The translations under genes and the position numbers were made by a program. DNA of 64,000 nucleotides from NCBI GenBank assembly GCA_017554105.1, contig JAFZIY010000016.1:1-64000 (forward strand), written 5' to 3'. This stretch comes from Prevotella sp. GTDB taxonomy: Bacteria; Bacteroidota; Bacteroidia; Bacteroidales; Bacteroidaceae. The notes beneath the pieces are model-generated. The model ran no database searches, had not been told where the DNA came from, and was given only the letters and a program-made list of their open reading frames with translations. Numbering within the stretch: position 1 is the stretch's first letter; every line of letters begins with the position of its first letter. Shown here in pieces: positions 1 through 64,000 of the stretch.

Positions 1-369
1 GTACAGCCAAATGTAGAGATGTTCCTTGGAGATTATAGGATTATCCTCTACCCTCGTGATGCATTTGAGCAGATGGTCTCAAAGAAGTTCTGGTATCCAG
101 AAGGGGTAAAGGCTGCGAGTGAGCAAGAGCAGAGCAAAGCTTGCTTGAGCTCTGCCGAGCGTGAGCAGGCTCGACCGGAGGTCAATGGAACAATAGAATT
201 GAGCTTCGATGTACCAACTTTCGCCGATGTTGACAAAGAGTATCAGAATGCTCTAAACTGTGGCGCAAAGTCCGTACTTCCTCCAACTACTGAACCATGG
301 GGACAGCGAACTTGCTACGTAGCCGACCCTGATGGGAACCTCATAGAAATAGGATCGTTTGTTGAATAA
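1..369 (+). CDS. VOC (glyoxalase/bleomycin-resistance) family protein, 5'-truncated by window edge
   Basis: The frame is open from base 1, so the gene starts outside the window; 122 residues are visible. The C-terminal half is typical of the vicinal-oxygen-chelate superfamily: ELSFDVPTFADVDKEY, then PWGQRTCYVADPDGNLIEIG, the strand carrying the usual metal-ligand glutamate. VOC proteins are small metal-dependent lyases, dioxygenases or resistance proteins; the substrate cannot be told. Visible residues about 37-60 (bases 109-180) are a Gln/Glu/Ser/Ala-rich stretch between FWYPEG and VNGTIELSF. This stretch is encoded by a palindromic repeat that also occurs in intergenic DNA at 4580-4651, so it looks like an in-frame insertion (see findings). 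The family call is firm; the function is not. Confidence 0.8.
   Translation, partial: VQPNVEMFLGDYRIILYPRDAFEQMVSKKFWYPEGVKAASEQEQSKACLSSAEREQARPEVNGTIELSFDVPTFADVDKEYQNALNCGAKSVLPPTTEPWGQRTCYVADPDGNLIEIGSFVE
109..180 (+). repeat. R1 palindromic repeat, copy 1 (inside VOC gene, in frame)
   Basis: This ~70-bp element has the form GCTGCGAGTGAG...AGAGCAGAGC..GCTCTGCCGAGCGTGAGCAGGCTCGA. Its inner arms GAGCAGAGC and GCTCTGC are inverted. It aligns over its whole length with the reverse complement of 4580-4651 and partly with 848-985. It is a multiple of three long and stop-free, so it stays open within the VOC reading frame. Confidence 0.7.
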
Positions 370-414
370 TAAATTTAGCGTGATGCTATTATCCTGGTTT
401 AAATATTTATCGTC

Positions 415-846
415 ATGGAAATATCAAATTGGTTTAGGGGTTTCGAGAAAGGTATAGCACGGCTCTCTCCAGAGGAGCGGTCTGCATTTTTCTCGGATTG
501 TGGGAAAAACTGTGTAAATGGAGGCACGCTTTCTGTTTACAAGAAACTCTATGAGGATGCCAAAGGGAACATGGATGTGTTCTTTCAAATAGCGAATGAT
601 TTGCCAGGAGTAAAAGGTGAGGTTGTTGAGAAAGGTCATGTTTATCGACTTCTCTTTTTAAAATGCACATGTGAGTTGTGTAAAAAGGGATATGTCACTA
701 CGCCTTTGCTCTGTGAATGTTCACGCCAAAGTGTGATTTATTCGCTGCACAGTTTGTGGAAAGACAAGAACTTTATCGTAACGCTTTGTCATTCCATCTT
801 GGGTGGTGGGACAGATTGCGAAATGAGAATAGAGGTCGATAGATAA
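415..846 (+). CDS. Cysteine-rich hypothetical protein
   Basis: A 143-residue soluble protein with no signal peptide or membrane segment. It carries clustered cysteines: DCGKNC near residue 30, CTCELCKKGY near residue 83, LCECSR near residue 100 and GGGTDCEMRI near the C-terminus. The spacing suggests a metal or Fe-S site, or a Cys-dependent sensor fold. It resembles small DUF6144-type proteins of anaerobes, but I recognise this only loosely and assign no function. It lies 45 bp after the VOC gene on the same strand, so the two may be co-transcribed. Its stop codon directly abuts the R1 repeat copies at 848-985. Confidence 0.65.
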   Translation: MEISNWFRGFEKGIARLSPEERSAFFSDCGKNCVNGGTLSVYKKLYEDAKGNMDVFFQIANDLPGVKGEVVEKGHVYRLLFLKCTCELCKKGYVTTPLLCECSRQSVIYSLHSLWKDKNFIVTLCHSILGGGTDCEMRIEVDR

Positions 847-847
847 A

Positions 848-985
848 TGCCTGGAGCAGCGAGAGCCGCCAAATTTGTTTGGATGGCCGAGTCGTGACAG
901 GCAAAGACAAAGTCAATGAAGCGAATCCCAAACCGATGGAGCAGCGAGAGCAGAGCCGAACTTATTAGAGCTATGCCGAGTCGCG
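848..985 (+). repeat. R1 palindromic repeat, two tandem diverged copies
   Basis: Copy A (about 848-915) and copy B (about 918-1005) share GGAGCAGCGAGAGC, then a variable loop, then GCCGAGTCG(T/C)GACAG followed by a common ...AAAGTCAAT/...ACAGTCAAT tail. They are a tandem duplication of the element also found at 109-180 and 4580-4651. Copy B runs into the 5' end of the next gene and supplies its possible N-terminal extension. Confidence 0.6.
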
Positions 986-1482
986 ACAGTGGAAGACTAA
1001 CAGTCAATCTCCTGTCAGCATCGAGAATTGTATTGTGTCTGCCTTTGCTCTTGATGGATGCAATGACTTTGCCTTTTTGGGTACTTTACCTGATAGCAGG
1101 GTTGACGGATATACTTGACGGTTTCCTGGCAAGGCGATGGGGCGTGGAGAGCAGGTTCGGGGCCAGATTGGATAGTTTGGCAGACTTCGTGTTTGTCTTG
1201 GCAGTAGGATACAAGTTGTTTCTGTGGCTGAAACTACCTGCTGCGCTGTGGATGATGATAGGGCTTATAGCGCTGGTGAAAACAGTCAATGCCATCAGCT
1301 CGTATGTGGTAAGACATAGGATTGAATACTTACACACCAAAGCCAACAAATTGACAGGCTTCCTGCTCTTTATCGGCATGATGACTATCGGGCTGTCATA
1401 CTTCATCCTTGTTGCATGGGTAATTGCTTGCATCGCCCTTTTCGCCGCTATACAGGAAGGGCATTTTATTCGTAGCAATTAA
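973..1482 (+). CDS. CDP-alcohol phosphatidyltransferase family protein
   Basis: An integral membrane enzyme that transfers a phosphatidyl group from CDP-diacylglycerol to an alcohol (phosphatidylglycerol-phosphate or phosphatidylserine synthase type). The full signature D-x2-DG-x2-AR-x8-G-x3-D-x3-D is present as DILDGFLARR...FGARLDSLAD. It is preceded by a hydrophobic helix (LPLLLMDAMTLPFWVLYLIAGL) and followed by three or four more. I place the start at 973 (169 residues). The frame is also open from an ATG at 916, but those 19 extra residues (MKRIPNRWSSESRAELIRA) come from the R1 repeat. The acceptor alcohol cannot be deduced. Confidence 0.85.
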   Translation: MPSRDSGRLTVNLLSASRIVLCLPLLLMDAMTLPFWVLYLIAGLTDILDGFLARRWGVESRFGARLDSLADFVFVLAVGYKLFLWLKLPAALWMMIGLIALVKTVNAISSYVVRHRIEYLHTKANKLTGFLLFIGMMTIGLSYFILVAWVIACIALFAAIQEGHFIRSN

Positions 1483-1508
1483 ACCATTTATCATATAATT
1501 AAGCAGAA

Positions 1509-2039
1509 ATGAATATACTGATTATTTCCGGAAGCCCTCGTAAGGGTGGTAATACTGAATTGTTGGCTGAAGCTTTTGCCAAAGGAGCTGCAGAGCATCA
1601 TCAAGTGGAAATTGTCTCTGTACGTGATTATAAGGTGAACCCGTGTTTGGGATGTAACGCTTGCTTTAAAACAAACGGCATCTGTGCTCAGAAGGATGAC
1701 ATGCCTGTCATCTATGAGAAGATGAGTCAAGCAGATATGCTCGTTATTGCCTCGCTAGTCTATTTCTATGGCCTGAGTGCCCAACTGAAAGCTGTCATCG
1801 ACAGGTTCCATAATCCAATCCGAGATACTTTCCACGTCAAAAAGATGGCACTGCTGCTTGTTGGTGCTGCCTCTCTGCCAGAATTGTTTGATGCTATTCT
1901 GACGGAATATAACCTCTGCTTGAAGTTTTTTAAAATTGAAGATGCAGGCAAGGTACTCGTGAGAGGAGTCAAAGACAAGGGCGATATCAAGGGAACACGC
2001 TTTTTAGATGATGCCTATCAACTGGGCATATCAATATGA
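1509..2039 (+). CDS. NADPH-dependent FMN reductase / flavodoxin-like oxidoreductase
   Basis: This 176-residue flavodoxin-fold protein begins with the FMN phosphate-binding loop ISGSPRKGGNTELL (residues 6-19). It then carries the two-cysteine segment NPCLGCNACFKTNGIC and the YFYGLSAQLKAVIDRF segment typical of the NAD(P)H-dependent FMN reductase (iron-sulfur flavoprotein-like) family. These enzymes reduce quinones, azo compounds or metals, or pass electrons to Fe-S partners. It follows the phosphatidyltransferase by 26 bp and ends 21 bp from a convergent gene. Cytoplasmic; substrate unknown. Confidence 0.88.
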   Translation: MNILIISGSPRKGGNTELLAEAFAKGAAEHHQVEIVSVRDYKVNPCLGCNACFKTNGICAQKDDMPVIYEKMSQADMLVIASLVYFYGLSAQLKAVIDRFHNPIRDTFHVKKMALLLVGAASLPELFDAILTEYNLCLKFFKIEDAGKVLVRGVKDKGDIKGTRFLDDAYQLGISI

Positions 2040-2060
2040 AATCTATTATTCAAATGGGTG

Positions 2061-2537
2061 TCATTCTTTTGGAACGGGTTTTGCCAGTTTCATGGCGTCA
2101 TCGGTGCCAAAGGTTCTTCTGATGACAGTTTCCACATATTTTGTGATGAGTGTCTCGTCGTCAATATGTGTAAAGAGTCTCAGCACTCTTGTTTGATTGA
2201 ACCACACCATTTTCACAGAATCTTTCAGTGTGCGGCTATATCCAGCGATGCTAAGCATACCCCTTTCCTCTGCCAGCTTATCGAAATTCTTGAGACCAAC
2301 TTTGGATTGATTGTAAACATGAGCCAACTCTGTTGATTGCTCGTCAGACATGTCAGCGACGCTAATGCTATCAATGTCTTTTATATCAGCAGTTTCCATA
2401 TAAGCGACATAATCAACCATAGTCTCCCAGCCATATTTCTGTGATGCTAATAGAACATCATATTGTTGCCACAATACAAATCCGACCTTTCCTGACAGAT
2501 GCTTTATCTCTTGTATGTAGCTTATATCGTCTAACAT
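2061..2537 (-). CDS. Hypothetical protein, N-terminus uncertain
   Basis: A 158-residue soluble, mostly helical protein that I do not recognise. The C-terminal part (KMVWFNQTRVLRLFTHIDDE...KYVETVIRRTFGTDDAMKL) looks like a folded conserved domain. The frame stays open upstream of the ATG at 2537 to about 2615 and encodes a Lys-rich stretch. A well-placed ATG at 2601 (36 nt after the promoter CAAAGATA at 2642) is separated from this frame by a run of nine A/T pairs (2590-2598). One base fewer in the run would join them. The gene may therefore be phase-variable, frameshifted, or start at 2537 with a ~100-nt leader. Confidence 0.6.
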   Translation of the reverse strand: MLDDISYIQEIKHLSGKVGFVLWQQYDVLLASQKYGWETMVDYVAYMETADIKDIDSISVADMSDEQSTELAHVYNQSKVGLKNFDKLAEERGMLSIAGYSRTLKDSVKMVWFNQTRVLRLFTHIDDETLITKYVETVIRRTFGTDDAMKLAKPVPKE

Positions 2538-2641
2538 AGGCTCTGTTGCTTGTGCAAAATTCTCTTTTTGCTTTTTCTTTTTACGCTTGAAAAAAAAACA
2601 TAAGTATATTTTCTCTTAATAAACAATTCTAAATGCCGATG

Positions 2642-2649
2642 CAAAGATA
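2642..2649 (-). promoter_or_regulatory. Bacteroidetes -7 element for the leftward gene at 2537
   Basis: CAAAGATA, read on the minus strand as TATCTTTG, matches the Bacteroidetes TAnnTTTG element. It is divergent from the promoter at 2693-2700. Confidence 0.6.
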
Positions 2650-2692
2650 GTCATTTCTTCCAAATTTGTTTTCATTATTTACCAAGATTTTG

Positions 2693-2700
2693 TATATTTG
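2693..2700 (+). promoter_or_regulatory. Bacteroidetes -7 element for the hydroxyacid dehydrogenase
   Basis: TATATTTG followed by GCAGCAC, 21 bp before the ATG at 2722. It matches TAnnTTTG. Confidence 0.6.
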
Positions 2701-2721
2701 CAGCACATATAGATTGTGGCG

Positions 2722-3675
2722 ATGAAGATAGTTATACTTGACGGATATACTGCCACACAGAATGACTTGTCGTGGAAGTCTATTGAGTCTCTGGGTGATG
2801 TTACGGTGTTCGACCGCACATGTCCTGAGGACATTGTCGGCAGATGTCAGGATGCTGAGGCCGTGCTGACGAATAAAGTAGTAATGTCGGAAGAAGTTAT
2901 CAGTTGCCTGCCAAGCCTGAGATATATCGGTGTCCTTGCCACGGGGTATAATGTCGTTGACTTGGCAGCAGCGCATAAACGTGGGATAACCGTTACCAAT
3001 ATCCCTTCATACAGCACGAATAGTGTTGCTCAGATGGTTTTCGCGCACGTGCTGAATGCTACTATGCGTGTAGGTCATTATGCTGATGAGAATCGCAAAG
3101 GCAGATGGTCTCGCTCGGATGATTTCTGTTGGATGGACTCTCCTGTAACGGAACTATATGGGAAGGCCCTTGGCGTTGTTGGACTTGGCAACATAGGAAG
3201 TGCCGTTGCACGAATAGCCGATGCGTTTGGTATGAAAGTGTTGGCTCAGACATCCAAAAATCAGGATCAACTGCCTTTATATATAAATAAGGTGTTGTTT
3301 GATGAACTGCTTGAACAGTCGGACATTATTACCCTGCATTGTCCTCTTACGAACGAAACACGTGAAATAATATGTGCTGATAGCATAAGGAAGATGAAAA
3401 AGGGGGTAATAGTGGTGAACACGGGGCGTGGTCCTTTGATAAACGAGCAGGATATGGCTGAGGCACTGGAGGAGGGCAAGGTAGGTGCATTCTGTGCAGA
3501 TGTCCTTTCTGCGGAACCTCCATCGGCAGACAATCCATTGCTTACTTGCGAGAATGCCTTTGTCACTCCACATATCGCATGGGCATCTAAGGAAGCACGT
3601 GCGCGACTGATAGACATCGCAGTCGAGAATCTCAGAGCTTTCATTTCAGGAAAGCCACAGAATGTGATAATATAG
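2722..3675 (+). CDS. D-2-hydroxyacid dehydrogenase (glycerate dehydrogenase-like)
   Basis: This 317-residue NAD(P)-dependent enzyme reduces 2-keto acids to D-2-hydroxy acids. It has the N-terminal substrate domain with VLATGYNVVDLAAAHKRGI, the Rossmann motif VVGLGNIGSAVARIADAFG (about residues 150-170) and the catalytic Arg in NTGRGPLI. The Asp/Glu-containing FCADVLSAEPP segment and the catalytic His in PHIAWAS follow near residue 285. The overall pattern is closest to glycerate dehydrogenase/hydroxypyruvate reductase, but the substrate is an inference. A GTG six bases upstream could also start translation; I prefer the ATG. It has its own promoter and is followed 23 bp later by a small secreted or anchored protein. 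Confidence 0.88.
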   Translation: MKIVILDGYTATQNDLSWKSIESLGDVTVFDRTCPEDIVGRCQDAEAVLTNKVVMSEEVISCLPSLRYIGVLATGYNVVDLAAAHKRGITVTNIPSYSTNSVAQMVFAHVLNATMRVGHYADENRKGRWSRSDDFCWMDSPVTELYGKALGVVGLGNIGSAVARIADAFGMKVLAQTSKNQDQLPLYINKVLFDELLEQSDIITLHCPLTNETREIICADSIRKMKKGVIVVNTGRGPLINEQDMAEALEEGKVGAFCADVLSAEPPSADNPLLTCENAFVTPHIAWASKEARARLIDIAVENLRAFISGKPQNVII

Positions 3676-3698
3676 TAATCTAAACAAAATATAAGCTT

Positions 3699-4073
3699 AT
3701 GAAAAAGTTCCTCGTTTTTTTGCTGTTTGTAATAATATTAGTTGGAGGACTCGTTTTCACATGTCCTACAAAGCAGCAGCATGTCGATGCTGTGATGAAT
3801 GAGGTAAATGGACTTGTTGGCGATGCTGCCTCTGATATTGGTATTGATACTGACTCAGGTTGGGGAGTGGTTGGCAAGATGGCTATTGGCTCGCTTGCAC
3901 AGAACTACCTTGAATCGCAGTTGTATTACAACAATTACTTTGTGTTCAGTACCTGCCAGATTACGTTCAACGGAAAGACCTCAACAACATCTATAGGTGT
4001 CTTTAACCATGTCTTTACCACAAGCAAAGAAGAGATGAAGAAGAAAATCTTCAGTCTCGACTTCATAAAGTGA
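3699..4073 (+). CDS. Small membrane-anchored or secreted protein, DUF4359-like
   Basis: A 124-residue protein with an N-terminal hydrophobic segment (FLVFLLFVIILVGGLVFTC, residues 4-22) followed by a CPTKQQHVDAV segment. That layout resembles the DUF4359 family, in which a single N-terminal helix precedes a short NPS/CPT-containing motif and a beta-rich tail (NNYFVFSTCQITFNGKTSTTSIGVFNHVF). It may be a signal anchor or a secreted protein. No known function. It ends 3 bp from the convergent exbD gene, and no terminator is evident in the gap. Confidence 0.65.
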   Translation: MKKFLVFLLFVIILVGGLVFTCPTKQQHVDAVMNEVNGLVGDAASDIGIDTDSGWGVVGKMAIGSLAQNYLESQLYYNNYFVFSTCQITFNGKTSTTSIGVFNHVFTTSKEEMKKKIFSLDFIK

Positions 4074-4076
4074 GGT

Positions 4077-4550
4077 TTATTTGTTTTTCTGGTTACTTTC
4101 TTGCTCCGCAGAATAACTTATGCGGAGCGCATTTGCGCGGCGTAGTGCCTGCTTCACATCGATGATGGTTCCCATGTCGGCATTGCGGTCAGCCTTGAGA
4201 TTGACAATCATTTGTTGTCTGTCTTCAGGCATCATGCGACTTCGTTCATCAGTAACGTAGTCGGTAATTTCGTCGGGTGTGACATATTTGTCGTTCATCT
4301 GCACTTTCACAGCCGTTCCCTCTTTCTTTTGCAGTTGCTCCAAGGGCTTACCGATGTATATGTATGTTGCGGCCGATTTCTTTGTCAGTTTCTGCAGTTC
4401 TGTTCCTTGTGGAATGCGATATTCCAACTTCGGTGCATCGTGACGTATGTGTGTCACGATCATGAAGAAGAATAGTACGGTGAAAATCAGGTCTGGCAGC
4501 GATGCTGTGTTCAGTCCTGGCACCATTTTCTTTCTTTGAACTCTGAACAT
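4077..4550 (-). CDS. exbD: ExbD/TolR family biopolymer transport protein (second copy)
   Basis: A 157-residue inner-membrane protein of the proton-driven ExbB-ExbD motor that energises TonB-dependent outer-membrane transport. It has a short cytosolic N-terminus (MFRVQRKKMVPGLN), one membrane helix containing the conserved proton-carrying Asp (ASLPDLIFTVLFFFMIVTH, about residues 17-35) and a periplasmic domain ending in VNLKADRNADMGTIIDVKQALR. It is the last gene of the leftward exbB operon, 110 bp after the first exbD. An R1 repeat copy and an AT-rich degenerate repeat occupy the gap. Two exbD paralogues per motor are usual in Bacteroidetes. Confidence 0.9.
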   Translation of the reverse strand: MFRVQRKKMVPGLNTASLPDLIFTVLFFFMIVTHIRHDAPKLEYRIPQGTELQKLTKKSAATYIYIGKPLEQLQKKEGTAVKVQMNDKYVTPDEITDYVTDERSRMMPEDRQQMIVNLKADRNADMGTIIDVKQALRRANALRISYSAEQESNQKNK

Positions 4551-4578
4551 TGAACTCTAAACTTTAATCTTTAATCTT
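4535..4578. repeat. Degenerate 7-9 bp AT-rich repeat ahead of exbD
   Basis: Loose tandem units of the type TTGAACTCT/TTAATCTT (GAACTCTGAACATTGAACTC, then TTTAATCTTTAATCTTTGAT). Comparable degenerate repeats precede other start codons in this window. Confidence 0.4.
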
Positions 4579-4579
4579 T

Positions 4580-4651
4580 GATGCTGCGCATCGAGCCTGC
4601 TCACACTCGGCAATGCTCAAACGAGTTCGGCATTGCTCTCGCTCAATCGCA
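4580..4651 (-). repeat. R1 palindromic repeat, intergenic copy
   Basis: The reverse complement reads GCTGCGATTGAGCGAGAGCA...GAGCATTGCCGAGTGTGAGCAGGCTCGATG. It aligns end to end with bases 111-180 inside the VOC gene. It lies between the two exbD genes. Confidence 0.7.
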
Positions 4652-4660
4652 GCCTTGAAC

Positions 4661-5176
4661 TCATTTACCTCCATATCCTTCTGCGATACGCTGCGGATAG
4701 AGTTCCCTTAGCCGTTCCCGCTGTTCTTTTGTGCATTCCTCATAGGAATGGTGGTAGTATTGTCGTGCGGCTCGGTCACGCAGAATGTGGTATGCCGCCA
4801 CTATCTCGTTCTGAATCTTGAAATAGGTGTCGTAGGAAGCATCGCGATGAGTCTTAAGTGAGATTATATGATGCTCCCGGTCACTACTCTTTGCGATGAA
4901 GTCGATGACGTGTTGTCGCAGTTGTTTTACGGACGATGGCTTCTCGTCAACTATTAGTTGGTTGTTTTCCTTGAGTTCCAGTTGAAGTATATTCTCTTTG
5001 TTTACGTCTATTGTCGTCTCTTCTTGGTTGTCCATCGGCGGCAACTGTCTCTGCAGTCCCTTGTCGGCATCCATCGATGTCGTGACGAGGAACAGGATTA
5101 GCAGCATGAATGATATGTCTGCTGTTGCTGTCGTGTTAAGCGAGGGTACCTCGCGCTTCCTCCTGAAGAGATTCAT
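4661..5176 (-). CDS. exbD: ExbD/TolR family biopolymer transport protein (first copy)
   Basis: 171 residues. Cytosolic MNLFRRKREVPSLN is followed by the membrane helix TTATADISFMLLILFLVTTS (about residues 15-34) with the essential Asp. A long periplasmic region with QLELKENNQLIVDEKPSS and HIISLKTHRDASYDTYFKIQNEIVAAY matches ExbD. An extra C-terminal tail of about 40 charged residues (SYEECTKEQRERLRELYPQR) is typical of Bacteroidales ExbD1. It works with ExbB at 5739 and the second ExbD at 4077 as a TonB-energising motor. Confidence 0.9.
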   Translation of the reverse strand: MNLFRRKREVPSLNTTATADISFMLLILFLVTTSMDADKGLQRQLPPMDNQEETTIDVNKENILQLELKENNQLIVDEKPSSVKQLRQHVIDFIAKSSDREHHIISLKTHRDASYDTYFKIQNEIVAAYHILRDRAARQYYHHSYEECTKEQRERLRELYPQRIAEGYGGK

Positions 5177-5241
5177 TTATTGGTCGTTTGGTTGTCTGGG
5201 GAGTTGGTGGTTTATTTTATAATTCTGTAATTATATAATGC

Positions 5242-5709
5242 TTAATGTTTAATTGACGAGTATGCCACTGCTGCTATAGCCAAAACGAGCATAGCGATGG
5301 CAGTGAAGATGAACATGTCTGCCGTCTTCAGCCATAGCGTCTGAGTGTATTGCTCACCGTTGATGACCATTTGTGCAGATGACCCGAAGAGGAATGTCAG
5401 TATGAGCAATGCCACTACGCCACCGGAAATGATGTATGCTATTCGTGCCGCTGGTACATTGTTAACCACCGCGGCACTCTTGTTGCGGTTGCGGTATGCC
5501 ATCACGAGTGAAAAAATGGTAAGTGCCAGCGTGCCTATGATGAGCAAGTAGGAAAGTATTATAATGAGGTTTGTCAGTCGTGGAGCATTGAATGCGGGAT
5601 TTTCCTCATAGGGATTGTCATACCCGATGAGAAAGAATGCACAGAATACCACGGCAATGATTCCGACTAACACCATAAGGATGCGGGCAGATAGACGTTG
5701 GGTGCTCAT
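5242..5709 (-). CDS. Conserved four-helix membrane protein in the exb operon
   Basis: A 155-residue integral membrane protein with four predicted helices: residues about 10-28, 48-70, 88-110 and 130-150 (for example [21 protein letters not shown] and [22 protein letters not shown]). A hydrophilic [17 protein letters not shown] loop lies after helix 1. It sits between exbB (29 bp upstream) and exbD (65 bp downstream), so it is almost certainly co-expressed with the motor. I know no function for this family; a structural or assembly partner of ExbB-ExbD is the natural inference. Confidence 0.75.
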
Positions 5710-5713
5710 AATA

Positions 5714-5738
5714 CTGTTTACGGTTTACAGTTTACGGT
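5714..5738. repeat. Short GTTTACG-type tandem repeat
   Basis: Three imperfect units GTTTACGGTTTACAGTTTACGGTTTA lie in the exbB-membrane protein spacer, directly upstream of the start codon at 5709. Confidence 0.45.
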
Positions 5739-6548
5739 TTAGTGTTTGTTGTTCTTCAACTTGTACTTCATGATGATGTCCAGCATCGTTATTGCCGACT
5801 CCTCCATCTGACTCACGAGATGTTCAATCTTTGAAAGGATATAGTTGTAGAACACTTGCAGTATGAGTGCCACGATGATACCGAAGATGGTTGTGATAAG
5901 TGCCACCTTCATACCGGCAGCCACAATCGTGGCGTTAAGGTCGCCAGCCATCTGTATCTGGTCGAATGCCATCACCATACCTATCACGGTGCCGAGGAAG
6001 CCCAGCGACGGTGCGATGGCTATGAAGAGGGTTATCCATGAGCACCCTTTCTCAAGGTTTGCCGACTGTACCGAGCCATAGGACACTATGGAACGCTCAA
6101 TCTCTTCGATGCTGTCGTCGATGCGCATCAGTCCCTGATAGCAAATGGATGCAACAGGTCCACGAGTGTTCCGGCACAGTTCTTTTGCTCCGTCTATGTT
6201 ACCTTCCTCCACCAGTTTGTCGATGTCTGCCATCATCTTTTTGGCATTGATGTGGCTAAGGCTGAGGTATATGATTCTTTCGATACAGAATGCCAATCCC
6301 AGGACAAGAGCCAAAGCAACGAGAGCCATGAACCCCGCATTACCTTCAATGAACTTCTTTTTCAGTTGCTGGTGAAGCGATTGTGGTTGTGCCGCCACTT
6401 CCGCGTAGTCGCTATCCACACCTATCATCAACTGCTCGTTTGCCAGTGAGTCGAGTCGGTCGGTGATTGCCATGCTGTCTGTCTGTGCCATGCTTACCGT
6501 AAACGAGAGCGTGAGCATCATCAGTACAATCTTAATTCTTCTTGACAT
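5739..6548 (-). CDS. exbB: ExbB/TolQ/MotA family proton channel protein
   Basis: 269 residues. There is an N-terminal signal-like segment (IKIVLMMLTLSFTVSMAQ) and a periplasmic linker. Membrane helix 1 follows (FMALVALALVLGLAFCIERII, about residues 74-94), then a cytosolic loop with RGPVASICYQGLMR. The hallmark pair of helices comes next: WITLFIAIAPSLGFLGTVIGMVMAFDQI and GMKVALITTIFGIIVALILQVFYNYI. This is the ExbB proton-channel subunit and the first gene of the leftward operon. Its promoter is probably the TACCTTTG element at 6598-6605 (minus strand). Confidence 0.93.
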   Translation of the reverse strand: MSRRIKIVLMMLTLSFTVSMAQTDSMAITDRLDSLANEQLMIGVDSDYAEVAAQPQSLHQQLKKKFIEGNAGFMALVALALVLGLAFCIERIIYLSLSHINAKKMMADIDKLVEEGNIDGAKELCRNTRGPVASICYQGLMRIDDSIEEIERSIVSYGSVQSANLEKGCSWITLFIAIAPSLGFLGTVIGMVMAFDQIQMAGDLNATIVAAGMKVALITTIFGIIVALILQVFYNYILSKIEHLVSQMEESAITMLDIIMKYKLKNNKH

Positions 6549-6597
6549 ATTTTGCTTAATGTTTTATGCTTAGGTCTTAGTCTTACCTTATTTGTTG

Positions 6598-6605
6598 CAA
6601 AGGTA
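6598..6605 (-). promoter_or_regulatory. -7 element for the exbB operon
   Basis: CAAAGGTA, read on the minus strand as TACCTTTG, 50 bp upstream of the exbB start. Confidence 0.6.
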
Positions 6606-6796
6606 GTGTAATTCGTTGGGAATACAAAAACATTTAATTCTTTTTTATTTTATTGCACACTTACTCATATTTTACATAGTAACAATTTCCATTATTATTG
6701 GCCTCTTTTTGTTATAAAAATTATAAATATCCCTCTTTTTTATGATAAAACGATAAAAACTTGGACTAAAACGCTTGTAAAACCGAATATTATTTT

Positions 6797-6804
6797 TATC
6801 TTTG
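6797..6804 (+). promoter_or_regulatory. Promoter of the Lrp-type regulator
   Basis: TATCTTTG -7 element with TTG 19 bp upstream (6775-6777), a good Bacteroidetes sigma-ABfr promoter, 23 bp before the ATG. Confidence 0.65.
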
Positions 6805-6826
6805 TCGAAATTTAATAGAAAACGAA

Positions 6827-7312
6827 ATGGGACATCACAGTTTAGATTCATTAGACAAGAAGATTCTGCGCATGATAGCAGATGATGCGCGCGTGCCTTT
6901 CCTTGAAGTGGCGAGAACATGTAATGTTAGTGGCGCTGCGATACATCAGCGCATTCAGAAACTCACTAATCTTGGTGTGATAAAGGGCTCACAGTTTATT
7001 ATCGACCCCGAGAAGATTGGCTATGAGACATGTGCATATATCGGACTTAACCTTCGTACACCAGAGACTTTCGATGAGGTGGTTTCTGAATTGGAGAAGA
7101 TACCTGAGATTGTGGAGTGTCATTACACCACAGGCGATTATGACATGTTCATAAAGATATATGCTTTAAACAACCATCATCTGCTGAATATAATCCACGA
7201 CAAACTGCAGCCGCTTGGCCTTGCACGTAGTGAGACAATCATATCGTTCAACACTGCCTTCGACCGTCAACTCCCAGTGGTTGATATTCCGATAGTGGAA
7301 GACGAGGAATAA
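6827..7312 (+). CDS. Lrp/AsnC family transcriptional regulator
   Basis: A 161-residue regulator with an N-terminal winged helix-turn-helix (LDSLDKKILRMIADDARVPF, then VARTCNVSGAAIHQRIQKLTNLGVIKG, residues 5-52). A C-terminal RAM/AsnC effector domain follows (ETCAYIGLNLRTPETFDEVV, ...VECHYTTGDYDMFIKIYALNNHHLLNII). Lrp-family proteins bind amino acids in the RAM domain and control amino-acid metabolism or transport. The neighbours do not reveal a target. The short 5' leader and own promoter suggest a single-gene unit, closed by the terminator at 7325-7357. Confidence 0.92.
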   Translation: MGHHSLDSLDKKILRMIADDARVPFLEVARTCNVSGAAIHQRIQKLTNLGVIKGSQFIIDPEKIGYETCAYIGLNLRTPETFDEVVSELEKIPEIVECHYTTGDYDMFIKIYALNNHHLLNIIHDKLQPLGLARSETIISFNTAFDRQLPVVDIPIVEDEE

Positions 7313-7324
7313 GATAAGAACAAT

Positions 7325-7357
7325 AAAAAAGTTCCGCTACAAGGGCGGAACTTTTTT
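7325..7357. terminator. Bidirectional rho-independent terminator
   Basis: The stem GTTCCGC/GCGGAAC (7331-7337 and 7345-7351) is flanked by an A6 run on the left and a T6 run on the right. It can therefore terminate both the rightward lrp gene and the leftward folA. Confidence 0.85.
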
Positions 7358-7369
7358 AGTCTGTCTTTT

Positions 7370-7858
7370 TCAATCGTTCTCCCGTTCGTAGTCAACGAAG
7401 GCGTAAGGGAATTCATGACGCTCGTCCTTTTCATGCTCCTCGCGCCATACTTCGTGCCAATTGCTATAGTCCGGGAAGAAGGTGTCGGCCTCGGCAGGTG
7501 TGTCGGCGACTTCCGTCAGGCACAGCCGGTCTGCCACGTCCATTGCCTGTGAATAAACACTTGCACCACCTATTATATATATATCCTCATCATCCTTGCA
7601 GTTTTTCAGTGCCTCTTTCAGTGAGCGGAACGTGTCGCAGCCGGGGAATGTCGCTTGTGAGCGAGTCAGTACGATGTTCCGACGGTTTGGCAGAACACCC
7701 TTTGGCAGACTCTCGAAGGTCTTTCTACCCATGATGATGGTGTGACCTGTGGTCAGTTGCTTGAAACGTTTCATGTCATTGGGCAACCAATAGATTAGTT
7801 TGTTGCCATTTCCGATGGCACGGTTCTGTGCCACGTTAGCGATGATATTTACTCTCAT
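7370..7858 (-). CDS. folA: Dihydrofolate reductase
   Basis: A 162-residue cytoplasmic enzyme that reduces dihydrofolate to tetrahydrofolate with NADPH. It starts [20 protein letters not shown] and continues [27 protein letters not shown], which includes the catalytic Asp in the LPND motif and the MGRKT cofactor motif. [25 protein letters not shown] and a [10 protein letters not shown]-terminus follow. The length is standard. The start codon overlaps the thyA stop by 4 bp, so folA is translationally coupled to thyA, the usual thyA-folA arrangement that recycles the dihydrofolate made by thymidylate synthase. Confidence 0.96.
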
Positions 7859-8649
7859 ACCGATACCTCCGCTTTAATATGGTCCCAAGGGTCGTAGCCT
7901 TCAAGTTGGAAATCCTCATATTGGAAACTGAAAAGATCCTTAACGTCAGGATTGATTTTCATAACAGGCAGTTTCCTTGGTGTTCTTGTGAGTTGCAATT
8001 TGGCCTGTTCGAGGTGGTTCAGATAAAGGTGGGTGTCGCCTGTTGTGTGTATGAAGTCGCCAGTCTCATAGCCAGTTACCTGTGCCATCATCTGTAGCAG
8101 CAGCGCGTATGACGCGATGTTGAACGGCACTCCGAGGAAGGTGTCTGCCGAACGCTGGTAAAGTTGCAGCGACAGTCTCCCGTCTGCAACATAGAACTGG
8201 AACATCGTGTGGCATGGTGGCAGAGCCATCTTCTCCACCTCGGCTACGTTCCATGCGCTTACTATCATACGACGTGAGTCGGGATTGTGCTTCAGTTGCT
8301 CGAGAACGTTCTTTATCTGGTCGATGGTTCCACCCTGATAGTCGGGCCACGAGCGCCACTGGTGACCATAGACTGGTCCCAGTTCACCATTCTCATCAGC
8401 CCATTCGTTCCATATTCTCACACCATGCTCTTGCAGATACTTTACGTTGGTGTCTCCCTTTAGGAACCACAGCAGTTCGTAGATTATCGACTTCAGGTGC
8501 AGTTTCTTCGTTGTGAGCAAAGGGAACCCGTCTTTCAGGGCATATCTGCTCTGTGTTCCGAAGATGCTCAGCGTGCCTGTTCCCGTGCGGTCTTCTTTCT
8601 TCACGCCTTCCTTTAGGATGCGGTCTAAGATATCGAGATATTGTTTCAT
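7855..8649 (-). CDS. thyA: Thymidylate synthase
   Basis: This 264-residue enzyme methylates dUMP to dTMP using methylene-tetrahydrofolate. The standard ThyA layout is present: [17 protein letters not shown] at the N-terminus, [13 protein letters not shown], and [12 protein letters not shown]. The catalytic Cys lies in [13 protein letters not shown] (about residue 146), followed by [21 protein letters not shown] and the C-terminal IKAEVSV. It is transcribed leftward with folA. It begins 41 bp after the methyltransferase gene; the spacer is a 7-bp tandem repeat. Confidence 0.97.
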
Positions 8650-8661
8650 ATATTTTTGAAC

Positions 8662-8712
8662 TTTAACTCCTAACTCCTAATTTCTAACTCCTAACTCCTA
8701 ACTCCTAACTCT
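8662..8712. repeat. 7-bp tandem repeat (TAACTCC)n
   Basis: About six imperfect copies of TAACTCC lie between the methyltransferase and thyA. The repeat enters the 3' end of the methyltransferase gene and supplies its last codons (...LGVRS) and its TAG stop. Confidence 0.6.
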
Positions 8713-10070
8713 TCCGGTATATGTGTTGTCTTTATTCTCCATTCGTTGGGGTAGAGGTTGTTGGCTCTGTTGCCCAGATTCTTCACGAAACCAAGTGGCA
8801 GTTGCTTGTAGGTGAGCAGTACATGACCACGCGGAGTGTCGGCAGGCAGTGTGATTGCCTCTTTACGCAGATATGCTATTGCTGTCTGCCAGTCAACCTC
8901 AGTCCTTGGAAAAGCATCGCCGCTGAGTTCTGTTGACATAGCAAGGCACTGGTCGGGAATGATGTCCTTTCCCTTGATGGTGCCAAGTCTGATGCCCGAA
9001 TGAATTACTCGCAACTCTTTGGAGAGATGACTCACCAGCGGTTGCCATGCTTTTGGCGTTGCCGTAACGGTCTGCTGGTTCTGTTCTATGACGTAGTTCT
9101 CTGGATTCTTCAGCCATTCCGAGCGGGTGTAGCCTTTGCTTGTCGATTTCGTCTTCGGCACTCTCTGTGTACATTCGCCGGTCTTTCGTATCACAGCCAT
9201 GAACAATCCTTCGCCGCGTGTCTTCCCTGGGATAAACCGATAGACGCTATCGTTGAAGTGGGGTAGTAGCGAGCCTGTGATGTTCCATTCCTTTTCTATC
9301 GGTATAGAGACTATCTCACCTCCGAGACTCTCGCATATCCACCTTACGTTCTCCTCGTTCTCGCTGGTGTTGAAGGTGCAGGTGGAATAAACCATTATGC
9401 CGTCTTGCTTCAGGCATTGCCATGCCTCGCTGACTATCTCACGCTGCAACGTATGGCACTTGGCCACATTCTGGACGCTCCATTCTCCTATTGCCCCCTC
9501 GTCCTTGCGGAACATTCCTTCTCCAGAGCAGGGTACATCACATAATACTATGTCGCATGTGATGCCCGTCCGGCGGATGTCGCGGGGATAGTTGTTTGTC
9601 ACCACCACATTCGGCAATCCCCATTTCTGGATGTTCTCGGCAAGTATGCTTGCGCGCTGGGGCACCGGCTCGTTACACACGAGTAGGCTTCCCTCGGGTA
9701 ACATCGAGCATGCCAGTGTCGACTTTCCGCCAGGTGCGGCGCACATGTCAATCATAATGACAGGGTCATTGCCCATGACGTGCGTCAGCACATGATGAAG
9801 AAACATCGATGAAGCCTCCTGAACATAATATGCACCCGCGTGCATCAGAGGGTCGAAGGTGAACTGCGGGCGCTGGTTCAGGTAAAATCCGTCGGTACAC
9901 CACGCCACATTCTCCTTCTCTGGGAATATGTCACACTCCACAATCTTCTGTCTGTTCAGTCGTATGCTGACAGGAGAAGGCTCGGACATGGCATCGAGGT
10001 AGCATTGCCACAGATGCTCTCCGAAAGTCGCTTTCGTAGTGTTAATGAAATCCTCAGGTAACATCCACAT
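8691..10070 (-). CDS. NOL1/NOP2/sun family RNA (cytosine-5)-methyltransferase, RsmF-like
   Basis: This SAM-dependent enzyme forms m5C in RNA. The N-terminal domain has SPVSIRLN. The SAM motif is MIDMCAAPGGKSTLACSML, followed by the substrate motif CDIVLCDVPCSGEGMFRKD, where the Cys assists product release. The catalytic Cys lies in GIMVYSTCTFNTSENEENV. A C-terminal PUA-like RsmF domain ends near ALPLGFVKNLGNRANNLYPNEWRI. I start at the ATG at 10070 (459 residues; GAAAAGAGAA precedes it). A much longer open frame to 10436 is low-complexity and overlaps the divergent promoters. The last four residues and the stop come from the TAACTCC repeat. Confidence 0.88.
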   Translation of the reverse strand: MWMLPEDFINTTKATFGEHLWQCYLDAMSEPSPVSIRLNRQKIVECDIFPEKENVAWCTDGFYLNQRPQFTFDPLMHAGAYYVQEASSMFLHHVLTHVMGNDPVIMIDMCAAPGGKSTLACSMLPEGSLLVCNEPVPQRASILAENIQKWGLPNVVVTNNYPRDIRRTGITCDIVLCDVPCSGEGMFRKDEGAIGEWSVQNVAKCHTLQREIVSEAWQCLKQDGIMVYSTCTFNTSENEENVRWICESLGGEIVSIPIEKEWNITGSLLPHFNDSVYRFIPGKTRGEGLFMAVIRKTGECTQRVPKTKSTSKGYTRSEWLKNPENYVIEQNQQTVTATPKAWQPLVSHLSKELRVIHSGIRLGTIKGKDIIPDQCLAMSTELSGDAFPRTEVDWQTAIAYLRKEAITLPADTPRGHVLLTYKQLPLGFVKNLGNRANNLYPNEWRIKTTHIPEELGVRS

Positions 10071-10085
10071 TTCTCTTTTCGCCCC

Positions 10086-10093
10086 CAAAGTTA
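10086..10093 (-). promoter_or_regulatory. -7 element for the methyltransferase-thyA-folA unit
   Basis: CAAAGTTA, read on the minus strand as TAACTTTG, 16 bp upstream of the start at 10070. Confidence 0.5.
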
Positions 10094-10146
10094 CTGATAA
10101 TCGACGTAAGAAAAGAAACTTTTTTGAAGATTTACGAAAAAAAGTA

Positions 10147-10154
10147 TACCTTTG
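10147..10154 (+). promoter_or_regulatory. Promoter of the DUF6249-like gene
   Basis: TACCTTTG with TTG 20 bp upstream (10124-10126), 60 bp before the ATG at 10215. Confidence 0.6.
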
Positions 10155-10214
10155 TGCAACTATTTGTGCATAACAAACGTCTAACGGTTGTGTAACAAAA
10201 AACAAAAAGAAAAA

Positions 10215-10931
10215 ATGATGAAGAAATTTATAATGATTTTGATGGCTGCTTTGGTCTTGGCAATGCCTGCAGTTGCGAAGAAGCACCATCGTTCTAAGGT
10301 CAAGAATCATCCGATAACGATGATAGACCAGGACACAGCAGGTGTGGTAGCATATAGTGACACCACATCGCTGGCAAACGACTCTCTTGCCTTTGATTCG
10401 CTTGCTAACGGGAACGGTTATTCTCGTACGGTGCATTTCTCACTCGACGAACAGGACATAAGCAGACTGATGGGACCACTGAAAGACCTAATAGGCATTG
10501 GCGTGCTCGGGGTGTTTGTTGCTATAATTGCAATAGTTGCCATGATTTTCCTCTCGATCCTGCCATTTGTCTTATTTGGTCTGGTGGTTTACCTCATCGT
10601 CAAACACCATAATGACAAGCAGAGGTTGGCGCGTGCTGCACTAATGTCAGGTCGCCCCATACCACAAAACCTTGTGAAGGAAGTAGTGGAGACTGACGAC
10701 GAGATGTGGCGCAGGGGACTGAAGAACGTGTTCCTCGGACTTGGAATAGCCGTACTATGCTACTGTCTTGGCGCTAACTCTCTGGCTGGAATAGGATGGC
10801 TGCTGCTCATCTGCGGTGTGGGACAGGCTGTGATTGCCAAGACTTCATCAAAGAAGAAAAGCAACATCAGCAACAACGAAGAGCCTCCTACTTCAGACCC
10901 TGGCACACCACCGCCACCACCTGCTGAATAA
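10215..10931 (+). CDS. Membrane protein, DUF6249-like
   Basis: 238 residues. A cleavable signal peptide (KKFIMILMAALVLAMPAVA) precedes a His/Lys-rich and Asp/Ser-rich linker. A long hydrophobic segment follows (GIGVLGVFVAIIAIVAMIFLSILPFVLFGLVVYLIV, about residues 95-130), then a cytosolic KHHNDKQRLARAALMSGRPIP stretch. A second hydrophobic region (NVFLGLGIAVLCYCLGANSLAGIGWLLLICGVGQAVI) and a proline-rich tail (PGTPPPPPAE) end the protein. The layout fits DUF6249 membrane proteins found beside ECF sigma factors in Bacteroidales. It is probably part of the envelope-stress-like unit with the PspC, sigma and DUF5056 genes downstream, though an inverted repeat at 10933-11015 separates them. Confidence 0.7.
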   Translation: MMKKFIMILMAALVLAMPAVAKKHHRSKVKNHPITMIDQDTAGVVAYSDTTSLANDSLAFDSLANGNGYSRTVHFSLDEQDISRLMGPLKDLIGIGVLGVFVAIIAIVAMIFLSILPFVLFGLVVYLIVKHHNDKQRLARAALMSGRPIPQNLVKEVVETDDEMWRRGLKNVFLGLGIAVLCYCLGANSLAGIGWLLLICGVGQAVIAKTSSKKKSNISNNEEPPTSDPGTPPPPPAE

Positions 10932-10932
10932 A

Positions 10933-11015
10933 TACCCACCCCCATCCCCTCCCAAAGGGAGGAGAGTTGGAACACAAGATAATTAAACTCCTTCGGGAGG
11001 AGATGGGAGTAGGTC
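10933..11015. repeat. R2 GC-palindrome pair between membrane protein and pspC
   Basis: Two CCTCCC-type hairpins occur: CCCCTCCCAAAGGGAGGAG (about 10947-10965) and CTCCTTCGGGAGGAG (about 10988-11002). The outer flanks CCCACCCCCATC and GATGGGAGTAGG are also inverted, giving a nested structure. It belongs to the CCCCTCC palindrome family seen at 12155-12170, in the fdtB-like gene and in ruvA. It may act as a terminator or attenuator. Confidence 0.6.
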
Positions 11016-11048
11016 TAAACTTTGAACTTTTAGCTTTGGATATTAAAT

Positions 11049-11246
11049 ATGAATACAACTATGACAAAGAAACTTTATCGTTCTGACGACAAGATGCTGG
11101 GAGGCGTATGTGCCGGACTGGCAGAATATCTGGACACAGACCCAACGGTTGTTCGCCTGCTCTATGCAGGACTGACGTTCTTCACGGCCTTCAGCGGCGT
11201 GATTCTCTATCCCATATTGTGGATTATAATGCCTGAGAAGCGATAG
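11049..11246 (+). CDS. PspC domain protein
   Basis: A 65-residue protein consisting of one PspC domain: KKLYRSDDKMLGGVCAGLAE, YLDTDPTVVRLLYAG, then a membrane helix LTFFTAFSGVILYPILWIIMPEKR. PspC-type proteins are inner-membrane regulators in phage-shock or envelope-stress responses. It lies 2 bp upstream of an ECF sigma gene, so the two are almost certainly coupled and PspC may act as a stress sensor for the sigma factor. Confidence 0.9.
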   Translation: MNTTMTKKLYRSDDKMLGGVCAGLAEYLDTDPTVVRLLYAGLTFFTAFSGVILYPILWIIMPEKR

Positions 11247-11248
11247 GG

Positions 11249-11791
11249 ATGGACAAACTGAGCGACATAACTCTGGTGTCACGGGTGGCTGTCTTCCATG
11301 ACAGGCGTGCTTTCGATGCGCTTGTAAGGAAGTATCAGTCACCCGTCAGGAGATTCTTCCTCTCACAGACACTTGGCGATAGTCAGCTCAGTGATGACCT
11401 GGCGCAAGACACCTTCATCAAGGCATACACTAAGATTTCTTCATTTCAGAGCAAGTCGTCATTCAAGACGTGGCTCTTCAGAATAGCATATAATGTGTTG
11501 TACGACTATCGTCGTGCGTATCACATCACCGATGAGATAGACGTTGTGACAGCAGCCAAGCCCGCTTCGGTGGAACACGATTCACAACTGAGTCTTGACA
11601 TATTCAATGCAATGAGTCAACTAAAGCCTACTGAGCGCTCATGCATTGCACTACAACTTATCGACGGCTATGCGATAGACCAGATAGCCGAGATTATGGA
11701 AATGGCGGAGGGTACGGTAAAGTCGCACCTCTCGCGCGGAAAGACAAAACTGGCAGATTACTTAAGACAGAATGGATATGGCAGACGATAA
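11249..11791 (+). CDS. ECF RNA polymerase sigma factor
   Basis: A 180-residue sigma-70 family factor. Region 2 (FDALVRKYQSPVRRFFLSQTLGDSQLSDDLAQDTFIKAYTKISSFQ and FKTWLFRIAYNVLYDYRR, residues 14-90) is followed by region 4 (SQLKPTERSCIALQLIDGYA and IAEIMEMAEGTVKSHLSRGKTKL). It directs transcription of an unknown regulon. Adjacent pspC (2 bp) and a DUF5056 membrane protein that overlaps it suggest a sensor-sigma-regulator operon. Confidence 0.93.
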   Translation: MDKLSDITLVSRVAVFHDRRAFDALVRKYQSPVRRFFLSQTLGDSQLSDDLAQDTFIKAYTKISSFQSKSSFKTWLFRIAYNVLYDYRRAYHITDEIDVVTAAKPASVEHDSQLSLDIFNAMSQLKPTERSCIALQLIDGYAIDQIAEIMEMAEGTVKSHLSRGKTKLADYLRQNGYGRR

Positions 11792-12137
11792 TATGAAAAC
11801 AATGATTGACATGAGCGACGACGACCAGTTGCTCGGTGCGTTCTTCTCTGAGAACACCATCAGTGTTCCCGAAGACGATTTCACGGAGCGTGTAATGCAA
11901 GGACTGCCGGAGCGTACCAACCGACTGGCACGCATCTGGACGTGGCTTTGTGTCATTGCTGGTGTGGTGTTCCTCATAGCCACTAAGTTCTGGCTTGTCA
12001 TCTATAACCTTCTGAAGAACATGTTGCTCGGCATTAAACCAGAGCAGTTCTCAAATGTGAACATTACCCATTACGTTCTGGCATTGCTTATAATAAGTGT
12101 CCTCATGGGCTATTCGTTTGCTAAGGAAAAGGCATAG
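11772..12137 (+). CDS. DUF5056 membrane protein, probable anti-sigma partner
   Basis: 121 residues. A cytosolic N-terminal part (DDDQLLGAFFSENTISVPEDDFTERVMQGLPER) resembles the DUF5056 motif with its F-x-R-x-V-x-x-x-LP core. Two membrane helices follow: IWTWLCVIAGVVFLIATKFWLVI and HYVLALLIISVLMGYSF. The start overlaps the sigma gene by 20 bp, or lies 1 bp after its stop if the ATG at 11793 is used, so translation is coupled. A short cytosolic domain plus membrane helices directly after an ECF sigma gene is the classic position of an anti-sigma factor; that role is inference. Confidence 0.75.
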   Translation: MDMADDNMKTMIDMSDDDQLLGAFFSENTISVPEDDFTERVMQGLPERTNRLARIWTWLCVIAGVVFLIATKFWLVIYNLLKNMLLGIKPEQFSNVNITHYVLALLIISVLMGYSFAKEKA

Positions 12138-12154
12138 ACAGCCATATTTTTAGC

Positions 12155-12170
12155 CCCTCCTTAAGGAGGG
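12155..12170. repeat. R2 GC-palindrome, perfect 16-mer
   Basis: CCCTCCTTAAGGAGGG is a perfect palindrome, 17 bp after the DUF5056 stop and ahead of the phased array at 12188. Confidence 0.65.
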
Positions 12171-12187
12171 AAATAGAGTGCCCCGTC

Positions 12188-12292
12188 TTACCAGCCGTTG
12201 GTAACATCCTTACCAGCCACTGGTAATCACCTTACCAGATACTGGTAACAGCACTACCAGCCGTTGGTAACAACTCTACCAGCCATTGGTAA
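12188..12292. repeat. Phased palindrome array P22-a: five dyads, exact 22-bp period
   Basis: Five 17-bp dyads of the form TTACCA-N5-TGGTAA start at 12188, 12210, 12232, 12254 and 12276, exactly 22 bp apart. The centres are GCCGT, GCCAC, GATAC, GCCGT and GCCAT. Units 4 and 5 begin CTACCA. The linkers between dyads (5 bp) are not conserved. The array lies between convergent genes. It is too short and too regular for CRISPR: the conserved part is the palindrome, and no room for spacers exists. Confidence 0.9.
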
Positions 12293-12309
12293 CAAAACAG
12301 CACGTTTCA

Positions 12310-12873
12310 CTATCTTGGTTTGATGGAATTTAAGCCATTGATGCAATAAGGTAGTAGAATCTCCAGATAATACTTCTTCGCAGTCCCATCAGTAAACTGC
12401 GCATAGAATCCATCTTTTTTCTCAATAATCTTTGCATACTTCTCATATTCGTGAAGGGTTTTCCCTATTGGTTTTTGCTTTCCCAAGTAGTGAGTCCTAT
12501 CTTTTCTTAAAGGATACAGACAAATTAAATAAACCCTACTGCCCCAAATATAACTCGATAAAGTATCATGTTTCGGATTATGGGATATATGCTTCCTAAG
12601 CCAGATATGTGTAATAAAATCTGTCTCATCCGTTGGATATTGATTCAATACATCTTTGACATCATCCGTGTCAATTGGGTAATAGTAGTCCCTTGAAGTA
12701 TTATCAACCATAAAAATGGGAGTCTCATCCAATTCTGTAGGAGCAGTAAAAGAATGCTCTCTCTTAAAGATGTTGTCATGAAGTTTTAGCCTCATACGAC
12801 CTCCCATCTTATCGCCAAACCTGCGATTCTTTTTCCAGGCTGTTTGCTTATGTTTTTTGTTCTTGATACTCAT
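12310..12873 (-). CDS. Hypothetical protein, AT-rich
   Basis: A 187-residue protein with a very basic N-terminus (IKNKKHKQTAWKKNRRFGDK) and a soluble mixed body (THIWLRKHISHNPKHDTLSSYIWGSRVYLICLYPLRKDRTHYL). It has no signal peptide or membrane helix, and I recognise no family. Base composition is noticeably more AT-rich than the neighbours, which suggests accessory or recently acquired DNA. It is transcribed toward the P22-a array, whose last dyad ends 17 bp beyond the stop. Confidence 0.6.
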   Translation of the reverse strand: MSIKNKKHKQTAWKKNRRFGDKMGGRMRLKLHDNIFKREHSFTAPTELDETPIFMVDNTSRDYYYPIDTDDVKDVLNQYPTDETDFITHIWLRKHISHNPKHDTLSSYIWGSRVYLICLYPLRKDRTHYLGKQKPIGKTLHEYEKYAKIIEKKDGFYAQFTDGTAKKYYLEILLPYCINGLNSIKPR

Positions 12874-12963
12874 TTTGATTTCGTTTTGAACAAATAAGAG
12901 ATTCTACAAAAAATATACTATTTAAAATGATGGTGATCGGCTTTTTTGAAGCGGAAACCATTG

Positions 12964-13281
12964 TTATTTCTTGCGTTTCTTAGGCTCAGGGAGAGCGTTG
13001 CATGTTTCCCGCACTATTTCAGAGAGATAGTCTCGGTCATCCACGTCAGTGATATAGAAATAGTCCTTTGCGCCATCGTAGGGTGGAAGGAGAGTTACGT
13101 TCCTCAACAGTTTCCGTGCGGCTTCTGTTGGTTTCAGATAGAAACGGTCGTCACAAATCAGTCCGAACAACTTACCATTGCAATATATTCCATAGTCACC
13201 AAACATCTTCTTGGTGACTATTTCGCCTGCGCCACTACATTGGTCGGCGATATATTGTACAAAGTCTGCGTTGCAAGCCAT
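12964..13281 (-). CDS. TfoX N-terminal domain protein
   Basis: A 105-residue protein made of one TfoX_N domain: FVQYIADQCSGAGEIVTKKMFGDYGIYCNGKLFGLICDDRFYLKPTEAAR. The fold is completed by YDGAKDYFYITDVDDRDYLSEIVRETC. In gamma-proteobacteria, TfoX/Sxy activates competence genes. Stand-alone N-terminal domains like this one are common in Bacteroidetes, and their role is unknown. It is preceded by a Lys-rich hypothetical gene 23 bp upstream. Confidence 0.85.
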   Translation of the reverse strand: MACNADFVQYIADQCSGAGEIVTKKMFGDYGIYCNGKLFGLICDDRFYLKPTEAARKLLRNVTLLPPYDGAKDYFYITDVDDRDYLSEIVRETCNALPEPKKRKK

Positions 13282-13304
13282 TTAAAAGAAAAGTTTTTAA
13301 ATAG

Positions 13305-13670
13305 TTATTGCTTCTCATCTTCCAAGTCGTTCATCGTCGAACGAAGTTCCTTCTTTATCTTTAGTCGAGCGGAATGAATATCAGCCCTATGCTCTCTTCT
13401 AAGACGTGAACTCTGTACTTCTGCTTCACCAAAGCGATCTCTGTCATCAGCAACTTTCCGTTTGCCTTTAAGCCATTGCTTAAGACCAGTTGCCTTTGTT
13501 CCTGATGGGTGTCTGGTGTGGTTCGCTTTCTCCTTGGTGTAACCATTATAGTATTGATTCAGAGTGGATAAGATTGTGACTCCACTCTCGGAGGATTGTT
13601 CCTCTCGAGATTTGTCAATCTTGTCCATCTTTTGTCTGAACACCTTTTTCGAGTGATAAGTCTTGCTCAT
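13305..13670 (-). CDS. Basic hypothetical protein
   Basis: 121 residues, very rich in Lys, Arg, Glu and Ser, with no hydrophobic core, signal peptide or membrane helix. It is probably helical and may bind nucleic acid (KQWLKGKRKVADDRDRFGEAEV, then RLRREHRADIHSARLKIKKEL). Not recognised. It lies between the TfoX-like gene and the PorE-like gene on the same strand, 6 bp from the latter. Composition alone supports it only moderately, but the clean operon-like spacing argues for a real gene. Confidence 0.5.
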   Translation of the reverse strand: MSKTYHSKKVFRQKMDKIDKSREEQSSESGVTILSTLNQYYNGYTKEKANHTRHPSGTKATGLKQWLKGKRKVADDRDRFGEAEVQSSRLRREHRADIHSARLKIKKELRSTMNDLEDEKQ

Positions 13671-13676
13671 AGAATA

Positions 13677-15770
13677 TCAGAACACAATCTCGAAGCCATC
13701 GTCATCGTCCTCGATGTCTTCTTTTTGTTTCGGCTGTGGTGGGTTCTTGAGGTTGCCCTTGTCATCGAACATACCGTATGTTGTACGCAACACGATAAAC
13801 TCGGTGCGGCGGTTAAGTTGGTTGCATATCTCCTGCTCTTTCTCGTCGCGGCTCTTTATGAACTCTTCGGTCAGTATATCGCCCTCTTTCAGCCATGTGT
13901 AACGCTCCGTAAGTTTCTTGCGAATGGTCTTTGGCTTCTCCTTGCCGTATCCCATAGGCGTCAGACGGTCCTTGGCTATGCCGTGAGCGATGAGGTAGTT
14001 GACCACCGACTCCGCCCTTCGCTGTGACAGGTTTTTGTTGTATGCCGCAGAACCACGGTAGTCGCAGTGAGCACTCAGTTCGATTGTCACATTCGGATTC
14101 TCGTTAAGCAGTTTCACTAGGTCATCGAGTGCTGCCGTCGATTCTGGCCTAAGCGTTGCCTTGTCAAAGTCATAGAAGATGTTGTCGATAAGGACAGGCA
14201 CTCGTATTGATGCCAGAGGGAACTGCAAAGTGTATTCTTCAGACTCCTCGACAGGTCCCACCATCAGTTCTTCCTTGTGATTTAGGAATCCACGGCAGGT
14301 GGCAAGCATGATGTAGTTGACACCGGGTTCGATAACCTCCGTGAACGAGCCGTCGCCCTTCACGCTGAGTTTCTTGTTGGTTCCGTCATTACCGACGAGA
14401 TAAACTTGAGCTGCTGGCAGTTCATAACCATCCATCTCATACACCCATCCCTTGATGGTCTGTACTATCTCTGGTTTCTCGAAACTGTAGATGTGATCCC
14501 ATCCGCGACCGTCACCACGGTTTGATGAGAAGTATCCTCGGTTGTGAGGACCCTCGAAGGTCATGCCGAAGTCATCGCCCTGTGAGTTAAGTGGGTATCC
14601 AGGATGTTCAATTGCTATACGTCCGTTCTTCATTGTTGCAATGAAGATGTCGAGTCCTCCCATTCCAACATGTCCATTAGAGGAGAAATACAGGTCACCA
14701 TTGGGCCTGAATGTAGGGAACATCTCGTCGCCTTCGGTGTTTATCGGCTCTCCGAGATTCTCCACACCACCCAGTCCTGCAGGTGTCAGTCGGGCGCGCC
14801 AGATGTCGAATCCTCCCTTTCCTCCTGGCATATCACTTGCGAAGTAGAGCCAGTTTCCATCAGGAGAGATGGCAGGATGCGCATAACTGGAAAGTGTGTC
14901 GCGTGTCACATTGAGAACGGTTGGCTTTCCCCATGCCGCATCAGATCGGTTGCTCGTCATGATGGTAGCATAACGAGGATAGGAGGGGTCAACAGCACAT
15001 TGTGTGAGGTACATCACACGTTCGTCAACAGAAAAACAACATGCTCCCTCTTCAAAACTACTGTTCAGACCTCCTGACACCGACTCGGGTTTGCTCCACT
15101 TACCTTTGTCGTCTCTTTTGGAAAAGAAAATATCGGCAGGTTTCGCTCCTGTGATACCACTCAGTTCGTCTCCTTCAGCCTCGTTACGTGTGGAAGTGAA
15201 ATATAGATATTCGTAATCGTCACCAAGAATCATCGGACTGTATTCCGCACGTCGGGAATTGAAGACGTCCATCTTCTTCACGGTATAGCGAGAACCACGT
15301 TTCTTAGTGTCGGCGGCTGTTTGTGCACTCTTCAGTCCGTTCTTTGCCAATGTGTTGTTGGGCATGGAGTCGAGCACAATCTGATATTCTGCTGCTGCTT
15401 CCTTGTAGTTGCCGTTGGTGAGCAACTGGTGTGCAAGGTTAAGGTGAGTCATCACGTCATCCTGCTTATAGCGTATGACGTTTCGGTAGGCGGCGATTGC
15501 TTTTTGAGAACTGTTTATGCGGTCGTTGCATTCTGCCAGTTTCTTTGATATCTGTCCTCTCTTTTCTCTTTCTTTGGGAGGAGTAGCCTGATATGCCCTT
15601 TTATATTGTGTCGCAGCATCGAAATACTCGCCGATAGCGTAATATTTGTCGCCCTTCTTTATGGCACGCTCTGCTCCACAGGATGAAAGGAGCCAACAAC
15701 TGACACCTAACATCCAACACCAGCACAGCAAAGCCATGCTATTTCTTTTCGTCGTTTTAATGGAATTCAT
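13677..15770 (-). CDS. porE: PorE-like outer-membrane lipoprotein (TPR, WD40-like, CRD, OmpA domains)
   Basis: This 697-residue lipoprotein has lipobox LLSSC, with the acylated Cys near residue 31. Domains in order: TPR repeats (about 35-150, GDKYYAIGEYFDAATQYKRAY, ...NLAHQLLTNGNYKEAAAEYQ); a PD40/WD40-like propeller (about 170-430) with repeated SPDG/FSSNRG motifs; and a carboxypeptidase-regulatory-like domain (about 435-510). A C-terminal OmpA peptidoglycan-binding domain ends it (YDFDKATLRP, ELSAHCDYRGSAAYN, LSQRRAESVVNYL). This order matches PorE, which tethers the type IX secretion complex to peptidoglycan. sprA occurs elsewhere in the window. Related OmpA lipoproteins share parts of this layout, so the symbol is likely but not certain. 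Confidence 0.8.
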   Translation of the reverse strand: MNSIKTTKRNSMALLCWCWMLGVSCWLLSSCGAERAIKKGDKYYAIGEYFDAATQYKRAYQATPPKEREKRGQISKKLAECNDRINSSQKAIAAYRNVIRYKQDDVMTHLNLAHQLLTNGNYKEAAAEYQIVLDSMPNNTLAKNGLKSAQTAADTKKRGSRYTVKKMDVFNSRRAEYSPMILGDDYEYLYFTSTRNEAEGDELSGITGAKPADIFFSKRDDKGKWSKPESVSGGLNSSFEEGACCFSVDERVMYLTQCAVDPSYPRYATIMTSNRSDAAWGKPTVLNVTRDTLSSYAHPAISPDGNWLYFASDMPGGKGGFDIWRARLTPAGLGGVENLGEPINTEGDEMFPTFRPNGDLYFSSNGHVGMGGLDIFIATMKNGRIAIEHPGYPLNSQGDDFGMTFEGPHNRGYFSSNRGDGRGWDHIYSFEKPEIVQTIKGWVYEMDGYELPAAQVYLVGNDGTNKKLSVKGDGSFTEVIEPGVNYIMLATCRGFLNHKEELMVGPVEESEEYTLQFPLASIRVPVLIDNIFYDFDKATLRPESTAALDDLVKLLNENPNVTIELSAHCDYRGSAAYNKNLSQRRAESVVNYLIAHGIAKDRLTPMGYGKEKPKTIRKKLTERYTWLKEGDILTEEFIKSRDEKEQEICNQLNRRTEFIVLRTTYGMFDDKGNLKNPPQPKQKEDIEDDDDGFEIVF

Positions 15771-15805
15771 TATTTATTAAACGAACGAAATGGCGGATTA
15801 TTACA

Positions 15806-17683
15806 TTATTTGTTATTCTTCCCTCGTTTTTTCTTCTCTTCGGGCGGTGCCGCGGCAACATGTCGGTTGCTGTTGTCTGAAAGCACCTGATGTACTATCT
15901 GCGTCACTTGTTCCTTCAGTCCGTTGATGAATTCCTCTGGTGAACCACCGTTACGTTCGATGTCTCGCAGACGTTTCTCCCATATACCGGTGAGTTCCGG
16001 ACTTTTCAAAAGATCCTCGTGTATTATGTCTATTAGTTCAATGCCTGTCGGAGTTGCCACAAGGTTTTTCTTCTCTCTTCTTATATAATGTCTTTTGAAG
16101 AGAGTTTCTATGATTCCTGCTCTTGACGATGGTCTTCCAATACCATTTTCTTTCATTGCCGTGCGCAGTTCTTCATCTTCAACGAATTTTCCTGCAGTCT
16201 CCATAGCACGAAGAAGAGAAGCCTCCGTGTAGTGCTTCGGTGGGGTTGTCATCTTCTCCGTGAGTGTCGGCTGGTGAGGTCCACTCTCGCCTTTGACGAA
16301 CAACGGCAACTGCTTTTCCTCGTCTTGCTTAGTTCCATCAGGGTTGGTGTCAGCCTCTTTCTGATTTGTATTGGTATTTGGCATCACCACACGCCATCCC
16401 GGGTCAAGGATAGTTTTGCCAGTAACTTTGAACTCAACGTCTTCCACTTTTCCGAGTACAGTGGTTGTGGCAAACTTACAGTCGGGATAGAACACGGCGA
16501 TGAAACGTCGAGCCACCATGTCGAACACCCGTTGCTCGGCATCGGAAAGGTTGTGTGGCGGAACTCCTGTGGGGATAATGGCGTGGTGGTCGGTCACCTT
16601 TGATGTGTCGAACACTCGTTTCGATTTCTTCAGTGGCTTCCCTCCTAAAGGCTTTATCAGATCTGCGTATGGTCTCTGTCCTGCGAAAACAGTCTGAAAG
16701 AGTCCGTTCATGGTCTGAGGACACTTAGGATATATGTCATCAGAGAGGTATTGAGTGTCAACGCGCGGATAAGTAGTGAACTTCTTCTCGTAAAGACTTT
16801 GTATGAGGTTCAGCGACATCTCGGCAGAATAGCCATATTTCCTGTTCAAATCCACCTGTAATGATGTGAGGTCATAGAGTTGCTTCGGTGCCTCTGTACC
16901 ATTCTTTTTCTGCACATCGGTGACGGTGAATGGCTTGTCGGCAATGGTCTGGAAAGCCTGTTCCCCCTCTTCTTTTGAGGTGAACTTCCCACTTGTCGCT
17001 GTAAACTGCGTGTCACGGTAGATTGTGGCAAGCACCCAATAAGGCTCTGGTTTGAAGTTGTCAATTTCCTTTTGGCGGTTCACTATCATTGCCAGAGTAG
17101 GTGTCTGCACCCTTCCTATGCTCAGTATCTGACGGTTCTGTCCATACTTCACCGTGTAGAGTCGTGTGGCATTGATTCCCAGCAGCCAGTCGCCGATGGC
17201 ACGTGAAAGTCCTGCGAGGTATAGTGGCTGATACTCTGACTGGTCTTTCAGTTGTGCGAATCCCTCACGTATCGCCTCGTCGGTCATCGAGGAAATCCAA
17301 AGACGCTTCACAGGACAAGTTGCACCCGCTTTCTGCATCACCCAACGCTGAATGAGTTCTCCCTCTTGCCCGGCATCACCGCAGTTAACTATTCCGTCAG
17401 CAGCCTGCATCAACTGTTGTATAACAGCAAACTGTTTTTTTATGCTGTCTTGTTCAATTAACTTTATTCCGAAGCGTTGTGGTATGATAGGCAGAGAGCC
17501 GAGACTCCATGCCTTCCACATTGGTGTGTAGTCGTCGGGCATCTTCAGTTCGCACAGGTGTCCGTAGGTCCAGGTTACCTGGTAGCCGTTGCCTTCCATG
17601 TAACCCTGACGTTGTGTAGTGGCTCCTATTATGCGTGCTATATCACGTGCCACGCTTGGTTTCTCTGCTATACAAACAATCAT
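15806..17683 (-). CDS. topB: DNA topoisomerase III
   Basis: A 625-residue type IA topoisomerase that relaxes and decatenates DNA through a 5'-phosphotyrosine. It begins with the Toprim motif MIVCIAEKPSVARDIARIIG and has the acidic NCGDAGQEGELIQRWV motif. The active-site Tyr is in KFTTYPRVDTQYLSDD, and ENGIGRPSSRAGIIETLFKR and the final Lys-rich tail (PPEEKKKRGKNNK) follow. I start at 17683. The frame is open for a further 29 codons, but those are read through the GTTGAC repeat (17691-17832), and the family starts at this Met. Promoter TACCTTTG lies at 17850-17857 (minus strand). Confidence 0.93.
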   Translation of the reverse strand: MIVCIAEKPSVARDIARIIGATTQRQGYMEGNGYQVTWTYGHLCELKMPDDYTPMWKAWSLGSLPIIPQRFGIKLIEQDSIKKQFAVIQQLMQAADGIVNCGDAGQEGELIQRWVMQKAGATCPVKRLWISSMTDEAIREGFAQLKDQSEYQPLYLAGLSRAIGDWLLGINATRLYTVKYGQNRQILSIGRVQTPTLAMIVNRQKEIDNFKPEPYWVLATIYRDTQFTATSGKFTSKEEGEQAFQTIADKPFTVTDVQKKNGTEAPKQLYDLTSLQVDLNRKYGYSAEMSLNLIQSLYEKKFTTYPRVDTQYLSDDIYPKCPQTMNGLFQTVFAGQRPYADLIKPLGGKPLKKSKRVFDTSKVTDHHAIIPTGVPPHNLSDAEQRVFDMVARRFIAVFYPDCKFATTTVLGKVEDVEFKVTGKTILDPGWRVVMPNTNTNQKEADTNPDGTKQDEEKQLPLFVKGESGPHQPTLTEKMTTPPKHYTEASLLRAMETAGKFVEDEELRTAMKENGIGRPSSRAGIIETLFKRHYIRREKKNLVATPTGIELIDIIHEDLLKSPELTGIWEKRLRDIERNGGSPEEFINGLKEQVTQIVHQVLSDNSNRHVAAAPPEEKKKRGKNNK

Positions 17684-17690
17684 TTTCTTT

Positions 17691-17832
17691 AGTTGACAAG
17701 TTAACGAGTTGACAAGTTCTTTCTCTGCTTCGCTATGAAAGCGCCCCTTTGGGTCGAGCGGACAAGTCAATTGTCACAAGTTTCGAAATCAAGCAACTCG
17801 TCAACTCGTCAACATGTCAACTCGTCAACTTA
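17691..17832. repeat. R3 GTTGAC inverted-repeat element, copy 1
   Basis: The left arm carries GTTGACAAGTTAACGAGTTGACAAGTT (given here in two parts, 17693-17707 and 17708-17719). The right arm is its inverted relative, with four CAACTCGTCAAC-type units (17795-17830). The arms can fold into a long hairpin. The inner end of the right arm (AAATCAAGCAACTCGTC) is the reverse complement of a sequence in copy 2 at 44138-44162. It fills the 5' leader of topB. Confidence 0.7.
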
Positions 17833-17849
17833 TTATCTCAATTCCCATG

Positions 17850-17857
17850 CAAAGGTA
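17850..17857 (-). promoter_or_regulatory. -7 element for topB
   Basis: CAAAGGTA, read on the minus strand as TACCTTTG. The transcript leader would contain the whole R3 hairpin (about 165 nt). Confidence 0.55.
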
Positions 17858-17919
17858 ACGTTTTTTGTTGAAACATGAATAAAAAAGGTCAAAAGCATTG
17901 TAGATTTAGAAAAAAAATA

Positions 17920-17927
17920 TATCTTTG
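17920..17927 (+). promoter_or_regulatory. Promoter of the lutABC operon
   Basis: TATCTTTG with TTG 19 bp upstream (17898-17900), 70 bp before the lutA ATG. Confidence 0.65.
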
Positions 17928-17997
17928 CAGTGTTAACTATATGACAATCCTTTTTGTTAATTATTTACTAACTTATATAATCTACAAATACAACATT

Positions 17998-18735
17998 ATG
18001 AAAGTAGGCTTGTTTATACCCTGTTACGTTGATGCCGTTTTCCCGGAAGTGGGAGTGGCAACTTACAAGTTGCTTAAGCATCTGGGCGTCGATGTGACCT
18101 ATCCGCTAAACCAAACGTGCTGTGGACAGCCTATGGCAAATGCTGGTTTTGAGACTATGGCAGTGCCATTGGCAGAGAAATTTGAACTGATGTTCAAAGA
18201 ATTTGATTATGTCGTTGCTCCCTCCGTGAGTTGCACGGCATTTATAAAACTCAACTATCCACGATTGCTGAAGGGACGTCATGAGTGCCTCACCTCTGAC
18301 ATGGTTATGGACGTGGTGGAGTTTCTGCATGATGTGCTGAAGGTTAACCAGCCTCTTGGAAAGTTTGAGGCAAAGGTGAGTCTTCACAACTCATGTCATG
18401 GAGTACGTGAACTTGGTCTTTCTTCTCCCTCGGAACAAAATGAGCCCAAGTTCAATAAGATTAAAGACCTCCTGCAACTTGTCGAGGGCGTGGAGGTCGT
18501 TGAGCCGGAACGACCAGATGAGTGCTGTGGCTTCGGTGGAATGTTCTCTGTTGAGGAAACGGCCATCAGCGAGCAAATGGGATACGAAAAGGCTAAACGT
18601 CATCAAGAGACTGGTGCGCGCTACGTCACTGGTCCCGACTGCTCGTGCCTCATGCACATGGCAGGTATCGCCAAGAAACGCATGATGCCTATTGAGTTTA
18701 AACATGTAGTTGAAATTTTAGCAGCAGGACTATGA
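17998..18735 (+). CDS. lutA: LutA-like (Fe-S)-binding protein, lactate utilisation
   Basis: A 245-residue protein with two CCG (cysteine-rich) domains: IPCYVDAVFPEVGVATYKLL, ...NQTCCGQPMANAGF, and LHNSCHGVREL..., RPDECCGFGGMFSVEE. These coordinate Fe-S clusters or bind a quinone-like partner, as in LutA and the GlpC/GlcF families. With LutB and LutC it oxidises L-lactate to pyruvate. I start at 17998, where homologues begin with MKVGLFIPCY; the frame is open upstream but non-homologous. The stop overlaps the lutB start by 4 bp. Confidence 0.92.
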   Translation: MKVGLFIPCYVDAVFPEVGVATYKLLKHLGVDVTYPLNQTCCGQPMANAGFETMAVPLAEKFELMFKEFDYVVAPSVSCTAFIKLNYPRLLKGRHECLTSDMVMDVVEFLHDVLKVNQPLGKFEAKVSLHNSCHGVRELGLSSPSEQNEPKFNKIKDLLQLVEGVEVVEPERPDECCGFGGMFSVEETAISEQMGYEKAKRHQETGARYVTGPDCSCLMHMAGIAKKRMMPIEFKHVVEILAAGL

Positions 18736-20102
18736 GTACATCACATTCATTAGCAGCGGAGCAGTTTCTGAGGAATCAGAAATATGCAGCATGGCACGAC
18801 GCAACGTTTTGGTCTGTGCGGACAAAGAGAGACAATATGGCAATGGGACTCGATGAATGGGAACAGTTGCGAGAAAAGGCATCGGAGATAAAACGACACA
18901 CCATAACCCATCTTGACAAATATCTCGAGCAGTTTGCTACAAATGCTGAGAAGAACGGATGTATCGTTCATTGGGCAAAGGATGCCCGTGAGTTTAATGA
19001 GATTGTCTTTGGCATTCTCAGTGAAAACGGAGTAAAGAAACTGGTGAAGTCGAAGTCTATGCTTACAGAGGAGTGTGAGATGAATCCTTACCTCGAAAAG
19101 CACGGAATAGAAGTCGTGGAGACCGATCTCGGTGAGCGCATCATACAGTTGAAAGGGCAGAAGCCCAGCCATATCGTGATGCCTGCAATCCACCTCAACC
19201 ACGATGACGTGGGAGAACTGTTCGAGAAGAAACTCGGAACGGAGCCGGGAAACCACGATCCAACATACCTCACCTATATGGCGCGACTCAGCCTTCGCGA
19301 GGAGTTCCTCACGGCCGATGCCGGAATGACAGGAGCCAACTTCGGAGTGGCTGAGACAGGTGATATCGTGGTGTGTACGAACGAGGGTAATGCAGACATG
19401 AGCACGTCGTGCCCGAAACTGCATATCGCAGCCATCGGACTTGAGAAGGTTATACCTAACTACGACTGTCTTGCCGTCTTCCAGCGCATGTTGTGTCGTG
19501 CTGGTACTGGTCAGCCAACGACTACTTATACCAGTCATTTCCGTAAGGCGCGGCCGACAGCTCAACAGATGCACATCGTACTTGTAGATAATGGGCGTTC
19601 TGATTGGATTGCCGATCCAGAGCATTGGGAAGTACTGAAGTGCATACGCTGTGGTTCATGCATGAATACATGTCCAGTATATCGTCGTTCGGGAGGATAT
19701 AGTTACAGTTACTTCATCCCTGGTCCTATCGGCATAAACCTCGGAATGCTGCGCAACAAGCAGATTCACTCTGGTAATGTGTCAGCATGTACACTGTGTC
19801 TTAGTTGTCAGACGGTTTGTCCGGTAAAGGTGAACCTCGGAGACCAGGTATATCAGTGGCGTCAGCACCTCGATGAGTATGGCACAGCCAACAAAGAGAA
19901 GAAGATGATGTGCAAGGCCATGAGTTTCCTCTATGGCAGTGCGGGAGTATATAATTCGGCATTGAAGTTCGCACCTATAGCCAACTATGTGCCGTCATTC
20001 ATCCTCGAGTGCGGTCTTAACCCATGGGCTAAGGGACATAAGATGATGACCTTCCCGAAGAAGTCGTTCCACGACATGTTCAAAAGCGGAATGGTGAGAT
20101 AG
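18732..20102 (+). CDS. lutB: LutB-like iron-sulfur protein, lactate utilisation
   Basis: A 456-residue protein with an N-terminal LUD domain (about residues 60-290, including MTGANFGVAETGDIVVCTNEGN). A pair of 4Fe-4S motifs follows (CIRCGSCMNTCPVYRRSGG near residue 303 and CTLCLSCQTVCPVK near residue 355). The C-terminus contains the LutB tail (PSFILECGLNPWAKGHKMMTFP). It passes electrons from lactate to the respiratory chain together with LutA and LutC. The 4-bp overlap with lutA indicates translational coupling. Confidence 0.94.
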   Translation: MSTSHSLAAEQFLRNQKYAAWHDATFWSVRTKRDNMAMGLDEWEQLREKASEIKRHTITHLDKYLEQFATNAEKNGCIVHWAKDAREFNEIVFGILSENGVKKLVKSKSMLTEECEMNPYLEKHGIEVVETDLGERIIQLKGQKPSHIVMPAIHLNHDDVGELFEKKLGTEPGNHDPTYLTYMARLSLREEFLTADAGMTGANFGVAETGDIVVCTNEGNADMSTSCPKLHIAAIGLEKVIPNYDCLAVFQRMLCRAGTGQPTTTYTSHFRKARPTAQQMHIVLVDNGRSDWIADPEHWEVLKCIRCGSCMNTCPVYRRSGGYSYSYFIPGPIGINLGMLRNKQIHSGNVSACTLCLSCQTVCPVKVNLGDQVYQWRQHLDEYGTANKEKKMMCKAMSFLYGSAGVYNSALKFAPIANYVPSFILECGLNPWAKGHKMMTFPKKSFHDMFKSGMVR

Positions 20103-20169
20103 CATCCTCTGATACTCTAAAACTTATAAACTTGAAACTTAAGGACTAAAATCTTAAAAACTATAGTTC

Positions 20170-20754
20170 ATGAGCAAAAAAGAAGATATTCTGTCACGAT
20201 ACAGAGCGAATATAAAGCAGCAGTTCGACATGCCGAGTCTTGACGACATAAAAGGCATTACCTATCCCGACCCGCTTGTACAGTTCATCTCGATGAGTCA
20301 GACAGTAGGAGGCAAGGTGGTAGAACTGGAACCTGGGCAAGACATTAACGACCTTATTCGTGAACTCTATCCCGAAGCCAAAGAGATTGCAAGTAATCTT
20401 CCGGAGATTACTATTGCCACTCGAAACCCTGACACCATTGGCTCGCCACAGGCTCTAAACAACACTGACGTGGGAGTCATCCGCGGAGTGTTCGGTGTTG
20501 CAGAGAACGGATGTATCTGGGTTCCACAACAGATGGTTGAGAAGGCAGTGTGCTTCATCTCGGAGAATCTTGTAATACTGCTGAAGAAGACAGAGATTGT
20601 CAACAATATGCACGAGGCATACAAGCGTGTTGAGTTCAACGACTATGGCTACGGCACGTTCATCAGCGGTCCGTCGAAAACTGCCGATATAGCGCAAGTG
20701 CTTGTGATGGGAGCGCAGGCGGCACGTAGTGTTACTGTTATCCTGGTGCCATAG
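20170..20754 (+). CDS. lutC: LutC-like LUD domain protein
   Basis: A 194-residue single-LUD-domain protein: residues about 85-190 contain TDVGVIRGVFGVAENGCIWVPQQM and EFNDYGYGTFISGPSKTADIAQVLVMGAQAARSVTVILVP, close to the canonical SGPSRTADIE motif. It is the third subunit of the lactate oxidation complex. It follows lutB by 67 bp; the spacer is an AT-rich degenerate repeat. A long hairpin plus T-run at 20767-20865 probably ends the operon. Confidence 0.92.
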   Translation: MSKKEDILSRYRANIKQQFDMPSLDDIKGITYPDPLVQFISMSQTVGGKVVELEPGQDINDLIRELYPEAKEIASNLPEITIATRNPDTIGSPQALNNTDVGVIRGVFGVAENGCIWVPQQMVEKAVCFISENLVILLKKTEIVNNMHEAYKRVEFNDYGYGTFISGPSKTADIAQVLVMGAQAARSVTVILVP

Positions 20755-20766
20755 CATCCTATAAGT

Positions 20767-20865
20767 AGGCACAGGTTGTGCGGATTATAAGGACAGAAGT
20801 GTTGTCTTTTGCAGACGATTATGATAGTTCTTTGTCGTTCGTGTAACCTGTGCCTGTGTTTTTTT
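20767..20865 (+). terminator. Long-loop hairpin with T-tract after lutC
   Basis: AGGCACAGGTT (20767-20777) and AACCTGTGCCT (20845-20855) form a perfect 11-bp stem around a 67-nt loop. GTG and a run of T follow (20859-20865). The position and T-run fit a terminator of lutABC, but the loop is unusually long and could hold an RNA structure. Confidence 0.6.
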
Positions 20866-21131
20866 ATTTAAAGCGTTCTGTAACTTATTGAAAGATGGCA
20901 AGCATGGCTACGCAAAACCACGCCGATTGTTCTGTAAAAGGTCATCAATTGCACTCCATTTGATGTGCTTTTGTTGTTCTGTTTATGGCAAAACGCACTC
21001 TGATTAGATACCAATTAGAGTTGAATGAAAAAAAAGAGTGCATGTAATGCAAGATTTCCCGCATTGTTGTGTTATTATAATAAGATTATACTTGAAATAA
21101 TTGTGCAGAACTACTGATGTGTGTCGGTAAA
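20866..21131. other. Intergenic gap without recognised gene
   Basis: This is AT-rich DNA between the lutC terminator and a lipoprotein gene. I see no open frame of note, no clear TAnnTTTG promoter and no strong repeat. The promoter of the downstream gene is not identifiable by eye. Confidence 0.5.
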
Positions 21132-21707
21132 ATGGATATTAGGAAGAGCATTGCTTGTATTCTGGCATTGTTGGCAACAGTGCTTGTTGTTGGTTGTGCG
21201 GGTGATGACGACCTGCCCGTCAACGAGGAGATATGGATGAATGCTCGCAATGTATTCACAGAGCAGTATGGCTATTGGATTGTCGATGACAACAAGGTGG
21301 ATGATTGCACAATAGTGCTGAACGACGACCAACTGACTTTCTCCTCAGTTCCATGGCGTGTAATATGCGCTGAGGTATTTGAGGATGTCGCTTTGTCGGA
21401 AGCATCACTGGTGAATGGAAATAATGGACAGGGAAGCAGTTTCCTGACTTTGAAGTGGAGCAGGACAGGCTATGCAAGCAACAAAGGTTCTGTATATTAT
21501 GTCTTTGAGCCAACCACCTATGTCTTCGATGTGATGATTGAAGGTGAAACATACCAAATAGAGGCTTATGTGACAGGTACGGCAATGATAACATATACGC
21601 CAAGTAGAATGCTGACCTCAACGCTGATAATAAGCGAAATAGCCGTTGACGGAATAAAAAAGACGCTTCACACGCCACTCAAACTAGTACATGTGGCGCC
21701 GATATAG
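21132..21707 (+). CDS. Hypothetical lipoprotein
   Basis: 191 residues with a lipoprotein signal (MDIRKSIACILALLATVLVVGC, Cys near residue 22) followed by an acidic GDDDLPVNEE linker that would favour outer-membrane or surface sorting. The mature part is beta-rich (YWIVDDNKVDDCTIVLNDDQLTF, SSFLTLKWSRTGYASNKGSVYYVFEPTTYVFDVMIEG). No family is recognised; a calycin-like or Ig-like fold is possible. The frame is also open from an ATG at 21117, but 21132 gives the better signal peptide. It precedes the sigma factor gene by 115 bp. Confidence 0.65.
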   Translation: MDIRKSIACILALLATVLVVGCAGDDDLPVNEEIWMNARNVFTEQYGYWIVDDNKVDDCTIVLNDDQLTFSSVPWRVICAEVFEDVALSEASLVNGNNGQGSSFLTLKWSRTGYASNKGSVYYVFEPTTYVFDVMIEGETYQIEAYVTGTAMITYTPSRMLTSTLIISEIAVDGIKKTLHTPLKLVHVAPI

Positions 21708-21822
21708 TATTGTTTTCACATAGCTGAGTGCAGAAGTGCTTGCACAGACTCATGCACGGACTATGGCGAGGCAATAAAAGGCTGGATGAAATACAACTCT
21801 TTAGAAAGTGCAGAAATAGAAC

Positions 21823-22362
21823 GTGGGCATTGAAGAGCAAATCCTGCATGACATAAAAAACGGGAAAATGGAGGCGAAGCGACGCCTTTACGACCGTTAC
21901 TCGGGCATCGTAATGTCCGTGTGTATGCGTTATATGGGCAATAAGGACGATGCTTGTGACGTGCTTCAGGATGCATTCATCAAGATACTTACACGCGTCA
22001 GCGAAATATCTTTCAAGGGTGAGGGGACACTGAAAAGTTGGATTGTCCGGGTGACGGTAAACGAAGCGTTGAGCGCATTGAGGCGACAGGTACATTTCAC
22101 GGATACCGACTCTTTGCCCGATATGCCCGAGGAGGAAGAGCCAGACGTGGGAAAAGTGCCGATGGAGGTGCTCATTAAACTGATAGGAGAACTCCCTAAT
22201 GGCTATAGAACGGTGTTCAACATGTTCGTGATGGAACGCATGGGACACAAGGAAATTGCCCAAAGACTCGGAATTGGAGTCAGTTCCTCAGCGTCACAGT
22301 TGCTTAGGGCTAAGAAGATTCTTGCACGAGAGATTAACGAATATATAAAACAAAACCGATAA
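21823..22362 (+). CDS. ECF RNA polymerase sigma factor
   Basis: 179 residues. Region 2 (YDRYSGIVMSVCMRYMGNKDDACDVLQDAFIKILTRVSEI and FKGEGTLKSWIVRVTVNEALSALRR) is followed by region 4 (LPNGYRTVFNMFVMERMGHKEIAQRLGIGVSSSASQLLRAKKIL). The start codon appears to be GTG at 21823. Its stop TAA is immediately followed by the ATG of the next gene, which encodes an anti-sigma-like protein, so the pair forms a sigma/regulator unit. Its regulon is unknown. Confidence 0.92.
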   Translation: MGIEEQILHDIKNGKMEAKRRLYDRYSGIVMSVCMRYMGNKDDACDVLQDAFIKILTRVSEISFKGEGTLKSWIVRVTVNEALSALRRQVHFTDTDSLPDMPEEEEPDVGKVPMEVLIKLIGELPNGYRTVFNMFVMERMGHKEIAQRLGIGVSSSASQLLRAKKILAREINEYIKQNR

Positions 22363-23625
22363 ATGAAACAGGAAGACTGGACATCAAGACTGAGAGAGAG
22401 GCTGGAGAACCATGAGACTCCCGCCCCCGAGGGATTGTGGCAGCAGATAGAGTCGGCTCTTCCTACTGGGCGCAAGGCAAAGGTGACGCCACTGAAGAAG
22501 TGGATTGCTGCTGCCGCGGCCGTTATGCTTGTCGGTGGAGTAGGGCTTGGCCTGTTATGGAAGAGTGACAATAGCGAGAATGTCGTTGCGCGTGACGTAG
22601 TCAATTCCGTTAGTGATGTCTTTGACAATAAGTCAAATAGTAGTTCTGATGACATCTCCAATACCGATATTTCTGATGAGTTAGTTGCTCAGGCTACTTC
22701 AAGTAAGAGTGAGAACGTACGCATCAGTGTTGGAAATAAATACTTTATCGTGTCATCTCAAGTTATTGATGGTGAACCTGTTGGGTTCTCTATTAAAGTA
22801 GAAGATAAGATAAATGAGATACAAGATGCAGAAGAGGAATATGCGTCAATGGAGTCGCGCAAGGAGAATCTTCAACGCTCAATGCGAAGTTCATCTATGC
22901 CGCTACAACAGCCCCCTGCTAACAATCACTTGGCATCCAGCAAAAGGACCCACTTCTATCAGCGCTTTTCTGCTGGCCTTGCTGCAGGAAGTGTGGCATT
23001 GGTCAACAGCAAGAGCACCACAGGTGTGCTTATGAGTCCGGTAATGCTTTCTCCTTATAGGGATGGCGGTGTTGCTGAGGGCAGTAGCATGGTTATGAGT
23101 TCTCCGTCTCTCCTTCCCGATTTCGAGGAACATACCGAACATAAGGCGCCCCTGACATTAGGACTGAAGTTGGGTTATAGCATAACACCGAGGATGTGGG
23201 TTGAGTCGGGTGTGCAGTATAGCAAGTTGTCATCTACGTTTGTTCGGGAGATGCGTGGCAGTGAACTCACATCTGAGCAGGCACTCCATTATGTCGGTGT
23301 TCCACTGGGTGTTGGTTATCGTATCTTTGATGTCGGTCCATTGTCATTCTATGGCCTTGCAGGTGCTCAGGCAGATTTCAACGTGAAGGCAAAGAGCAGT
23401 GTAGAGGGTGTTGAGACAGACGGTGTGAAGGACGATGTGCAGTTCTCTGCAAATGCTGCCCTTGGTGCGCAGGTGAAGATTACGCCTCATCTTGGAGTAT
23501 ATGTTGAGCCTGGTGCGCGCTATTACTTTGACAATGGAAGTAATGTCCAGAACTACTTCAAGGACAAGAAACTTAACTTCAACCTCCAAGTCGGTGCTCG
23601 CTGGAATATCGGAGGGAAAAAATAA
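22363..23625 (+). CDS. Anti-sigma-like N-terminus fused to an outer-membrane beta-barrel-like domain
   Basis: 420 residues. The N-terminal cytosolic segment (MKQEDWTSRLRERLENHETP, ...PEGLWQQIESALP) is typical of Bacteroidetes proteins encoded after ECF sigma genes. A single membrane helix (WIAAAAAVMLVGGVGLGLLW, about residues 47-66) precedes a long Ser/Asn/Asp-rich linker. The C-terminal 200 residues look like a porin-type beta-barrel (YQRFSAGLAAGSVALVN, LGLKLGYSITPRMWVESGVQYSKL, YGLAGAQADFNVKAK, VYVEPGARYYFDNGS, NLQVGARWNIGGKK, ending in an aromatic/Lys strand). It starts directly after the sigma stop codon. How one chain holds both an inner-membrane helix and a barrel-like domain is unclear. 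Confidence 0.78.
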   Translation: MKQEDWTSRLRERLENHETPAPEGLWQQIESALPTGRKAKVTPLKKWIAAAAAVMLVGGVGLGLLWKSDNSENVVARDVVNSVSDVFDNKSNSSSDDISNTDISDELVAQATSSKSENVRISVGNKYFIVSSQVIDGEPVGFSIKVEDKINEIQDAEEEYASMESRKENLQRSMRSSSMPLQQPPANNHLASSKRTHFYQRFSAGLAAGSVALVNSKSTTGVLMSPVMLSPYRDGGVAEGSSMVMSSPSLLPDFEEHTEHKAPLTLGLKLGYSITPRMWVESGVQYSKLSSTFVREMRGSELTSEQALHYVGVPLGVGYRIFDVGPLSFYGLAGAQADFNVKAKSSVEGVETDGVKDDVQFSANAALGAQVKITPHLGVYVEPGARYYFDNGSNVQNYFKDKKLNFNLQVGARWNIGGKK

Positions 23626-23676
23626 AAGGCAACTATATACTATTTCCCCATTGGGATGTGATAATATATAGTTGCC
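23621..23676 (-). terminator. Hairpin between convergent genes
   Basis: GGCAACTATATA (23628-23639) and TATATAGTTGCC (23665-23676) form a perfect 12-bp stem. On the minus strand the stem is followed by TTTTATTTTTT, so it best fits termination of the leftward gene at 23697. Confidence 0.7.
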
Positions 23677-23696
23677 AATTAATAGTAGCGAATGGT

Positions 23697-24743
23697 TTAT
23701 TCACCGTAGAAACGTATCTTCTTGCGGTCTGCGCGATATTTTTTCAAGGCATTGTGCATCTTGTTGACGGTGCCGCCATATTGACCGACGGTTCCGGCAT
23801 CTATAAGAGCCTGATAAATGATGTTCAGATGCTTGTCCATTTCTTCCACTGAAGCATCAGCGTAGCGGAGCATCTTTGCCAAGTCGCGTGTTGACTGACG
23901 TTTTTGCTTGTAATGGTTGAGGGTTGCCTGGGCATTGCCAATCATGGTGCTGTATTCGGTGTAGCCATTCTGGTGCAACATCTTCCTTGCACTTGCCAAC
24001 TCACTCGACATTACAGCTACCTGCCCATCAAGATAATTCAATAGGTTCTCGATGTCGGCATAGTCCACATCCTCGTACTTTATATCTTTCTTCATTGAAC
24101 CGCCCGCGTCGCCTTCATCATCGCCGCCACCTTTAATAGAACCACCGCGACGACTGTTCCTGTCAACCTCATCCTCTTGGTGCTGACGTTCTTTTTCGGC
24201 ATCATATTGGGCCATCTCAAGATTTTGGAGATTCTTCTTTATTTCTTCTCTGGTAAGTCTGCTGCTTTCTGAAAGTGCGCCCTTGGGCACGTCACCATCT
24301 ATCAACCAGTCATCATCATCAGTCTCAAGCCAGTTCTTCACCTCTGTTGTTTCTGGTTTGTCACGACCTAAGAAGTTGCCGGTATCGTCCTTCCAGATGT
24401 AACATCCACGTCTGCTGTCCCATTCCTTGTGAACCCAAGTGTTGTTCTTGTCACCGTCGAAAAAAACATTCTTGTCAATGTCTTGGGCGGGCTTCATGTT
24501 CTCATCACGGCATAAGAAACTACCCATGCCAGTCTTCCATACATATCCTCCGTATTTCGAATCATATTCTTTATGAACGCCGGGAGCCTCAGTGTTCACA
24601 TATGACGTCCCACCTTCGTCATTTTCCAAATACAGTTTGGGATTGTAGCCCTGTGCCAATAGGGTGATGAAGGGGATGGCAAATGCTAGCAGCAAATATA
24701 AAAGCCGCCGGAAATGTCTTGTAGAATTATCGGTCTTTTTCAT
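23697..24743 (-). CDS. Secreted protein with duplicated WG-like motif and coiled-coil C-terminus
   Basis: 348 residues with an N-terminal signal peptide (LLYLLLAFAIPFITLLAQG). The first half contains two tandem ~40-residue repeats, HKEYDSKYGGYVWKTGMGSF and HKEWDSRRGCYIWKDDTGNF, each followed by LxRD. A charged linker with a Gly/Asp-rich stretch (RRGGSIKGGGDDEGDAGGS) leads to a long helical domain (LLNYLDGQVAVMSSELASARKMLH...). No family recognised. It is encoded 3 bp after the lipoprotein gene at 24747, so the two probably act together in the periplasm or outer membrane. Confidence 0.65.
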   Translation of the reverse strand: MKKTDNSTRHFRRLLYLLLAFAIPFITLLAQGYNPKLYLENDEGGTSYVNTEAPGVHKEYDSKYGGYVWKTGMGSFLCRDENMKPAQDIDKNVFFDGDKNNTWVHKEWDSRRGCYIWKDDTGNFLGRDKPETTEVKNWLETDDDDWLIDGDVPKGALSESSRLTREEIKKNLQNLEMAQYDAEKERQHQEDEVDRNSRRGGSIKGGGDDEGDAGGSMKKDIKYEDVDYADIENLLNYLDGQVAVMSSELASARKMLHQNGYTEYSTMIGNAQATLNHYKQKRQSTRDLAKMLRYADASVEEMDKHLNIIYQALIDAGTVGQYGGTVNKMHNALKKYRADRKKIRFYGE

Positions 24744-24746
24744 AAC

Positions 24747-25202
24747 TTATTTCTTTTTCGGTGAATCGTCGTCAGCCCACATGGCGGCGCGGAAAGTCTT
24801 GCCGACCATGTATGTGAGGGTTGATCCGGGTTTTATACTGTTAATAACATATTTCACCGTTTTTTCATTATTACTTACGGTGCCTTCTGAGGTTTTCACA
24901 CTCGTGGTGTGAACCAATACGACAAACTTTTCTTTCTGGCTTAACTTCCACTGGCCACTCACAAGAGCTTTCTTGCCGTCGCTGGTCTGAGTGTAGTTTT
25001 CATAGTCACCATTACCATAGAAGCACTCGATGCCCTCTGGCCATTCAGAATGTGTGTCGCTGTCGTAGTCTTTATAGTGCCACGAGCCGATGAGCCAATA
25101 GTCCCATGAGGCATCTTTGGCAGCAGATTGCTCTTTCTTGTCAAACAAGAAACATGAGCACATCATCAGTGAACAGAATGTAATTAGAATAATATTCTTC
25201 AT
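24747..25202 (-). CDS. Hypothetical lipoprotein
   Basis: 151 residues. The signal peptide IILITFCSLMMCSC carries a lipobox-like MCSC (Cys near residue 16). The mature protein is beta-rich (DYWLIGSWHYKDYDSD, ECFYGNGDYENYTQTSDGKKALVSGQWKLSQ, KTVKYVINSIKPGSTLTYM), compatible with a lipocalin-like fold: the GSWHY/GQWKL pattern resembles lipocalin-type lipoproteins of Bacteroides. It is the first gene of a two-gene leftward unit with the WG-motif protein. Promoter element at 25266-25273. Confidence 0.65.
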   Translation of the reverse strand: MKNIILITFCSLMMCSCFLFDKKEQSAAKDASWDYWLIGSWHYKDYDSDTHSEWPEGIECFYGNGDYENYTQTSDGKKALVSGQWKLSQKEKFVVLVHTTSVKTSEGTVSNNEKTVKYVINSIKPGSTLTYMVGKTFRAAMWADDDSPKKK

Positions 25203-25265
25203 AATTATTGTAGGTTAGTAATGTCAATATTTGATTAAAATGTCATTCAAAAAACAGTATCACTG

Positions 25266-25273
25266 CAAAGATA
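25266..25273 (-). promoter_or_regulatory. -7 element for the lipoprotein/WG-motif pair
   Basis: CAAAGATA, read on the minus strand as TATCTTTG, 64 bp upstream of the start at 25202. Confidence 0.55.
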
Positions 25274-25298
25274 GTAAAAGAATGGATATGACGACTCT

Positions 25299-25344
25299 CA
25301 AAAAATGCAAATCAACTCCCAATTCATGAAATGATAGTTGATTT
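25299..25344 (-). terminator. Probable terminator of the dTDP-sugar cluster
   Basis: AAATCAACT (25309-25317) and AGTTGATTT (25336-25344) form a 9-bp stem. On the minus strand GCATTTTTT follows, about 80 bp beyond the stop of the fdtB-like gene. Confidence 0.55.
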
Positions 25345-25421
25345 ACCGTTTTTACGCAGTTTTTATTTTCTATTGTATACCTCAGTATGCAAATCAAGGA
25401 ATAGTTACACTCTATATGAGC

Positions 25422-26528
25422 CTACACATTATTGGAAATCCCGTTTAATACCCTGACGACTTCTTCTACTTCGCTATTTGTCATGGCCTGATTACATGGC
25501 AGACTGAGTTCTTCGCGATGGATTTTCTCCGTCACAGGCAGGCTTAGCCCACTTAGTTCCCTATAGCATTCTTGTTTGTGTGGAGGAATCGGATAGTGAA
25601 TCATAGTCATTACTCCATGCCCCTTCAGTTGCTGTTGCAGTTCGTTGCGATGACTGCAGAGTATAGGGAATATGTGGTGAACACTACGTTGGCAATACTG
25701 AAGTGAAGGAACGGTGATTTCGGGATTGCTTATGTTCTTGTGATAATACAATGCAATGTCACGTCGCCGTTTGTTATCCTCCTCAAGATATTTCAGTTTG
25801 ACAGAGAGCACAGCAGCCTGAATCTCGTCAAGCCTGCTGTTTCTTCCCTTATAATGGAACACATATTTCTGTGATGAACCATAGCTGCCGAGTGCCCTGA
25901 CCACTTCTGCAAGTTTGTCGTCATCAGTCGTTACAGCACCACCATCACCCAACGCACCGAGGTTTTTGCCAGGATAGAAGCTATAGGCAGATGCCCACCC
26001 CTGACCCCTCCCTGAGGAGGGGAGGTTTAGGCCGTGTGATTGGGCACAGTCTTCGATTAACTTTACGTTGTAACGTTTGCAAATCTCTCCTATCTTGTCA
26101 GTATATGCAGGGTATCCATATAGATTTACTATCATTATGGCTCGGGTACGTTCTGTTATTGCTTGTTCTATTAATGTGTCGTCTATCTGGAAGGTGTCTA
26201 TGAGTGGCTCCACAAGTACTGGTTTCAGACGATTTTCTGTGATGGAGAGTATTGTGGCGATATATGTGTTTGCAGGTACAATCACTTCGTCACCCTCACA
26301 CATTACTCCTAATTCCATATATGCGCGAAGTATTAATGTCAGAGCATCGAGCCCGTTTGCAACACCAACGCAGTGACGACATCCCAGATACTTTGAGAAC
26401 TCTTGCTCAAAGTGTTTGACACTTTCACCATGGATATACCATCCGCTTTCTACAACACGTCTTATGGCGTCTTGTATCTCTTCGCCGTGTATGGCGTTTA
26501 TTCTCTTCAGATTTAAATATTCTATCAT
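25422..26528 (-). CDS. DegT/DnrJ/EryC1/StrS sugar aminotransferase, FdtB-like
   Basis: A 368-residue PLP-dependent enzyme that aminates a nucleotide-linked keto sugar. Conserved features are VKHFEQEFSKYLGCRHCVGV at the N-terminus, GDEVIVPANTYIATILSI, LIEDCAQSHG, and the PLP lysine in SFYPGKNLGALGDGGAV. The rest matches FdtB/QdtB types. With an FdtA-like isomerase at 30110 and RmlB at 32187, the likely product is dTDP-3-amino-3,6-dideoxyhexose (Fucp3N or its gluco epimer). Between SHG and ASAYSFYPGK there is an in-frame insert of about 13 residues (LNLPSSGRGQGW) encoded by an R2 palindrome. The insert precedes the PLP lysine loop, so activity is worth testing. Confidence 0.85.
   Translation of the reverse strand: MIEYLNLKRINAIHGEEIQDAIRRVVESGWYIHGESVKHFEQEFSKYLGCRHCVGVANGLDALTLILRAYMELGVMCEGDEVIVPANTYIATILSITENRLKPVLVEPLIDTFQIDDTLIEQAITERTRAIMIVNLYGYPAYTDKIGEICKRYNVKLIEDCAQSHGLNLPSSGRGQGWASAYSFYPGKNLGALGDGGAVTTDDDKLAEVVRALGSYGSSQKYVFHYKGRNSRLDEIQAAVLSVKLKYLEEDNKRRRDIALYYHKNISNPEITVPSLQYCQRSVHHIFPILCSHRNELQQQLKGHGVMTMIHYPIPPHKQECYRELSGLSLPVTEKIHREELSLPCNQAMTNSEVEEVVRVLNGISNNV
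25994..26032. repeat. R2 GC-palindrome inside the aminotransferase gene, in frame
   Basis: CCCCTCC-CTGA-GGAGGGG (26005-26022) lies inside a longer CCCACCCCTGA...GGTTTAGGCC element. The same CCCACCCC-x3-CCCCTCC pattern is intergenic at 10933-10960. It inserts a GLNLPSSGRGQGW-type peptide in the protein. Confidence 0.75.
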
Positions 26529-26533
26529 TCTAG

Positions 26534-28012
26534 TTATGGATTATCAGGTGATGAGTTATGGGGTTTGGAGGTTAGGAGTTTTTTCCTCAAAGCCTTATAT
26601 ACCAGGGCGATGCTTACTATACAGAGTATGGAGCCCACGGAATACATGTATACTCCGTTGAGGGTACGCACGATGATGAAGATGGCTATGCCGATGAGCA
26701 TTTGTGGAATGAGCAGGTATAGCAACTTGGTGTCAAATGAGTAGTTGTATCTGTACTTGCAGATAATGGCAGACTGCAGAAGATACTCTATGTAAGTGAT
26801 AAAGTATGCCAAGCCCAGACCGTTTATTCCCCATTTGTAGTAGCACAGTAGTGTTACTATTAGTTCAAACAACTTGGAAGTGAACTCATTTAGCCAGAAT
26901 GCCTTAGTGTCACCTTTGGCAAGGAACGTGTATCCGAGACACAGAGCCGGTCCTCTGAGAAATGCTCCAAACATGGCAATCTGCATCATTGTGGACGCAA
27001 GAAGGAATTTCGGGGAAAGGAATATGAACACAACAAGTTCGGAGAACATCGTGAACAGGGCGAGAATAGGACCCAGAAACACAAGTGAGATATGCATTTG
27101 CTGGTTTATGGCATTGTTGAATGCGTTGACATCACGTGAACATGCGGATAGTCGCGGGTAGTATTCAGAACTTATTGCAGCGAAAACCATGCTCACTGCG
27201 GTGTCAACAATCATGAATCCCGACCTGTAAATGCCAACGTCGAATGTACTTCCGATATGGTTAACGAAAATACAAATGAGATAGGTCGTCAGCATTGAAA
27301 AGAATCCCTGCAAAGTGACGAAGAATCCAAGACGTATGATGTTGCGACCTTCTTTAATAGCGACTTTATTTGTAACGGGTACTTTCTCGTATTTTATCTT
27401 GCGTGCGTAATATCTTGAAATGAGGAAAACGGCTATGGAGGTAATCGCTATAGCGGGCACAATACCGTCGTTGTGCCAGAAGAAATATAGAGGTACAGAA
27501 ATGACAAGTGAGACAATGCTTCCATATATTGCTGACTTTGCAAGCATTTTCATCTTTCTTGTGCTTTGCATTAGCACGTTGTTTCCGTTGCTCATCTGAT
27601 TCATAAGTACGGAACATGAAAGGACCAGGAAAGCAATAGTGTAGTTGAAATTACCGAAGGTCAGATAACTCCATAAAGGAGAAAGAAGTAGGCACAGCAA
27701 CATGCCGATTACAGCCGTAAGACGTATTAGTCGGAAAAAAACAGATGCAGCCTTGTTGAATGCCTGCTTGTCTCCAGAACTGTCGGCAAGCGACAGGTTG
27801 CGCACGGCAGTCTGTGTGATACCTACGTTACAGATGGTGAGAATAAGTTGGATGAGAGAGTTAAGAAGTCCGATGATTCCAATACCATCTGGTCCGAGAA
27901 GCACAGCGACAATCTTCGACTTAACTATGTATATGAAAGACTGAAAAAACTGAACACCCCCAAAAATGGAGGTGAACTTCAGTCCCTCTTTATAGCTGTT
28001 GTCGCTTTTCAT
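26534..28012 (-). CDS. Polysaccharide flippase, Wzx-like (MATE-fold/PST family)
   Basis: A 492-residue integral membrane protein with about 12-14 helices. It starts KFTSIFGGVQFFQSFIYIVKSKIVAVLLGPDGIGIIGLLNS, the characteristic Wzx opening. Further hydrophobic segments include FILSCSVLMNQMSNGNNVLM and LIPQMLIGIAIFIIVRTL. It would flip undecaprenyl-linked oligosaccharide across the inner membrane for O-antigen, capsule or another surface glycan. It sits 5 bp ahead of the aminotransferase gene and directly after the sulfotransferase-like gene. Its last residues (LTSKPHNSSPDNP) come from low-complexity, repeat-like DNA. Confidence 0.85.
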   Translation of the reverse strand: MKSDNSYKEGLKFTSIFGGVQFFQSFIYIVKSKIVAVLLGPDGIGIIGLLNSLIQLILTICNVGITQTAVRNLSLADSSGDKQAFNKAASVFFRLIRLTAVIGMLLCLLLSPLWSYLTFGNFNYTIAFLVLSCSVLMNQMSNGNNVLMQSTRKMKMLAKSAIYGSIVSLVISVPLYFFWHNDGIVPAIAITSIAVFLISRYYARKIKYEKVPVTNKVAIKEGRNIIRLGFFVTLQGFFSMLTTYLICIFVNHIGSTFDVGIYRSGFMIVDTAVSMVFAAISSEYYPRLSACSRDVNAFNNAINQQMHISLVFLGPILALFTMFSELVVFIFLSPKFLLASTMMQIAMFGAFLRGPALCLGYTFLAKGDTKAFWLNEFTSKLFELIVTLLCYYKWGINGLGLAYFITYIEYLLQSAIICKYRYNYSFDTKLLYLLIPQMLIGIAIFIIVRTLNGVYMYSVGSILCIVSIALVYKALRKKLLTSKPHNSSPDNP

Positions 28013-28027
28013 GTCGTTGGCTATTGT

Positions 28028-29143
28028 TTATGTGGGTGTTTCGTAACAATATTCTTTTAGATTGTCGTAAATGAACTTATATTTTTCGTTGTCTTCTGGA
28101 TGCTGTTTCCAAAGTCCTACGAGTCTTTTCGAAACATCGGGGTCGAAAGCTTTGCGTTTGTGAACGTGGTTCTCTGAGTTTATGCCTAGGAAGTCTGTTA
28201 CGCGATTCTTTTCTTTTTCATAGTCTAGCACAAAGTCCTCGTAGCGTACAGACAGATATTCATGGCTATGTAAATCGAACTTTTCAGTGGAAAGACGTAT
28301 CCATTCAACGAACGTTTCAATATCGGTATGGGGAATCCATTCCACGTTTCTCATCTTAGAGAATGCATATATGTCTCTCGGGTCACGATATACTACAATG
28401 ACTTTTATGTTAGGCAAATATTCAAGATAGCGTTCCATGTCGAACTCCAGATCGCAGAAGAACTGGTCGAGTGCTATATGTTCTATCTCTTTAGATAAGT
28501 TGAAGGAATTGAACAGTTCGTTCAGGAAGTGTCGGCACAGCGTGCGATAACTCTCTCTGTCGAAATGCTTCATTGTGAATATGGTAGAGCCTTTCTCTGT
28601 TATGGGACTGAGTGCCGCATTGTAGTATTTCTGTTTAAGGTTAGGCAGCATGAAGTTAGTTATCTGTGCCAGGAACTTGAACACAGCAGGACGCACCTCG
28701 GGAGAGTTCCGATACATTAACGAGTGCTCCATGATACTTACAAAGCGGTTTATCACACTGTCGTTATGGAATATGTTGCTGGAGTCGATGTACTTTTCGA
28801 TATCGAACAATCCGCCAGAAAGATGTGGAAAGGTGACCTCGTATGAATACTCATCGTCTTCCGCCACACTTGCTATCTTCTCAACATCACCGAAGACCTG
28901 TATGTTGCGCATTTCGCGAAGGAAATCGAGAACGGCACTCGAACCACTGTTGCCGAAGCCCTGTACGGCAATTATGCTTTTATATCTTGAAGGCTCTTCC
29001 TTAAGTTTAGTATCGCCATTATTGCGCAGGTATTCAAGATAGGCGTCAACAAGAAGATGTCCGTTCTTCTTGTCGCGGTAATGGCGCATATCGTTTTCCA
29101 GCCCGTAAGGGATAATGTATTTAATTATTTCTCTTAAAGTCAT
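28028..29143 (-). CDS. Sulfotransferase-like protein (PAPS-dependent type)
   Basis: 371 residues. The N-terminal half has the 5'-phosphosulfate-binding-like loop IIAVQGFGNSGSSAVLDFL (about residues 57-75). Near residue 250 is KVIVVYRDPRDIYAFSKM, the classic 3'-phosphate-binding R-x-P-R-D segment of sulfotransferases, followed by the VRYEDFVLDYEKEKNRV motif typical of the family. No membrane helix. In a sugar-nucleotide/flippase cluster it probably sulfates a glycan or lipid precursor in the cytoplasm; the acceptor is unknown. No sulfate-activation genes are nearby. Confidence 0.75.
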   Translation of the reverse strand: MTLREIIKYIIPYGLENDMRHYRDKKNGHLLVDAYLEYLRNNGDTKLKEEPSRYKSIIAVQGFGNSGSSAVLDFLREMRNIQVFGDVEKIASVAEDDEYSYEVTFPHLSGGLFDIEKYIDSSNIFHNDSVINRFVSIMEHSLMYRNSPEVRPAVFKFLAQITNFMLPNLKQKYYNAALSPITEKGSTIFTMKHFDRESYRTLCRHFLNELFNSFNLSKEIEHIALDQFFCDLEFDMERYLEYLPNIKVIVVYRDPRDIYAFSKMRNVEWIPHTDIETFVEWIRLSTEKFDLHSHEYLSVRYEDFVLDYEKEKNRVTDFLGINSENHVHKRKAFDPDVSKRLVGLWKQHPEDNEKYKFIYDNLKEYCYETPT

Positions 29144-29183
29144 TTACGTCTATCTTTTTTATACCTGAAGTCATTCTTGATGC

Positions 29184-30122
29184 CTAAAGGTTATATTCGT
29201 AGGTGTCGAAACATACAGCCCGTGCCCCGAAACCCTCTTTTTGATATAGAAGTTTCTCGTTTAGGAACGTACCATGCTTCTCCGTTGAGATGCCGAAATC
29301 GAAATAAGGATGTGTTATCAGCGAATCTCTGATTACTGTTTCAAATAACAGGTCAATGGAATGAATATCCCTTCCCCTGTCGTTTGCGGAAATATACTGA
29401 GAGTGTATCACTCTGTCATATACATATAGGACAGTACCTCCAACAATATTCTCTCCCTCTTTGGCTATTACTAACCGTATATTGTTGGGGAAACGCTGCT
29501 TAAGCAGTTGTATTTCTTCTATGGTATGGACTGGAACCACCCCATAGCGTTTTTTCAGGTTCTCAGTCAGGATATGCCAGAAGGTTTGAAAATCGTCGCT
29601 TTTAGTTATCGTAACACCCAATCCCTTTGCCTTTTTTGCACCATCTTTGCGTATGTGATACCATTTGTTGTAATGGTCTCGCGAGATAGTTGATGACAAT
29701 TCCCTCGCACATAACCTTGCACCGCATATCTTAATGATGGCATAAAGGTCTTCTTCTGATGGCTGTCGATGGAAAATCCATGGTGAAGGCTTATATACAA
29801 CTCGCCGTAAACCATCGTTGCGCAGACTGTTGTTTATTAAATTGAAGACATCGATGACGTCGACAGCCGTAGCCTTTTCGTTCATCACCAAACCTCCAAA
29901 GGTCAGTCCTTGGTGGGAATAGAATGTTTCGTCAGCGACATTACCTGGCAGAAGGGCATATAGTTTGCCACTTCGATATACCATAAGAGAATGATCGTTA
30001 AAACGTTTTGAATGATAGTCCATGTATTGCCTGTCGAAAAGGAAGGTCCCGTTTTTCGACTGTGCCACGAACATATTCCATTCGTTCTCCTGCTCTTTGG
30101 TATATCTCTTTATTTCGAACAT
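29184..30122 (-). CDS. GNAT/FemAB-type acyltransferase
   Basis: A 312-residue soluble protein with tandem GNAT-like folds in the style of FemAB/DUF4406-free CelD-type acetyltransferases. It has WNMFVAQSKNGTFLFDRQYMDYH at the N-terminus and KKGLGVTITKSDDFQTFWHIL, then LVIAKEGENIVGGTVLYVYD and ISANDRGRDIHSIDLLFETVIRD in the C-terminal half. Its position after the FdtA-like gene suggests that it N-acylates the dTDP-3-amino sugar, completing a Fucp3NAc-type residue. The more usual FdtC is a left-handed beta-helix hexapeptide enzyme, so this would be a non-orthologous replacement. Function is inferred from context. Confidence 0.68.
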   Translation of the reverse strand: MFEIKRYTKEQENEWNMFVAQSKNGTFLFDRQYMDYHSKRFNDHSLMVYRSGKLYALLPGNVADETFYSHQGLTFGGLVMNEKATAVDVIDVFNLINNSLRNDGLRRVVYKPSPWIFHRQPSEEDLYAIIKICGARLCARELSSTISRDHYNKWYHIRKDGAKKAKGLGVTITKSDDFQTFWHILTENLKKRYGVVPVHTIEEIQLLKQRFPNNIRLVIAKEGENIVGGTVLYVYDRVIHSQYISANDRGRDIHSIDLLFETVIRDSLITHPYFDFGISTEKHGTFLNEKLLYQKEGFGARAVCFDTYEYNL

Positions 30123-30520
30123 CCCACGTATTTTAGGAACTCGTCGTAGTCATAGATATAGTCTTCTTCCTCAAAACGGTGTGATGCAAGAACAAGACAT
30201 ACGGCACCTGACGAGAAATCGTCAAGGGTGCGCCAGATGCCTGTATCTATCAGTAGTCCTTGCCAGGGGTGGTTAAGGAGGTACTTCTTGCGTTCCTTTC
30301 CGTTGTCGAGTGTTACGGTGAAACTGCCACTCGTGGCAATCACAAGTTGTTTCAGTCGCTTGTGGGCATGACCGCCACGGCTCTCACCACCTGGTACATC
30401 ATATACCCAATAGGCACGCGCGATGTCGAAAGGAATTTGAGTGATGCCTTCTGCCACCGTGAGGTTACCTCTTGGGTCCTGTATTTTCTGAAGTTCTATA
30501 AGTTGTCCAAGTTCCTTCAT
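30110..30520 (-). CDS. FdtA/QdtA-like dTDP-sugar 3,4-ketoisomerase (cupin)
   Basis: A 136-residue single-cupin protein of the WxcM-like family. Conserved features are the N-terminal IQDPRGNLTVAEG, then PFDIARAYWVYDVPGGESRGGHAHKRL with the catalytic His pair, and SGSFTVTLDNGKE. WRTLDDFSSGAVCLVLASH and YIYDYDEFL complete the fold. It converts dTDP-4-keto-6-deoxyglucose to the 3-keto sugar; FdtA gives the galacto and QdtA the gluco product, and I cannot distinguish them by eye. Its 3' end overlaps the start of the acyltransferase gene by 13 bp. Confidence 0.88.
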   Translation of the reverse strand: MKELGQLIELQKIQDPRGNLTVAEGITQIPFDIARAYWVYDVPGGESRGGHAHKRLKQLVIATSGSFTVTLDNGKERKKYLLNHPWQGLLIDTGIWRTLDDFSSGAVCLVLASHRFEEEDYIYDYDEFLKYVGCSK

Positions 30521-30529
30521 CTCATGTCT

Positions 30530-31723
30530 TTATTTCTTCATATATGGGTCAGTGCCCAGCACGGTCTTTGCCAGTCGCTTCGCTTTGTCACGCAGTGCTG
30601 TGGTGTCTGCATCCAAATCACCGTAGCAGAGCACAACACCCATGCGTCGACCGAAGTGTGCCTCTGGTTTTCCGAAGATGCGAATGCGTGTTCGGTCTTC
30701 CTTCAGCGCGTCCTCAAAGTTGTATTGAAGCGATGGCATCTCTTCATTTGTGACATCCTTCGGCGCAAGGATTACTGCCGAGGCACCAGCATGCTCGAGA
30801 TGGATGCCGGCGATCGGGAGTCCCATCACGGCACGGAAATGCAGTTCGAACTCGCTGAGGTTCGTGGTATGTCCCAGTGTTACCATTCCGGTGTCATGCG
30901 GACGTGGCGACAACTCAGAGAAAATAACCTCGCCTTGTCTTGTGAGGAAGAACTCAACTCCCCATATTCCATAGCCTGTGAGGGCACGTGTAACCTCGTC
31001 AGCCATGTGCTGTGCCTCTTTCAGTGCTTTGTCACTGATGGCATATGGCTGCCAACTCTCGCGGTAGTCGCCACCTTTCTGCACGTGTCCGATGGGAGGG
31101 CAGAACAGCGTTTCACCATTCTTCTGAGTTACGGTGAGCAGTGTGAACTCCGACTCAAAGTCGATGAATTCCTCGATAATCACCTCCTTGACATCTCCGC
31201 GGCTACCTTCCATTGCCTCACGGAATGCCTGTTCAAGTTCGTCGTCGTTGTGAACGTAGCTTTGTCCGTGACCAGACGAAGACATCAAAGGCTTCACCAC
31301 ACATGGGAATCCTATCTCGTCGGCTGCCTTCTTGAACTCCTCGAAGGTCTTGGCATAGAAGTATTTTGCCGTGCGAAGACCTAATTCCTTTGACGCAAGG
31401 TCGCGAATGGCACGTCGGTTCATTGTGAAGTTTACCGCACGTGCACTCGGTACTACCTGCACACCTTCCTTCTCGAAGTTGAAAAGGCGTTCTGTGCGAA
31501 TTGCCTCAATCTCTGGTACTATGATGTCTGGATTGTGTTTGCGTACTACTGCTTCAAGAGCATCACCGTCGAGCATGCTGAACACCTCATGCTCATCGGC
31601 AACCTGCATCGCCGGAGCACCCTCATAACGGTCGCATGCAATGACATACTGTCCTGCGCGCTTTGCTGCAATCACAAACTCTTTGCCCAGTTCGCCTGAG
31701 CCAAGTAATAATATTTTTTTCAT
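30530..31723 (-). CDS. purT: Phosphoribosylglycinamide formyltransferase 2 (formate-dependent)
   Basis: A 397-residue ATP-grasp enzyme that makes formyl-GAR from GAR, formate and ATP in purine synthesis. Evidence: the N-terminal [56 protein letters not shown], the ATP-grasp loop [19 protein letters not shown], and [30 protein letters not shown]. The length is typical. It is an odd guest inside a sugar-nucleotide cluster, only 10 bp from the fdtA-like gene and overlapping the upstream lipoprotein-like gene by 4 bp. Confidence 0.95.
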
Positions 31724-32190
31724 TTATCCTCAGTTATTTCTTTTAATTCCGTAGAATCTTTATATAAGGAATGATACAATTTATATACTTGCATATCAGA
31801 TAATCGCAGTCGGCGACCTCTTACTTTATCTTTTAGTCCATTCAGAATAAAGGAGGGATTTAATTGTATTTCTGGATGTCCCTCAATTGCTGAACTGAAC
31901 ATTTTAAGTGTCAGACCGTATACCTTGCCAATTATTTGCGGATTTATTGTTTGATGAGGAATCGTATTTATGTCACTTATTGTATCATTAAGAGACTCTT
32001 CCGCTCCCTCAAAAAAACTCTCGATATCATTTTCTGTTTTAATATAGTCCGCATATCCTGGAAAAACAACATTTGACATTACTATTCCCACAGCATACGA
32101 CAAGGAATCATTATGTGTCTTCAACTCAATGTCTTGTGCATGAGTTGATATGCATGATATTAAAAGAAGTAATGTTATTAATGGTTTCAT
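31720..32190 (-). CDS. Secreted FKBP N-terminal-domain-like protein without PPIase domain
   Basis: 156 residues. A signal peptide ([15 protein letters not shown]) is followed by a helical region whose opening, [16 protein letters not shown], closely resembles the dimerisation domain of FklB/Mip-type peptidyl-prolyl isomerases. The catalytic FKBP domain is absent: the chain ends after [20 protein letters not shown]. It could be a degenerate isomerase remnant or a stand-alone periplasmic dimerisation module. It overlaps the purT start by 4 bp and is overlapped by rmlB by 4 bp, so it is embedded in the operon. Confidence 0.65.
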
Positions 32191-33320
32191 CTGTCCTTAT
32201 ACATTTTCTCGTAATACTTCTGGTAGTCTCCCGATGTTACGTTATCGAGCCATTCCTGGTTGTCAAGATACCAGTGGACGGTCTTTTCAATACCTTCCTC
32301 AAACTGGAGTGAAGGTTCCCAACCAAGTTCTTTCTGCAGTTTAGAGGAGTCGATTGCATAACGGAGGTCATGTCCTGCGCGGTCGGTAACGAATGTGATG
32401 AGATCCATATCCTCGCCTTCCTTACGTCCGAGCAGACGGTCAACGGTGTTGATAACCACCTTGATGATGTCTATGTTCTTCCATTCGTTGAAGCCGCCGA
32501 TGTTGTATGTCTCAGCAATCTTTCCCTCATGGAAAATCAGGTCGATGGCACGTGCATGGTCCTCGACATACAGCCAGTCGCGCACATTCTCTCCCTTGCC
32601 ATATACTGGCAGTGGCTTGCGGTGGCGAATGTTGTTGATGAACAGCGGTATCAGTTTCTCCGGGAACTGATATGGGCCATAGTTGTTAGAACAGTTGGTT
32701 ACAATCACAGGCATTCCATATGTGTCATGGAAGGCGCGGACGAAGTGGTCGCTCGATGCCTTCGCTGCCGAATATGGTGAGTGAGGATTGTACTTGGTCG
32801 TCTCAAGGAAGAACTTGTCACCATAAGCCAGGTGATGCTCTGATGACGATGCCGTCGTTGTGAATGGCGGTTCGATACCTTCTGGATGTGTAAGCTCAAG
32901 TGCTCCATACACCTCGTCAGTGGAAATGTGGTAGAAACGCTTGCCTTCGTAACCCTCGGGAAGTGACTCCCAATAAAGTTTTGCAGCCTGAAGGAGCGAC
33001 AATGTACCCATGACGTTTGTCTTGGCGAAGGTGAACGGGTCCTTGATAGAGCGGTCAACGTGACTCTCAGCAGCAAGATGTATTATGCCGTCGACATGCT
33101 TTTCCTGCATCAGTTTGTAGAAAGCATCGAAGTCGCAGATATCCATCTTCACGAACTCGTAGTTCGGACGGTCCTCAATATCCTTGAGATTTGCCAGATT
33201 TCCGGCATAAGTCAGTTTGTCGAGATTGATGATGTGGTATTCTGGATATTTGTTAACGAAAAGTCTTACAACATGACTTCCAATGAATCCGGCACCACCG
33301 GTGATAACGATTGTCTTCAT
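32187..33320 (-). CDS. rmlB: dTDP-glucose 4,6-dehydratase
   Basis: A 377-residue SDR-family enzyme that converts dTDP-glucose to dTDP-4-keto-6-deoxyglucose. Evidence: the NAD motif TGGAGFIGSHVVRLFV at the N-terminus, HLAAESHVDRSIKDPFTFAKTN, the catalytic STDEVYG triad segment, and SPYSAAKASSDHFVRAF with the YxxxK pair. NCSNNYGPYQFPEKLIPLFI and VRDWLYVEDHARAIDLI follow. It feeds the FdtA/FdtB-like enzymes downstream. It is the first gene of the leftward cluster. No dTDP-glucose synthase (rmlA) is nearby, so substrate must come from elsewhere. Confidence 0.96.
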   Translation of the reverse strand: MKTIVITGGAGFIGSHVVRLFVNKYPEYHIINLDKLTYAGNLANLKDIEDRPNYEFVKMDICDFDAFYKLMQEKHVDGIIHLAAESHVDRSIKDPFTFAKTNVMGTLSLLQAAKLYWESLPEGYEGKRFYHISTDEVYGALELTHPEGIEPPFTTTASSSEHHLAYGDKFFLETTKYNPHSPYSAAKASSDHFVRAFHDTYGMPVIVTNCSNNYGPYQFPEKLIPLFINNIRHRKPLPVYGKGENVRDWLYVEDHARAIDLIFHEGKIAETYNIGGFNEWKNIDIIKVVINTVDRLLGRKEGEDMDLITFVTDRAGHDLRYAIDSSKLQKELGWEPSLQFEEGIEKTVHWYLDNQEWLDNVTSGDYQKYYEKMYKDR

Positions 33321-33394
33321 ATTATGATGTTTTTTTGAGTTTTTAAGTTTGTGAGTATGTGTAAATTATATTTATATATTTATAACGTGGAATT

Positions 33395-33907
33395 TCAAAA
33401 TAAATTGTCCTGACCTCGTTCTGCAAGTTTAATTACCTCGGCATCGCGGAATTTGTCACCGTCTATCGTGAGGCGAACCAGCGTCCGGTCTCTATGCCAT
33501 CCCTGTATTCCCGCCGCTCCAGGATTGATGTGCAGTAAGTTGAGTTTCCTGTCATACTGAACCTTCAGAATATGTGAATGCCCGCTGATGAAGAGTTGTG
33601 GTGGGCGAGCCATTATTTTCTCTCTTATGCTTGGGTCATATTTTCCAGGATAGCCTCCGATATGTTTCATCAGCACGTCAACATCCTCGCATTTCCATCT
33701 CAGAATCTCAGGATACATCAGCCTCAGGTCGCCTCCGTCGCAATTCCCACAGACAGCCCTGAACGGCCTGAATGCTGCAAGTTTCTCAGCCACCTCTGCC
33801 GACCCGATATCTCCTGCGTGCCATATCTCGTCGCATGGCTCAAAGTAATGGAGATATTTTTCATCCCAGAAAGAGTGGGTGTCGCTGATTATTCCTATCT
33901 TTTTCAT
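33395..33907 (-). CDS. YfcE/MJ0936-type metallophosphodiesterase
   Basis: A 170-residue calcineurin-like phosphoesterase carrying all metal-binding motifs: GIISDTHSFWDEK (D-x-H), IWHAGDIGS (GD), FRAVCGNCDG (GN[CH]D), MKHIGGYPGKY and ISGHSHILKV (GHxH). The family hydrolyses phosphodiesters, including cyclic nucleotides in some members. It is the last gene of a probable unit with the kinase-like and MATE genes, 21 bp after the former. Confidence 0.9.
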   Translation of the reverse strand: MKKIGIISDTHSFWDEKYLHYFEPCDEIWHAGDIGSAEVAEKLAAFRPFRAVCGNCDGGDLRLMYPEILRWKCEDVDVLMKHIGGYPGKYDPSIREKIMARPPQLFISGHSHILKVQYDRKLNLLHINPGAAGIQGWHRDRTLVRLTIDGDKFRDAEVIKLAERGQDNLF

Positions 33908-33928
33908 CTCAAGACCAATTACTGGTTG

Positions 33929-34552
33929 TCATTTGTTAATTCTATTTTCGATGAATTTCTTTATGAATTCTGCCGTTTCTTCGATGCCCAGAACTGAGGA
34001 GTTGATGCATAGATGATAGTGTTCTGCATTGCCCCATTTCTGTCCTGTGTAGTAATTATAGAATGAGGAGCGCTGTCCTTCCTTGTTGTTTATTATCTTA
34101 CGGGCAGTTGCACGGTCGCACTCATGTCGTTTGCATACTGCCTGAATGCGCTGGTCGAGGTCTGCGGTAATGAAGATATTGATTACTCCTTTCATGTCTC
34201 TCAGCACATAATCGGCACATCGTCCCACGAAGACACACGACCCTTCTTCTGCTGCTTTCCTTATTGCGTCGCTCTGAAATTGGAACAGACTCTCCTGCGA
34301 GAAGCCGTTCTCGTAGAAGTTGTTGTCGCTGATGTGAGGCGCATGAGGATGGAACAATGAACGCAGGAACCCCTTCTGCTCGTCGTTCTGCTCGAAAACC
34401 TTCTCCGAGAAGCCACTTTCCTTGGCTGCGAGATTCAGCAATTCCTTGTCGTAGAACTTACATCCGAGGTCTTTCGCAAGTATCAATGCTATCTCTCTAC
34501 CACCCGAACCGAGTTGGCGTCCGATGTTGATAATAATCTTCTTGTCGTCCAT
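33929..34552 (-). CDS. Cytidylate kinase-like family protein
   Basis: A 207-residue protein of the AAA_26 cytidylate-kinase-like family, distinct from the housekeeping Cmk. It starts IIINIGRQLGSGGREIALIL, a P-loop-like motif. Conserved blocks follow: GCKFYDKELLNLAAKESGF, then CVFVGRCADYVLRDM and DRATARKIINNKEGQRSSFYNYYTGQKWG. The phosphate acceptor is unknown. It lies 10 bp downstream of a MATE exporter. This pairing is familiar from other Bacteroidales and hints at a link between the kinase-like protein and the exporter. Confidence 0.88.
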   Translation of the reverse strand: MDDKKIIINIGRQLGSGGREIALILAKDLGCKFYDKELLNLAAKESGFSEKVFEQNDEQKGFLRSLFHPHAPHISDNNFYENGFSQESLFQFQSDAIRKAAEEGSCVFVGRCADYVLRDMKGVINIFITADLDQRIQAVCKRHECDRATARKIINNKEGQRSSFYNYYTGQKWGNAEHYHLCINSSVLGIEETAEFIKKFIENRINK

Positions 34553-34562
34553 ATAGTCTTCA

Positions 34563-35936
34563 TTATTTTGTGGCTGATGAAGCCGATGGTATTTTCTTCT
34601 TGAATTTCCTCATGTAAATGATAAGGATAAGTAATGTCACAAAGAATGAGATAGTGTCAGATGAAGGCAGCGATGTCCATACTCCGTTGACACCCATCAT
34701 CGGTGGAAGGATGATGAGTAATGGTAAAAGGAATATCATCTGGCGTGAGAGCGAGAGGAACATGCTTACCTTTGCCTTGCCAATCGACTGGAAGAAGTTG
34801 GTCGTTACTGCCTGGAAGCCTATTAGAGGGAAGCAAATCATGTTGATGCGAATGGCATCTACAGATATCTGCAGGAGTTTTTCGTCGCTTGTAAAGAGTC
34901 GAGCGCAGGGGTAGGGCATTAGTTCGCCGACAAGCCATCCGGCTGTCATCACCAACGTAGCGGCTATGATTGCCAGTTTCAGCACACGCATCAGACGGTC
35001 GAACTTCAATGCTCCGTAGTTGTAGCCCGCTATAGGTTGCATTCCCTGGTTTATTCCCATTATCACCATAAAGAACAGAAAGCCTATGCGGTTGGCGATG
35101 CCGTATGCTCCCACAGCCATGTCACCGCCATATTTAACCAGAGTGGTGTTGATGAAAATCACCACAATACACGAGCATGCATGCATGGAGAAAGGTGACA
35201 TTCCGATGGCGAGGATATTCTTCACGATATCGCTTCGCAGGCGGAAACATCCCTTCTGGAAGTGCAGCATCTCGCGTTTGTCTCCGAAAATGCGCAGTTG
35301 CCAGCAGAGGGCGACGGTCTGTGCCAGTATTGTTGCTATCGCCGCACCGCGTATTCCCATGTCGAACACGTAGATGAAGAGCGGGTCGAGGGCTGTATTC
35401 AGTACCACGGTGAATATCGTTGCGTACATTGCTATCCTCGGTTTCGAGGCTGCTCTGAGCAGGGCATTTAGTCCAAGATACTGGTGAGTGATAACATTTC
35501 CAAGGAGAATCACCACCATATATTCACTGGCATATGGCAATGTGTTGTCTGTTGCGCCGAAAAACCTGAGTATGGGGTGAAGGAAAAAGAGGCATACTAT
35601 TGCGAAAACGACGCCTATAATAGTATTCAGCACAACGGTGTTTCCAAGTATCTGCTGGGCTGTCTTATAGTCGCGTTGCCCCAGTCTTACGGATAACGTG
35701 GTGGAGGCTCCAACACCTATCGCTGCACCGAACGCTCCACTGAGGTTCATAAAGGGAAAAGTGATGGCGAGGCCAGATATTGCCATCGGCCCCACACCTT
35801 GCCCGATGAATATGCTATCGACCATGTTGTAGAGCGATGATGCCAGCATCGCCACAATCGCAGGTGTGGCATATTGCACCAAAAGTTTGCCCACAGGTTC
35901 CGTCCCGAGGGCCAATGTCGCTTTCTTGTTATCCAT
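34563..35936 (-). CDS. MATE family multidrug/Na+ antiporter
   Basis: A 457-residue 12-helix exporter. It opens VGKLLVQYATPAIVAMLASSLYNMVDSIFIGQGVG, the classic MATE start. The second half repeats the pattern (NILAIGMSPFSMHACSCIVVIFINTTLVKYGG; GINQGMQPIAGYNYGA). I start at the ATG at 35936 (MDNKKATLALGTEPVG); the frame runs 14 codons further, but those overlap the promoter. Substrates are unknown. It has its own promoter at 35948-35955 and is followed by a cytidylate-kinase-like gene. Confidence 0.93.
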   Translation of the reverse strand: MDNKKATLALGTEPVGKLLVQYATPAIVAMLASSLYNMVDSIFIGQGVGPMAISGLAITFPFMNLSGAFGAAIGVGASTTLSVRLGQRDYKTAQQILGNTVVLNTIIGVVFAIVCLFFLHPILRFFGATDNTLPYASEYMVVILLGNVITHQYLGLNALLRAASKPRIAMYATIFTVVLNTALDPLFIYVFDMGIRGAAIATILAQTVALCWQLRIFGDKREMLHFQKGCFRLRSDIVKNILAIGMSPFSMHACSCIVVIFINTTLVKYGGDMAVGAYGIANRIGFLFFMVIMGINQGMQPIAGYNYGALKFDRLMRVLKLAIIAATLVMTAGWLVGELMPYPCARLFTSDEKLLQISVDAIRINMICFPLIGFQAVTTNFFQSIGKAKVSMFLSLSRQMIFLLPLLIILPPMMGVNGVWTSLPSSDTISFFVTLLILIIYMRKFKKKIPSASSATK

Positions 35937-35947
35937 AATTAATGGTG

Positions 35948-35955
35948 CAAAGATA
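35948..35955 (-). promoter_or_regulatory. -7 element for the MATE gene unit
   Basis: CAAAGATA, read on the minus strand as TATCTTTG, 12 bp before the ATG at 35936. Confidence 0.6.
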
Positions 35956-36013
35956 GTGCATAAACAGCGAATTACCAAATTTTTAATAGCAAAACGACAT
36001 GAGTAGTCATTTG

Positions 36014-36114
36014 AAAGATGTCCTTTTGCCTCCTGAAAGGTGCCCTTTTACATCCCAAAAGATGTCCTTTCGTCACATGAAAGATGACCTTTTAAAACCT
36101 CAAAGATATGCTTT
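36014..36114. repeat. Phased palindrome array P22-b: five dyads, exact 22-bp period
   Basis: Five dyads AAAG-N5-CTTT start at 36014, 36036, 36058, 36080 and 36102, each exactly 22 bp after the previous one. The centres are ATGTC, GTGCC, ATGTC, ATGAC and ATATG. The 9-bp linkers vary. The array sits in the divergent MATE/subtilase intergenic region, 47 bp upstream of the subtilase -7 element. The same arm and centre consensus reappears at 55395-55470. Confidence 0.9.
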
Positions 36115-36160
36115 CCCAATTAAAAACATCTTTATTCTTTGTCTATTGGAGGATTATTCT

Positions 36161-36168
36161 TATCTTTG
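36161..36168 (+). promoter_or_regulatory. Promoter of the subtilase gene
   Basis: TATCTTTG with TTG 19 bp upstream (36139-36141). The leader to the ATG is about 88 nt. The gap 35937-36256 otherwise holds the MATE promoter and the P22-b array. Confidence 0.6.
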
Positions 36169-36256
36169 CAGCCAATAGTGGAGACGCCGAATGTCGGCGT
36201 TCCTATGCAAATTACAAACCATCGAATTATATTGAAGGGAATAGAGAACGATTCAA

Positions 36257-37660
36257 ATGTACAGAAGAATAACCACAATACTGTTTTTTCTTGCAATCAT
36301 AGGTTGCCCTATGGCTATGGCGAATGGCGGAGGGCACAAATATCTTTACCGCCTCACGCTGACCGATAAGAAAGGAACTCCATTCTCATTAGGCAAGCCA
36401 GAGACTTTCCTTTCGCAGAAGGCAATAGAAAGAAGGGAACGCCAGCATCTCGGAATTGATTCCACCGACCTGCCGATACCTCCGAAGTATATCAATGAAA
36501 TCGAGGCAACAGGAGCAAAAGTAGTGGTAAAGAGCAAGTGGAACAACACTGTTCTGGTGGGCATCGACAAGGCTTCGCAATACAAGGAATTGCGCGATTT
36601 GCCTTTTGTCGCCGACACAAAAAAGGTATATACAGAACCTGAGAAAAAGAAGGAGGTAGATGTTCGCGACCGATTCCACACAATACTCAATCAACTCGAC
36701 ACCATCTATGATGACAATTACGGCGTGGCTCGTGAACAAATAGAGATGGTTGGCGGTCTCGGTCTCCATAATCGAGGTTATAAAGGCTATGGAATGACAA
36801 TAGCGGTGTTCGACGCGGGTTTTATGAATGCTGACAGAATACCTGCCATGAAGAAAATAAACATTGTGGGAACACACGACTTCCTGTCTGATAATACAGA
36901 TGACATGTATAACGGTGAGGCTCATGGCACTATGACACTCTCCGTGATTGGCGTTAACGAACCAGGCATATTCATTGGCACCGCGCCCGAGGCGTCGTTC
37001 TGGTTGTTCAGGTGTGAGGATGTGACAACGGAGACAAGTGCTGAAGAAGACTACTGGACAGCGGCGGCGGAGTTTGCCGACAGTGTGGGCGTAGATGTGA
37101 TAAGCAGTTCGCTGGGATACCATGACTTCGACGATACAACGACCAGTTATCACTACTACGACCAGAACGGACACACCTCATTGATTTCACGCACATCGTC
37201 GATGCTGGCCTCCAAGGGTATCATTCATGTGAACAGTGCAGGAAACGACGGCATGGGAACATGGAAGAAGATTAACTTCCCGAGCGATGCAGAGGATATG
37301 CTCAGCGTGGGTGCCGTGACTCCGCAGGGCGTGAACGCATCGTTCAGCAGTCTTGGTCCTACTTCTGACGGTCGTGTCAAGCCTGACGTAGTGGCTCTTG
37401 GCTCACCTACGGCTGTGGTAAGTGGGCGCGGTACACTGACGAGTGAAAGGGGAACATCCTTTTCAACGCCAGTAATCAGTGGCTTGGTGGCATGTCTCTG
37501 GCAGGCTTTGCCCAACAAGACAGCACGTGAGATAATAGAACTGGTGAGACAAAGCGGCAACAACTATGGGCATCCTGACAATGTCTATGGTTACGGTTTG
37601 CCCGATTTCACCAAAGCATTGAAACAAGGCAAGAATGAGACAGACGCTATCGCTCCTTGA
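36257..37660 (+). CDS. Secreted S8-family (subtilisin-like) serine protease
   Basis: 467 residues with a signal peptide (ITTILFFLAIIGCPMAMA). The catalytic triad is intact: Asp in TIAVFDAGFMNADRIP (about residue 186), His in EAHGTMTLSVIG (about 223) and Ser in ERGTSFSTPVISGLVACLW (about 401), with the oxyanion Asn in HVNSAGNDGMG. The N-terminal 150 residues form the propeptide-like part (YLYRLTLTDKKGTPFSLGKPE) common to Bacteroidetes secreted S8 peptidases. There is no recognisable T9SS C-terminal sorting domain. The last 26 bp overlap xseA, coupling a secreted protease to a DNA-repair gene. Confidence 0.88.
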   Translation: MYRRITTILFFLAIIGCPMAMANGGGHKYLYRLTLTDKKGTPFSLGKPETFLSQKAIERRERQHLGIDSTDLPIPPKYINEIEATGAKVVVKSKWNNTVLVGIDKASQYKELRDLPFVADTKKVYTEPEKKKEVDVRDRFHTILNQLDTIYDDNYGVAREQIEMVGGLGLHNRGYKGYGMTIAVFDAGFMNADRIPAMKKINIVGTHDFLSDNTDDMYNGEAHGTMTLSVIGVNEPGIFIGTAPEASFWLFRCEDVTTETSAEEDYWTAAAEFADSVGVDVISSSLGYHDFDDTTTSYHYYDQNGHTSLISRTSSMLASKGIIHVNSAGNDGMGTWKKINFPSDAEDMLSVGAVTPQGVNASFSSLGPTSDGRVKPDVVALGSPTAVVSGRGTLTSERGTSFSTPVISGLVACLWQALPNKTAREIIELVRQSGNNYGHPDNVYGYGLPDFTKALKQGKNETDAIAP

Positions 37661-38963
37661 ACTTAACCAGATTCTCGCTGATGTTATAGACGCAGGAATG
37701 CCACGAGAGTACTGGGTAGAGGCTGAGATTTCTGAGCTTCGAGAGGTGCGTGGGCATTGTTATATCGACCTGATAGAGAAAAGCGAGGACTCGAATACAC
37801 CTGTAGCACGTGCTTCTGCCAAATGTTGGGCAAACACATGGAGTACTGTCTCACCATTGTTTGAGAAGGTAACGGGACAGACGTTGCATCCAGGAATGAA
37901 GTTGCTGATGCTTGTCAGTGCCAATTTTCACCCTGCCTTCGGCTTCTCATGGATAATAAGCGACATCGACCCGACCTACACTTTGGGCGATATGGCACGC
38001 AAACGGCAGGCTATAATCGAACAACTGAAGAAGGAAGGGGTCTTCGATCTTCAGAAGGAATTGGAACTCCCATTGTTCTGTCAGCATATTGCGGTGATAA
38101 GCAGTGCCAATGCTGCTGGCTATGGTGACTTCGTTAATCAACTCGAGAGCAACGATTATGGCTTCCAGTTCCATACGCAGTTATTCCCTGCAACAATGCA
38201 AGGCGAGGGTGTGGAGCAAAGTATCATAACCGCACTGAATAAGATATACGACGTGATGTCTGATAATCACTCCGATTTCGATTGTGTTGTTATCATCAGG
38301 GGTGGCGGTGCTACAAGCGATTTGTCAGGTTTCGACACACTTGCCCTCGCGGAAAACGTGGCACAATTCCCGCTTCCAATAATTACAGGCATCGGTCATG
38401 AGCGTGACGAGAGCATCCTTGATATGGTCAGTCATATCCGGGTGAAGACTCCAACGGCAGCAGCGGCACTTCTTATAGATAACTTGAAGCGTGTTTGGGA
38501 TTTCCTACAGGAGTCCAAGAACGAACTTGCCGTTATCGCAAAGCAACGTATGGAGGAAGAGCAGGTGAGACTTCTGCGCGTCTCACAGAAGATTCCGTCA
38601 CTTTTCTCGCTTGTCAGGGAAAGGCAGGAGCACATGCTTGACCTGCTGAAACAGGCGGTTCTCTCTGCTGCACAGCGTTCTGTCTCGGACAATCTCCACA
38701 AGATTGACATCATGACAGGTAACCTGCAACCACAGACAAATCGCAAGTTGATGGAGGAGAAGCACAAACTTCAGATGCTGGAGCAGCGTGCCTTGGCTCT
38801 CGACCCAGAACTCTTGCTGAAGCGAGGGTACAGCATCACTACTCATAATGGCAAGACCGTACGTGATATCTTACAACTGAAACCAGGTGATAAAATTGAG
38901 ACGAGAGTGGAGAAAGGTGTTATTCATTCAATAGTAGATAATACATTGGATGCCAGTAATTAA
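37635..38963 (+). CDS. xseA: Exodeoxyribonuclease VII large subunit
   Basis: This 442-residue subunit degrades single-stranded DNA to oligonucleotides together with XseB. It begins TLSLLELNQILADVIDAGMP, continues YWVEAEISELREVRGHCYIDL (OB fold), then AVISSANAAGYGDFVNQL and VVIIRGGGATSDLSGFD. The ITGIGHERDESILDMVSHIRVKTPTAAAALLID nuclease core and a coiled-coil C-terminus follow. The start codon lies 26 bp before the subtilase stop. xseB follows by 21 bp. Confidence 0.95.
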   Translation: MRQTLSLLELNQILADVIDAGMPREYWVEAEISELREVRGHCYIDLIEKSEDSNTPVARASAKCWANTWSTVSPLFEKVTGQTLHPGMKLLMLVSANFHPAFGFSWIISDIDPTYTLGDMARKRQAIIEQLKKEGVFDLQKELELPLFCQHIAVISSANAAGYGDFVNQLESNDYGFQFHTQLFPATMQGEGVEQSIITALNKIYDVMSDNHSDFDCVVIIRGGGATSDLSGFDTLALAENVAQFPLPIITGIGHERDESILDMVSHIRVKTPTAAAALLIDNLKRVWDFLQESKNELAVIAKQRMEEEQVRLLRVSQKIPSLFSLVRERQEHMLDLLKQAVLSAAQRSVSDNLHKIDIMTGNLQPQTNRKLMEEKHKLQMLEQRALALDPELLLKRGYSITTHNGKTVRDILQLKPGDKIETRVEKGVIHSIVDNTLDASN

Positions 38964-38984
38964 ACAATAAACATTAAATAAAAT

Positions 38985-39155
38985 ATGAAATACGAAGAAG
39001 CACTTGCAGAACTTGAGCAGATAGTGTCGAAAATGGAGAATAACGAGGTGGGCATCGACGAGATGATAACCCAACTGAAACGTGCTCAAGAGTTGATAAA
39101 ACTATGCCGTGATCGACTCACTAAGACCGATGAGGAGATAAAGAAAATGCTGTAG
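38985..39155 (+). CDS. xseB: Exodeoxyribonuclease VII small subunit
   Basis: A 56-residue protein: MKYEEALAELEQIVSKMENN, then EVGIDEMITQLKRAQELIKL and CRDRLTKTDEEIKKML. This is a textbook XseB: the YEEALAELEQIVSKME core and the helical Ile/Leu repeats are diagnostic. It lies 21 bp after xseA. It is short enough to be missed by length-filtered gene calling. Confidence 0.92.
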   Translation: MKYEEALAELEQIVSKMENNEVGIDEMITQLKRAQELIKLCRDRLTKTDEEIKKML

Positions 39156-39198
39156 CGGTAGGATTAAATTAATAAGTTATTAGTTTGTTTGTTGCGGA

Positions 39199-40173
39199 AT
39201 GAAAGCTTTAACGCGACTTAGTAGCGGACTTGCCAGTCATGCTTCGGTTTTTATCATAGCAGTGGCGGTGATAACATTCTTTGTTCCGGGTCTTTTCAAG
39301 TGGGTGCATGGTAACACACAGACGGTGATACTTGGTCTCATCATGTTGACGATGGGACTAACACTGACCACCAAGGACTTTATGATTGTCTTGAAACGCC
39401 CCTTTGACATTTTTGTCGGAGCCGTGGCTCAGTTCGTCATCATGCCAGGTGTGGCATGGTTGTTGGTGCATGTGTGGCATTTAGAGCCTGCGTTGGCATT
39501 GGGAATCCTCCTCGTGGGTTGTTGTCCTGGTGGTGTTTCGAGTAACATCATGTCTTATCTGTGTCATGGCGATGTGGCTTTCTCTGTGGGCATGACGTGT
39601 GCTTCTACGGTGCTTGCACCTGTTATGACTCCGTTGCTAATGCAGTTTACTGCTGGCGCCATCATCGAGATAGACACGGTGGGTATGTTCTTGAACATTC
39701 TGATAGTGACAATCCTGCCCATCAGCATAGGATGCGTGCTGAATTACTATTATAGCAAGCGTGATAGTTTCAAGACAATGCAGGCGTTGATGCCTGGAGC
39801 GAGCGTCATTTTACTGGCTTGTATCGTGGGTGGAGTAATCTCTACTGTTCACGACCCGCTGGTAGAACGTGGTTTCATGTTGTTTATCTGGACTTTCGCT
39901 GTGGTGTTCTGTCACAACACTCTGGGGTATCTGCTGGGTTGGTTGTCGGGTAGGATTGCTGGTTTTAATACCGCCAAGAAACGCACTATATCTATTGAGG
40001 TAGGCATGCAGAACGCAGGTCTTGCAACCGTTTTGGCAGGCACTTTCTTTGCTGCACAACCCTTGTCGGTTCTTCCCTGTGCCATTTCATGTGCATGGCA
40101 TAGCATCAGCGGCACCATTCTTGCCGGTCTTTTCAGGTCGAGAGACGAAAACGTTCTTGATGAAATCTCTTAA
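39199..40173 (+). CDS. Bile acid:sodium symporter (BASS) family transporter
   Basis: A 324-residue protein with about ten membrane helices. Conserved motifs are LALGILLVGCCPGGVSSNIM (sodium-site region) and TISIEVGMQNAGLATVLAGT. TC family 2.A.28 members transport organic anions such as pantoate, 2-keto acids or bile acids with sodium. It follows xseB by 43 bp and precedes ilvE by 99 bp. The neighbour that transaminates branched-chain keto acids makes a keto-acid substrate plausible but not proven. Confidence 0.87.
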   Translation: MKALTRLSSGLASHASVFIIAVAVITFFVPGLFKWVHGNTQTVILGLIMLTMGLTLTTKDFMIVLKRPFDIFVGAVAQFVIMPGVAWLLVHVWHLEPALALGILLVGCCPGGVSSNIMSYLCHGDVAFSVGMTCASTVLAPVMTPLLMQFTAGAIIEIDTVGMFLNILIVTILPISIGCVLNYYYSKRDSFKTMQALMPGASVILLACIVGGVISTVHDPLVERGFMLFIWTFAVVFCHNTLGYLLGWLSGRIAGFNTAKKRTISIEVGMQNAGLATVLAGTFFAAQPLSVLPCAISCAWHSISGTILAGLFRSRDENVLDEIS

Positions 40174-40230
40174 TGAAATCTCGTGTGGTAAAAAAACAAT
40201 AAAATAGTTGCAACTATGCGATTATTTTCT

Positions 40231-40238
40231 TACTTTTG
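40231..40238 (+). promoter_or_regulatory. Promoter of ilvE
   Basis: TACTTTTG with TTG 20 bp upstream (40208-40210), 35 bp before the ATG. Confidence 0.6.
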
Positions 40239-40272
40239 CACCAATAATAAGTACTTATAAAAACATTAAAAT

Positions 40273-41295
40273 ATGAAGAATTTAGATTGGGCTAATCTGT
40301 CGTTTGGATATATGCCCACCGATTACAATGTTCGTTGTTACTACAAAAACGGTAAGTGGGGCGAAATAGAAGTATGCTCCGATGAGTATCTGAAACTACA
40401 CATGGCGGCAACAAGTCTGCACTATGGTCAGGAAGCATTTGAGGGATTGAAGGCTTATCGCTGTCCCGATGGTAAGGTTCGCGTGTTCCGCATGGATGAG
40501 AATGCAGCCCGTCTGCAATCTACCTGCCGTGGAATACTGATGCCAGAGGTTCCGACAGAACTGTTCTGTGAGATGGTAAAGAAAGTGGTTCGCCTGAATC
40601 AAGAATGGATTCCGACCTACGAGAGTGGGGCAACGCTCTACATCCGTCCGCTTTTGATTGGTACAAGTGCACAAGTGGGCGTGCATCCGGCATCGGAATA
40701 TCTGTTCCTTATCTTTGTAACACCTGTTGGTCCGTACTTCAAGGGCGGCTTCGCAACCAATCCTTACGTTATTGTTCGTGAACACGACCGTTCTGCTCCT
40801 CTTGGGACAGGTATATATAAGGTGGGCGGAAACTATGCTGCTTCATTGCTCGCAAACAAGAAGGCACACGACCTCGGATATGCATGTGAGTTCTACCTCG
40901 ACGCTAAGGAGAAGAAATATATTGATGAGTGCGGTGCTGCAAACTTCTTCGGAATAAAGAATAACACATATGTTACACCTAAGTCAACGAGTATTCTCCC
41001 GTCAATAACCAACAAGAGTCTTATGCAGTTGGCTGAAGACTTCGGCATGAAGGTAGAGCGTCGTCAGATTCCAGAAGAGGAACTTGAGACTTTCGAGGAG
41101 GCTGGTGCATGTGGAACAGCAGCCGTGATAAGTCCTATATCGCGCATAGACGATGTGGAGACAGGAAAGAGCTATGTCATCTCAAAGGACGGAAAGCCGG
41201 GTCCAATCTCCGAGAAGTTATACAAACACCTGCGCAATATTCAGTACGGAGTTGATGAGGACATCCATGGGTGGACCACAGTAGTGATAGAATAG
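40273..41295 (+). CDS. ilvE: Branched-chain amino acid aminotransferase
   Basis: A 340-residue class IV PLP aminotransferase that interconverts Leu/Ile/Val and their 2-keto acids. It has SLHYGQEAFEGLKAYRCPDG and RPLLIGTSAQVGVHPASEYLF. The PLP lysine region is GTGIYKVGGNYAASLLANKKA, with YIDECGAANFFGI and EEAGACGTAAVISPI completing the active site. The length fits the larger IlvE subgroup. It has its own promoter. Confidence 0.96.
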   Translation: MKNLDWANLSFGYMPTDYNVRCYYKNGKWGEIEVCSDEYLKLHMAATSLHYGQEAFEGLKAYRCPDGKVRVFRMDENAARLQSTCRGILMPEVPTELFCEMVKKVVRLNQEWIPTYESGATLYIRPLLIGTSAQVGVHPASEYLFLIFVTPVGPYFKGGFATNPYVIVREHDRSAPLGTGIYKVGGNYAASLLANKKAHDLGYACEFYLDAKEKKYIDECGAANFFGIKNNTYVTPKSTSILPSITNKSLMQLAEDFGMKVERRQIPEEELETFEEAGACGTAAVISPISRIDDVETGKSYVISKDGKPGPISEKLYKHLRNIQYGVDEDIHGWTTVVIE

Positions 41296-41300
41296 TATTC

Positions 41301-41362
41301 AACACCCAATCTCCCAATTCCCAAACGACCAAACGACCAGTCTCCCAAACGACTAATTACCC
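41301..41362. repeat. Degenerate CCCAA/CAAACGAC repeats
   Basis: Loose tandem units (CCCAATCTCCCAATTCCCAAACGAC, given in part; then CAAACGACCAGTCTCCCAAACGAC) fill the spacer between ilvE and the C1 peptidase gene, ending at the start codon. Confidence 0.45.
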
Positions 41363-42763
41363 ATGAACAAGATTCTTATTTCAGTACTGTTGTTTGCTCT
41401 GCCTCTCTTTGCCAATGCGCAAACAAAAGATGGAGGAATCTCCTCTGAGATGTTGAAGCAGATAGTGAAGAGCCAGGAAAGTTCGCCCGCAAGCAAGGCA
41501 ATCTTCAATGCTATGGCGGGAAATAGCATCGACAATTTGGCCCGCAACTATATGACAGCAGCCGAGAAAGACACTCATTTCAGTGTTGAGACACCGTCAC
41601 AGAGCATCACTGACCAGAAAAGCTCCGGTCGTTGCTGGATGTTCAGTGGGTTCAACGTGCTGCGTTCAAACTTCGCAAAGAAAACCGACTCGTTGCGAGT
41701 GGATTTCTCTCACGACTATCTCTTCTTCTATGACCAGTTGGAGAAGGCGAACCTGTTCCTGCAAGGTGTGATAGATACAGGCAAATTGCCGATAGACGAC
41801 CCCAAGGTTAGGTTTTTCTTTAAGACTCCTATTGGCGATGGAGGTACGTTCTGTGGCGTGGCCGACTTGACAGAGAAATACGGTCTTGTGCCAAAGAGTG
41901 TTATGCCCGAGACATTCAGTGCCGACAATACGTCAAAGATGCGTTCCCTTCTCAACAGCAAACTGCGTGAACAGGGACTGAAATTACGCGATATGGTTGC
42001 CGAGGGAAAGAGCAAGAAGCAGATTAATGAGGAGAAAACAAAAATGCTTGGTGTGGTTTATCACATGCTGACGCTCACGCTTGGCAATCCTCCACAGCAG
42101 TTCACGTACGCTTTTAAGAACAAGAATGGTCAAACGGTAGGAACTCCTCGGACATACACTCCACAGGAGTTCTATAGGGAAGTGGTAGGTGGATCACTCA
42201 ACGGAACGTTCATAATGGTAATGAACGACCCCCGTCATGAGTATCATAAGACTTATGAGGTGGAGTATGACCGTCACACTTACGATGGACATAACTGGGT
42301 CTATCTTAACCTTCCTATGGAAGAGATAGCGGAACTTGCCATCGCTTCTTTGAAAGATGGACGAAAACTATACAGCAGTTATGATGTTGGTAAGCAGTTC
42401 GACCGTAAGAACGGAGTGCTCGCGCTTGACAATTTCGACTACGAGTCATTGTTGGGCACTCAGTTCTCAATGAACAAAGCACAGCGCATCACCACCTTCG
42501 ACAGTGGCTCGACACATGCTATGACGCTTACTGCCGTTGACCTTGATGTGAATGGGAAGCCATTGAAGTGGAAAGTTGAGAATTCATGGGGAGCAGACTC
42601 TGGTCAAAGAGGTTATCTGACAATGACCAACGAATGGTTCAACGAATATATGTTCCGCCTTGTTGTTGACAAGCAGTATGTTCCAGAGAAGTTACTTCGT
42701 GAGGCTCAGCAGAAACCAACGATGCTGACTCCTGACGATCCTTTGTTTGCAGAGGATAACTGA
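41363..42763 (+). CDS. Secreted C1-family cysteine peptidase (bleomycin hydrolase/PepC type)
   Basis: 466 residues. A signal peptide (MNKILISVLLFALPLFANAQ) is followed by a papain-like fold of the C1B class. The catalytic Cys is in KSSGRCWMFSGFNVLRSNF (about residue 91), the His in DSGSTHAMTLTAVDLD and the Asn in KVENSWGADSGQRGYLTMT. PepC homologues are cytosolic in Firmicutes; this one carries an export signal and acts as an aminopeptidase in the periplasm or beyond. It is followed 7 bp later by a phosphatase-like gene. Confidence 0.92.
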   Translation: MNKILISVLLFALPLFANAQTKDGGISSEMLKQIVKSQESSPASKAIFNAMAGNSIDNLARNYMTAAEKDTHFSVETPSQSITDQKSSGRCWMFSGFNVLRSNFAKKTDSLRVDFSHDYLFFYDQLEKANLFLQGVIDTGKLPIDDPKVRFFFKTPIGDGGTFCGVADLTEKYGLVPKSVMPETFSADNTSKMRSLLNSKLREQGLKLRDMVAEGKSKKQINEEKTKMLGVVYHMLTLTLGNPPQQFTYAFKNKNGQTVGTPRTYTPQEFYREVVGGSLNGTFIMVMNDPRHEYHKTYEVEYDRHTYDGHNWVYLNLPMEEIAELAIASLKDGRKLYSSYDVGKQFDRKNGVLALDNFDYESLLGTQFSMNKAQRITTFDSGSTHAMTLTAVDLDVNGKPLKWKVENSWGADSGQRGYLTMTNEWFNEYMFRLVVDKQYVPEKLLREAQQKPTMLTPDDPLFAEDN

Positions 42764-42770
42764 TAGGCAC

Positions 42771-43571
42771 ATGAAAATCATAGAGCAGTTGATTGTCGGT
42801 AAGCACGATGACGAAACCTGTGAGGATGGCATCGTGATTACCGACAATTTTATTGCTGTTATTGACGGTAGTACAAGCAAAACATCAGAGCGTGTAAACC
42901 CAAAGATGCAGAACGGGCGTTTTGCAATGCAGTTGGTTAGTGATGTTGTGTCGTCACTTCCTGCGCAAATAACGGTGCGTCAGTTCTGCAGTATTGTTAC
43001 CGATGCTATCGATGAGGCTTATGACTACTATCAACAAGACCTAGATGTGATTTGTAAGCATCCGGAACGACGCCTCACTTGTAGCGCTGCGGTATATAGC
43101 AGGAATCATCGTGAGGTGTGGCTTGTGGGTGATTGCCAGTGTATTATTGGAGACAGATATTATGATAATGCCAAACCTCAGGAGGCGATAAATTCAGAGA
43201 AGCGCAGCCGATATATAATAGAGCATGGTCTTTCGATTGAGGAAGTACGTCGGCATGATGCCGGACGCGACCAGATTATTAATGATATCATAGTCTCGAT
43301 GCACGACCAGAACAAGACTTATGCCGTCATAGATGGAACACCTATTTATAATGATGGCATAAAGGTCATTGCTGTGCCTGTTAATGCAGAGGTGGTGCTG
43401 GCAACCGACGGTTATCCTTTTCTTTGCAACTCACTCGCCGAGAGTGAGTCGCGCTTACAGCAGTTGTTATATGACGACCCTCTTCTAATCCATAGTTTCA
43501 AGGCAACAAAGGCATATATGGAAGGCAACAAGAGTTTCGACGATCGCGCATATATCCGTTTCCTGGCATGA
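42771..43571 (+). CDS. PP2C/PPM-type phosphatase-like protein
   Basis: 266 residues. The conserved aspartate sites of the PPM family are visible in order: DNFIAVIDGSTSK (metal-site DG), REVWLVGDCQCIIG (GD), AEVVLATDGYPFL (T/SDG) and SFDDRAYIRFLA at the C-terminus, in the place of the usual DN-x-T/S. The fold call rests on these motifs. A real phosphatase would need all metal ligands, and the last motif is atypical (DDR). I start at 42771 rather than 42747, giving MKIIEQLIVG. It lies 7 bp after the C1 peptidase gene. Confidence 0.72.
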   Translation: MKIIEQLIVGKHDDETCEDGIVITDNFIAVIDGSTSKTSERVNPKMQNGRFAMQLVSDVVSSLPAQITVRQFCSIVTDAIDEAYDYYQQDLDVICKHPERRLTCSAAVYSRNHREVWLVGDCQCIIGDRYYDNAKPQEAINSEKRSRYIIEHGLSIEEVRRHDAGRDQIINDIIVSMHDQNKTYAVIDGTPIYNDGIKVIAVPVNAEVVLATDGYPFLCNSLAESESRLQQLLYDDPLLIHSFKATKAYMEGNKSFDDRAYIRFLA

Positions 43572-43632
43572 TGCCCTTTGCTAAAAATTGTAAATTCTTT
43601 GTATTATTGTTGTTTTTTTGAATAGAAAGAGT

Positions 43633-43640
43633 TATCTTTG
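43633..43640 (+). promoter_or_regulatory. Promoter of the DUF4332 gene
   Basis: TATCTTTG with TTG 20 bp upstream (43610-43612), 54 bp before the ATG. Confidence 0.6.
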
Positions 43641-43694
43641 CGGTAATTAATTAGAAATCCTACTTTTAAGTTTAACAATAAAAATCTCATTATT

Positions 43695-44102
43695 ATGATT
43701 TACAAGATTGTAGACATTGAGGGCATTGGTCCCGTTTATGCAGAGAAACTTATTGCTGCAGGTATTGATAACACAGAAAAACTGTTGGAGAAGTGTGCTA
43801 AGCCAGCAGGCCGCAAGGCTCTCGAAGAGGAGACTGGTATTAGTGGAAAGCTTATCCTTACTTGGACAAACCACTGCGACCTTATGCGTATTGATGGCAT
43901 TGGACCTCAGTTCTCAGAACTGCTCGAGGCAGCAGGTGTTGACACCGTAAAGGAACTGAAGCACCGCAAGCCAGAGAATCTCCAGCCAAAGCTTGAGGAA
44001 GTAAACGAGGAGAAGCATCTCGTTCGCCGTGTTCCTGCACTCAAGGAGGTAGAGAAAATGATTGCCCAGGCAGGAGAACTACCTGCAGTAATGGAGTATT
44101 GA
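43695..44102 (+). CDS. DUF4332 helix-hairpin-helix protein
   Basis: A 135-residue soluble protein with two helix-hairpin-helix modules: VDIEGIGPVYAEKLIAAGID (residues 5-24) and MRIDGIGPQFSELLEAAGVD (about 61-80). Each has the GIGP hairpin that binds DNA backbone non-specifically in this superfamily. The spacing and the EKLLEKCAKPAGRKALEEETGIS linker match DUF4332. It probably acts on DNA; the exact role is unknown. It has a strong promoter and codon use like highly expressed genes, suggesting abundance. Confidence 0.85.
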   Translation: MIYKIVDIEGIGPVYAEKLIAAGIDNTEKLLEKCAKPAGRKALEEETGISGKLILTWTNHCDLMRIDGIGPQFSELLEAAGVDTVKELKHRKPENLQPKLEEVNEEKHLVRRVPALKEVEKMIAQAGELPAVMEY

Positions 44103-44108
44103 TTTTTT

Positions 44109-44216
44109 AGTTGACGAGTTGACGAGTTGACAAGTAAACGAGTTGACAAGTTGCTTGATTTGTTAATTGTACACATTAACATATAACTCGTCAACTTGTC
44201 AACTTGTCAACTTATA
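44109..44216. repeat. R3 GTTGAC inverted-repeat element, copy 2
   Basis: Left arm units GTTGACGAGTTGACGAGTTG (from 44112) and right arm CAACTTGTCAACTTGTCAAC (about 44194-44213) are inverted around an AT-rich loop. The inner part GTTGACAAGTTGCTTGATTT matches the reverse complement of copy 1 (17780-17810). It may serve as a terminator-like hairpin between the convergent DUF4332 and ddh genes. Confidence 0.65.
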
Positions 44217-44219
44217 TAA

Positions 44220-45119
44220 CTATACAAGGTGTTCAATGAGGTCTGCGCGGTCACCTAGCAGCAGATCGATGACAGGTATTTCAACCATTGTGTAGCATCC
44301 TGGCTGCTGACGCATTGAGGCACGTGCCACATTAACGAGCACCTGACCAGTAAGAGCAGGGTTGTTGATGCTCATGTTGAACTCGATGCGTTGGTTCTGA
44401 GTCTTTCCGCTCACTCCCTTGCGCACGAGGTTCACGCCGTGTCCCATGTCCTGCACGTCGTCAACAGACTGCACAGCGAAGACATGTGTCTCATCGTTGG
44501 CGAAGTAAGGGTCAGCCTTTATTGCCGCCGTTACGTCCTCAAGTTTCGCTCCTTCTTCCAGTTCCACATAAACCATGCGGCGGTGTATTCCTTCACCGAG
44601 TGGTATTGTCATGGATAGTGCGTTCTTCACGCCTTCCTTTGAACGTACACATACGGAGTGTCCCATTGACATGCCAGGTCCGAAGTTGGTATAGGTGAGT
44701 CCTTTAGGTGCGAGACTTTGCATCATTGTGCGCACTACGCTGTCAGAACCTGGATCCCATCCTGCTGCGATGACACTCACCGTTCCTGTTTTCTTGTTCA
44801 GTTCCATCATTCTTTCGCGATAACCTCTGATATTAGTGTGGATATCGAACGAATCGACGGTGTTGATTCCAAGTGGAAGAATCTTGTTTGCATATTCTTC
44901 ACAACTGCGTGTTGGTGTAGCGAGAATAGCCACGTCAACATCCTTTAGTTCGGTGATGTCCTTTACAACGTCATACTGTGCCAGTTCTGCTGGTTTGTTG
45001 TCTGCACCATTACGGCGCACGATGCCAGCCACTTCGAAGTCGGGTGCTGCCTCAAGAGCCTCTAGAGCAAAGCGTCCAATGTTTCCATAGCCTACAACGG
45101 CTGCTCTTATTTTTTTCAT
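44220..45119 (-). CDS. ddh: meso-Diaminopimelate dehydrogenase
   Basis: A 299-residue NADPH-dependent enzyme that makes meso-DAP directly from tetrahydrodipicolinate, for lysine and peptidoglycan synthesis. It has the Rossmann motif RAAVVGYGNIGRFALEAL, VAILATPTRSCEEYANKIL, INTVDSFDIH, and VIAAGWDPGSDSVVRTM. GPGMSMGHSVCVRSKEGVKNALSMTIPLGEG and a conserved PGCYTMVEIPVIDLL tail follow. Its length is close to the usual ~320-residue family. Promoter element TACTTTTG at 45162-45169 on the minus strand. Confidence 0.96.
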   Translation of the reverse strand: MKKIRAAVVGYGNIGRFALEALEAAPDFEVAGIVRRNGADNKPAELAQYDVVKDITELKDVDVAILATPTRSCEEYANKILPLGINTVDSFDIHTNIRGYRERMMELNKKTGTVSVIAAGWDPGSDSVVRTMMQSLAPKGLTYTNFGPGMSMGHSVCVRSKEGVKNALSMTIPLGEGIHRRMVYVELEEGAKLEDVTAAIKADPYFANDETHVFAVQSVDDVQDMGHGVNLVRKGVSGKTQNQRIEFNMSINNPALTGQVLVNVARASMRQQPGCYTMVEIPVIDLLLGDRADLIEHLV

Positions 45120-45161
45120 ATCCTATTTATGGGTTTATATCCATTTTTGTTAAATCGGTTG

Positions 45162-45169
45162 CAAAAGTA
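45162..45169 (-). promoter_or_regulatory. -7 element for ddh
   Basis: CAAAAGTA, read on the minus strand as TACTTTTG, 43 bp before the ddh start. Confidence 0.55.
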
Positions 45170-45564
45170 AACATTTTTATGTAAACGGGCGACAAAATGC
45201 GATATTTTTTTGCGGTTTAATTTTATTTTGTATTAAAAGATGCCATTTTCGTTGTCTATAGTTATACAATAAAAAGGCCTAATCTAAATGATTGATTCCT
45301 ATTGTAAAAACATCTCAAAAATAACTCCATTTTTTGTCATTTGTAATTAACTGGAACTCAGGATGTACCAAGTGGCTTAACAAAGTTAATAACTTTGTCT
45401 AACAATCTTAATAACTTTGTTATGCCATTAGACATGTTTGACATTCCAAAAGGTATGAAGTGGGACTGTCAGTAGCCTTTTTTTAGTTTTTAAATGTTGT
45501 CGAATGCAATAAAAGGGGCGCAAAGTGCGTTAAATAGAATGTATATATACAAAAGTAGAAAACA
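45170..45564. other. Intergenic region before ruvA
   Basis: This AT-rich gap holds the two-unit phased dyad at 45379-45421 and no open frame that I would call. No clear TAnnTTTG element is visible near ruvA. Confidence 0.5.
45379..45421. repeat. Phased dyad pair P22-d: two units, 22-bp period
   Basis: AACAAAGT-TAATA-ACTTTGTC (45379-45399) and AACAATCT-TAATA-ACTTTGTT (45401-45421) start 22 bp apart and share the centre TAATA. The arm AACAAAGT/ACTTTGTT is an inverted pair around five bases, the same architecture as P22-a and P22-b with different arms. Confidence 0.65.
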
Positions 45565-46215
45565 ATGATTGAATATGTAAAGGGTGAACTCGTTGATGTC
45601 ACCCCTGCCTTTGCTGTGATAGACGTGAATGGTGTTGGCTATGGCTTGAACATTTCACTTAATACGTTCAGCGCCATACAGGGCAAAGCTTCCTCCCCTC
45701 AGACCTCCGGTCAGCTCCCCTCAGACAAGGGCGCAAGTGTGCGGTTGTGGGTTTATGAGGCCATTCGTGAGGATGCTTATGTTCTCTTTGGCTTTGCCAC
45801 GAAAAAGGAGCGTGAGATGTTCTTGTTGCTCATTACGGTGTCTGGAGTTGGTGCCAATACTGCTCGTATGATACTTTCAGAACTGACTGTTGCCGAGTTG
45901 TGCAACGTCATTGCTAATGGTAATGAGCGTATTTTGAAAAGTGTGAAGGGCATAGGCCTGCGCACTGCCCAGCGAATCATCGTTGACCTTAAGGACAAAT
46001 TGCCTGAAGGTGATTGGGCTGTGGGTGCCGGCTCTGCTGCTGCATCTCAGCAAACCGTAGCAAATACACAAGTCCGCGACGAGGCAGTTGGTGCTCTCAC
46101 AATGCTCGGTTTTGCTCCGGCACCATCATCAAAGGTGGTTGTGGCCATCCTAAAGGAACAGCCTGACCTGCCTGTTGAGCAAGTAGTGAAACTGGCGTTG
46201 AAACAAATAAAATGA
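45565..46215 (+). CDS. ruvA: Holliday junction branch-migration protein RuvA, with insertion
   Basis: A 216-residue DNA-binding subunit of RuvAB, which migrates Holliday junctions. Evidence: [20 protein letters not shown] and [35 protein letters not shown]; the HhH motifs [18 protein letters not shown] and [23 protein letters not shown]; and a C-terminal domain that binds RuvB. The usual length is about 190-200. Residues about 42-57 ([16 protein letters not shown]) are an insert in the N-terminal OB fold, encoded by an R2 GC-palindrome at 45688-45730. It lies 57 bp upstream of sprA, an arrangement I know from other Bacteroidetes. Confidence 0.93.
45688..45730. repeat. R2-type GC-palindrome inside ruvA, in frame
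   Basis: TCCCCTCAGACCTCCGGTC (from 45693) and CTCCCCTCAGAC (45715-45726) are two half-elements of the CCCCTC-type palindrome family. They insert a Ser/Pro/Gln-rich peptide into the OB fold of RuvA without breaking the frame. Confidence 0.65.
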
Positions 46216-46272
46216 GTTAATGTCAGGAATAACATCCTGAATTCTTTCATTAAGAAAAGTTAGAAGTATAAA

Positions 46273-49200
46273 GTGGGTAATCTGAAGAAGGTATATATAT
46301 TATTGATGGCGGCTGTGAGCATTAATATGTTCGCATGGAACGTTGTGCCTATAATAAGGGAGCACACGGAGAAAAGCCCATACACTCAGGATGACCCCAC
46401 AAGAAACAGAAACCGACAGCAGAACCAAAAGCCAGACGACAAAGACAAGAAAGGAAACGATGACAAGAAACCTGTTGTTCAGGAACTGATTATCGACGAC
46501 GAAGACTCTATTCCTGACTCATTGCTTAACCCGCGTTGGGGTGTGCAGCGTATCTCGCCGATAACCTTCGATGACCTTACACGTAACCCTGCCGACCTTG
46601 ACCTGCCCGACAATCTAAAATTAGATGTAGTATATAACGACACCCTCGACCGTTACATCATTGGCTCGAAGATTGGCGACACCTACGTCAATGCACCGAT
46701 AATGATGACTCCTGAGGAATACAGACAGTGGAGTGAGAAACGCGACCGCGACCGCTTCTTCCGTTCAAAGAACAGCGAAATCCTGCAGGCAGAGGGCAAG
46801 GAGAAATTCGACTTCACGGATATGCACTTTGACTTAGGACCCGCTGAGAAGATCTTCGGTCCTGGTGGAGTGCGCATAAAGACACAAGGAACGGCGGAAC
46901 TGAAGTTCGGTGCCACCCTGAAGAACATCGACAACCCATCGTTGCCGATACGTAACCGCAAGACAACGACGATGGACTTCGATGAGAAGATTAACCTCAA
47001 TGTCAACGGTAAGGTTGGAGACAAGGTGAACATGAACCTTAACTACAACACCGATGCTACGTTCGACTTCGATGCTCAGAACATAAAACTGAAATACGAG
47101 GGTAAGGAAGACGAGATAATTAAACTCGTTGAGGCAGGTAACGTGTCGTTCCCAAGTAACTCGTCGCTTGTGAGAGGAGCCTCGTCATTGTTCGGTATAC
47201 GTACTGACTGGCAGTTTGGCAAACTGAAACTGCAGACCGTATTGTCGCAGAAGAAGTCGTCGTCGAAGAGTGTGACATCACGTGGCGGAGTGCAGTTGAC
47301 ACCGTTTGAGATTGACGCTGCCAACTATGAGGAGAACCGCCACTTCTTCCTCTCGTTCTATTTCCGTGACCGCTACGACGCTTCAATGCGTACATTGCCC
47401 AACCTGACCACTGGAGTTACGCTCAACCGCATAGAACTTTGGGTGACCAACAAGACCGGAACGACCACAAACACACGTAATATAATCGCATTGCCCGACC
47501 TTGGTGAGGGAGCAAAAGGTATGGTTCCGAGCAACAATGCGAACAGTCTCTATTCCGACCTTACCACAACATACAATGCGGCGCGTGACATCGACCAGTC
47601 GTCAACTGTTCTCGATGTGGCATTTACGGGAGGAACTGACTATGAGAAGTTACAGAGTGCCCGACTGCTCAGCCCTTCCGAATATACCGTAAACCAGGCT
47701 TTAGGATATATCTCGCTGCGTTCTTCGCTGCAGACCGACCAGGTTCTTGCCGTAGCCTACGAATATACTTATGGTGGAGTGACCTATCAGGTGGGAGAGT
47801 TTGCCAGTGATATCACAGACGTTTCACAGGCACTTTTCGTCAAGTCGCTGAAGAATACAAGCAACAACCCAATGCAATCCAACTGGGACCTGATGATGAA
47901 GAACGTCTATTATCTCGCCTCTTCGGTAGAGAAAGACAAGTTCCGACTCGATGTTAAGTTCCAGAGTGACACGGCAGGTGTCTATCTTTCCTATATTCCA
48001 GAGCCACAGGTAAAAGACCAGATTCTCATAAAGGTGCTTGGAGCCGACCGACTGGATAATAACATGAAGGCTCATCCTAATGGATACTTCGACTATGTTG
48101 ATGGGTACACCGTTTCCAACGGACGCGTATTCCTTCCTTCTGCGGAACCTTTCGGTGAGTATCTCTATAACTATCTCACACAAAAAGGCGTTGCCCCTGC
48201 CACAGCCGAGAAGTATTGCTTCATGGAACTGTACGACTCGACCAAGACCGTTGCAAAGCAGATAGCAGAGAAAGACAAGTATCTCCTTCAGGGACAGTTC
48301 CGTGGAACATCTGCAAATGTCATCTCGCTTGGTGCATATAACGTGGCGCAAGGCTCGGTAAGGGTTACGGCAGGTGGCGTTGAGCTTGTGGAAGGTTCCG
48401 ACTATAGTGTGGATTACTCTGCTGGTGAGGTGACAATTCTTAACCAAAGCATCATCGATGCAGGTACTTCGGTTAGCGTAAGCCTTGACAGTCAGAGTGA
48501 CTATGCACAGGAACGAAAGACGATGATAGGTATTAACTGGCAGTATGACTTCAATAAGAACCTTCAATTGAGCGGTACTTTCCAACATCTTTCGGAACAG
48601 GCACTTACCACAAAGGTGTCAATGGGTAACGAACCGCTAAACAATACGCTGTGGGGAGTGAATATCAACTGGAAGCAAGAGAGTCAATGGCTTACCAATA
48701 TGCTAAACAAGATTCCGTTCTTGCATTGCACCCAGCCGTCTCACATATCCTTCTCTGGTGAGTTTGCTCAACTCATTGCCGGCAAGTCACATGGAACTCA
48801 GGACAATGCCTCATATCTCGATGACTTCGAGAACACCAAGAATGCCCTTGACGTCAGTTCTCCGACTTCATGGATAATGTCGAGCGTGCCGACAATGTTC
48901 AAGGAGTATAACGACAAGTCGTCGTTGAAGAGTGGCTATAATCGTGCCTTGCTGTCGTGGTACACCATCGACCAATTGTTCACCAGTCGTTCTTCGTCAC
49001 TTGTTCCGGGACATATCAAGAGTGACCTTAACCAGTTGTCCAACCATTATGTACGCGAGGTATATGTCGATGAGCTTTATCCAAACCGCGACCAAAGCAC
49101 ATACAGCGGTGCTACGAACAGACTTTCTATACTGAACCTCGCATATTATCCCTCTGAAAGAGGTGCATATAACTTCGACCCCGACCTGAACAGCGATGGT

Positions 49201-52200
49201 ACATTGCCAAACCCGAAACAACGTTGGGGAGGTATGATGCGCAAACTCGACACCAACGACTTCGAGGCTGCAAACATTGAGTATATCGAGTTCTGGATGC
49301 TCGACCCGTTCATCTATAGCCGTGAGGACGGTACTGCTTTGCGCCATAGTGGTGACCTCTTCCTTAACTTAGGTGAGGTAAGCGAGGATATCCTTCGCGA
49401 TGGAAAGAAGTTCTATGAGAGTGGTATGCCAGTTGACGGCTCACAGAGCTTTACCACCACACAATGGGGTAAGATACCGACACAGTCGACGGTAACATAC
49501 GCCTTCGCAACGACCAGCGGTTCGCGCCAACTTCAGGACGTCGGATTCAACGGACTTACCAATCAGGAGGAAAGTCAGTACAGCACTTATCAGGACTTCC
49601 TTACCGCAGTGGGACAGAAGGTGACAGGAGCGGCACTCGACAGTATTATGGCCGACCCCGCCAATGACGACTATCACTATTTCCGTGGCAGCGACTTTGA
49701 CCGAATACAGGCTCCTATCCTTCAGCGCTACAAGCGCATCAACATGCCTCAGGGTAACTCTCCTGACAGTGACATGCGTTCCGAAGGATACGACACATCA
49801 TACAAGACATCTCCCGATGTGGAGGATATCAACCAGGATTATACGCTGAACGAGTATGAGAAATACTATCAGTATCGTATCGCCATACATCCCGACTCTC
49901 TCGTAGTGGGTGAGAACTTCATCGTTGACAAGCGTGAGACGACGCGTACTTTGCGCAATGGCAATCGTGAGACAGTCAACTGGTATCAGTTCCGTATTCC
50001 TATCCGAGAGTTCACGAGTCGTGTTGGAAACATCACCGACTTCACCTCTATCCGCTTCATGCGTATGTTCATGACAGGTTTCGAACTTCCAGTGATACTG
50101 CGTTTCGGTAGCTTCGACCTTGTCAGGGGAGAGTGGCGTGTCTATCAGCAGCAACTCGGAGCAGGCGGTTCGGGTAGGATGGCGGTCAGCGCTGTTAACA
50201 TTGAGGAGAACAATGACAAGACTCCTGTAAACTATGTCCTGCCTCCTGGTATACGCAGAGAGCAAGACCCGACTCAGCCACAGTTGACAGAGAGCAACGA
50301 GCAGGCCCTCGCCATTCAGGTCAACGACCTGTCAAACGAGGAGTCGAAGGCTGTTTATAAGAATACGACAATTGACTTCAGGCAATATAAGCGGTTACAG
50401 ATGTTTGTTCATGCAAATGCCTTTGAGAACAACTCAACTAACCTGCATGACAACCAGTTGGCAGTGTTCGTCCGTCTGGGAAGCGACTACAAGAGCAACT
50501 ATTACGAGTATCTGATTCCTCTGAAACTGACACCTGCCGGCCGATACGACCGTTATTCTTCAGCCGACTGTCGTGCAGTATGGCCAGAGGAGAACATGCT
50601 TGACATCGACCTCAGTGTCTTTACTAATGTCAAGAAGGCAAGAAATATTGCCAAGTCGAATGGAACGGCATCCTACAACCGTGAGTTTAGCGAATATGAT
50701 CCTGACCGTCCAAACAACCGTGTAAGCATCATGGGTAACCCGACTTTGGGCGAAGTGAAGACCATGATTATTGGAGTCCGCAACCTCGACCATGAGAATA
50801 AGTCGGGTGAGGTGTGGATAAATGAGTTGCGCCTATTAGAATATAATAATGAAGGAGGCTGGGCTGCACAGGCAGCACTTAACGTTCAGTTGAGCGATGT
50901 GGGTACAGTTAATGCCACGGGCAAGTACATGAGCGAAGGCTTTGGTGGTCTTGAGGAGGGCGTAATGCAGCGTTCACAGGACAACTACAAGACATATAGT
51001 GTCACGGCTAATGTCGAGTTGGGTAAGTTCTTCCCTGACAAGGCAAAGGTTTCGGCGCCTCTTTACTATTCGGTGACTAAGGAAGAGACGCGTCCGAAGT
51101 ATAATCCGCTCGACACCGACATGCGTCTTGACGATGCACTTGATGCAACAACAAGCAAGCATGAGCGTGACTCGATAGAGAGTATTGCGGTAACCAAGAC
51201 CACAAACACCAACTTCTCGCTTTCAAATGTACGTGTCGGCATAGCGACTAAACGTCATCCGATGCCTTACGACCCAGCCAACTTCACGTTCTCTTATAGC
51301 CACAGCCATCGTTATACCTCGGGTGAGACCACCGTTTATGAGAAGGAAGACAACTGGCGTGGTGCATTGAACTATAGTTACACTCCGGTTTACAAGCCAT
51401 TTGAGCCTTTCAAGAAGATTATCAAGAGCAAGAGTAAGTGGTTTGAGATATTTAAGAAGTTCGGATTCAACTGGTTGCCTCAGAACGTGACGTTCAACAC
51501 TGAGATAACACGTAATTACTATGAGTTGCAGGAACGAGACATGGAAGACCTCGGAGGCTCTCAACTGCCTCTGACTTTCAGCGAACAGTTCCTCTGGAAC
51601 CGTGACTTCTCAATTCGATGGGACTTAACGAAGAACATTCACATGACCTTCCATAGTGCAACACATGCCGAGATAGAGGAACCATACACGCCAATCAACA
51701 AGGACCTTTATCCCGACCGTTACACAGCATGGAAAGATTCGGTGAAGACTTCGCTGCGACACTTCGGTACGCCTCTCGACTATAACCAGTCGTTCTCATT
51801 GTCTTATCAGGTGCCTTTGAACCTTATTCCTATCTTTGATTGGGTAACTGCCGATGCCGCCTACACCTCAACATACAACTGGGTGCGTGGAACCGACCTT
51901 GATGATGGCACCTCACTCGGTAACAGGATAAGCAACAACCGCGACCTTAACATCAACGGTGGTTTCAACATGGAACGCCTTTACAACCATATACCATTCC
52001 TGAAGAAGACCAACGACAGGTTCAATAAGGCCATAAGCACTCCTCCCAAGAAGAAAACTCCTAAGACCACTCCGAAGAAAACAGATGACGGGAAGGGTAA
52101 GGAGCAAGCCGAACTGCCTAAGAACCAACGTTCTTTCGAAAAGGAGATTACGCTTATGCCAGACACTACCATTACAATCAGTCACGGTAGGAAGTCGAAG

Positions 52201-53844
52201 CGTTTGATGGTAAGTGCCAAGACAAGCGAGGGTAAGCAATTTAGGTTGCGTTATAGGGTTGTCGATCAGGACAAGATAAAGATTACCTCTAAGGTGGATA
52301 CGGCGACAACGGTGAAAATCACTGTCACATCCAGGCCGTCGATAGAGGATAAGGGATGGTACAAGACGGCACAATGTGTTGCGAGAGTGCTCATGATGGT
52401 GCGTACGGTAAACATCTCATATCGTAACCACTATGCTATGAGTGTGCCTGGATTCTTGCCTAATGTGGGTGATATTTTCGGTCAGCGACGGGGCGATATC
52501 ATGTCGCCGGGACTCGACTTCGCCTTTGGACTTATTGGCGACAGTTATCTCAACAAGGCGGCTGACAACGGATGGCTGTTGATGAACGACAGTGTGGCCA
52601 CGCCGGCAACCACAAACCAGAATGTCGATTTGCAGATAAGAACGACGCTTGAGCCAGTGAGGAATCTGAAGATAGACCTCAATGCCTCACGCACAGAGAA
52701 CAAGTCGCGCAGCATTCAGTATATGTATGAAGGACGCCCCACCACCCAGAGCGGTACGTTCACAATGACCACAATATCTCTGAAGAGTGCTTTTGAGGGC
52801 ATTGGCTCGGCAAACAGCGGATACCATTCAGCCTCCTTCGAGAAGTTCTGCAACTCTCTTGAAGGCTTCCGCAGCCGTGTTGAGGCTCAGTATGAAGGCG
52901 TCCCATATCCTGCTAACTCGTCAAAAGCGGGTAGCTCTTACTCTTCTGCTAACGAAGAAGGTAGGCTTGGGCTGTATAGTGCCGACGTTATGATACCCGC
53001 ATTCCTTTCTACCTATACAAGCAGTGGCGGTTCGGCACTGTCCATCTTCCCCAAATTGGCTAAACTGTTGCCTAACTGGTCTATAAGGTATGGTGGTCTT
53101 TCGCAACTGCCTTGGTTCCGCGATTTGTTCAAGAGCGTTAATCTGAACCACTCATATAAGAGCATATATTCTGTAGGTTCCTATAGTTCCTATAGTACCT
53201 TCCAGGAATATATGAACGGACTTGGCTTCGTCAACGATGTCACAACATCAATCCCTGTGCCTTCATCGATGTTCAACGTATCGACGGTGAGCATCACAGA
53301 GGCATTCGCTCCACTGCTCGGAATCGACGTGACGCTGCAAAACAACATGACATGCAAGCTCGAATACCGTAAGACACGCAACCTCTCGCTGTCAATGACG
53401 AGTGTGCAGATAAGTGAGGCTTACAGCAATGACTGGGTATTGGGCATGGGATATAAGATTGTCGACTTCAAGTTGTTCGGTGGTGGCAACCATCGCAAGG
53501 TTAAGTCGAACAAGAAGAAAGATGGCGAAGACCAACAACAGAGCAGTTCTTCGCAAAGTTCTTCGAAGTCAAAGGGCATCAGCCATGACCTTAACCTGCG
53601 TCTTGACCTCAGTTATCGTCGTCAGGCATCCATCGTTCGCGACATTGCGACGATGACAAGTTCGGCTTCTTCTGGAAATACCGCATTCAAGTTAGCATTC
53701 AATGCTGACTATACAATGTCACGACTGCTTACTATGAGTTTCTACTATGACTGTCAGACGAACACTCCGTTGCTGACATCGAGCAGTTATCCGACTACCA
53801 CTCAGGATTTCGGACTGAGTCTTAAGTTCTCGCTGACACGATGA
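46273..53844 (+). CDS. sprA: Type IX secretion translocon SprA (Sov)
   Basis: This 2,523-residue protein is by far the largest in the window. It is the giant beta-barrel that conducts type IX secretion substrates through the outer membrane. It opens with a hydrophobic export segment (KKVYILLMAAVSINMFAWNVVP). Family blocks are DLDLPDNLKLDVVYNDTLDRY, KNSEILQAEGKEKFDFTDM and IDNPSLPIRNRKTTTMDFDEKINLNVNGKVGDK. SGEVWINELRLLEYNNEGGW, and a C-terminus of alternating strands ending in the aromatic/Arg pair FSLTR, fit SprA. The start is probably GTG at 46273; ATG at 46309 is an alternative. The gene is complete. It lies downstream of ruvA and upstream of a pafA-like gene. Confidence 0.95.
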   Translation: MGNLKKVYILLMAAVSINMFAWNVVPIIREHTEKSPYTQDDPTRNRNRQQNQKPDDKDKKGNDDKKPVVQELIIDDEDSIPDSLLNPRWGVQRISPITFDDLTRNPADLDLPDNLKLDVVYNDTLDRYIIGSKIGDTYVNAPIMMTPEEYRQWSEKRDRDRFFRSKNSEILQAEGKEKFDFTDMHFDLGPAEKIFGPGGVRIKTQGTAELKFGATLKNIDNPSLPIRNRKTTTMDFDEKINLNVNGKVGDKVNMNLNYNTDATFDFDAQNIKLKYEGKEDEIIKLVEAGNVSFPSNSSLVRGASSLFGIRTDWQFGKLKLQTVLSQKKSSSKSVTSRGGVQLTPFEIDAANYEENRHFFLSFYFRDRYDASMRTLPNLTTGVTLNRIELWVTNKTGTTTNTRNIIALPDLGEGAKGMVPSNNANSLYSDLTTTYNAARDIDQSSTVLDVAFTGGTDYEKLQSARLLSPSEYTVNQALGYISLRSSLQTDQVLAVAYEYTYGGVTYQVGEFASDITDVSQALFVKSLKNTSNNPMQSNWDLMMKNVYYLASSVEKDKFRLDVKFQSDTAGVYLSYIPEPQVKDQILIKVLGADRLDNNMKAHPNGYFDYVDGYTVSNGRVFLPSAEPFGEYLYNYLTQKGVAPATAEKYCFMELYDSTKTVAKQIAEKDKYLLQGQFRGTSANVISLGAYNVAQGSVRVTAGGVELVEGSDYSVDYSAGEVTILNQSIIDAGTSVSVSLDSQSDYAQERKTMIGINWQYDFNKNLQLSGTFQHLSEQALTTKVSMGNEPLNNTLWGVNINWKQESQWLTNMLNKIPFLHCTQPSHISFSGEFAQLIAGKSHGTQDNASYLDDFENTKNALDVSSPTSWIMSSVPTMFKEYNDKSSLKSGYNRALLSWYTIDQLFTSRSSSLVPGHIKSDLNQLSNHYVREVYVDELYPNRDQSTYSGATNRLSILNLAYYPSERGAYNFDPDLNSDGTLPNPKQRWGGMMRKLDTNDFEAANIEYIEFWMLDPFIYSREDGTALRHSGDLFLNLGEVSEDILRDGKKFYESGMPVDGSQSFTTTQWGKIPTQSTVTYAFATTSGSRQLQDVGFNGLTNQEESQYSTYQDFLTAVGQKVTGAALDSIMADPANDDYHYFRGSDFDRIQAPILQRYKRINMPQGNSPDSDMRSEGYDTSYKTSPDVEDINQDYTLNEYEKYYQYRIAIHPDSLVVGENFIVDKRETTRTLRNGNRETVNWYQFRIPIREFTSRVGNITDFTSIRFMRMFMTGFELPVILRFGSFDLVRGEWRVYQQQLGAGGSGRMAVSAVNIEENNDKTPVNYVLPPGIRREQDPTQPQLTESNEQALAIQVNDLSNEESKAVYKNTTIDFRQYKRLQMFVHANAFENNSTNLHDNQLAVFVRLGSDYKSNYYEYLIPLKLTPAGRYDRYSSADCRAVWPEENMLDIDLSVFTNVKKARNIAKSNGTASYNREFSEYDPDRPNNRVSIMGNPTLGEVKTMIIGVRNLDHENKSGEVWINELRLLEYNNEGGWAAQAALNVQLSDVGTVNATGKYMSEGFGGLEEGVMQRSQDNYKTYSVTANVELGKFFPDKAKVSAPLYYSVTKEETRPKYNPLDTDMRLDDALDATTSKHERDSIESIAVTKTTNTNFSLSNVRVGIATKRHPMPYDPANFTFSYSHSHRYTSGETTVYEKEDNWRGALNYSYTPVYKPFEPFKKIIKSKSKWFEIFKKFGFNWLPQNVTFNTEITRNYYELQERDMEDLGGSQLPLTFSEQFLWNRDFSIRWDLTKNIHMTFHSATHAEIEEPYTPINKDLYPDRYTAWKDSVKTSLRHFGTPLDYNQSFSLSYQVPLNLIPIFDWVTADAAYTSTYNWVRGTDLDDGTSLGNRISNNRDLNINGGFNMERLYNHIPFLKKTNDRFNKAISTPPKKKTPKTTPKKTDDGKGKEQAELPKNQRSFEKEITLMPDTTITISHGRKSKRLMVSAKTSEGKQFRLRYRVVDQDKIKITSKVDTATTVKITVTSRPSIEDKGWYKTAQCVARVLMMVRTVNISYRNHYAMSVPGFLPNVGDIFGQRRGDIMSPGLDFAFGLIGDSYLNKAADNGWLLMNDSVATPATTNQNVDLQIRTTLEPVRNLKIDLNASRTENKSRSIQYMYEGRPTTQSGTFTMTTISLKSAFEGIGSANSGYHSASFEKFCNSLEGFRSRVEAQYEGVPYPANSSKAGSSYSSANEEGRLGLYSADVMIPAFLSTYTSSGGSALSIFPKLAKLLPNWSIRYGGLSQLPWFRDLFKSVNLNHSYKSIYSVGSYSSYSTFQEYMNGLGFVNDVTTSIPVPSSMFNVSTVSITEAFAPLLGIDVTLQNNMTCKLEYRKTRNLSLSMTSVQISEAYSNDWVLGMGYKIVDFKLFGGGNHRKVKSNKKKDGEDQQQSSSSQSSSKSKGISHDLNLRLDLSYRRQASIVRDIATMTSSASSGNTAFKLAFNADYTMSRLLTMSFYYDCQTNTPLLTSSSYPTTTQDFGLSLKFSLTR

Positions 53845-53872
53845 TGTGATTCTCAAACAAATAAACTATAAT

Positions 53873-55387
53873 ATGAAAAAAACACTTACCGCATTCATCA
53901 TGCTGTTGTCGGTACTCTCGGCATCGGCTGATAATTTTCGTCCGAAACTTATCGTTGGCATCGTTGTTGACCAGATGCGCTGGGACTACCTCTATCGTTT
54001 CTACAACGAATATGGCACTGGCGGTTTCCGCCGTATGCTCGCTGATGGTTATACCTTTGAGGATTGCCAGATAAATTACATCCCGTCGGTGACCGCGATA
54101 GGCCACACTTCAGTTTACACCGGCTCCGTTCCGAGCATTCACGGCATTGCAGGAAACAATTTCTTGCTCAATGGCAAGATGACATATTGTGCTGACGACT
54201 CCACCGTTATGACTGTCGGCAGCGGCACGAAGGCAGGAAAGATGTCACCGCGTAACTTGCAGGTAACGACAATAGGAGATGAACTGAAGACTGCAACTAA
54301 CTGGAAGTCAAAGGTAATAGGTGTCTCCTTCAAGGACCGTGCGGCAATTATGCCTGCCGGACATTCTGCTGATGGTGCCTTCTGGTTTGACAAAAAGGAA
54401 CTGTGTTTCGTCACTTCCACCTATTACATGGAATCTCTTCCAGAATGGGTTAAGGACTATAACAAGACAATTGCGAAGGAGGTGAAGAAACTCAAACCAA
54501 TAGATGCAGGTTCGAAACACTTTGACCGTCCTGCCGATATGGTGCAGTATTCACCTTACGGCAACCTTATTGTGGAGGAAATGGCCAAGTGCGCCATCAA
54601 GGGAGAGAGACTCGGACAGCGCGGGGAGACCGATATGCTGTGCATAAGTTTCTCTTGTCCCGATGTTGTAGGTCATGCTTTCGGTACCCATGCCGAGATA
54701 ACACATGAACAGTATATCGAACTTGACAAGCAACTTGCCGACCTTTTCAACTATCTCGACAAGACAATCGGGAAGGGAGAGTATGTCGCTTTCCTAACTG
54801 CCGACCATGGTGCCGCAAACGGCATATTGCAGAATCAGCAGCATAAGATTCCGTCTGATGGATTCTTTGGTGACCGCGAGGAGCCGGCTGTTAATGAGTT
54901 TCTTGCCAAGAAGTATCCTGGTCATGACAAATTGGTTAGTAGAATAATGGACTATAAGGTTGTTATCAACCGCGAACAAGCTGAAGGTCTCGATATCGTA
55001 AACCTGAGGAAAGATATCGTAGAATACTTCAAGGGTAATCCACTCGTGATGTATGCCGTCGACCTAGAGGAAATATCGGCTGCCAGTGTGCCGTCATTTA
55101 TCCGTGAAAAGATGTACAACGGGTATAACCGAGAGCGCAGCGGTGACATACAGTTGATACTGAAGCCTGGTGTTTATGGTGTTTGGAAAGAGATAGGGGA
55201 GGGCACAACTCATGGATGTTGGAATCCCTACGATTGCCATATTCCGTTTGTGTTGATGGGATGGGGCGTGCCTCACGGCTCATGTTCTACGGAGGTTCAC
55301 ATTACCGACATTGCCCCTACGGTGTGCAATCTTGTGCATATTCAGATGCCAAGTGGCTGCATCGGAATGCCAAGGGAGATGAAGTAG
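53873..55387 (+). CDS. PafA-like secreted alkaline phosphatase / phosphodiesterase-superfamily enzyme
   Basis: 504 residues with signal peptide LTAFIMLLSVLSASA. It is an alkaline-phosphatase-superfamily hydrolase. The metal motif is VGIVVDQMRWDYLYRF. The nucleophile Thr lies in YIPSVTAIGHTSVYTGSVPSIHGIAGNNF. The Lys-Arg pair diagnostic of PafA-type monoesterases is in GVSFKDRAAIMPAGHS, and the zinc ligands are in FLTADHGAANG, CPDVVGHAFGTHA and EGTTHGCWNPYDCHIPFVLMG. PafA lets Bacteroidetes take phosphate from organic esters in the periplasm without calcium-dependent PhoX. I start at 53873. Confidence 0.9.
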   Translation: MKKTLTAFIMLLSVLSASADNFRPKLIVGIVVDQMRWDYLYRFYNEYGTGGFRRMLADGYTFEDCQINYIPSVTAIGHTSVYTGSVPSIHGIAGNNFLLNGKMTYCADDSTVMTVGSGTKAGKMSPRNLQVTTIGDELKTATNWKSKVIGVSFKDRAAIMPAGHSADGAFWFDKKELCFVTSTYYMESLPEWVKDYNKTIAKEVKKLKPIDAGSKHFDRPADMVQYSPYGNLIVEEMAKCAIKGERLGQRGETDMLCISFSCPDVVGHAFGTHAEITHEQYIELDKQLADLFNYLDKTIGKGEYVAFLTADHGAANGILQNQQHKIPSDGFFGDREEPAVNEFLAKKYPGHDKLVSRIMDYKVVINREQAEGLDIVNLRKDIVEYFKGNPLVMYAVDLEEISAASVPSFIREKMYNGYNRERSGDIQLILKPGVYGVWKEIGEGTTHGCWNPYDCHIPFVLMGWGVPHGSCSTEVHITDIAPTVCNLVHIQMPSGCIGMPREMK

Positions 55388-55394
55388 TCCTGCA

Positions 55395-55470
55395 AAAGGT
55401 GTCCTTTTGCATTCCCATTGATGGCCTTTCGTGATGCGAAAGATGCCCAATTGCAATGCAAAACGTGCTG
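55395..55470. repeat. Phased palindrome array P22-c: three to four decaying dyads
   Basis: AAAG-GTGTC-CTTT (55395), ATTG-ATGGC-CTTT (55417) and AAAG-ATGCC-CAAT (55439) lie 22 bp apart. A weak fourth unit (55461) merges with the terminator stem. Outer arms of unit 1 extend to GCAAAAG/CTTTTGC. The centre and arm consensus is that of P22-b, so the two arrays are one sequence family. Confidence 0.75.
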
Positions 55471-55496
55471 AATTACGATGTAATCCAGCACGTTTT
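55460..55496. terminator. Terminator between convergent pafA-like and phosphoglucosamine mutase genes
   Basis: AAAACGTGCTG (55460-55470) and CAGCACGTTTT (55486-55496) form an 11-bp stem. The loop can also pair ATTAC with GTAAT. A-rich and T-rich ends allow use from both sides. Confidence 0.8.
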
Positions 55497-55517
55497 ATTA
55501 TTGAAAGCAAACTCTAA

Positions 55518-56918
55518 CTATTGCATGTCATATACCACCTGCATAATCTTCTTGCCCAAAGCGTCTGCCTGTTCCATTGTTGAGGCCTCGCTATAGACGC
55601 GGATTATCGGCTCGGTATTGCTCTTGCGTAGGTGTACCCATGAGTCGGCGAAGTCAATCTTCACGCCGTCTATGTCGTTCACTTGCTCATTGCTGTACAT
55701 CTCTTTCACCTTCTCAAGAATCTTGTCAACGTCAGTATCTGGAGTCAGGTCAATGCGGTTCTTAGCGATAAAGTAAGGAGGGAAAGTCTGTCTTAGTTCA
55801 GACACTTTCATTTCCTTGCGTGCCAATGCGCTGAGGAAGAGTGCAATGCCTACCAAGGCATCACGTCCGTAGTGGCTTTCGGGGAAAATCACTCCGCCGT
55901 TTCCTTCTCCGCCAATCACTGCTCCCACCTCTTTCATCTTAGTCGTGACGTTCACCTCGCCGACAGCAGCAGCGAAGTATTGTCCTCCGTGAACCTCGGT
56001 GACATCGCGAAGAGCACGGGTGGAACTGAGATTGCTCACCGTAGTGAGTCCCTTCTTGCCGTCTTCTTCCATGCGTGAGAGCACATAGTCGGCAACGGAA
56101 ACAAGCGTATATTCCTCGCCGAACATCTCTCCGTTCTCGCAGATGAATGCCAGACGGTCAACATCAGGGTCAACCACGATGCCGAGGTCATAGTGCTTGT
56201 GCTTCATCTCGTCCATTATGCCTTGCAGGTTTTTCTCCAATGGCTCAGGGTTATGGGCGAAGTCTCCGTTCGGTTCTTTGTTGAGGAACTTATAAGATAC
56301 ACGCAGTTTCTCAAGGAGTTTCGGCAGTATGACACCTCCAACGGAGTTGATGGAATCAACGCAGACGTTGAATCGTGCGTTACGAATCGCCTCCTTGTCA
56401 ACCAAAGGTAGTTGCACAACGGCATTGATATGCTTCTCATCGAACGAGTTGTCCTCGATATACTTGCCCAGATGGTCAACATCGGCATATTCAAAGTTCT
56501 CCTTTTCAGCGATGCTCAGAACCTCGTTGCCTTCTTCTTTGTTAAGAAACTCGCCTTCGTTATTCAGCAGTTTCAGCGCGTTCCACTGTCGTGGGTTGTG
56601 ACTTGCGGTGATGATGATACCACCGTCAGCACCTGACATACGCACTGCCAGTTCGGTTGTAGGAGTCGTTGCGAGGCCGATATTGATTACATCGTAGCCG
56701 TAACCCATCAGGGTTCCGCATACAACGTTCTTTACCATCTCGCCAGAGATGCGAGCATCCCTGCCTACTACTATCTTGCCCGAACCCTCAGGGCGGTTCT
56801 TCCTGATAAATGTGGCATAGGCGGTAACAAACTTCACGATGTCAAGAGGGTTGAGCGTGTCGCCCGTTGGTCCTCCAATCGTTCCGCGAATGCCTGAAAT
56901 CGATTTTATAAGAGTCAT
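55518..56918 (-). CDS. glmM: Phosphoglucosamine mutase
   Basis: A 466-residue alpha-D-phosphohexomutase. It has the N-terminal KSISGIRGTIGG and the phosphoserine loop GIIITASHNPRQWNALKLL. The metal loop is VVDPDVDRLAFICENGEM, followed by the substrate loop IGGEGNGGVIFPESHYGRDAL, and the phosphate-binding LRKSNTEPIIRVYSEA. GlmM interconverts glucosamine-6-P and glucosamine-1-P for UDP-GlcNAc synthesis; phosphomannomutase is the alternative, but length and loops favour GlmM-type. It converges with the pafA-like gene. Confidence 0.9.
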   Translation of the reverse strand: MTLIKSISGIRGTIGGPTGDTLNPLDIVKFVTAYATFIRKNRPEGSGKIVVGRDARISGEMVKNVVCGTLMGYGYDVINIGLATTPTTELAVRMSGADGGIIITASHNPRQWNALKLLNNEGEFLNKEEGNEVLSIAEKENFEYADVDHLGKYIEDNSFDEKHINAVVQLPLVDKEAIRNARFNVCVDSINSVGGVILPKLLEKLRVSYKFLNKEPNGDFAHNPEPLEKNLQGIMDEMKHKHYDLGIVVDPDVDRLAFICENGEMFGEEYTLVSVADYVLSRMEEDGKKGLTTVSNLSSTRALRDVTEVHGGQYFAAAVGEVNVTTKMKEVGAVIGGEGNGGVIFPESHYGRDALVGIALFLSALARKEMKVSELRQTFPPYFIAKNRIDLTPDTDVDKILEKVKEMYSNEQVNDIDGVKIDFADSWVHLRKSNTEPIIRVYSEASTMEQADALGKKIMQVVYDMQ

Positions 56919-57011
56919 TTTATTCTATGTGATGTTTCCTAAATGCAGTTAATTAAAGCCTATGGAGATTATATAAAACTACTTATCCCCTAAATCATTT
57001 TCCAAACTTCT

Positions 57012-57653
57012 TTACACTCCCTTCTCGTAGGTTATGGTATAGAAGCATGGATAAACCCTTGAGGATGCATAATTATGACCTTGCGTGTGCGGTACAATGA
57101 GTTGCACTTTTGCTTTTTCATCATTCTCGTTTTGAGGTCTTCCTATATTAATATACGACAAAGGCGCAAGCCATCCCGAGGGAACAGAGGCGCTGCCGTA
57201 TGCCTCGTACATAAGGCTACTGTTAGTGTCGAAGGAGGCGGTGAATGTTCCGCTGGTATTCGTTACGGTCATCTTCTCCGGAATAGCGGCGTAATACGCG
57301 GCTGTCAAATTGTTCAGTGAAGTGGAGTCGGTCATGATATTCTTCTCAATAAAGCGGCAAAGGACTTTCGTGGTTTCACCGTTCTTTATTTTCTCTCCAC
57401 ATCCTTTGCGTATTATCTGAATGTAAACTCCGGAAGAATTAATCAGTACATACTCGTTCTTCGACACATCAGTGGTGTAACCCTTCTGTGCAAATTCTGT
57501 CTCGCTGATAACCTTTATGCCCTTGTCAACTATAAACTTTTTGATAGCATTGTTCTCTTTTTCTATCTGGTCGGCATACGTCTCGGTATGGTTGCAACTT
57601 GCCGATAACATCATTACGGCAAGTGAAACGAGGGCAAATAGCGTTTTCTTCAT
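57012..57653 (-). CDS. DUF4827 lipoprotein
   Basis: 213 residues with a lipobox (VSLAVMMLSASC, Cys near residue 20). The mature protein has an N-terminal coiled region (QIEKENNAIKKFIVDKGIKVI), then EFAQKGYTTDVSKNEYVLINSSGVYIQIIRKGCGEKIKNGETTKVLCRFIEKNI (read in parts). The DUF4827 core closes with VQLIVPHTQGHNYASSRVYPCFYTITYEKGV. The C-terminal part resembles the FKBP-type fold scaffold seen in this family. Function unknown; outer-membrane associated by sorting logic. Promoter element TAATTTTG at 57724-57731. Confidence 0.85.
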   Translation of the reverse strand: MKKTLFALVSLAVMMLSASCNHTETYADQIEKENNAIKKFIVDKGIKVISETEFAQKGYTTDVSKNEYVLINSSGVYIQIIRKGCGEKIKNGETTKVLCRFIEKNIMTDSTSLNNLTAAYYAAIPEKMTVTNTSGTFTASFDTNSSLMYEAYGSASVPSGWLAPLSYINIGRPQNENDEKAKVQLIVPHTQGHNYASSRVYPCFYTITYEKGV

Positions 57654-57723
57654 ATATAATAATAGGAAATTAATAATTGCTTGCAGTATTACGGGATTCT
57701 TACCATTATCTGCTTAACGGCGG

Positions 57724-57731
57724 CAAAATTA
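57724..57731 (-). promoter_or_regulatory. -7 element for the DUF4827 gene
   Basis: CAAAATTA, read on the minus strand as TAATTTTG, 71 bp before the start. Confidence 0.45.
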
Positions 57732-57860
57732 CAAAATTAGTCTGAAATACTCTAATTTTTTTCGATACTTTTGAACGGCGTTATATCTATTTAATAAATT
57801 CTGGCGATGCAGATGTCGGCATTTATAATACTTTGTGAGTGACTGAGCGAGACAATTATT

Positions 57861-57905
57861 TGCACAAAAGTTTTGTTTTGTGCACATTTATTGAGCAAAT
57901 GTGCA
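57861..57905. promoter_or_regulatory. Three-armed inverted repeat upstream of the etf operon, possible operator
   Basis: TGCACAAAA (57861), TTTTGTGCACATTT (57876-57889) and AAATGTGCA (57897-57905) form two alternative hairpins that share the middle arm. TGCA cores lie at 57861, 57881 and 57902, about two helical turns apart. It ends about 40 bp upstream of the -7 element, so it could be a regulator site. No regulator is known here. Confidence 0.5.
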
Positions 57906-57945
57906 TTTTTAGATACTTTTTCTTTGTGACACAATAAAAAAAGTG

Positions 57946-57953
57946 TACCTTTG
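57946..57953 (+). promoter_or_regulatory. Promoter of the etfBA operon
   Basis: TACCTTTG with TTG 19 bp upstream (57924-57926), 43 bp before the etfB ATG. Confidence 0.65.
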
Positions 57954-57995
57954 CACCCTCGAAAGAATATCTAATTTGTTTATTGAATATCATTT

Positions 57996-58868
57996 ATGAA
58001 ATTAAAAATCGTTGTACTTGCTAAGCAAGTTCCCGACACTCGTAATGTCGGCAAGGACGCAATGACTGCCGAAGGCACCGTGAATCGCGCTGCTCTGCCG
58101 GCAATCTTCAATCCTGAAGATTTAAATGCTTTGGAACAGGCGCTCCGTCTTAAGGAGCAGAATCCTGGCTCAACGGTAGGAATTCTTACTATGGGTCCTC
58201 CGCGTGCTGGCGAGATTATCCGCCAGGGTCTTTATCGCGGTGCCGATACTGGTTGGCTTCTTACTGACCGTCTTTTTGCTGGTGCCGACACTCTGGCTAC
58301 CAGTTATGCTCTTGCTACGGCAATAAAGAAGATTGGTGATGTTGATATCGTTATCGGTGGTCGTCAGGCTATTGATGGTGATACCGCACAAGTAGGACCA
58401 CAGGTGGCCCAGAAGTTAGGTCTTAATCAGGTGACTTATGCTGAGGAAGTGCTCAGCGTGGAGAATAGTAAGGCTACAATCAAGCGTGTGATTGATGGTG
58501 GTGTGGAGACTGTTGAGGCTCCTCTGCCTGTTGTTATCACCGTTAATGGTAGTGCTGCTCCTTGTCGTCCTCAGAACGCAAAACTGGTAATGAAGTACAA
58601 GCGTGCTACATGCCCTATGGAGCGTCCTGCCGAAGGTACGGCTTATGACAATCTCTATGAGGAGCGTCCTTATCTTACGCTTAATCAGTGGAGCGTAGCT
58701 GATGTCGATGGTGATGTGAACCAGTGTGGTCTTGCAGGCTCTCCTACTAAGGTGAAGGCCATCAAGAACATCGTGTTCCAAGCTAAGGAGTCGAAGACTT
58801 TGACGGCTTCTGACGCTGATATCGAGGGAATGATCAAAGAATTGTTGGAAGAGAAAATCATTGGATAA
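57996..58868 (+). CDS. etfB: Electron transfer flavoprotein beta subunit
   Basis: A 290-residue FixA/EtfB protein that with EtfA carries electrons from acyl-CoA dehydrogenase. Evidence: LKIVVLAKQVPDTRN at the N-terminus, AALPAIFNPEDLNALEQALR, the AMP-site region VDIVIGGRQAIDGDTAQVGP, and the characteristic ESKTLTASDADIEGMIKELLEEKII tail. The operon with EtfA and an acyl-CoA dehydrogenase points to fatty-acid or short-chain acyl-CoA reactions. Anaerobic EtfAB of this kind can also bifurcate electrons; I cannot tell that from the sequence alone. Confidence 0.95.
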   Translation: MKLKIVVLAKQVPDTRNVGKDAMTAEGTVNRAALPAIFNPEDLNALEQALRLKEQNPGSTVGILTMGPPRAGEIIRQGLYRGADTGWLLTDRLFAGADTLATSYALATAIKKIGDVDIVIGGRQAIDGDTAQVGPQVAQKLGLNQVTYAEEVLSVENSKATIKRVIDGGVETVEAPLPVVITVNGSAAPCRPQNAKLVMKYKRATCPMERPAEGTAYDNLYEERPYLTLNQWSVADVDGDVNQCGLAGSPTKVKAIKNIVFQAKESKTLTASDADIEGMIKELLEEKIIG

Positions 58869-58874
58869 AGAGAT

Positions 58875-59900
58875 ATGGCTAATAATGTATTTGTATATTG
58901 CGAGATAGAAGGTACTCAGGTACAGGAAGTATCTCAGGAGTTGCTGACCAAGGGTCGCAAACTCGCCAATGAATTAGGTGTTGAGCTTCATGCCGTAGTC
59001 ATCGGTACGGGCATTAAGAATAAGGTAGAAGACCAGATATTGCCATATGGCGTTGACAAACTCTTTGTTTTCGATGGCGAAGGTCTTTTCCCATACACTT
59101 CAGCACCTCATACTGACATCATGGTTAACCTCTTCAACGAGGAGAAACCACAGATTTGTCTTATGGGTGCTACTGTAATAGGCCGTGACCTCGGTCCTCG
59201 CGTTTCTTCTTCACTTACCTCTGGTCTTACTGCCGATTGTACAGAGCTTGAGATTGGTGACTTTGAGGACAAGAAGGCAGGCAAGACTTACGAGAATCTT
59301 CTTTATCAGATTCGTCCTGCATTCGGTGGTAACATCGTTGCAACAATCGTTAACCCAGAGCATCGTCCTCAGATGGCAACCGTCCGTTCAGGTGTAATGC
59401 AGAAGGCTATCTATGAAGGTAAGGCTAAGGGTGAGGTTGTTTATCCTGAAGTTTCGAAGTATGTAAGCCCTGAGGCTTTTGTTGTTAAGGTACTTGACCA
59501 CCATGTTGAGGCTGCAAAGCACAACCTGAAGGGTGCGCCCATCGTGGTTGCTGGTGGTTATGGCGTTGGTTCCAAGGAAGGTTTCGACCAGTTGTTCCAG
59601 CTTGCTAAGGTTCTCCATGGTGAGGTTGGTGGCAGCCGTGCCGCTGTTGATGCTGGTTGGATAGACCACGATCGTCAGATTGGTCAGACAGGTGTTACCG
59701 TTCATCCGAAGGTTTACATCGCATGTGGTATCTCTGGACAGATTCAGCACATCGCAGGTATGCAGGACTCAGGTATCATCATCAGCGTCAATAACGACCC
59801 AGATGCTCCAATCAACAAGATTGCTGACTATGTTATCGTCGGCACAGTTGAAGAGGTTGTACCTAAGCTGATTAAGTACTACAAGCAGAACTCGAAGTAA
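58875..59900 (+). CDS. etfA: Electron transfer flavoprotein alpha subunit
   Basis: A 341-residue EtfA/FixB. The N-terminal domain (VFVYCEIEGTQVQEVSQELL, ATVIGRDLGPRVSSSLTSGL) is followed by the FAD-binding C-terminal domain (VVAGGYGVGSKEGFDQLFQL, SRAAVDAGWIDHDRQIGQTG, GISGQIQHIAGMQDSGIIIS, NNDPDAPINKIADYVIVGTV). The Rossmann-like FAD loop and the SGQIQH/DPDAPI motifs are complete. It lies 6 bp after etfB and 1 bp before a small membrane-protein gene. Confidence 0.95.
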   Translation: MANNVFVYCEIEGTQVQEVSQELLTKGRKLANELGVELHAVVIGTGIKNKVEDQILPYGVDKLFVFDGEGLFPYTSAPHTDIMVNLFNEEKPQICLMGATVIGRDLGPRVSSSLTSGLTADCTELEIGDFEDKKAGKTYENLLYQIRPAFGGNIVATIVNPEHRPQMATVRSGVMQKAIYEGKAKGEVVYPEVSKYVSPEAFVVKVLDHHVEAAKHNLKGAPIVVAGGYGVGSKEGFDQLFQLAKVLHGEVGGSRAAVDAGWIDHDRQIGQTGVTVHPKVYIACGISGQIQHIAGMQDSGIIISVNNDPDAPINKIADYVIVGTVEEVVPKLIKYYKQNSK

Positions 59901-59901
59901 A

Positions 59902-60078
59902 ATGAAAGCTTTAGATATCTTACTCATCATATGCGCTATGGCATTGCTCGTTGTCAGTTATTTTATCGGCAATGCAGAGCTGAAGGCTTTGATAACATTC
60001 TGTGCTATTATGTGCGGAGTTGGTTTTGGTGCAAGATGGGGAGGTAGGCAACATCAAAAGAATCAAGAAAACAAATAA
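59902..60078 (+). CDS. Small two-helix membrane protein between etfA and acyl-CoA dehydrogenase
   Basis: A 58-residue protein with two predicted helices: DILLIICAMALLVVSYFIG (about residues 5-23) and ALITFCAIMCGVGFGARWG (about 29-47). A basic, Gln/Asn-rich tail follows (GRQHQKNQENK). It starts 1 bp after the etfA stop and ends 7 bp before the acyl-CoA dehydrogenase start, so it is an operon member by position. No family is recognised. It could anchor the ETF/dehydrogenase complex to the membrane. The very tight spacing on both sides supports a real gene. Confidence 0.7.
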   Translation: MKALDILLIICAMALLVVSYFIGNAELKALITFCAIMCGVGFGARWGGRQHQKNQENK

Positions 60079-60085
60079 GATAATT

Positions 60086-61813
60086 ATGGCAAACTATTAT
60101 AGCGATCATCCTGAGATCGGGTTCTACTTGAACCATCCCCTGATGGCTCGTATCGTTGAGCTTAAGGAAAAAGGCTTTGCTGATGCAAAGGAATATGACT
60201 ACGCCCCAGTTGACCTGGGCGACGCCATCGAGAATTACAAGCAGATTCTTGATATCACTGGCGACGTGGCTGCTAACATCATTGCACCGAATGCTGAGGA
60301 TGTTGACCTCGAAGGTCCACACCTTGAGAACGGCCGTATGATTTACGCAAGCAAGACCTACGAGAACCTCGATGCTACCCGCAAGGCTGGCCTTTGGGGT
60401 GTTTCTATGCCTCGTCGTTATGGCGGTCTAAACTTGCCTAACGCCGTGTTCTCCATGCTTTCTGAAATGATTTCGGCTGCTGATGCTGGTTTCCAAAACA
60501 TCTGGAGCTTGCAGAGTTGTATTGATACACTCTATGAGTTCGGTTCAGAGGAGCAGCGCCAGAAGTACATCCCACGTGTTTGTGCAGGTGAAGGAATGTC
60601 AATGGACCTCACGGAGCCTGATGCTGGTTCTGACCTCCAGCGCGTGATGCTGAAGGCAACCTTTGACGAAAAAGAGAATTGCTGGCGCTTGAATGGAGTT
60701 AAGCGTTTCATCACCAATGGTGACTCAGACATCCACCTCGTGCTGGCTCGTTCAGAGGAGGGCACCAAGGACGGACGCGGCCTCTCAATGTTCATTTACG
60801 ACAAGAAGCAGGGTGGTGTCAATGTACGTCATATTGAGCATAAGCTCGGTATTCATGGTTCACCTACTTGTGAGCTTACATATAAGAATGCAAAGGCAGA
60901 GCTTTGTGGAAGCACTCGTTTAGGTCTAATCAAATATGTGATGGCACTTATGAATGGTGCCCGTCTGGGTATTGCAGCACAGAGTGTCGGCGTGGAGCAA
61001 GAGGCTTATAACGAGGCGTTGGCATATGCAAAGGAGCGTCAGCAGTTTGGTGACAAGATTATCAACTTCCCTGCTGTCTATGACATGCTTTCTCGTATGA
61101 AGGCAAAACTCGACGCTGGTCGTTCTTTGCTTTATGAGACAGCTGCCTATGTTGACGTTTACAAGTGCCTGGAAGATATCGAGCGCGACCGTAAGCTCAC
61201 ACCAGAGGAGCGTCAGGAAATGAAGAAATACCAGCGTCTTGCTGATGCCTTCACTCCATTGGCAAAGGGAATGAACTCTGAGTATGCCAACCAGAATGCC
61301 TATGATGCCATCAGCGTTCATGGTGGTTCGGGCTTCATTATGGAGTACAAGAGCCAACGCTTGTTCCGCGATGCTCGTATATTCTCTATTTACGAGGGAA
61401 CTACACAGCTTCAGGTGGTTGCTGCAATCCGTTATATCTCTAACGGTACGATGCTTCAGAACATCAAGGATATGATTGCCGCACTGCCTGCAGAGGCTAA
61501 TGCAACCCTGAAAGCACGTGTTGAGAAGCTGCTTCCTGTATATGAGGACGCACTCAACTATGCCAAGGGTCTTGACAATCAGGATGCTTTCGATTTCCTT
61601 GCCCGTCGCCTGTATGACATGACCGCAGAACTGGTAATGAGTCTGCTCATCATCCGCGATGCCGCCAAGGCTCCAGAGTTCTTTGCAAAGAGTGCTCAGG
61701 TATATGTACGCATGACGGAAGAGGATGTAATCGGCAAGTCTGCATACATCAAGAACTTCAATGCAGAAGACCTTGTTAGCTTCCGCGCAGCTTCTCAGGA
61801 AGATGCATGCTAA
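60086..61813 (+). CDS. Acyl-CoA dehydrogenase
   Basis: A 575-residue flavoenzyme that oxidises acyl-CoA to enoyl-CoA and passes electrons to EtfAB. It starts MANYYSDHPEIGFYLNHPLM and has GLWGVSMPRRYGGLNLPNAV. The flavin/substrate signature is SMDLTEPDAGSDLQRVM, with RLNGVKRFITNGDSDIHLV, then MALMNGARLGIAAQSVGVEQ and NQNAYDAISVHGGSGFIMEY. The C-terminal extra ~120 residues make it longer than the ~380-residue short-chain enzymes and match the VLCAD/AidB-like class of Bacteroidetes. A longer frame from 60002 overlaps the small gene and is not used. Confidence 0.94.
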   Translation: MANYYSDHPEIGFYLNHPLMARIVELKEKGFADAKEYDYAPVDLGDAIENYKQILDITGDVAANIIAPNAEDVDLEGPHLENGRMIYASKTYENLDATRKAGLWGVSMPRRYGGLNLPNAVFSMLSEMISAADAGFQNIWSLQSCIDTLYEFGSEEQRQKYIPRVCAGEGMSMDLTEPDAGSDLQRVMLKATFDEKENCWRLNGVKRFITNGDSDIHLVLARSEEGTKDGRGLSMFIYDKKQGGVNVRHIEHKLGIHGSPTCELTYKNAKAELCGSTRLGLIKYVMALMNGARLGIAAQSVGVEQEAYNEALAYAKERQQFGDKIINFPAVYDMLSRMKAKLDAGRSLLYETAAYVDVYKCLEDIERDRKLTPEERQEMKKYQRLADAFTPLAKGMNSEYANQNAYDAISVHGGSGFIMEYKSQRLFRDARIFSIYEGTTQLQVVAAIRYISNGTMLQNIKDMIAALPAEANATLKARVEKLLPVYEDALNYAKGLDNQDAFDFLARRLYDMTAELVMSLLIIRDAAKAPEFFAKSAQVYVRMTEEDVIGKSAYIKNFNAEDLVSFRAASQEDAC

Positions 61814-61820
61814 TTGCTTG

Positions 61821-61888
61821 AAGGCTCGTTAAGAGCCTTTCTTCCAAAATAATAAAGTCCGGAGAATTATTTCTTCGGATTTTTTTTA
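61821..61888 (+). terminator. Hairpins after the etf-acyl-CoA dehydrogenase operon
   Basis: AAGGCTC-GTTAA-GAGCCTT (61821-61839) is a perfect stem. A second hairpin, GTCCGGAGAA/TTCTTCGGAT (about 61857-61880), is followed by a T8 run. Confidence 0.75.
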
Positions 61889-61920
61889 TTAAAAAATTAG
61901 TGTATATCGTACAAATTAAT

Positions 61921-61928
61921 TATCTTTG
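61921..61928 (+). promoter_or_regulatory. -7 element for the MGMT-like gene
   Basis: TATCTTTG, 23 bp before the ATG at 61951. No clear TTG partner is visible. Confidence 0.5.
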
Positions 61929-61950
61929 CAGCATTAATTCTATTAAGCCT

Positions 61951-62265
61951 ATGAAACCCATGCATGAAGCTTTCTACAATGATGTCTATAATATTGTGAG
62001 TCAAATTCCTGAAGGAAAAGTTTTGACTTATGGTGTCATTGCCGACCTTACTGGATGGGGAAAGCATCAGCGTATGGTGGGAAAAGCATTGAAGGAAGCT
62101 CCTGCAGAACTTAAGTTACCTTGTCATAGGGTAGTGAGCTCCAATGGCCGCACTGTTCCTGAATGGAATGAACAGATAGATATGTTACGTGATGAGGGCA
62201 TTACATTCCGGAACTCCAATTGTGTTGACATCAAGCGACACATGTGGAGACCGGAAGAGTTTTAG
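61951..62265 (+). CDS. MGMT-fold DNA alkyltransferase-like protein
   Basis: A 104-residue protein of the O6-alkylguanine-DNA alkyltransferase fold. It keeps IPEGKVLTYGVIADLTGWGKHQRMVGKALKEAP (read in parts) and the PCHRVVSSNGRT active-site motif with the acceptor Cys. The N-terminal domain of classical Ogt/Ada enzymes is missing, so it belongs to the short MGMT/ATL-like group. Retention of PCHR, rather than the Trp of ATL proteins, suggests real transferase activity. Two ATGs (61951 and 61960) are possible starts. Confidence 0.87.
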   Translation: MKPMHEAFYNDVYNIVSQIPEGKVLTYGVIADLTGWGKHQRMVGKALKEAPAELKLPCHRVVSSNGRTVPEWNEQIDMLRDEGITFRNSNCVDIKRHMWRPEEF

Positions 62266-62328
62266 AGTTTTTAAAGGTTATGGGGTCACTAAGGCAAGCA
62301 TGGTTTGCGAAAATTAATCTCATAATAT

Positions 62329-63492
62329 ATGGAGAAAATTGTTGAGCTTGTTGAACGTTTGATAAACTTTTGTGGACTTACGGGTGATGCTGTGCCTGTG
62401 GTGCGGCATATTTTATTGGTATTAATTGCCATTATCCTTGCTGCCGGCGCAGGTTTCCTATGCAAGAAGATAATTGTACCACTTATATTAAAGGCCACAC
62501 GTAGGACTAAGGCAACGTGGGATGGTGTCATATTCAATGAGAGTGTACTCAACTCCGCGTGTCATATCGTGCCTGCTATCGTAGTATGGATGCTCCTTCC
62601 GTGGGTGTTCTATCAGTTCCCTACGGTGCGAATGATATTAGGACGCATCACAGCAATATACATCACGGTGATGACTGTCATCACCATCATTGCCTTCATT
62701 GACTCATTCAAACTCTTCGAGGGAGAAAAACGCACGGCAACCCAGCAGTATCTATACACTTTCTGCGGACTCTTAAAGATAGTGATGATATTCATTGCCG
62801 TTATCATTGTCATTTCCATCGTTATCAACAAGAACCCGATGGTGTTGCTGGCTGGTCTCGGTGCGACATCGGCAATTATGATGCTGGTGTTCCAGGATAT
62901 CATAACAGGTCTTGTTGCTGGCGTGCGTCTCACGAGCAACGATATGTTGCAAAAGGGCGACTGGATAACTGTTCCGAAGTCGGGCATTGACGGTATTGTG
63001 GAAGAGATGACGCTGACAACGGTCAAGGTGCGCAATTTTGACAACACGATAATGACCATTTCGCCAAAGACTCTTGTCGATGACTCATTCCAGAACTGGA
63101 AGGGAATGCAGGAGAGTGCGGGAAGAAAGGTGGTGAAGCGCATCTACTATGACTTCCGTAGTGTTGTTGTAGCCGACGAAAAAATGCGTGCCACAATTGT
63201 GGACAATGGTTATTTTGTAGATAAGGACATTGAACCTAAAGCGGTGAATGTCACTCTTTTGCGCCGTTATGTTGAACAATGGCTGAGCAAGGACGAGGCG
63301 GTGAACCCTGACATGACCATACTTGTGAAACAGGCAGAAGCCACCCAGAACGGTCTTGCCGTTGAATTCGTCTTCTTCCTCAAGAACAAAGGAGGTGTGC
63401 CTTACGAGCACGACATCTCCAGGATAATGGAATACATCATTGCCATCACCCCCGATTTCGGTCTTAGGATTTATCAACAACAGGGAAACTGA
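62329..63492 (+). CDS. MscS family mechanosensitive ion channel
   Basis: A 387-residue inner-membrane channel that releases solutes on hypo-osmotic shock. Four or five hydrophobic helices span residues about 20-190 (HILLVLIAIILAAGAGFLCK, IVPAIVVWMLLPWVFYQF, ITAIYITVMTVITIIAFI, IVMIFIAVIIVISIVI). The MscS pore signature follows (MLVFQDIITGLVAGVRLTSN, then KGDWITVPKSGIDGIVEEMT). The cytosolic beta domain (VRNFDNTIMTISPKTLVDDSFQNW) and the C-terminal cage domain end at about residue 387. The TM-rich N-terminus places it in the larger-MscS group. Complete gene. Confidence 0.92.
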   Translation: MEKIVELVERLINFCGLTGDAVPVVRHILLVLIAIILAAGAGFLCKKIIVPLILKATRRTKATWDGVIFNESVLNSACHIVPAIVVWMLLPWVFYQFPTVRMILGRITAIYITVMTVITIIAFIDSFKLFEGEKRTATQQYLYTFCGLLKIVMIFIAVIIVISIVINKNPMVLLAGLGATSAIMMLVFQDIITGLVAGVRLTSNDMLQKGDWITVPKSGIDGIVEEMTLTTVKVRNFDNTIMTISPKTLVDDSFQNWKGMQESAGRKVVKRIYYDFRSVVVADEKMRATIVDNGYFVDKDIEPKAVNVTLLRRYVEQWLSKDEAVNPDMTILVKQAEATQNGLAVEFVFFLKNKGGVPYEHDISRIMEYIIAITPDFGLRIYQQQGN

Positions 63493-63564
63493 TAGTAGAT
63501 AATCGTTAATTGACCATGTCATTAAGCGAAATAAAACATAGTTCGTAGTTCTTTCGTCATAATA

Positions 63565-64000
63565 ATGAATATCATAGTTACCCCAAACATACGTTCCGTT
63601 TGTCCAGATTTCGTAGGTGCAGCAGTCGAGGCATGGGTGCAGAACACCCCTTATTGTCCTGAATTATGGGACGAGATAAATGCAATCTGTGAGGACTGTC
63701 GTAGTCGTTTTACCACAGTAACCATCAAGGAGATGGCAGCCATAGAAGCCACTAGAGGCATATATCGTGCCTGTGGCAAGGATCCTTCGCGCTATCGTCC
63801 CGCTGCTGAGGCTCTCATACGTCGTGTTGTGCAGGGTAAGGAACTGTATCAGATTGACACACTTGTCGACCTCATCAACCTTGCCAGTATGAAATATGGT
63901 TATAGCATAGGTGGTTTCGATGCCGACAAATTTGTCGGAGATACGCTGACTCTTGGTGTTGGAGAACCTGGCGAACCCTACGAGGGCATAGGTCGAGGCA
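63565..64000 (+). CDS. B3/B4 tRNA-binding domain protein, truncated at window end
   Basis: 145 residues are visible before the window ends. The sequence starts MNIIVTPNIRSVCPDFVGAA and continues with ATRGIYRACGKDPSRYRPAAEALIRRVVQGKELY (read in parts), then IDTLVDLINLASMKYGYSIGGFDADKF and GDTLTLGVGEPGEPYEGIG. This is the B3/B4 domain, shared with PheT, where it takes part in editing; free-standing B3/B4 proteins in bacteria are thought to be D-aminoacyl or editing-like hydrolases. The 3' end is outside the window. Confidence 0.85.
   Translation, partial: MNIIVTPNIRSVCPDFVGAAVEAWVQNTPYCPELWDEINAICEDCRSRFTTVTIKEMAAIEATRGIYRACGKDPSRYRPAAEALIRRVVQGKELYQIDTLVDLINLASMKYGYSIGGFDADKFVGDTLTLGVGEPGEPYEGIGRG

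Follow-up and report, generated by a model that had tools for sequence, protein, structure and literature searches.

The P22-a array and its surroundings

The window, a stretch of 64,000 nucleotides, contains an ECF-type sigma factor gene (with Sigma70_r2 and Sigma70_r4_2 domains; 11,249-11,791, forward strand), followed by a gene encoding a DUF5056 protein (PF16479; 11,772-12,137, forward strand), whose stop codon lies 50 bp ahead of a tandem array of five dyads that we call P22-a (12,188-12,292, no strand assigned). Converging on the array from the other side is an open frame of 187 amino acids (12,310-12,873, reverse strand), which has no Pfam match, is absent from the calls of a codon-usage gene caller, and has its stop 17 bp past the array. 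Past the upstream stop codon and ahead of the array there is a 16-bp palindrome, CCCTCCTTAAGGAGGG (12,155-12,170, no strand assigned), possibly a terminator stem that is separate from the array. G+C-rich palindromes of the CCCTCC-TTAAGGAGGG type are found near several arrays (at 12,155-12,170 in the window, and to the left of the arrays at loci L021 and L015); they are possibly terminators or another repeat family. The window also holds short tandem repeats with units of 7 to 8 bp (TAACTCC, AGTTGACA, CAACTCGT, AGTTGACG, and AACTTGTC), located at 8,664-8,711, 17,691-17,718, 17,794-17,830, 44,109-44,153, and 44,185-44,213.

The five units have the form TTACCA-N5-TGGTAA, with the centres GCCGT (unit 1, 12,188-12,204), GCCAC (unit 2, 12,210-12,226), GATAC (unit 3, 12,232-12,248), GCCGT (unit 4, 12,254-12,270; first arm CTACCA), and GCCAT (unit 5, 12,276-12,292; first arm CTACCA, and then CAAAA). 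A preliminary description of the window had reported dyads starting at 12,188, 12,210, 12,232, 12,254, and 12,276, and the start-to-start spacing is indeed 22 bp throughout; its conserved arms are perfect pairs in units 1 to 3, but units 4 and 5 carry one mismatch each. Allowing up to two mismatches, the window contains eight P22-a dyad matches, of which five are in phase; the expectation is 2.33, and no shuffle out of 100 gave more than seven. The linkers (CATCC, TCACC, CAGCA, and CAACT, in order) are also 5 nt long, so the array is better read as ten alternating half-sites with one every 11 bp. At the loci of this genome, neighbouring half-sites are most often 11 bp apart (counts of 77 and 82 for the two orientations, versus 8 to 9 at 10 and 12 bp), with further peaks at 22 and 33 bp. 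The centres and linkers, which had been described as variable and unconserved, do vary, but not at random: the segment TCACC-GATAC-CAGCA is found again at locus L009, and units at the same position of different arrays resemble one another more than units at other positions do (see below). Unlike CRISPR arrays, which have a long conserved repeat and unique spacers of similar length, this array has 6-nt arms, 5-nt gaps, and a dyad in every unit.

Dispersal of the 22-bp geometry

We searched the genome to which the window belongs (3.12 Mb) for the paired P22-a geometry, and found it at 62 places with at most three mismatches, the backwards control giving none. At least 18 P22-a loci could be made out, the window included, and a chain search requiring six half-sites recovered 17 arrays at these loci, with 8 to 12 half-sites each. 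When 12 five-unit arrays from this genome were compared in one orientation, the variable positions agreed at 5.67 out of 10 between units of the same index and at 4.32 between units of different index, a difference reached in none of 2,000 shuffles; for example, unit 3 has the centre GATAC or GATAT in 10 of the 12. This resemblance by index indicates that the compared arrays are copies of one element. About ten of the copies have an extra 29-bp dyad at one end (TTACCA-N17-TGGTAA, its arms often lengthened by AAA/TTT), which the copy in the window lacks. Across the genus, TTACCA pairs are present in 41 of 398 genomes, and the control counts are 0. The search of the whole genome and of its relatives, as suggested in the preliminary description, turned up other 22-bp dyad arrays in abundance and so did not refute its proposal. 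The array of the window is absent from the corresponding loci in genomes G044 and G076; such an absence had been expected to count against the array if there were no sign of a mobile or regulatory role, but signs of mobility exist (see below).

The window contains a second array of the same geometry, P22-b (36,014-36,114, no strand assigned), which consists of five AAAG-N5-CTTT units with the 22-bp period and 5-nt centre of P22-a and with unrelated arms, as had been described. P22-b pairs are found at 49 places in this genome (control 0), and triples of AAAG units in 119 of the 398 genus genomes, with up to 552 triple matches in one genome; the control count is equal or higher in seven of the 119 (among them G359, 301 versus 305, and G325, 1 versus 25), and some genus genomes show control matches only. 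The P22-b centres differ between species. Eight canonical 5-nt centres are common to P22-a and P22-b in this genome (of 15 and 14, respectively; e.g., ATGGC, GTATC, and GTGGC), a raw count that omits 10 of the 33 P22-b centre types, each seen once.

A scan for dyad arrays with free arms and periods of 17 to 30 bp, in 491 kb of sequence (294 kb from this genome and 197 kb from others, much of it chosen for containing arrays), returned period 22 only, and no arrays were found in three block shuffles of the 294-kb part. An exact scan of named genomes gave at least 116 array stretches, and the titles of those listed name Prevotella, Segatella, Hoylesella, Bacteroides, Parabacteroides, Tannerellaceae, and one Flavobacterium. 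The recurrence of the 22-bp geometry with unrelated arms across the genus strongly supports the earlier proposal that it is the architecture, rather than the sequence, that recurs. We also observed a third arm family in G118 (TTCCCA/TGGGAA, at position 2,385 of locus L048), with a centre of 3 and a linker of 7 and still with a period of 22.

Tandem duplication of a 22-bp unit followed by drift could in principle produce rows of this kind. The number of units does change in whole-unit steps, as seen at one locus where the array of G139 (L067) is longer than that of G325 (L066) by 44 bp, i.e., two whole units, just as plain minisatellites would do. Such minisatellites, whose linkage to the protein family described next would be a matter of chance, are a very improbable explanation, given one dominant period shared by many unrelated arms, and they are contradicted by the linkage of the arrays to one protein family and by the co-variation of the arms with it.

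DUF6078 genes and their adjoining arrays

Clustering of the open frames within 1.5 kb of the arrays gave a single broadly recurrent family. It was found at 15 loci, a count that includes some places twice, and by tblastn, with overlapping copies merged, it adjoins arrays at 13 distinct loci. The family is PF19555 (DUF6078; E 2.6e-38), a family of unknown function. The genome of the window has a single DUF6078 copy (C24:128644-129078), which is followed by a cap and five dyads, and 239 of the 398 genus genomes have the gene. DUF6078 proteins are about 145 residues long, and among 96 aligned sequences three cysteines are conserved in 99% (Cys17, Cys22, and Cys28, in L223 numbering) and a fourth, Cys57, in 100%; further along there is a stretch rich in Tyr and Arg and a PEQQ-like motif. 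The four nearly invariant cysteines suggest a zinc site. Sequence searches gave no significant relative of solved structure (best E 0.088) and no significant match in NCBIfam, PADLOC, or PHROGs; no DNA-binding domain was recognised, and in the three proteins that were scanned PF19555 was the sole match above the cut-off, with no match to Y1_Tnp. In the literature that was searched, DUF6078 is not mentioned and no description of these 22-bp arrays was found.

In the reverse direction, starting from the gene, we scanned 60 DUF6078 loci and their flanks of at most 5 kb each (583 kb in all) for dyad arrays of any arm with periods of 15 to 35 bp, at a threshold of three units and 6-nt arms with at most four mismatches. 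The period is 22 in 39 of the 44 arrays found, the other five having periods of 21 (twice), 23, 30, and 34. At 27 of the 60 loci an array starts 0-300 bp past the end of the DUF6078 match (26 with period 22 and one with period 23); one other 3′ array starts at 300-600 bp and four further out, and on the 5′ side there are five arrays within 300 bp (at four loci), one at 300-600 bp, and six further away, so that 12 arrays in the 583 kb are more than 300 bp from the gene. The 420-bp flanks past the DUF6078 stop codon contain an array in 27 of 60 real cases and in none of 300 shuffled flanks. No locus has arrays on both sides within 300 bp, and at 33 of the 60 no array starts within 300 bp on the 3′ side at this threshold. 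Among the 30 best-scoring DUF6078 loci, only three have a 3′ array and five a 5′ array within 700 bp, all of period 22. Of six DUF6078 genes on records labelled as plasmid or phage, five have a 22-bp array directly 3′ (Bacteroides finegoldii, Parabacteroides distasonis, Treponema saccharophilum, and two of three faecal contigs). On the Parabacteroides distasonis plasmid record, a RhuM-family gene (PF13310; L373:1425-2468) lies directly upstream of the DUF6078 gene, which has an AGTACT array of period 22 on its 3′ side.

The arms found beside DUF6078 genes are diverse, including TTACCA, TGACCA, ATTCCC, TTCCAA, GTTTCA, TTACAA, TGAGAA, GCACAA, CGTACA, AGTACG, CGGACT, TGTCAC, AGTACT, and TTGCCA, and they follow the lineage of the protein. 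When arm classes assigned by hand were placed on a tree of 96 DUF6078 proteins (51 labelled rows, 18 classes), 18 changes were needed, as compared to a mean of 29.2 and a minimum of 26 for shuffled classes, and none of 500 shuffles was as low as 18. The result holds when the set is thinned to 44 rows (18 changes versus 22.8 shuffled, minimum 21) and for the 3′ arrays alone (12 versus 14.9, minimum 13); a two-state test of TTACCA against all other arms is weaker (8 changes versus 11.8, with 9 of 500 shuffles as low). TTACCA itself turns up in several unconnected clades, which could reflect reversion of arms to it or its presence in the ancestor.

The abundance of the dispersed repeats also goes with the gene. 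We counted TGACCA pairs in 41 genomes and found 12 in G199, 51 in G261, 34 in G231, four in G323 (at one locus), and none in the other 37. DUF6078 proteins of the TGACCA clade are found in exactly G199, G261, and G231; TGACCA arrays are therefore present in three of three genomes with a protein of this clade and in one of the 38 others, the exception being G323, which has its one TGACCA locus although its own DUF6078 gene carries another arm. The TGACCA-clade gene of G231 has no adjoining 22-bp array and instead has a row of TGGTCA dyads about 360 bp upstream (L303) with a period of 34, the 34 TGACCA pairs of this genome having a period of 22, so the 22-bp pitch is not absolute; given this upstream row, the G231 arm was not unknown before the TGACCA search. 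The association is weaker for TTACCA, with DUF6078 in 31 of 41 carriers versus 208 of 357 other genomes, and in 20 of 22 genomes with at least five P22-a pairs versus 219 of 376. The ten P22-a carriers that show no DUF6078 include G012 (11 pairs) and G340 (14 pairs), and many of the assemblies are incomplete.

P22-b is frequent in genomes that lack DUF6078 (e.g., G004, G010, G012, G055, and G062), so the 22-bp geometry does not require this family. The neighbours of 30 P22-b arrays included no pair of related frames, and those of 62 arrays only one pair, both in the genome of the window; no partner of P22-b was found in this set.

Position, signs of mobility and possible role of the arrays

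We compared 35 pairs of related DUF6078 loci (at least 78% identical, over 1 kb on the 3′ side), and in 29 of them the similarity breaks off in the interval from -60 to +10 bp relative to the stop codon; in the remaining six it runs further, in three over 5 kb. Fast intergenic change may explain part of this loss, but it has no room as an explanation in G213, where a 2.3-kb unit is present twice between unrelated flanks (L293:3128-5423 and L294:3095-5423, 94.6% identical). This duplicated unit carries both array and gene: it starts with a CGGACT array, continues with a VapE-like ATPase gene (PF05272, E 4.5e-35), and closes with DUF6078, whose TAA stop codon is its exact end; no terminal repeat or target duplication was seen by eye at its ends. 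Between G042 and G003, the similarity begins 11 bp ahead of DUF6078 and extends about 117 bp past the gene, reaching into its array. The genome of the window has two genes that enclose an array without DUF6078; in G044, the space between their counterparts holds DUF6078 with its array, plus an additional frame.

We consider it probable that the array in the window is one of the dispersed copies of a repeat that is cognate to DUF6078 and bound by that protein as DNA, and that the two form a pair resembling REP and RAYT with an unrelated protein. On this proposal, DUF6078 genes, often carrying a row of 22-bp dyads, usually just past their own stop and with arms that go with the protein lineage, would encode a protein that binds DNA at the half-sites, which here read TTACCA, one per helical turn and on one face. 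The gene and its array would spread together as a selfish or mobile system, DUF6078 itself being the putative agent of the copying, and would leave arrays at the ends of genes, a behaviour also ascribed to RAYT transposases and their REP palindromes.

The location of the arrays can also be read in terms of selection on sites that do not move, that is, as operators or architectural sites kept in place, with DUF6078 acting as a regulator or roadblock (e.g., a sequence-specific transcription stop). Using gene calls from a simple codon-usage script, we examined 17 arrays of the genome of the window, and all 16 that could be placed lie in convergent or co-directional gaps and none in a divergent gap; all ten co-directional arrays are nearer the upstream stop codon, which speaks for this reading. 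The rule looks absolute in this genome and is weaker elsewhere: of 112 arrays of other genomes, the same script put 13 in divergent gaps, 22 in convergent and 54 in co-directional ones (37 of the latter closer to the 3′ end and 17 to the 5′ side), and left 23 unplaced, where divergent gaps make up 22% of the gap length. Selection on the arms is suggested by an orthologous gap shared with G044 (L007 and L074, 83% identical over 3 kb), in which four units align in register and the arms changed at 5 of 48 positions, as compared to 24 of 40 for centres and linkers (P = 9e-7); the centres look species-specific, so replacement from other copies could also yield this pattern. The preliminary suggestion of a repeat amplified and held by selection is accordingly borne out in part, by arrays that are copies of one element and by the conserved arms at this gap. 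Tandem operators and centromere-like iterons, such as those of MetJ, Arc, and plasmids, have phased half-sites on one helix face that are recognised by small oligomeric proteins, and they are few fixed sites per replicon; the 22-bp arrays differ from them in lying at many dispersed loci, with arms that change with the protein lineage. We regard fixed operators as rather unlikely, given the absence of the window array from the G044 locus and the origin of the units of this genome as copies of one element.

A role as RNA was considered as well, since the arrays are located after stop codons and each dyad could form a 6-bp hairpin; tandem hairpins in the 3′ UTR would then stabilise transcripts or bring about their termination, and their partner DUF6078 would bind RNA. 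In gene orientation, G.U and A.C mismatches number 42 versus 37 at DUF6078 genes and 26 versus 43 in the arrays of the genome of the window. Compensatory changes in these latter arrays are at expectation (4 versus 3.4, and 3 versus 2.5), and in other genomes they are raised alike in pairs across centres (21 versus 6.5) and across linkers (20 versus 5.1), which fits arm shifts affecting the whole array. The absence of both a G.U excess and a hairpin-specific compensatory signal makes DNA the likelier target; moreover, an 11-bp pitch is unneeded for a role as RNA, and the arrays have no Rfam match, so that we give the RNA explanation little credence. The exact 11-bp pitch of the half-sites and the lack of a G.U excess favour recognition as DNA. 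The preliminary description had expected a protein-binding array from the strict phase alone, and this expectation is now favoured by the pitch, the mismatches, and the existence of a partner protein family, the binding itself being putative.

The proposed DUF6078 pair has its closest counterpart in REP sequences, which are dispersed, species-specific extragenic palindromes with a cognate RAYT gene that has the repeat beside it, co-varies with it, and goes with its copy number (PMC2817692). Like REP sequences and BIMEs, the DUF6078 arrays are dispersed, extragenic, and adjoin a cognate gene; gene and repeat co-vary (the arm class follows the tree, with none of 500 shuffles matching it), and repeat abundance goes with the gene (three of three versus one of 38 for TGACCA, more weakly for TTACCA). 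Unlike RAYTs, DUF6078 has no match to the Y1 (HUH) tyrosine transposases in the three proteins scanned. A Y1 transposase of the RAYT kind was rejected as the partner, because Y1_Tnp was not found in the array carriers G012 and G017. The DUF6078 arrays also differ from REP sequences in comprising several dyads in strict 22-bp helical phase, and from the flanking of RAYT genes by inverted palindromes in being one-sided (within 300 bp, 27 of 60 loci 3′, 4 of 60 5′, and none both). In RAYT-REP pairs one foot of the palindrome bears a GTAG or CGTC tag (PMC3733652), whereas the base make-up of the array centres and linkers shows no fixed tetranucleotide. Another element to compare is BrickBuilt (MITE464) of Porphyromonas gingivalis, also in the Bacteroidota, which is intergenic, is present in 19 copies, and contains tandem repeats; these are direct, 23 or 41 nt long, and part of a MITE that has a leader, a tail, and IS5-like terminal repeats (PMC4596501). 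BrickBuilt resembles the 22-bp arrays in its host phylum, its intergenic location, and a tandem unit of similar length; the arrays differ from its 23-nt direct repeats in their period of 22 and in their dyad units, and the published account, in the part covered, gives no link to DUF6078 (PMC4596501).

More tentatively, DUF6078 could represent a new class of repeat-guided mobile system unrelated to the HUH transposases, in which a small cysteine-rich protein would use a helically phased array as its address, change its arm specificity quickly between lineages, and seed arrays at gene ends in Bacteroidota and Spirochaetota, with P22-b as a second system that obeys the 22-bp rule too and is served by another protein; we hold this wider view as a possibility, and a somewhat doubtful one.

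By tying DUF6078 to an abundant class of repeats, the finding offers a clue to what this family of unknown function does. Since many DUF6078 genes adjoin what appears to be their own recognition sequence, pairs of protein and site can be read from genomes, which makes a specificity code testable. If the reading of DUF6078 and its array as a cognate pair is true, it would be a REP-like system whose mover is no known transposase.
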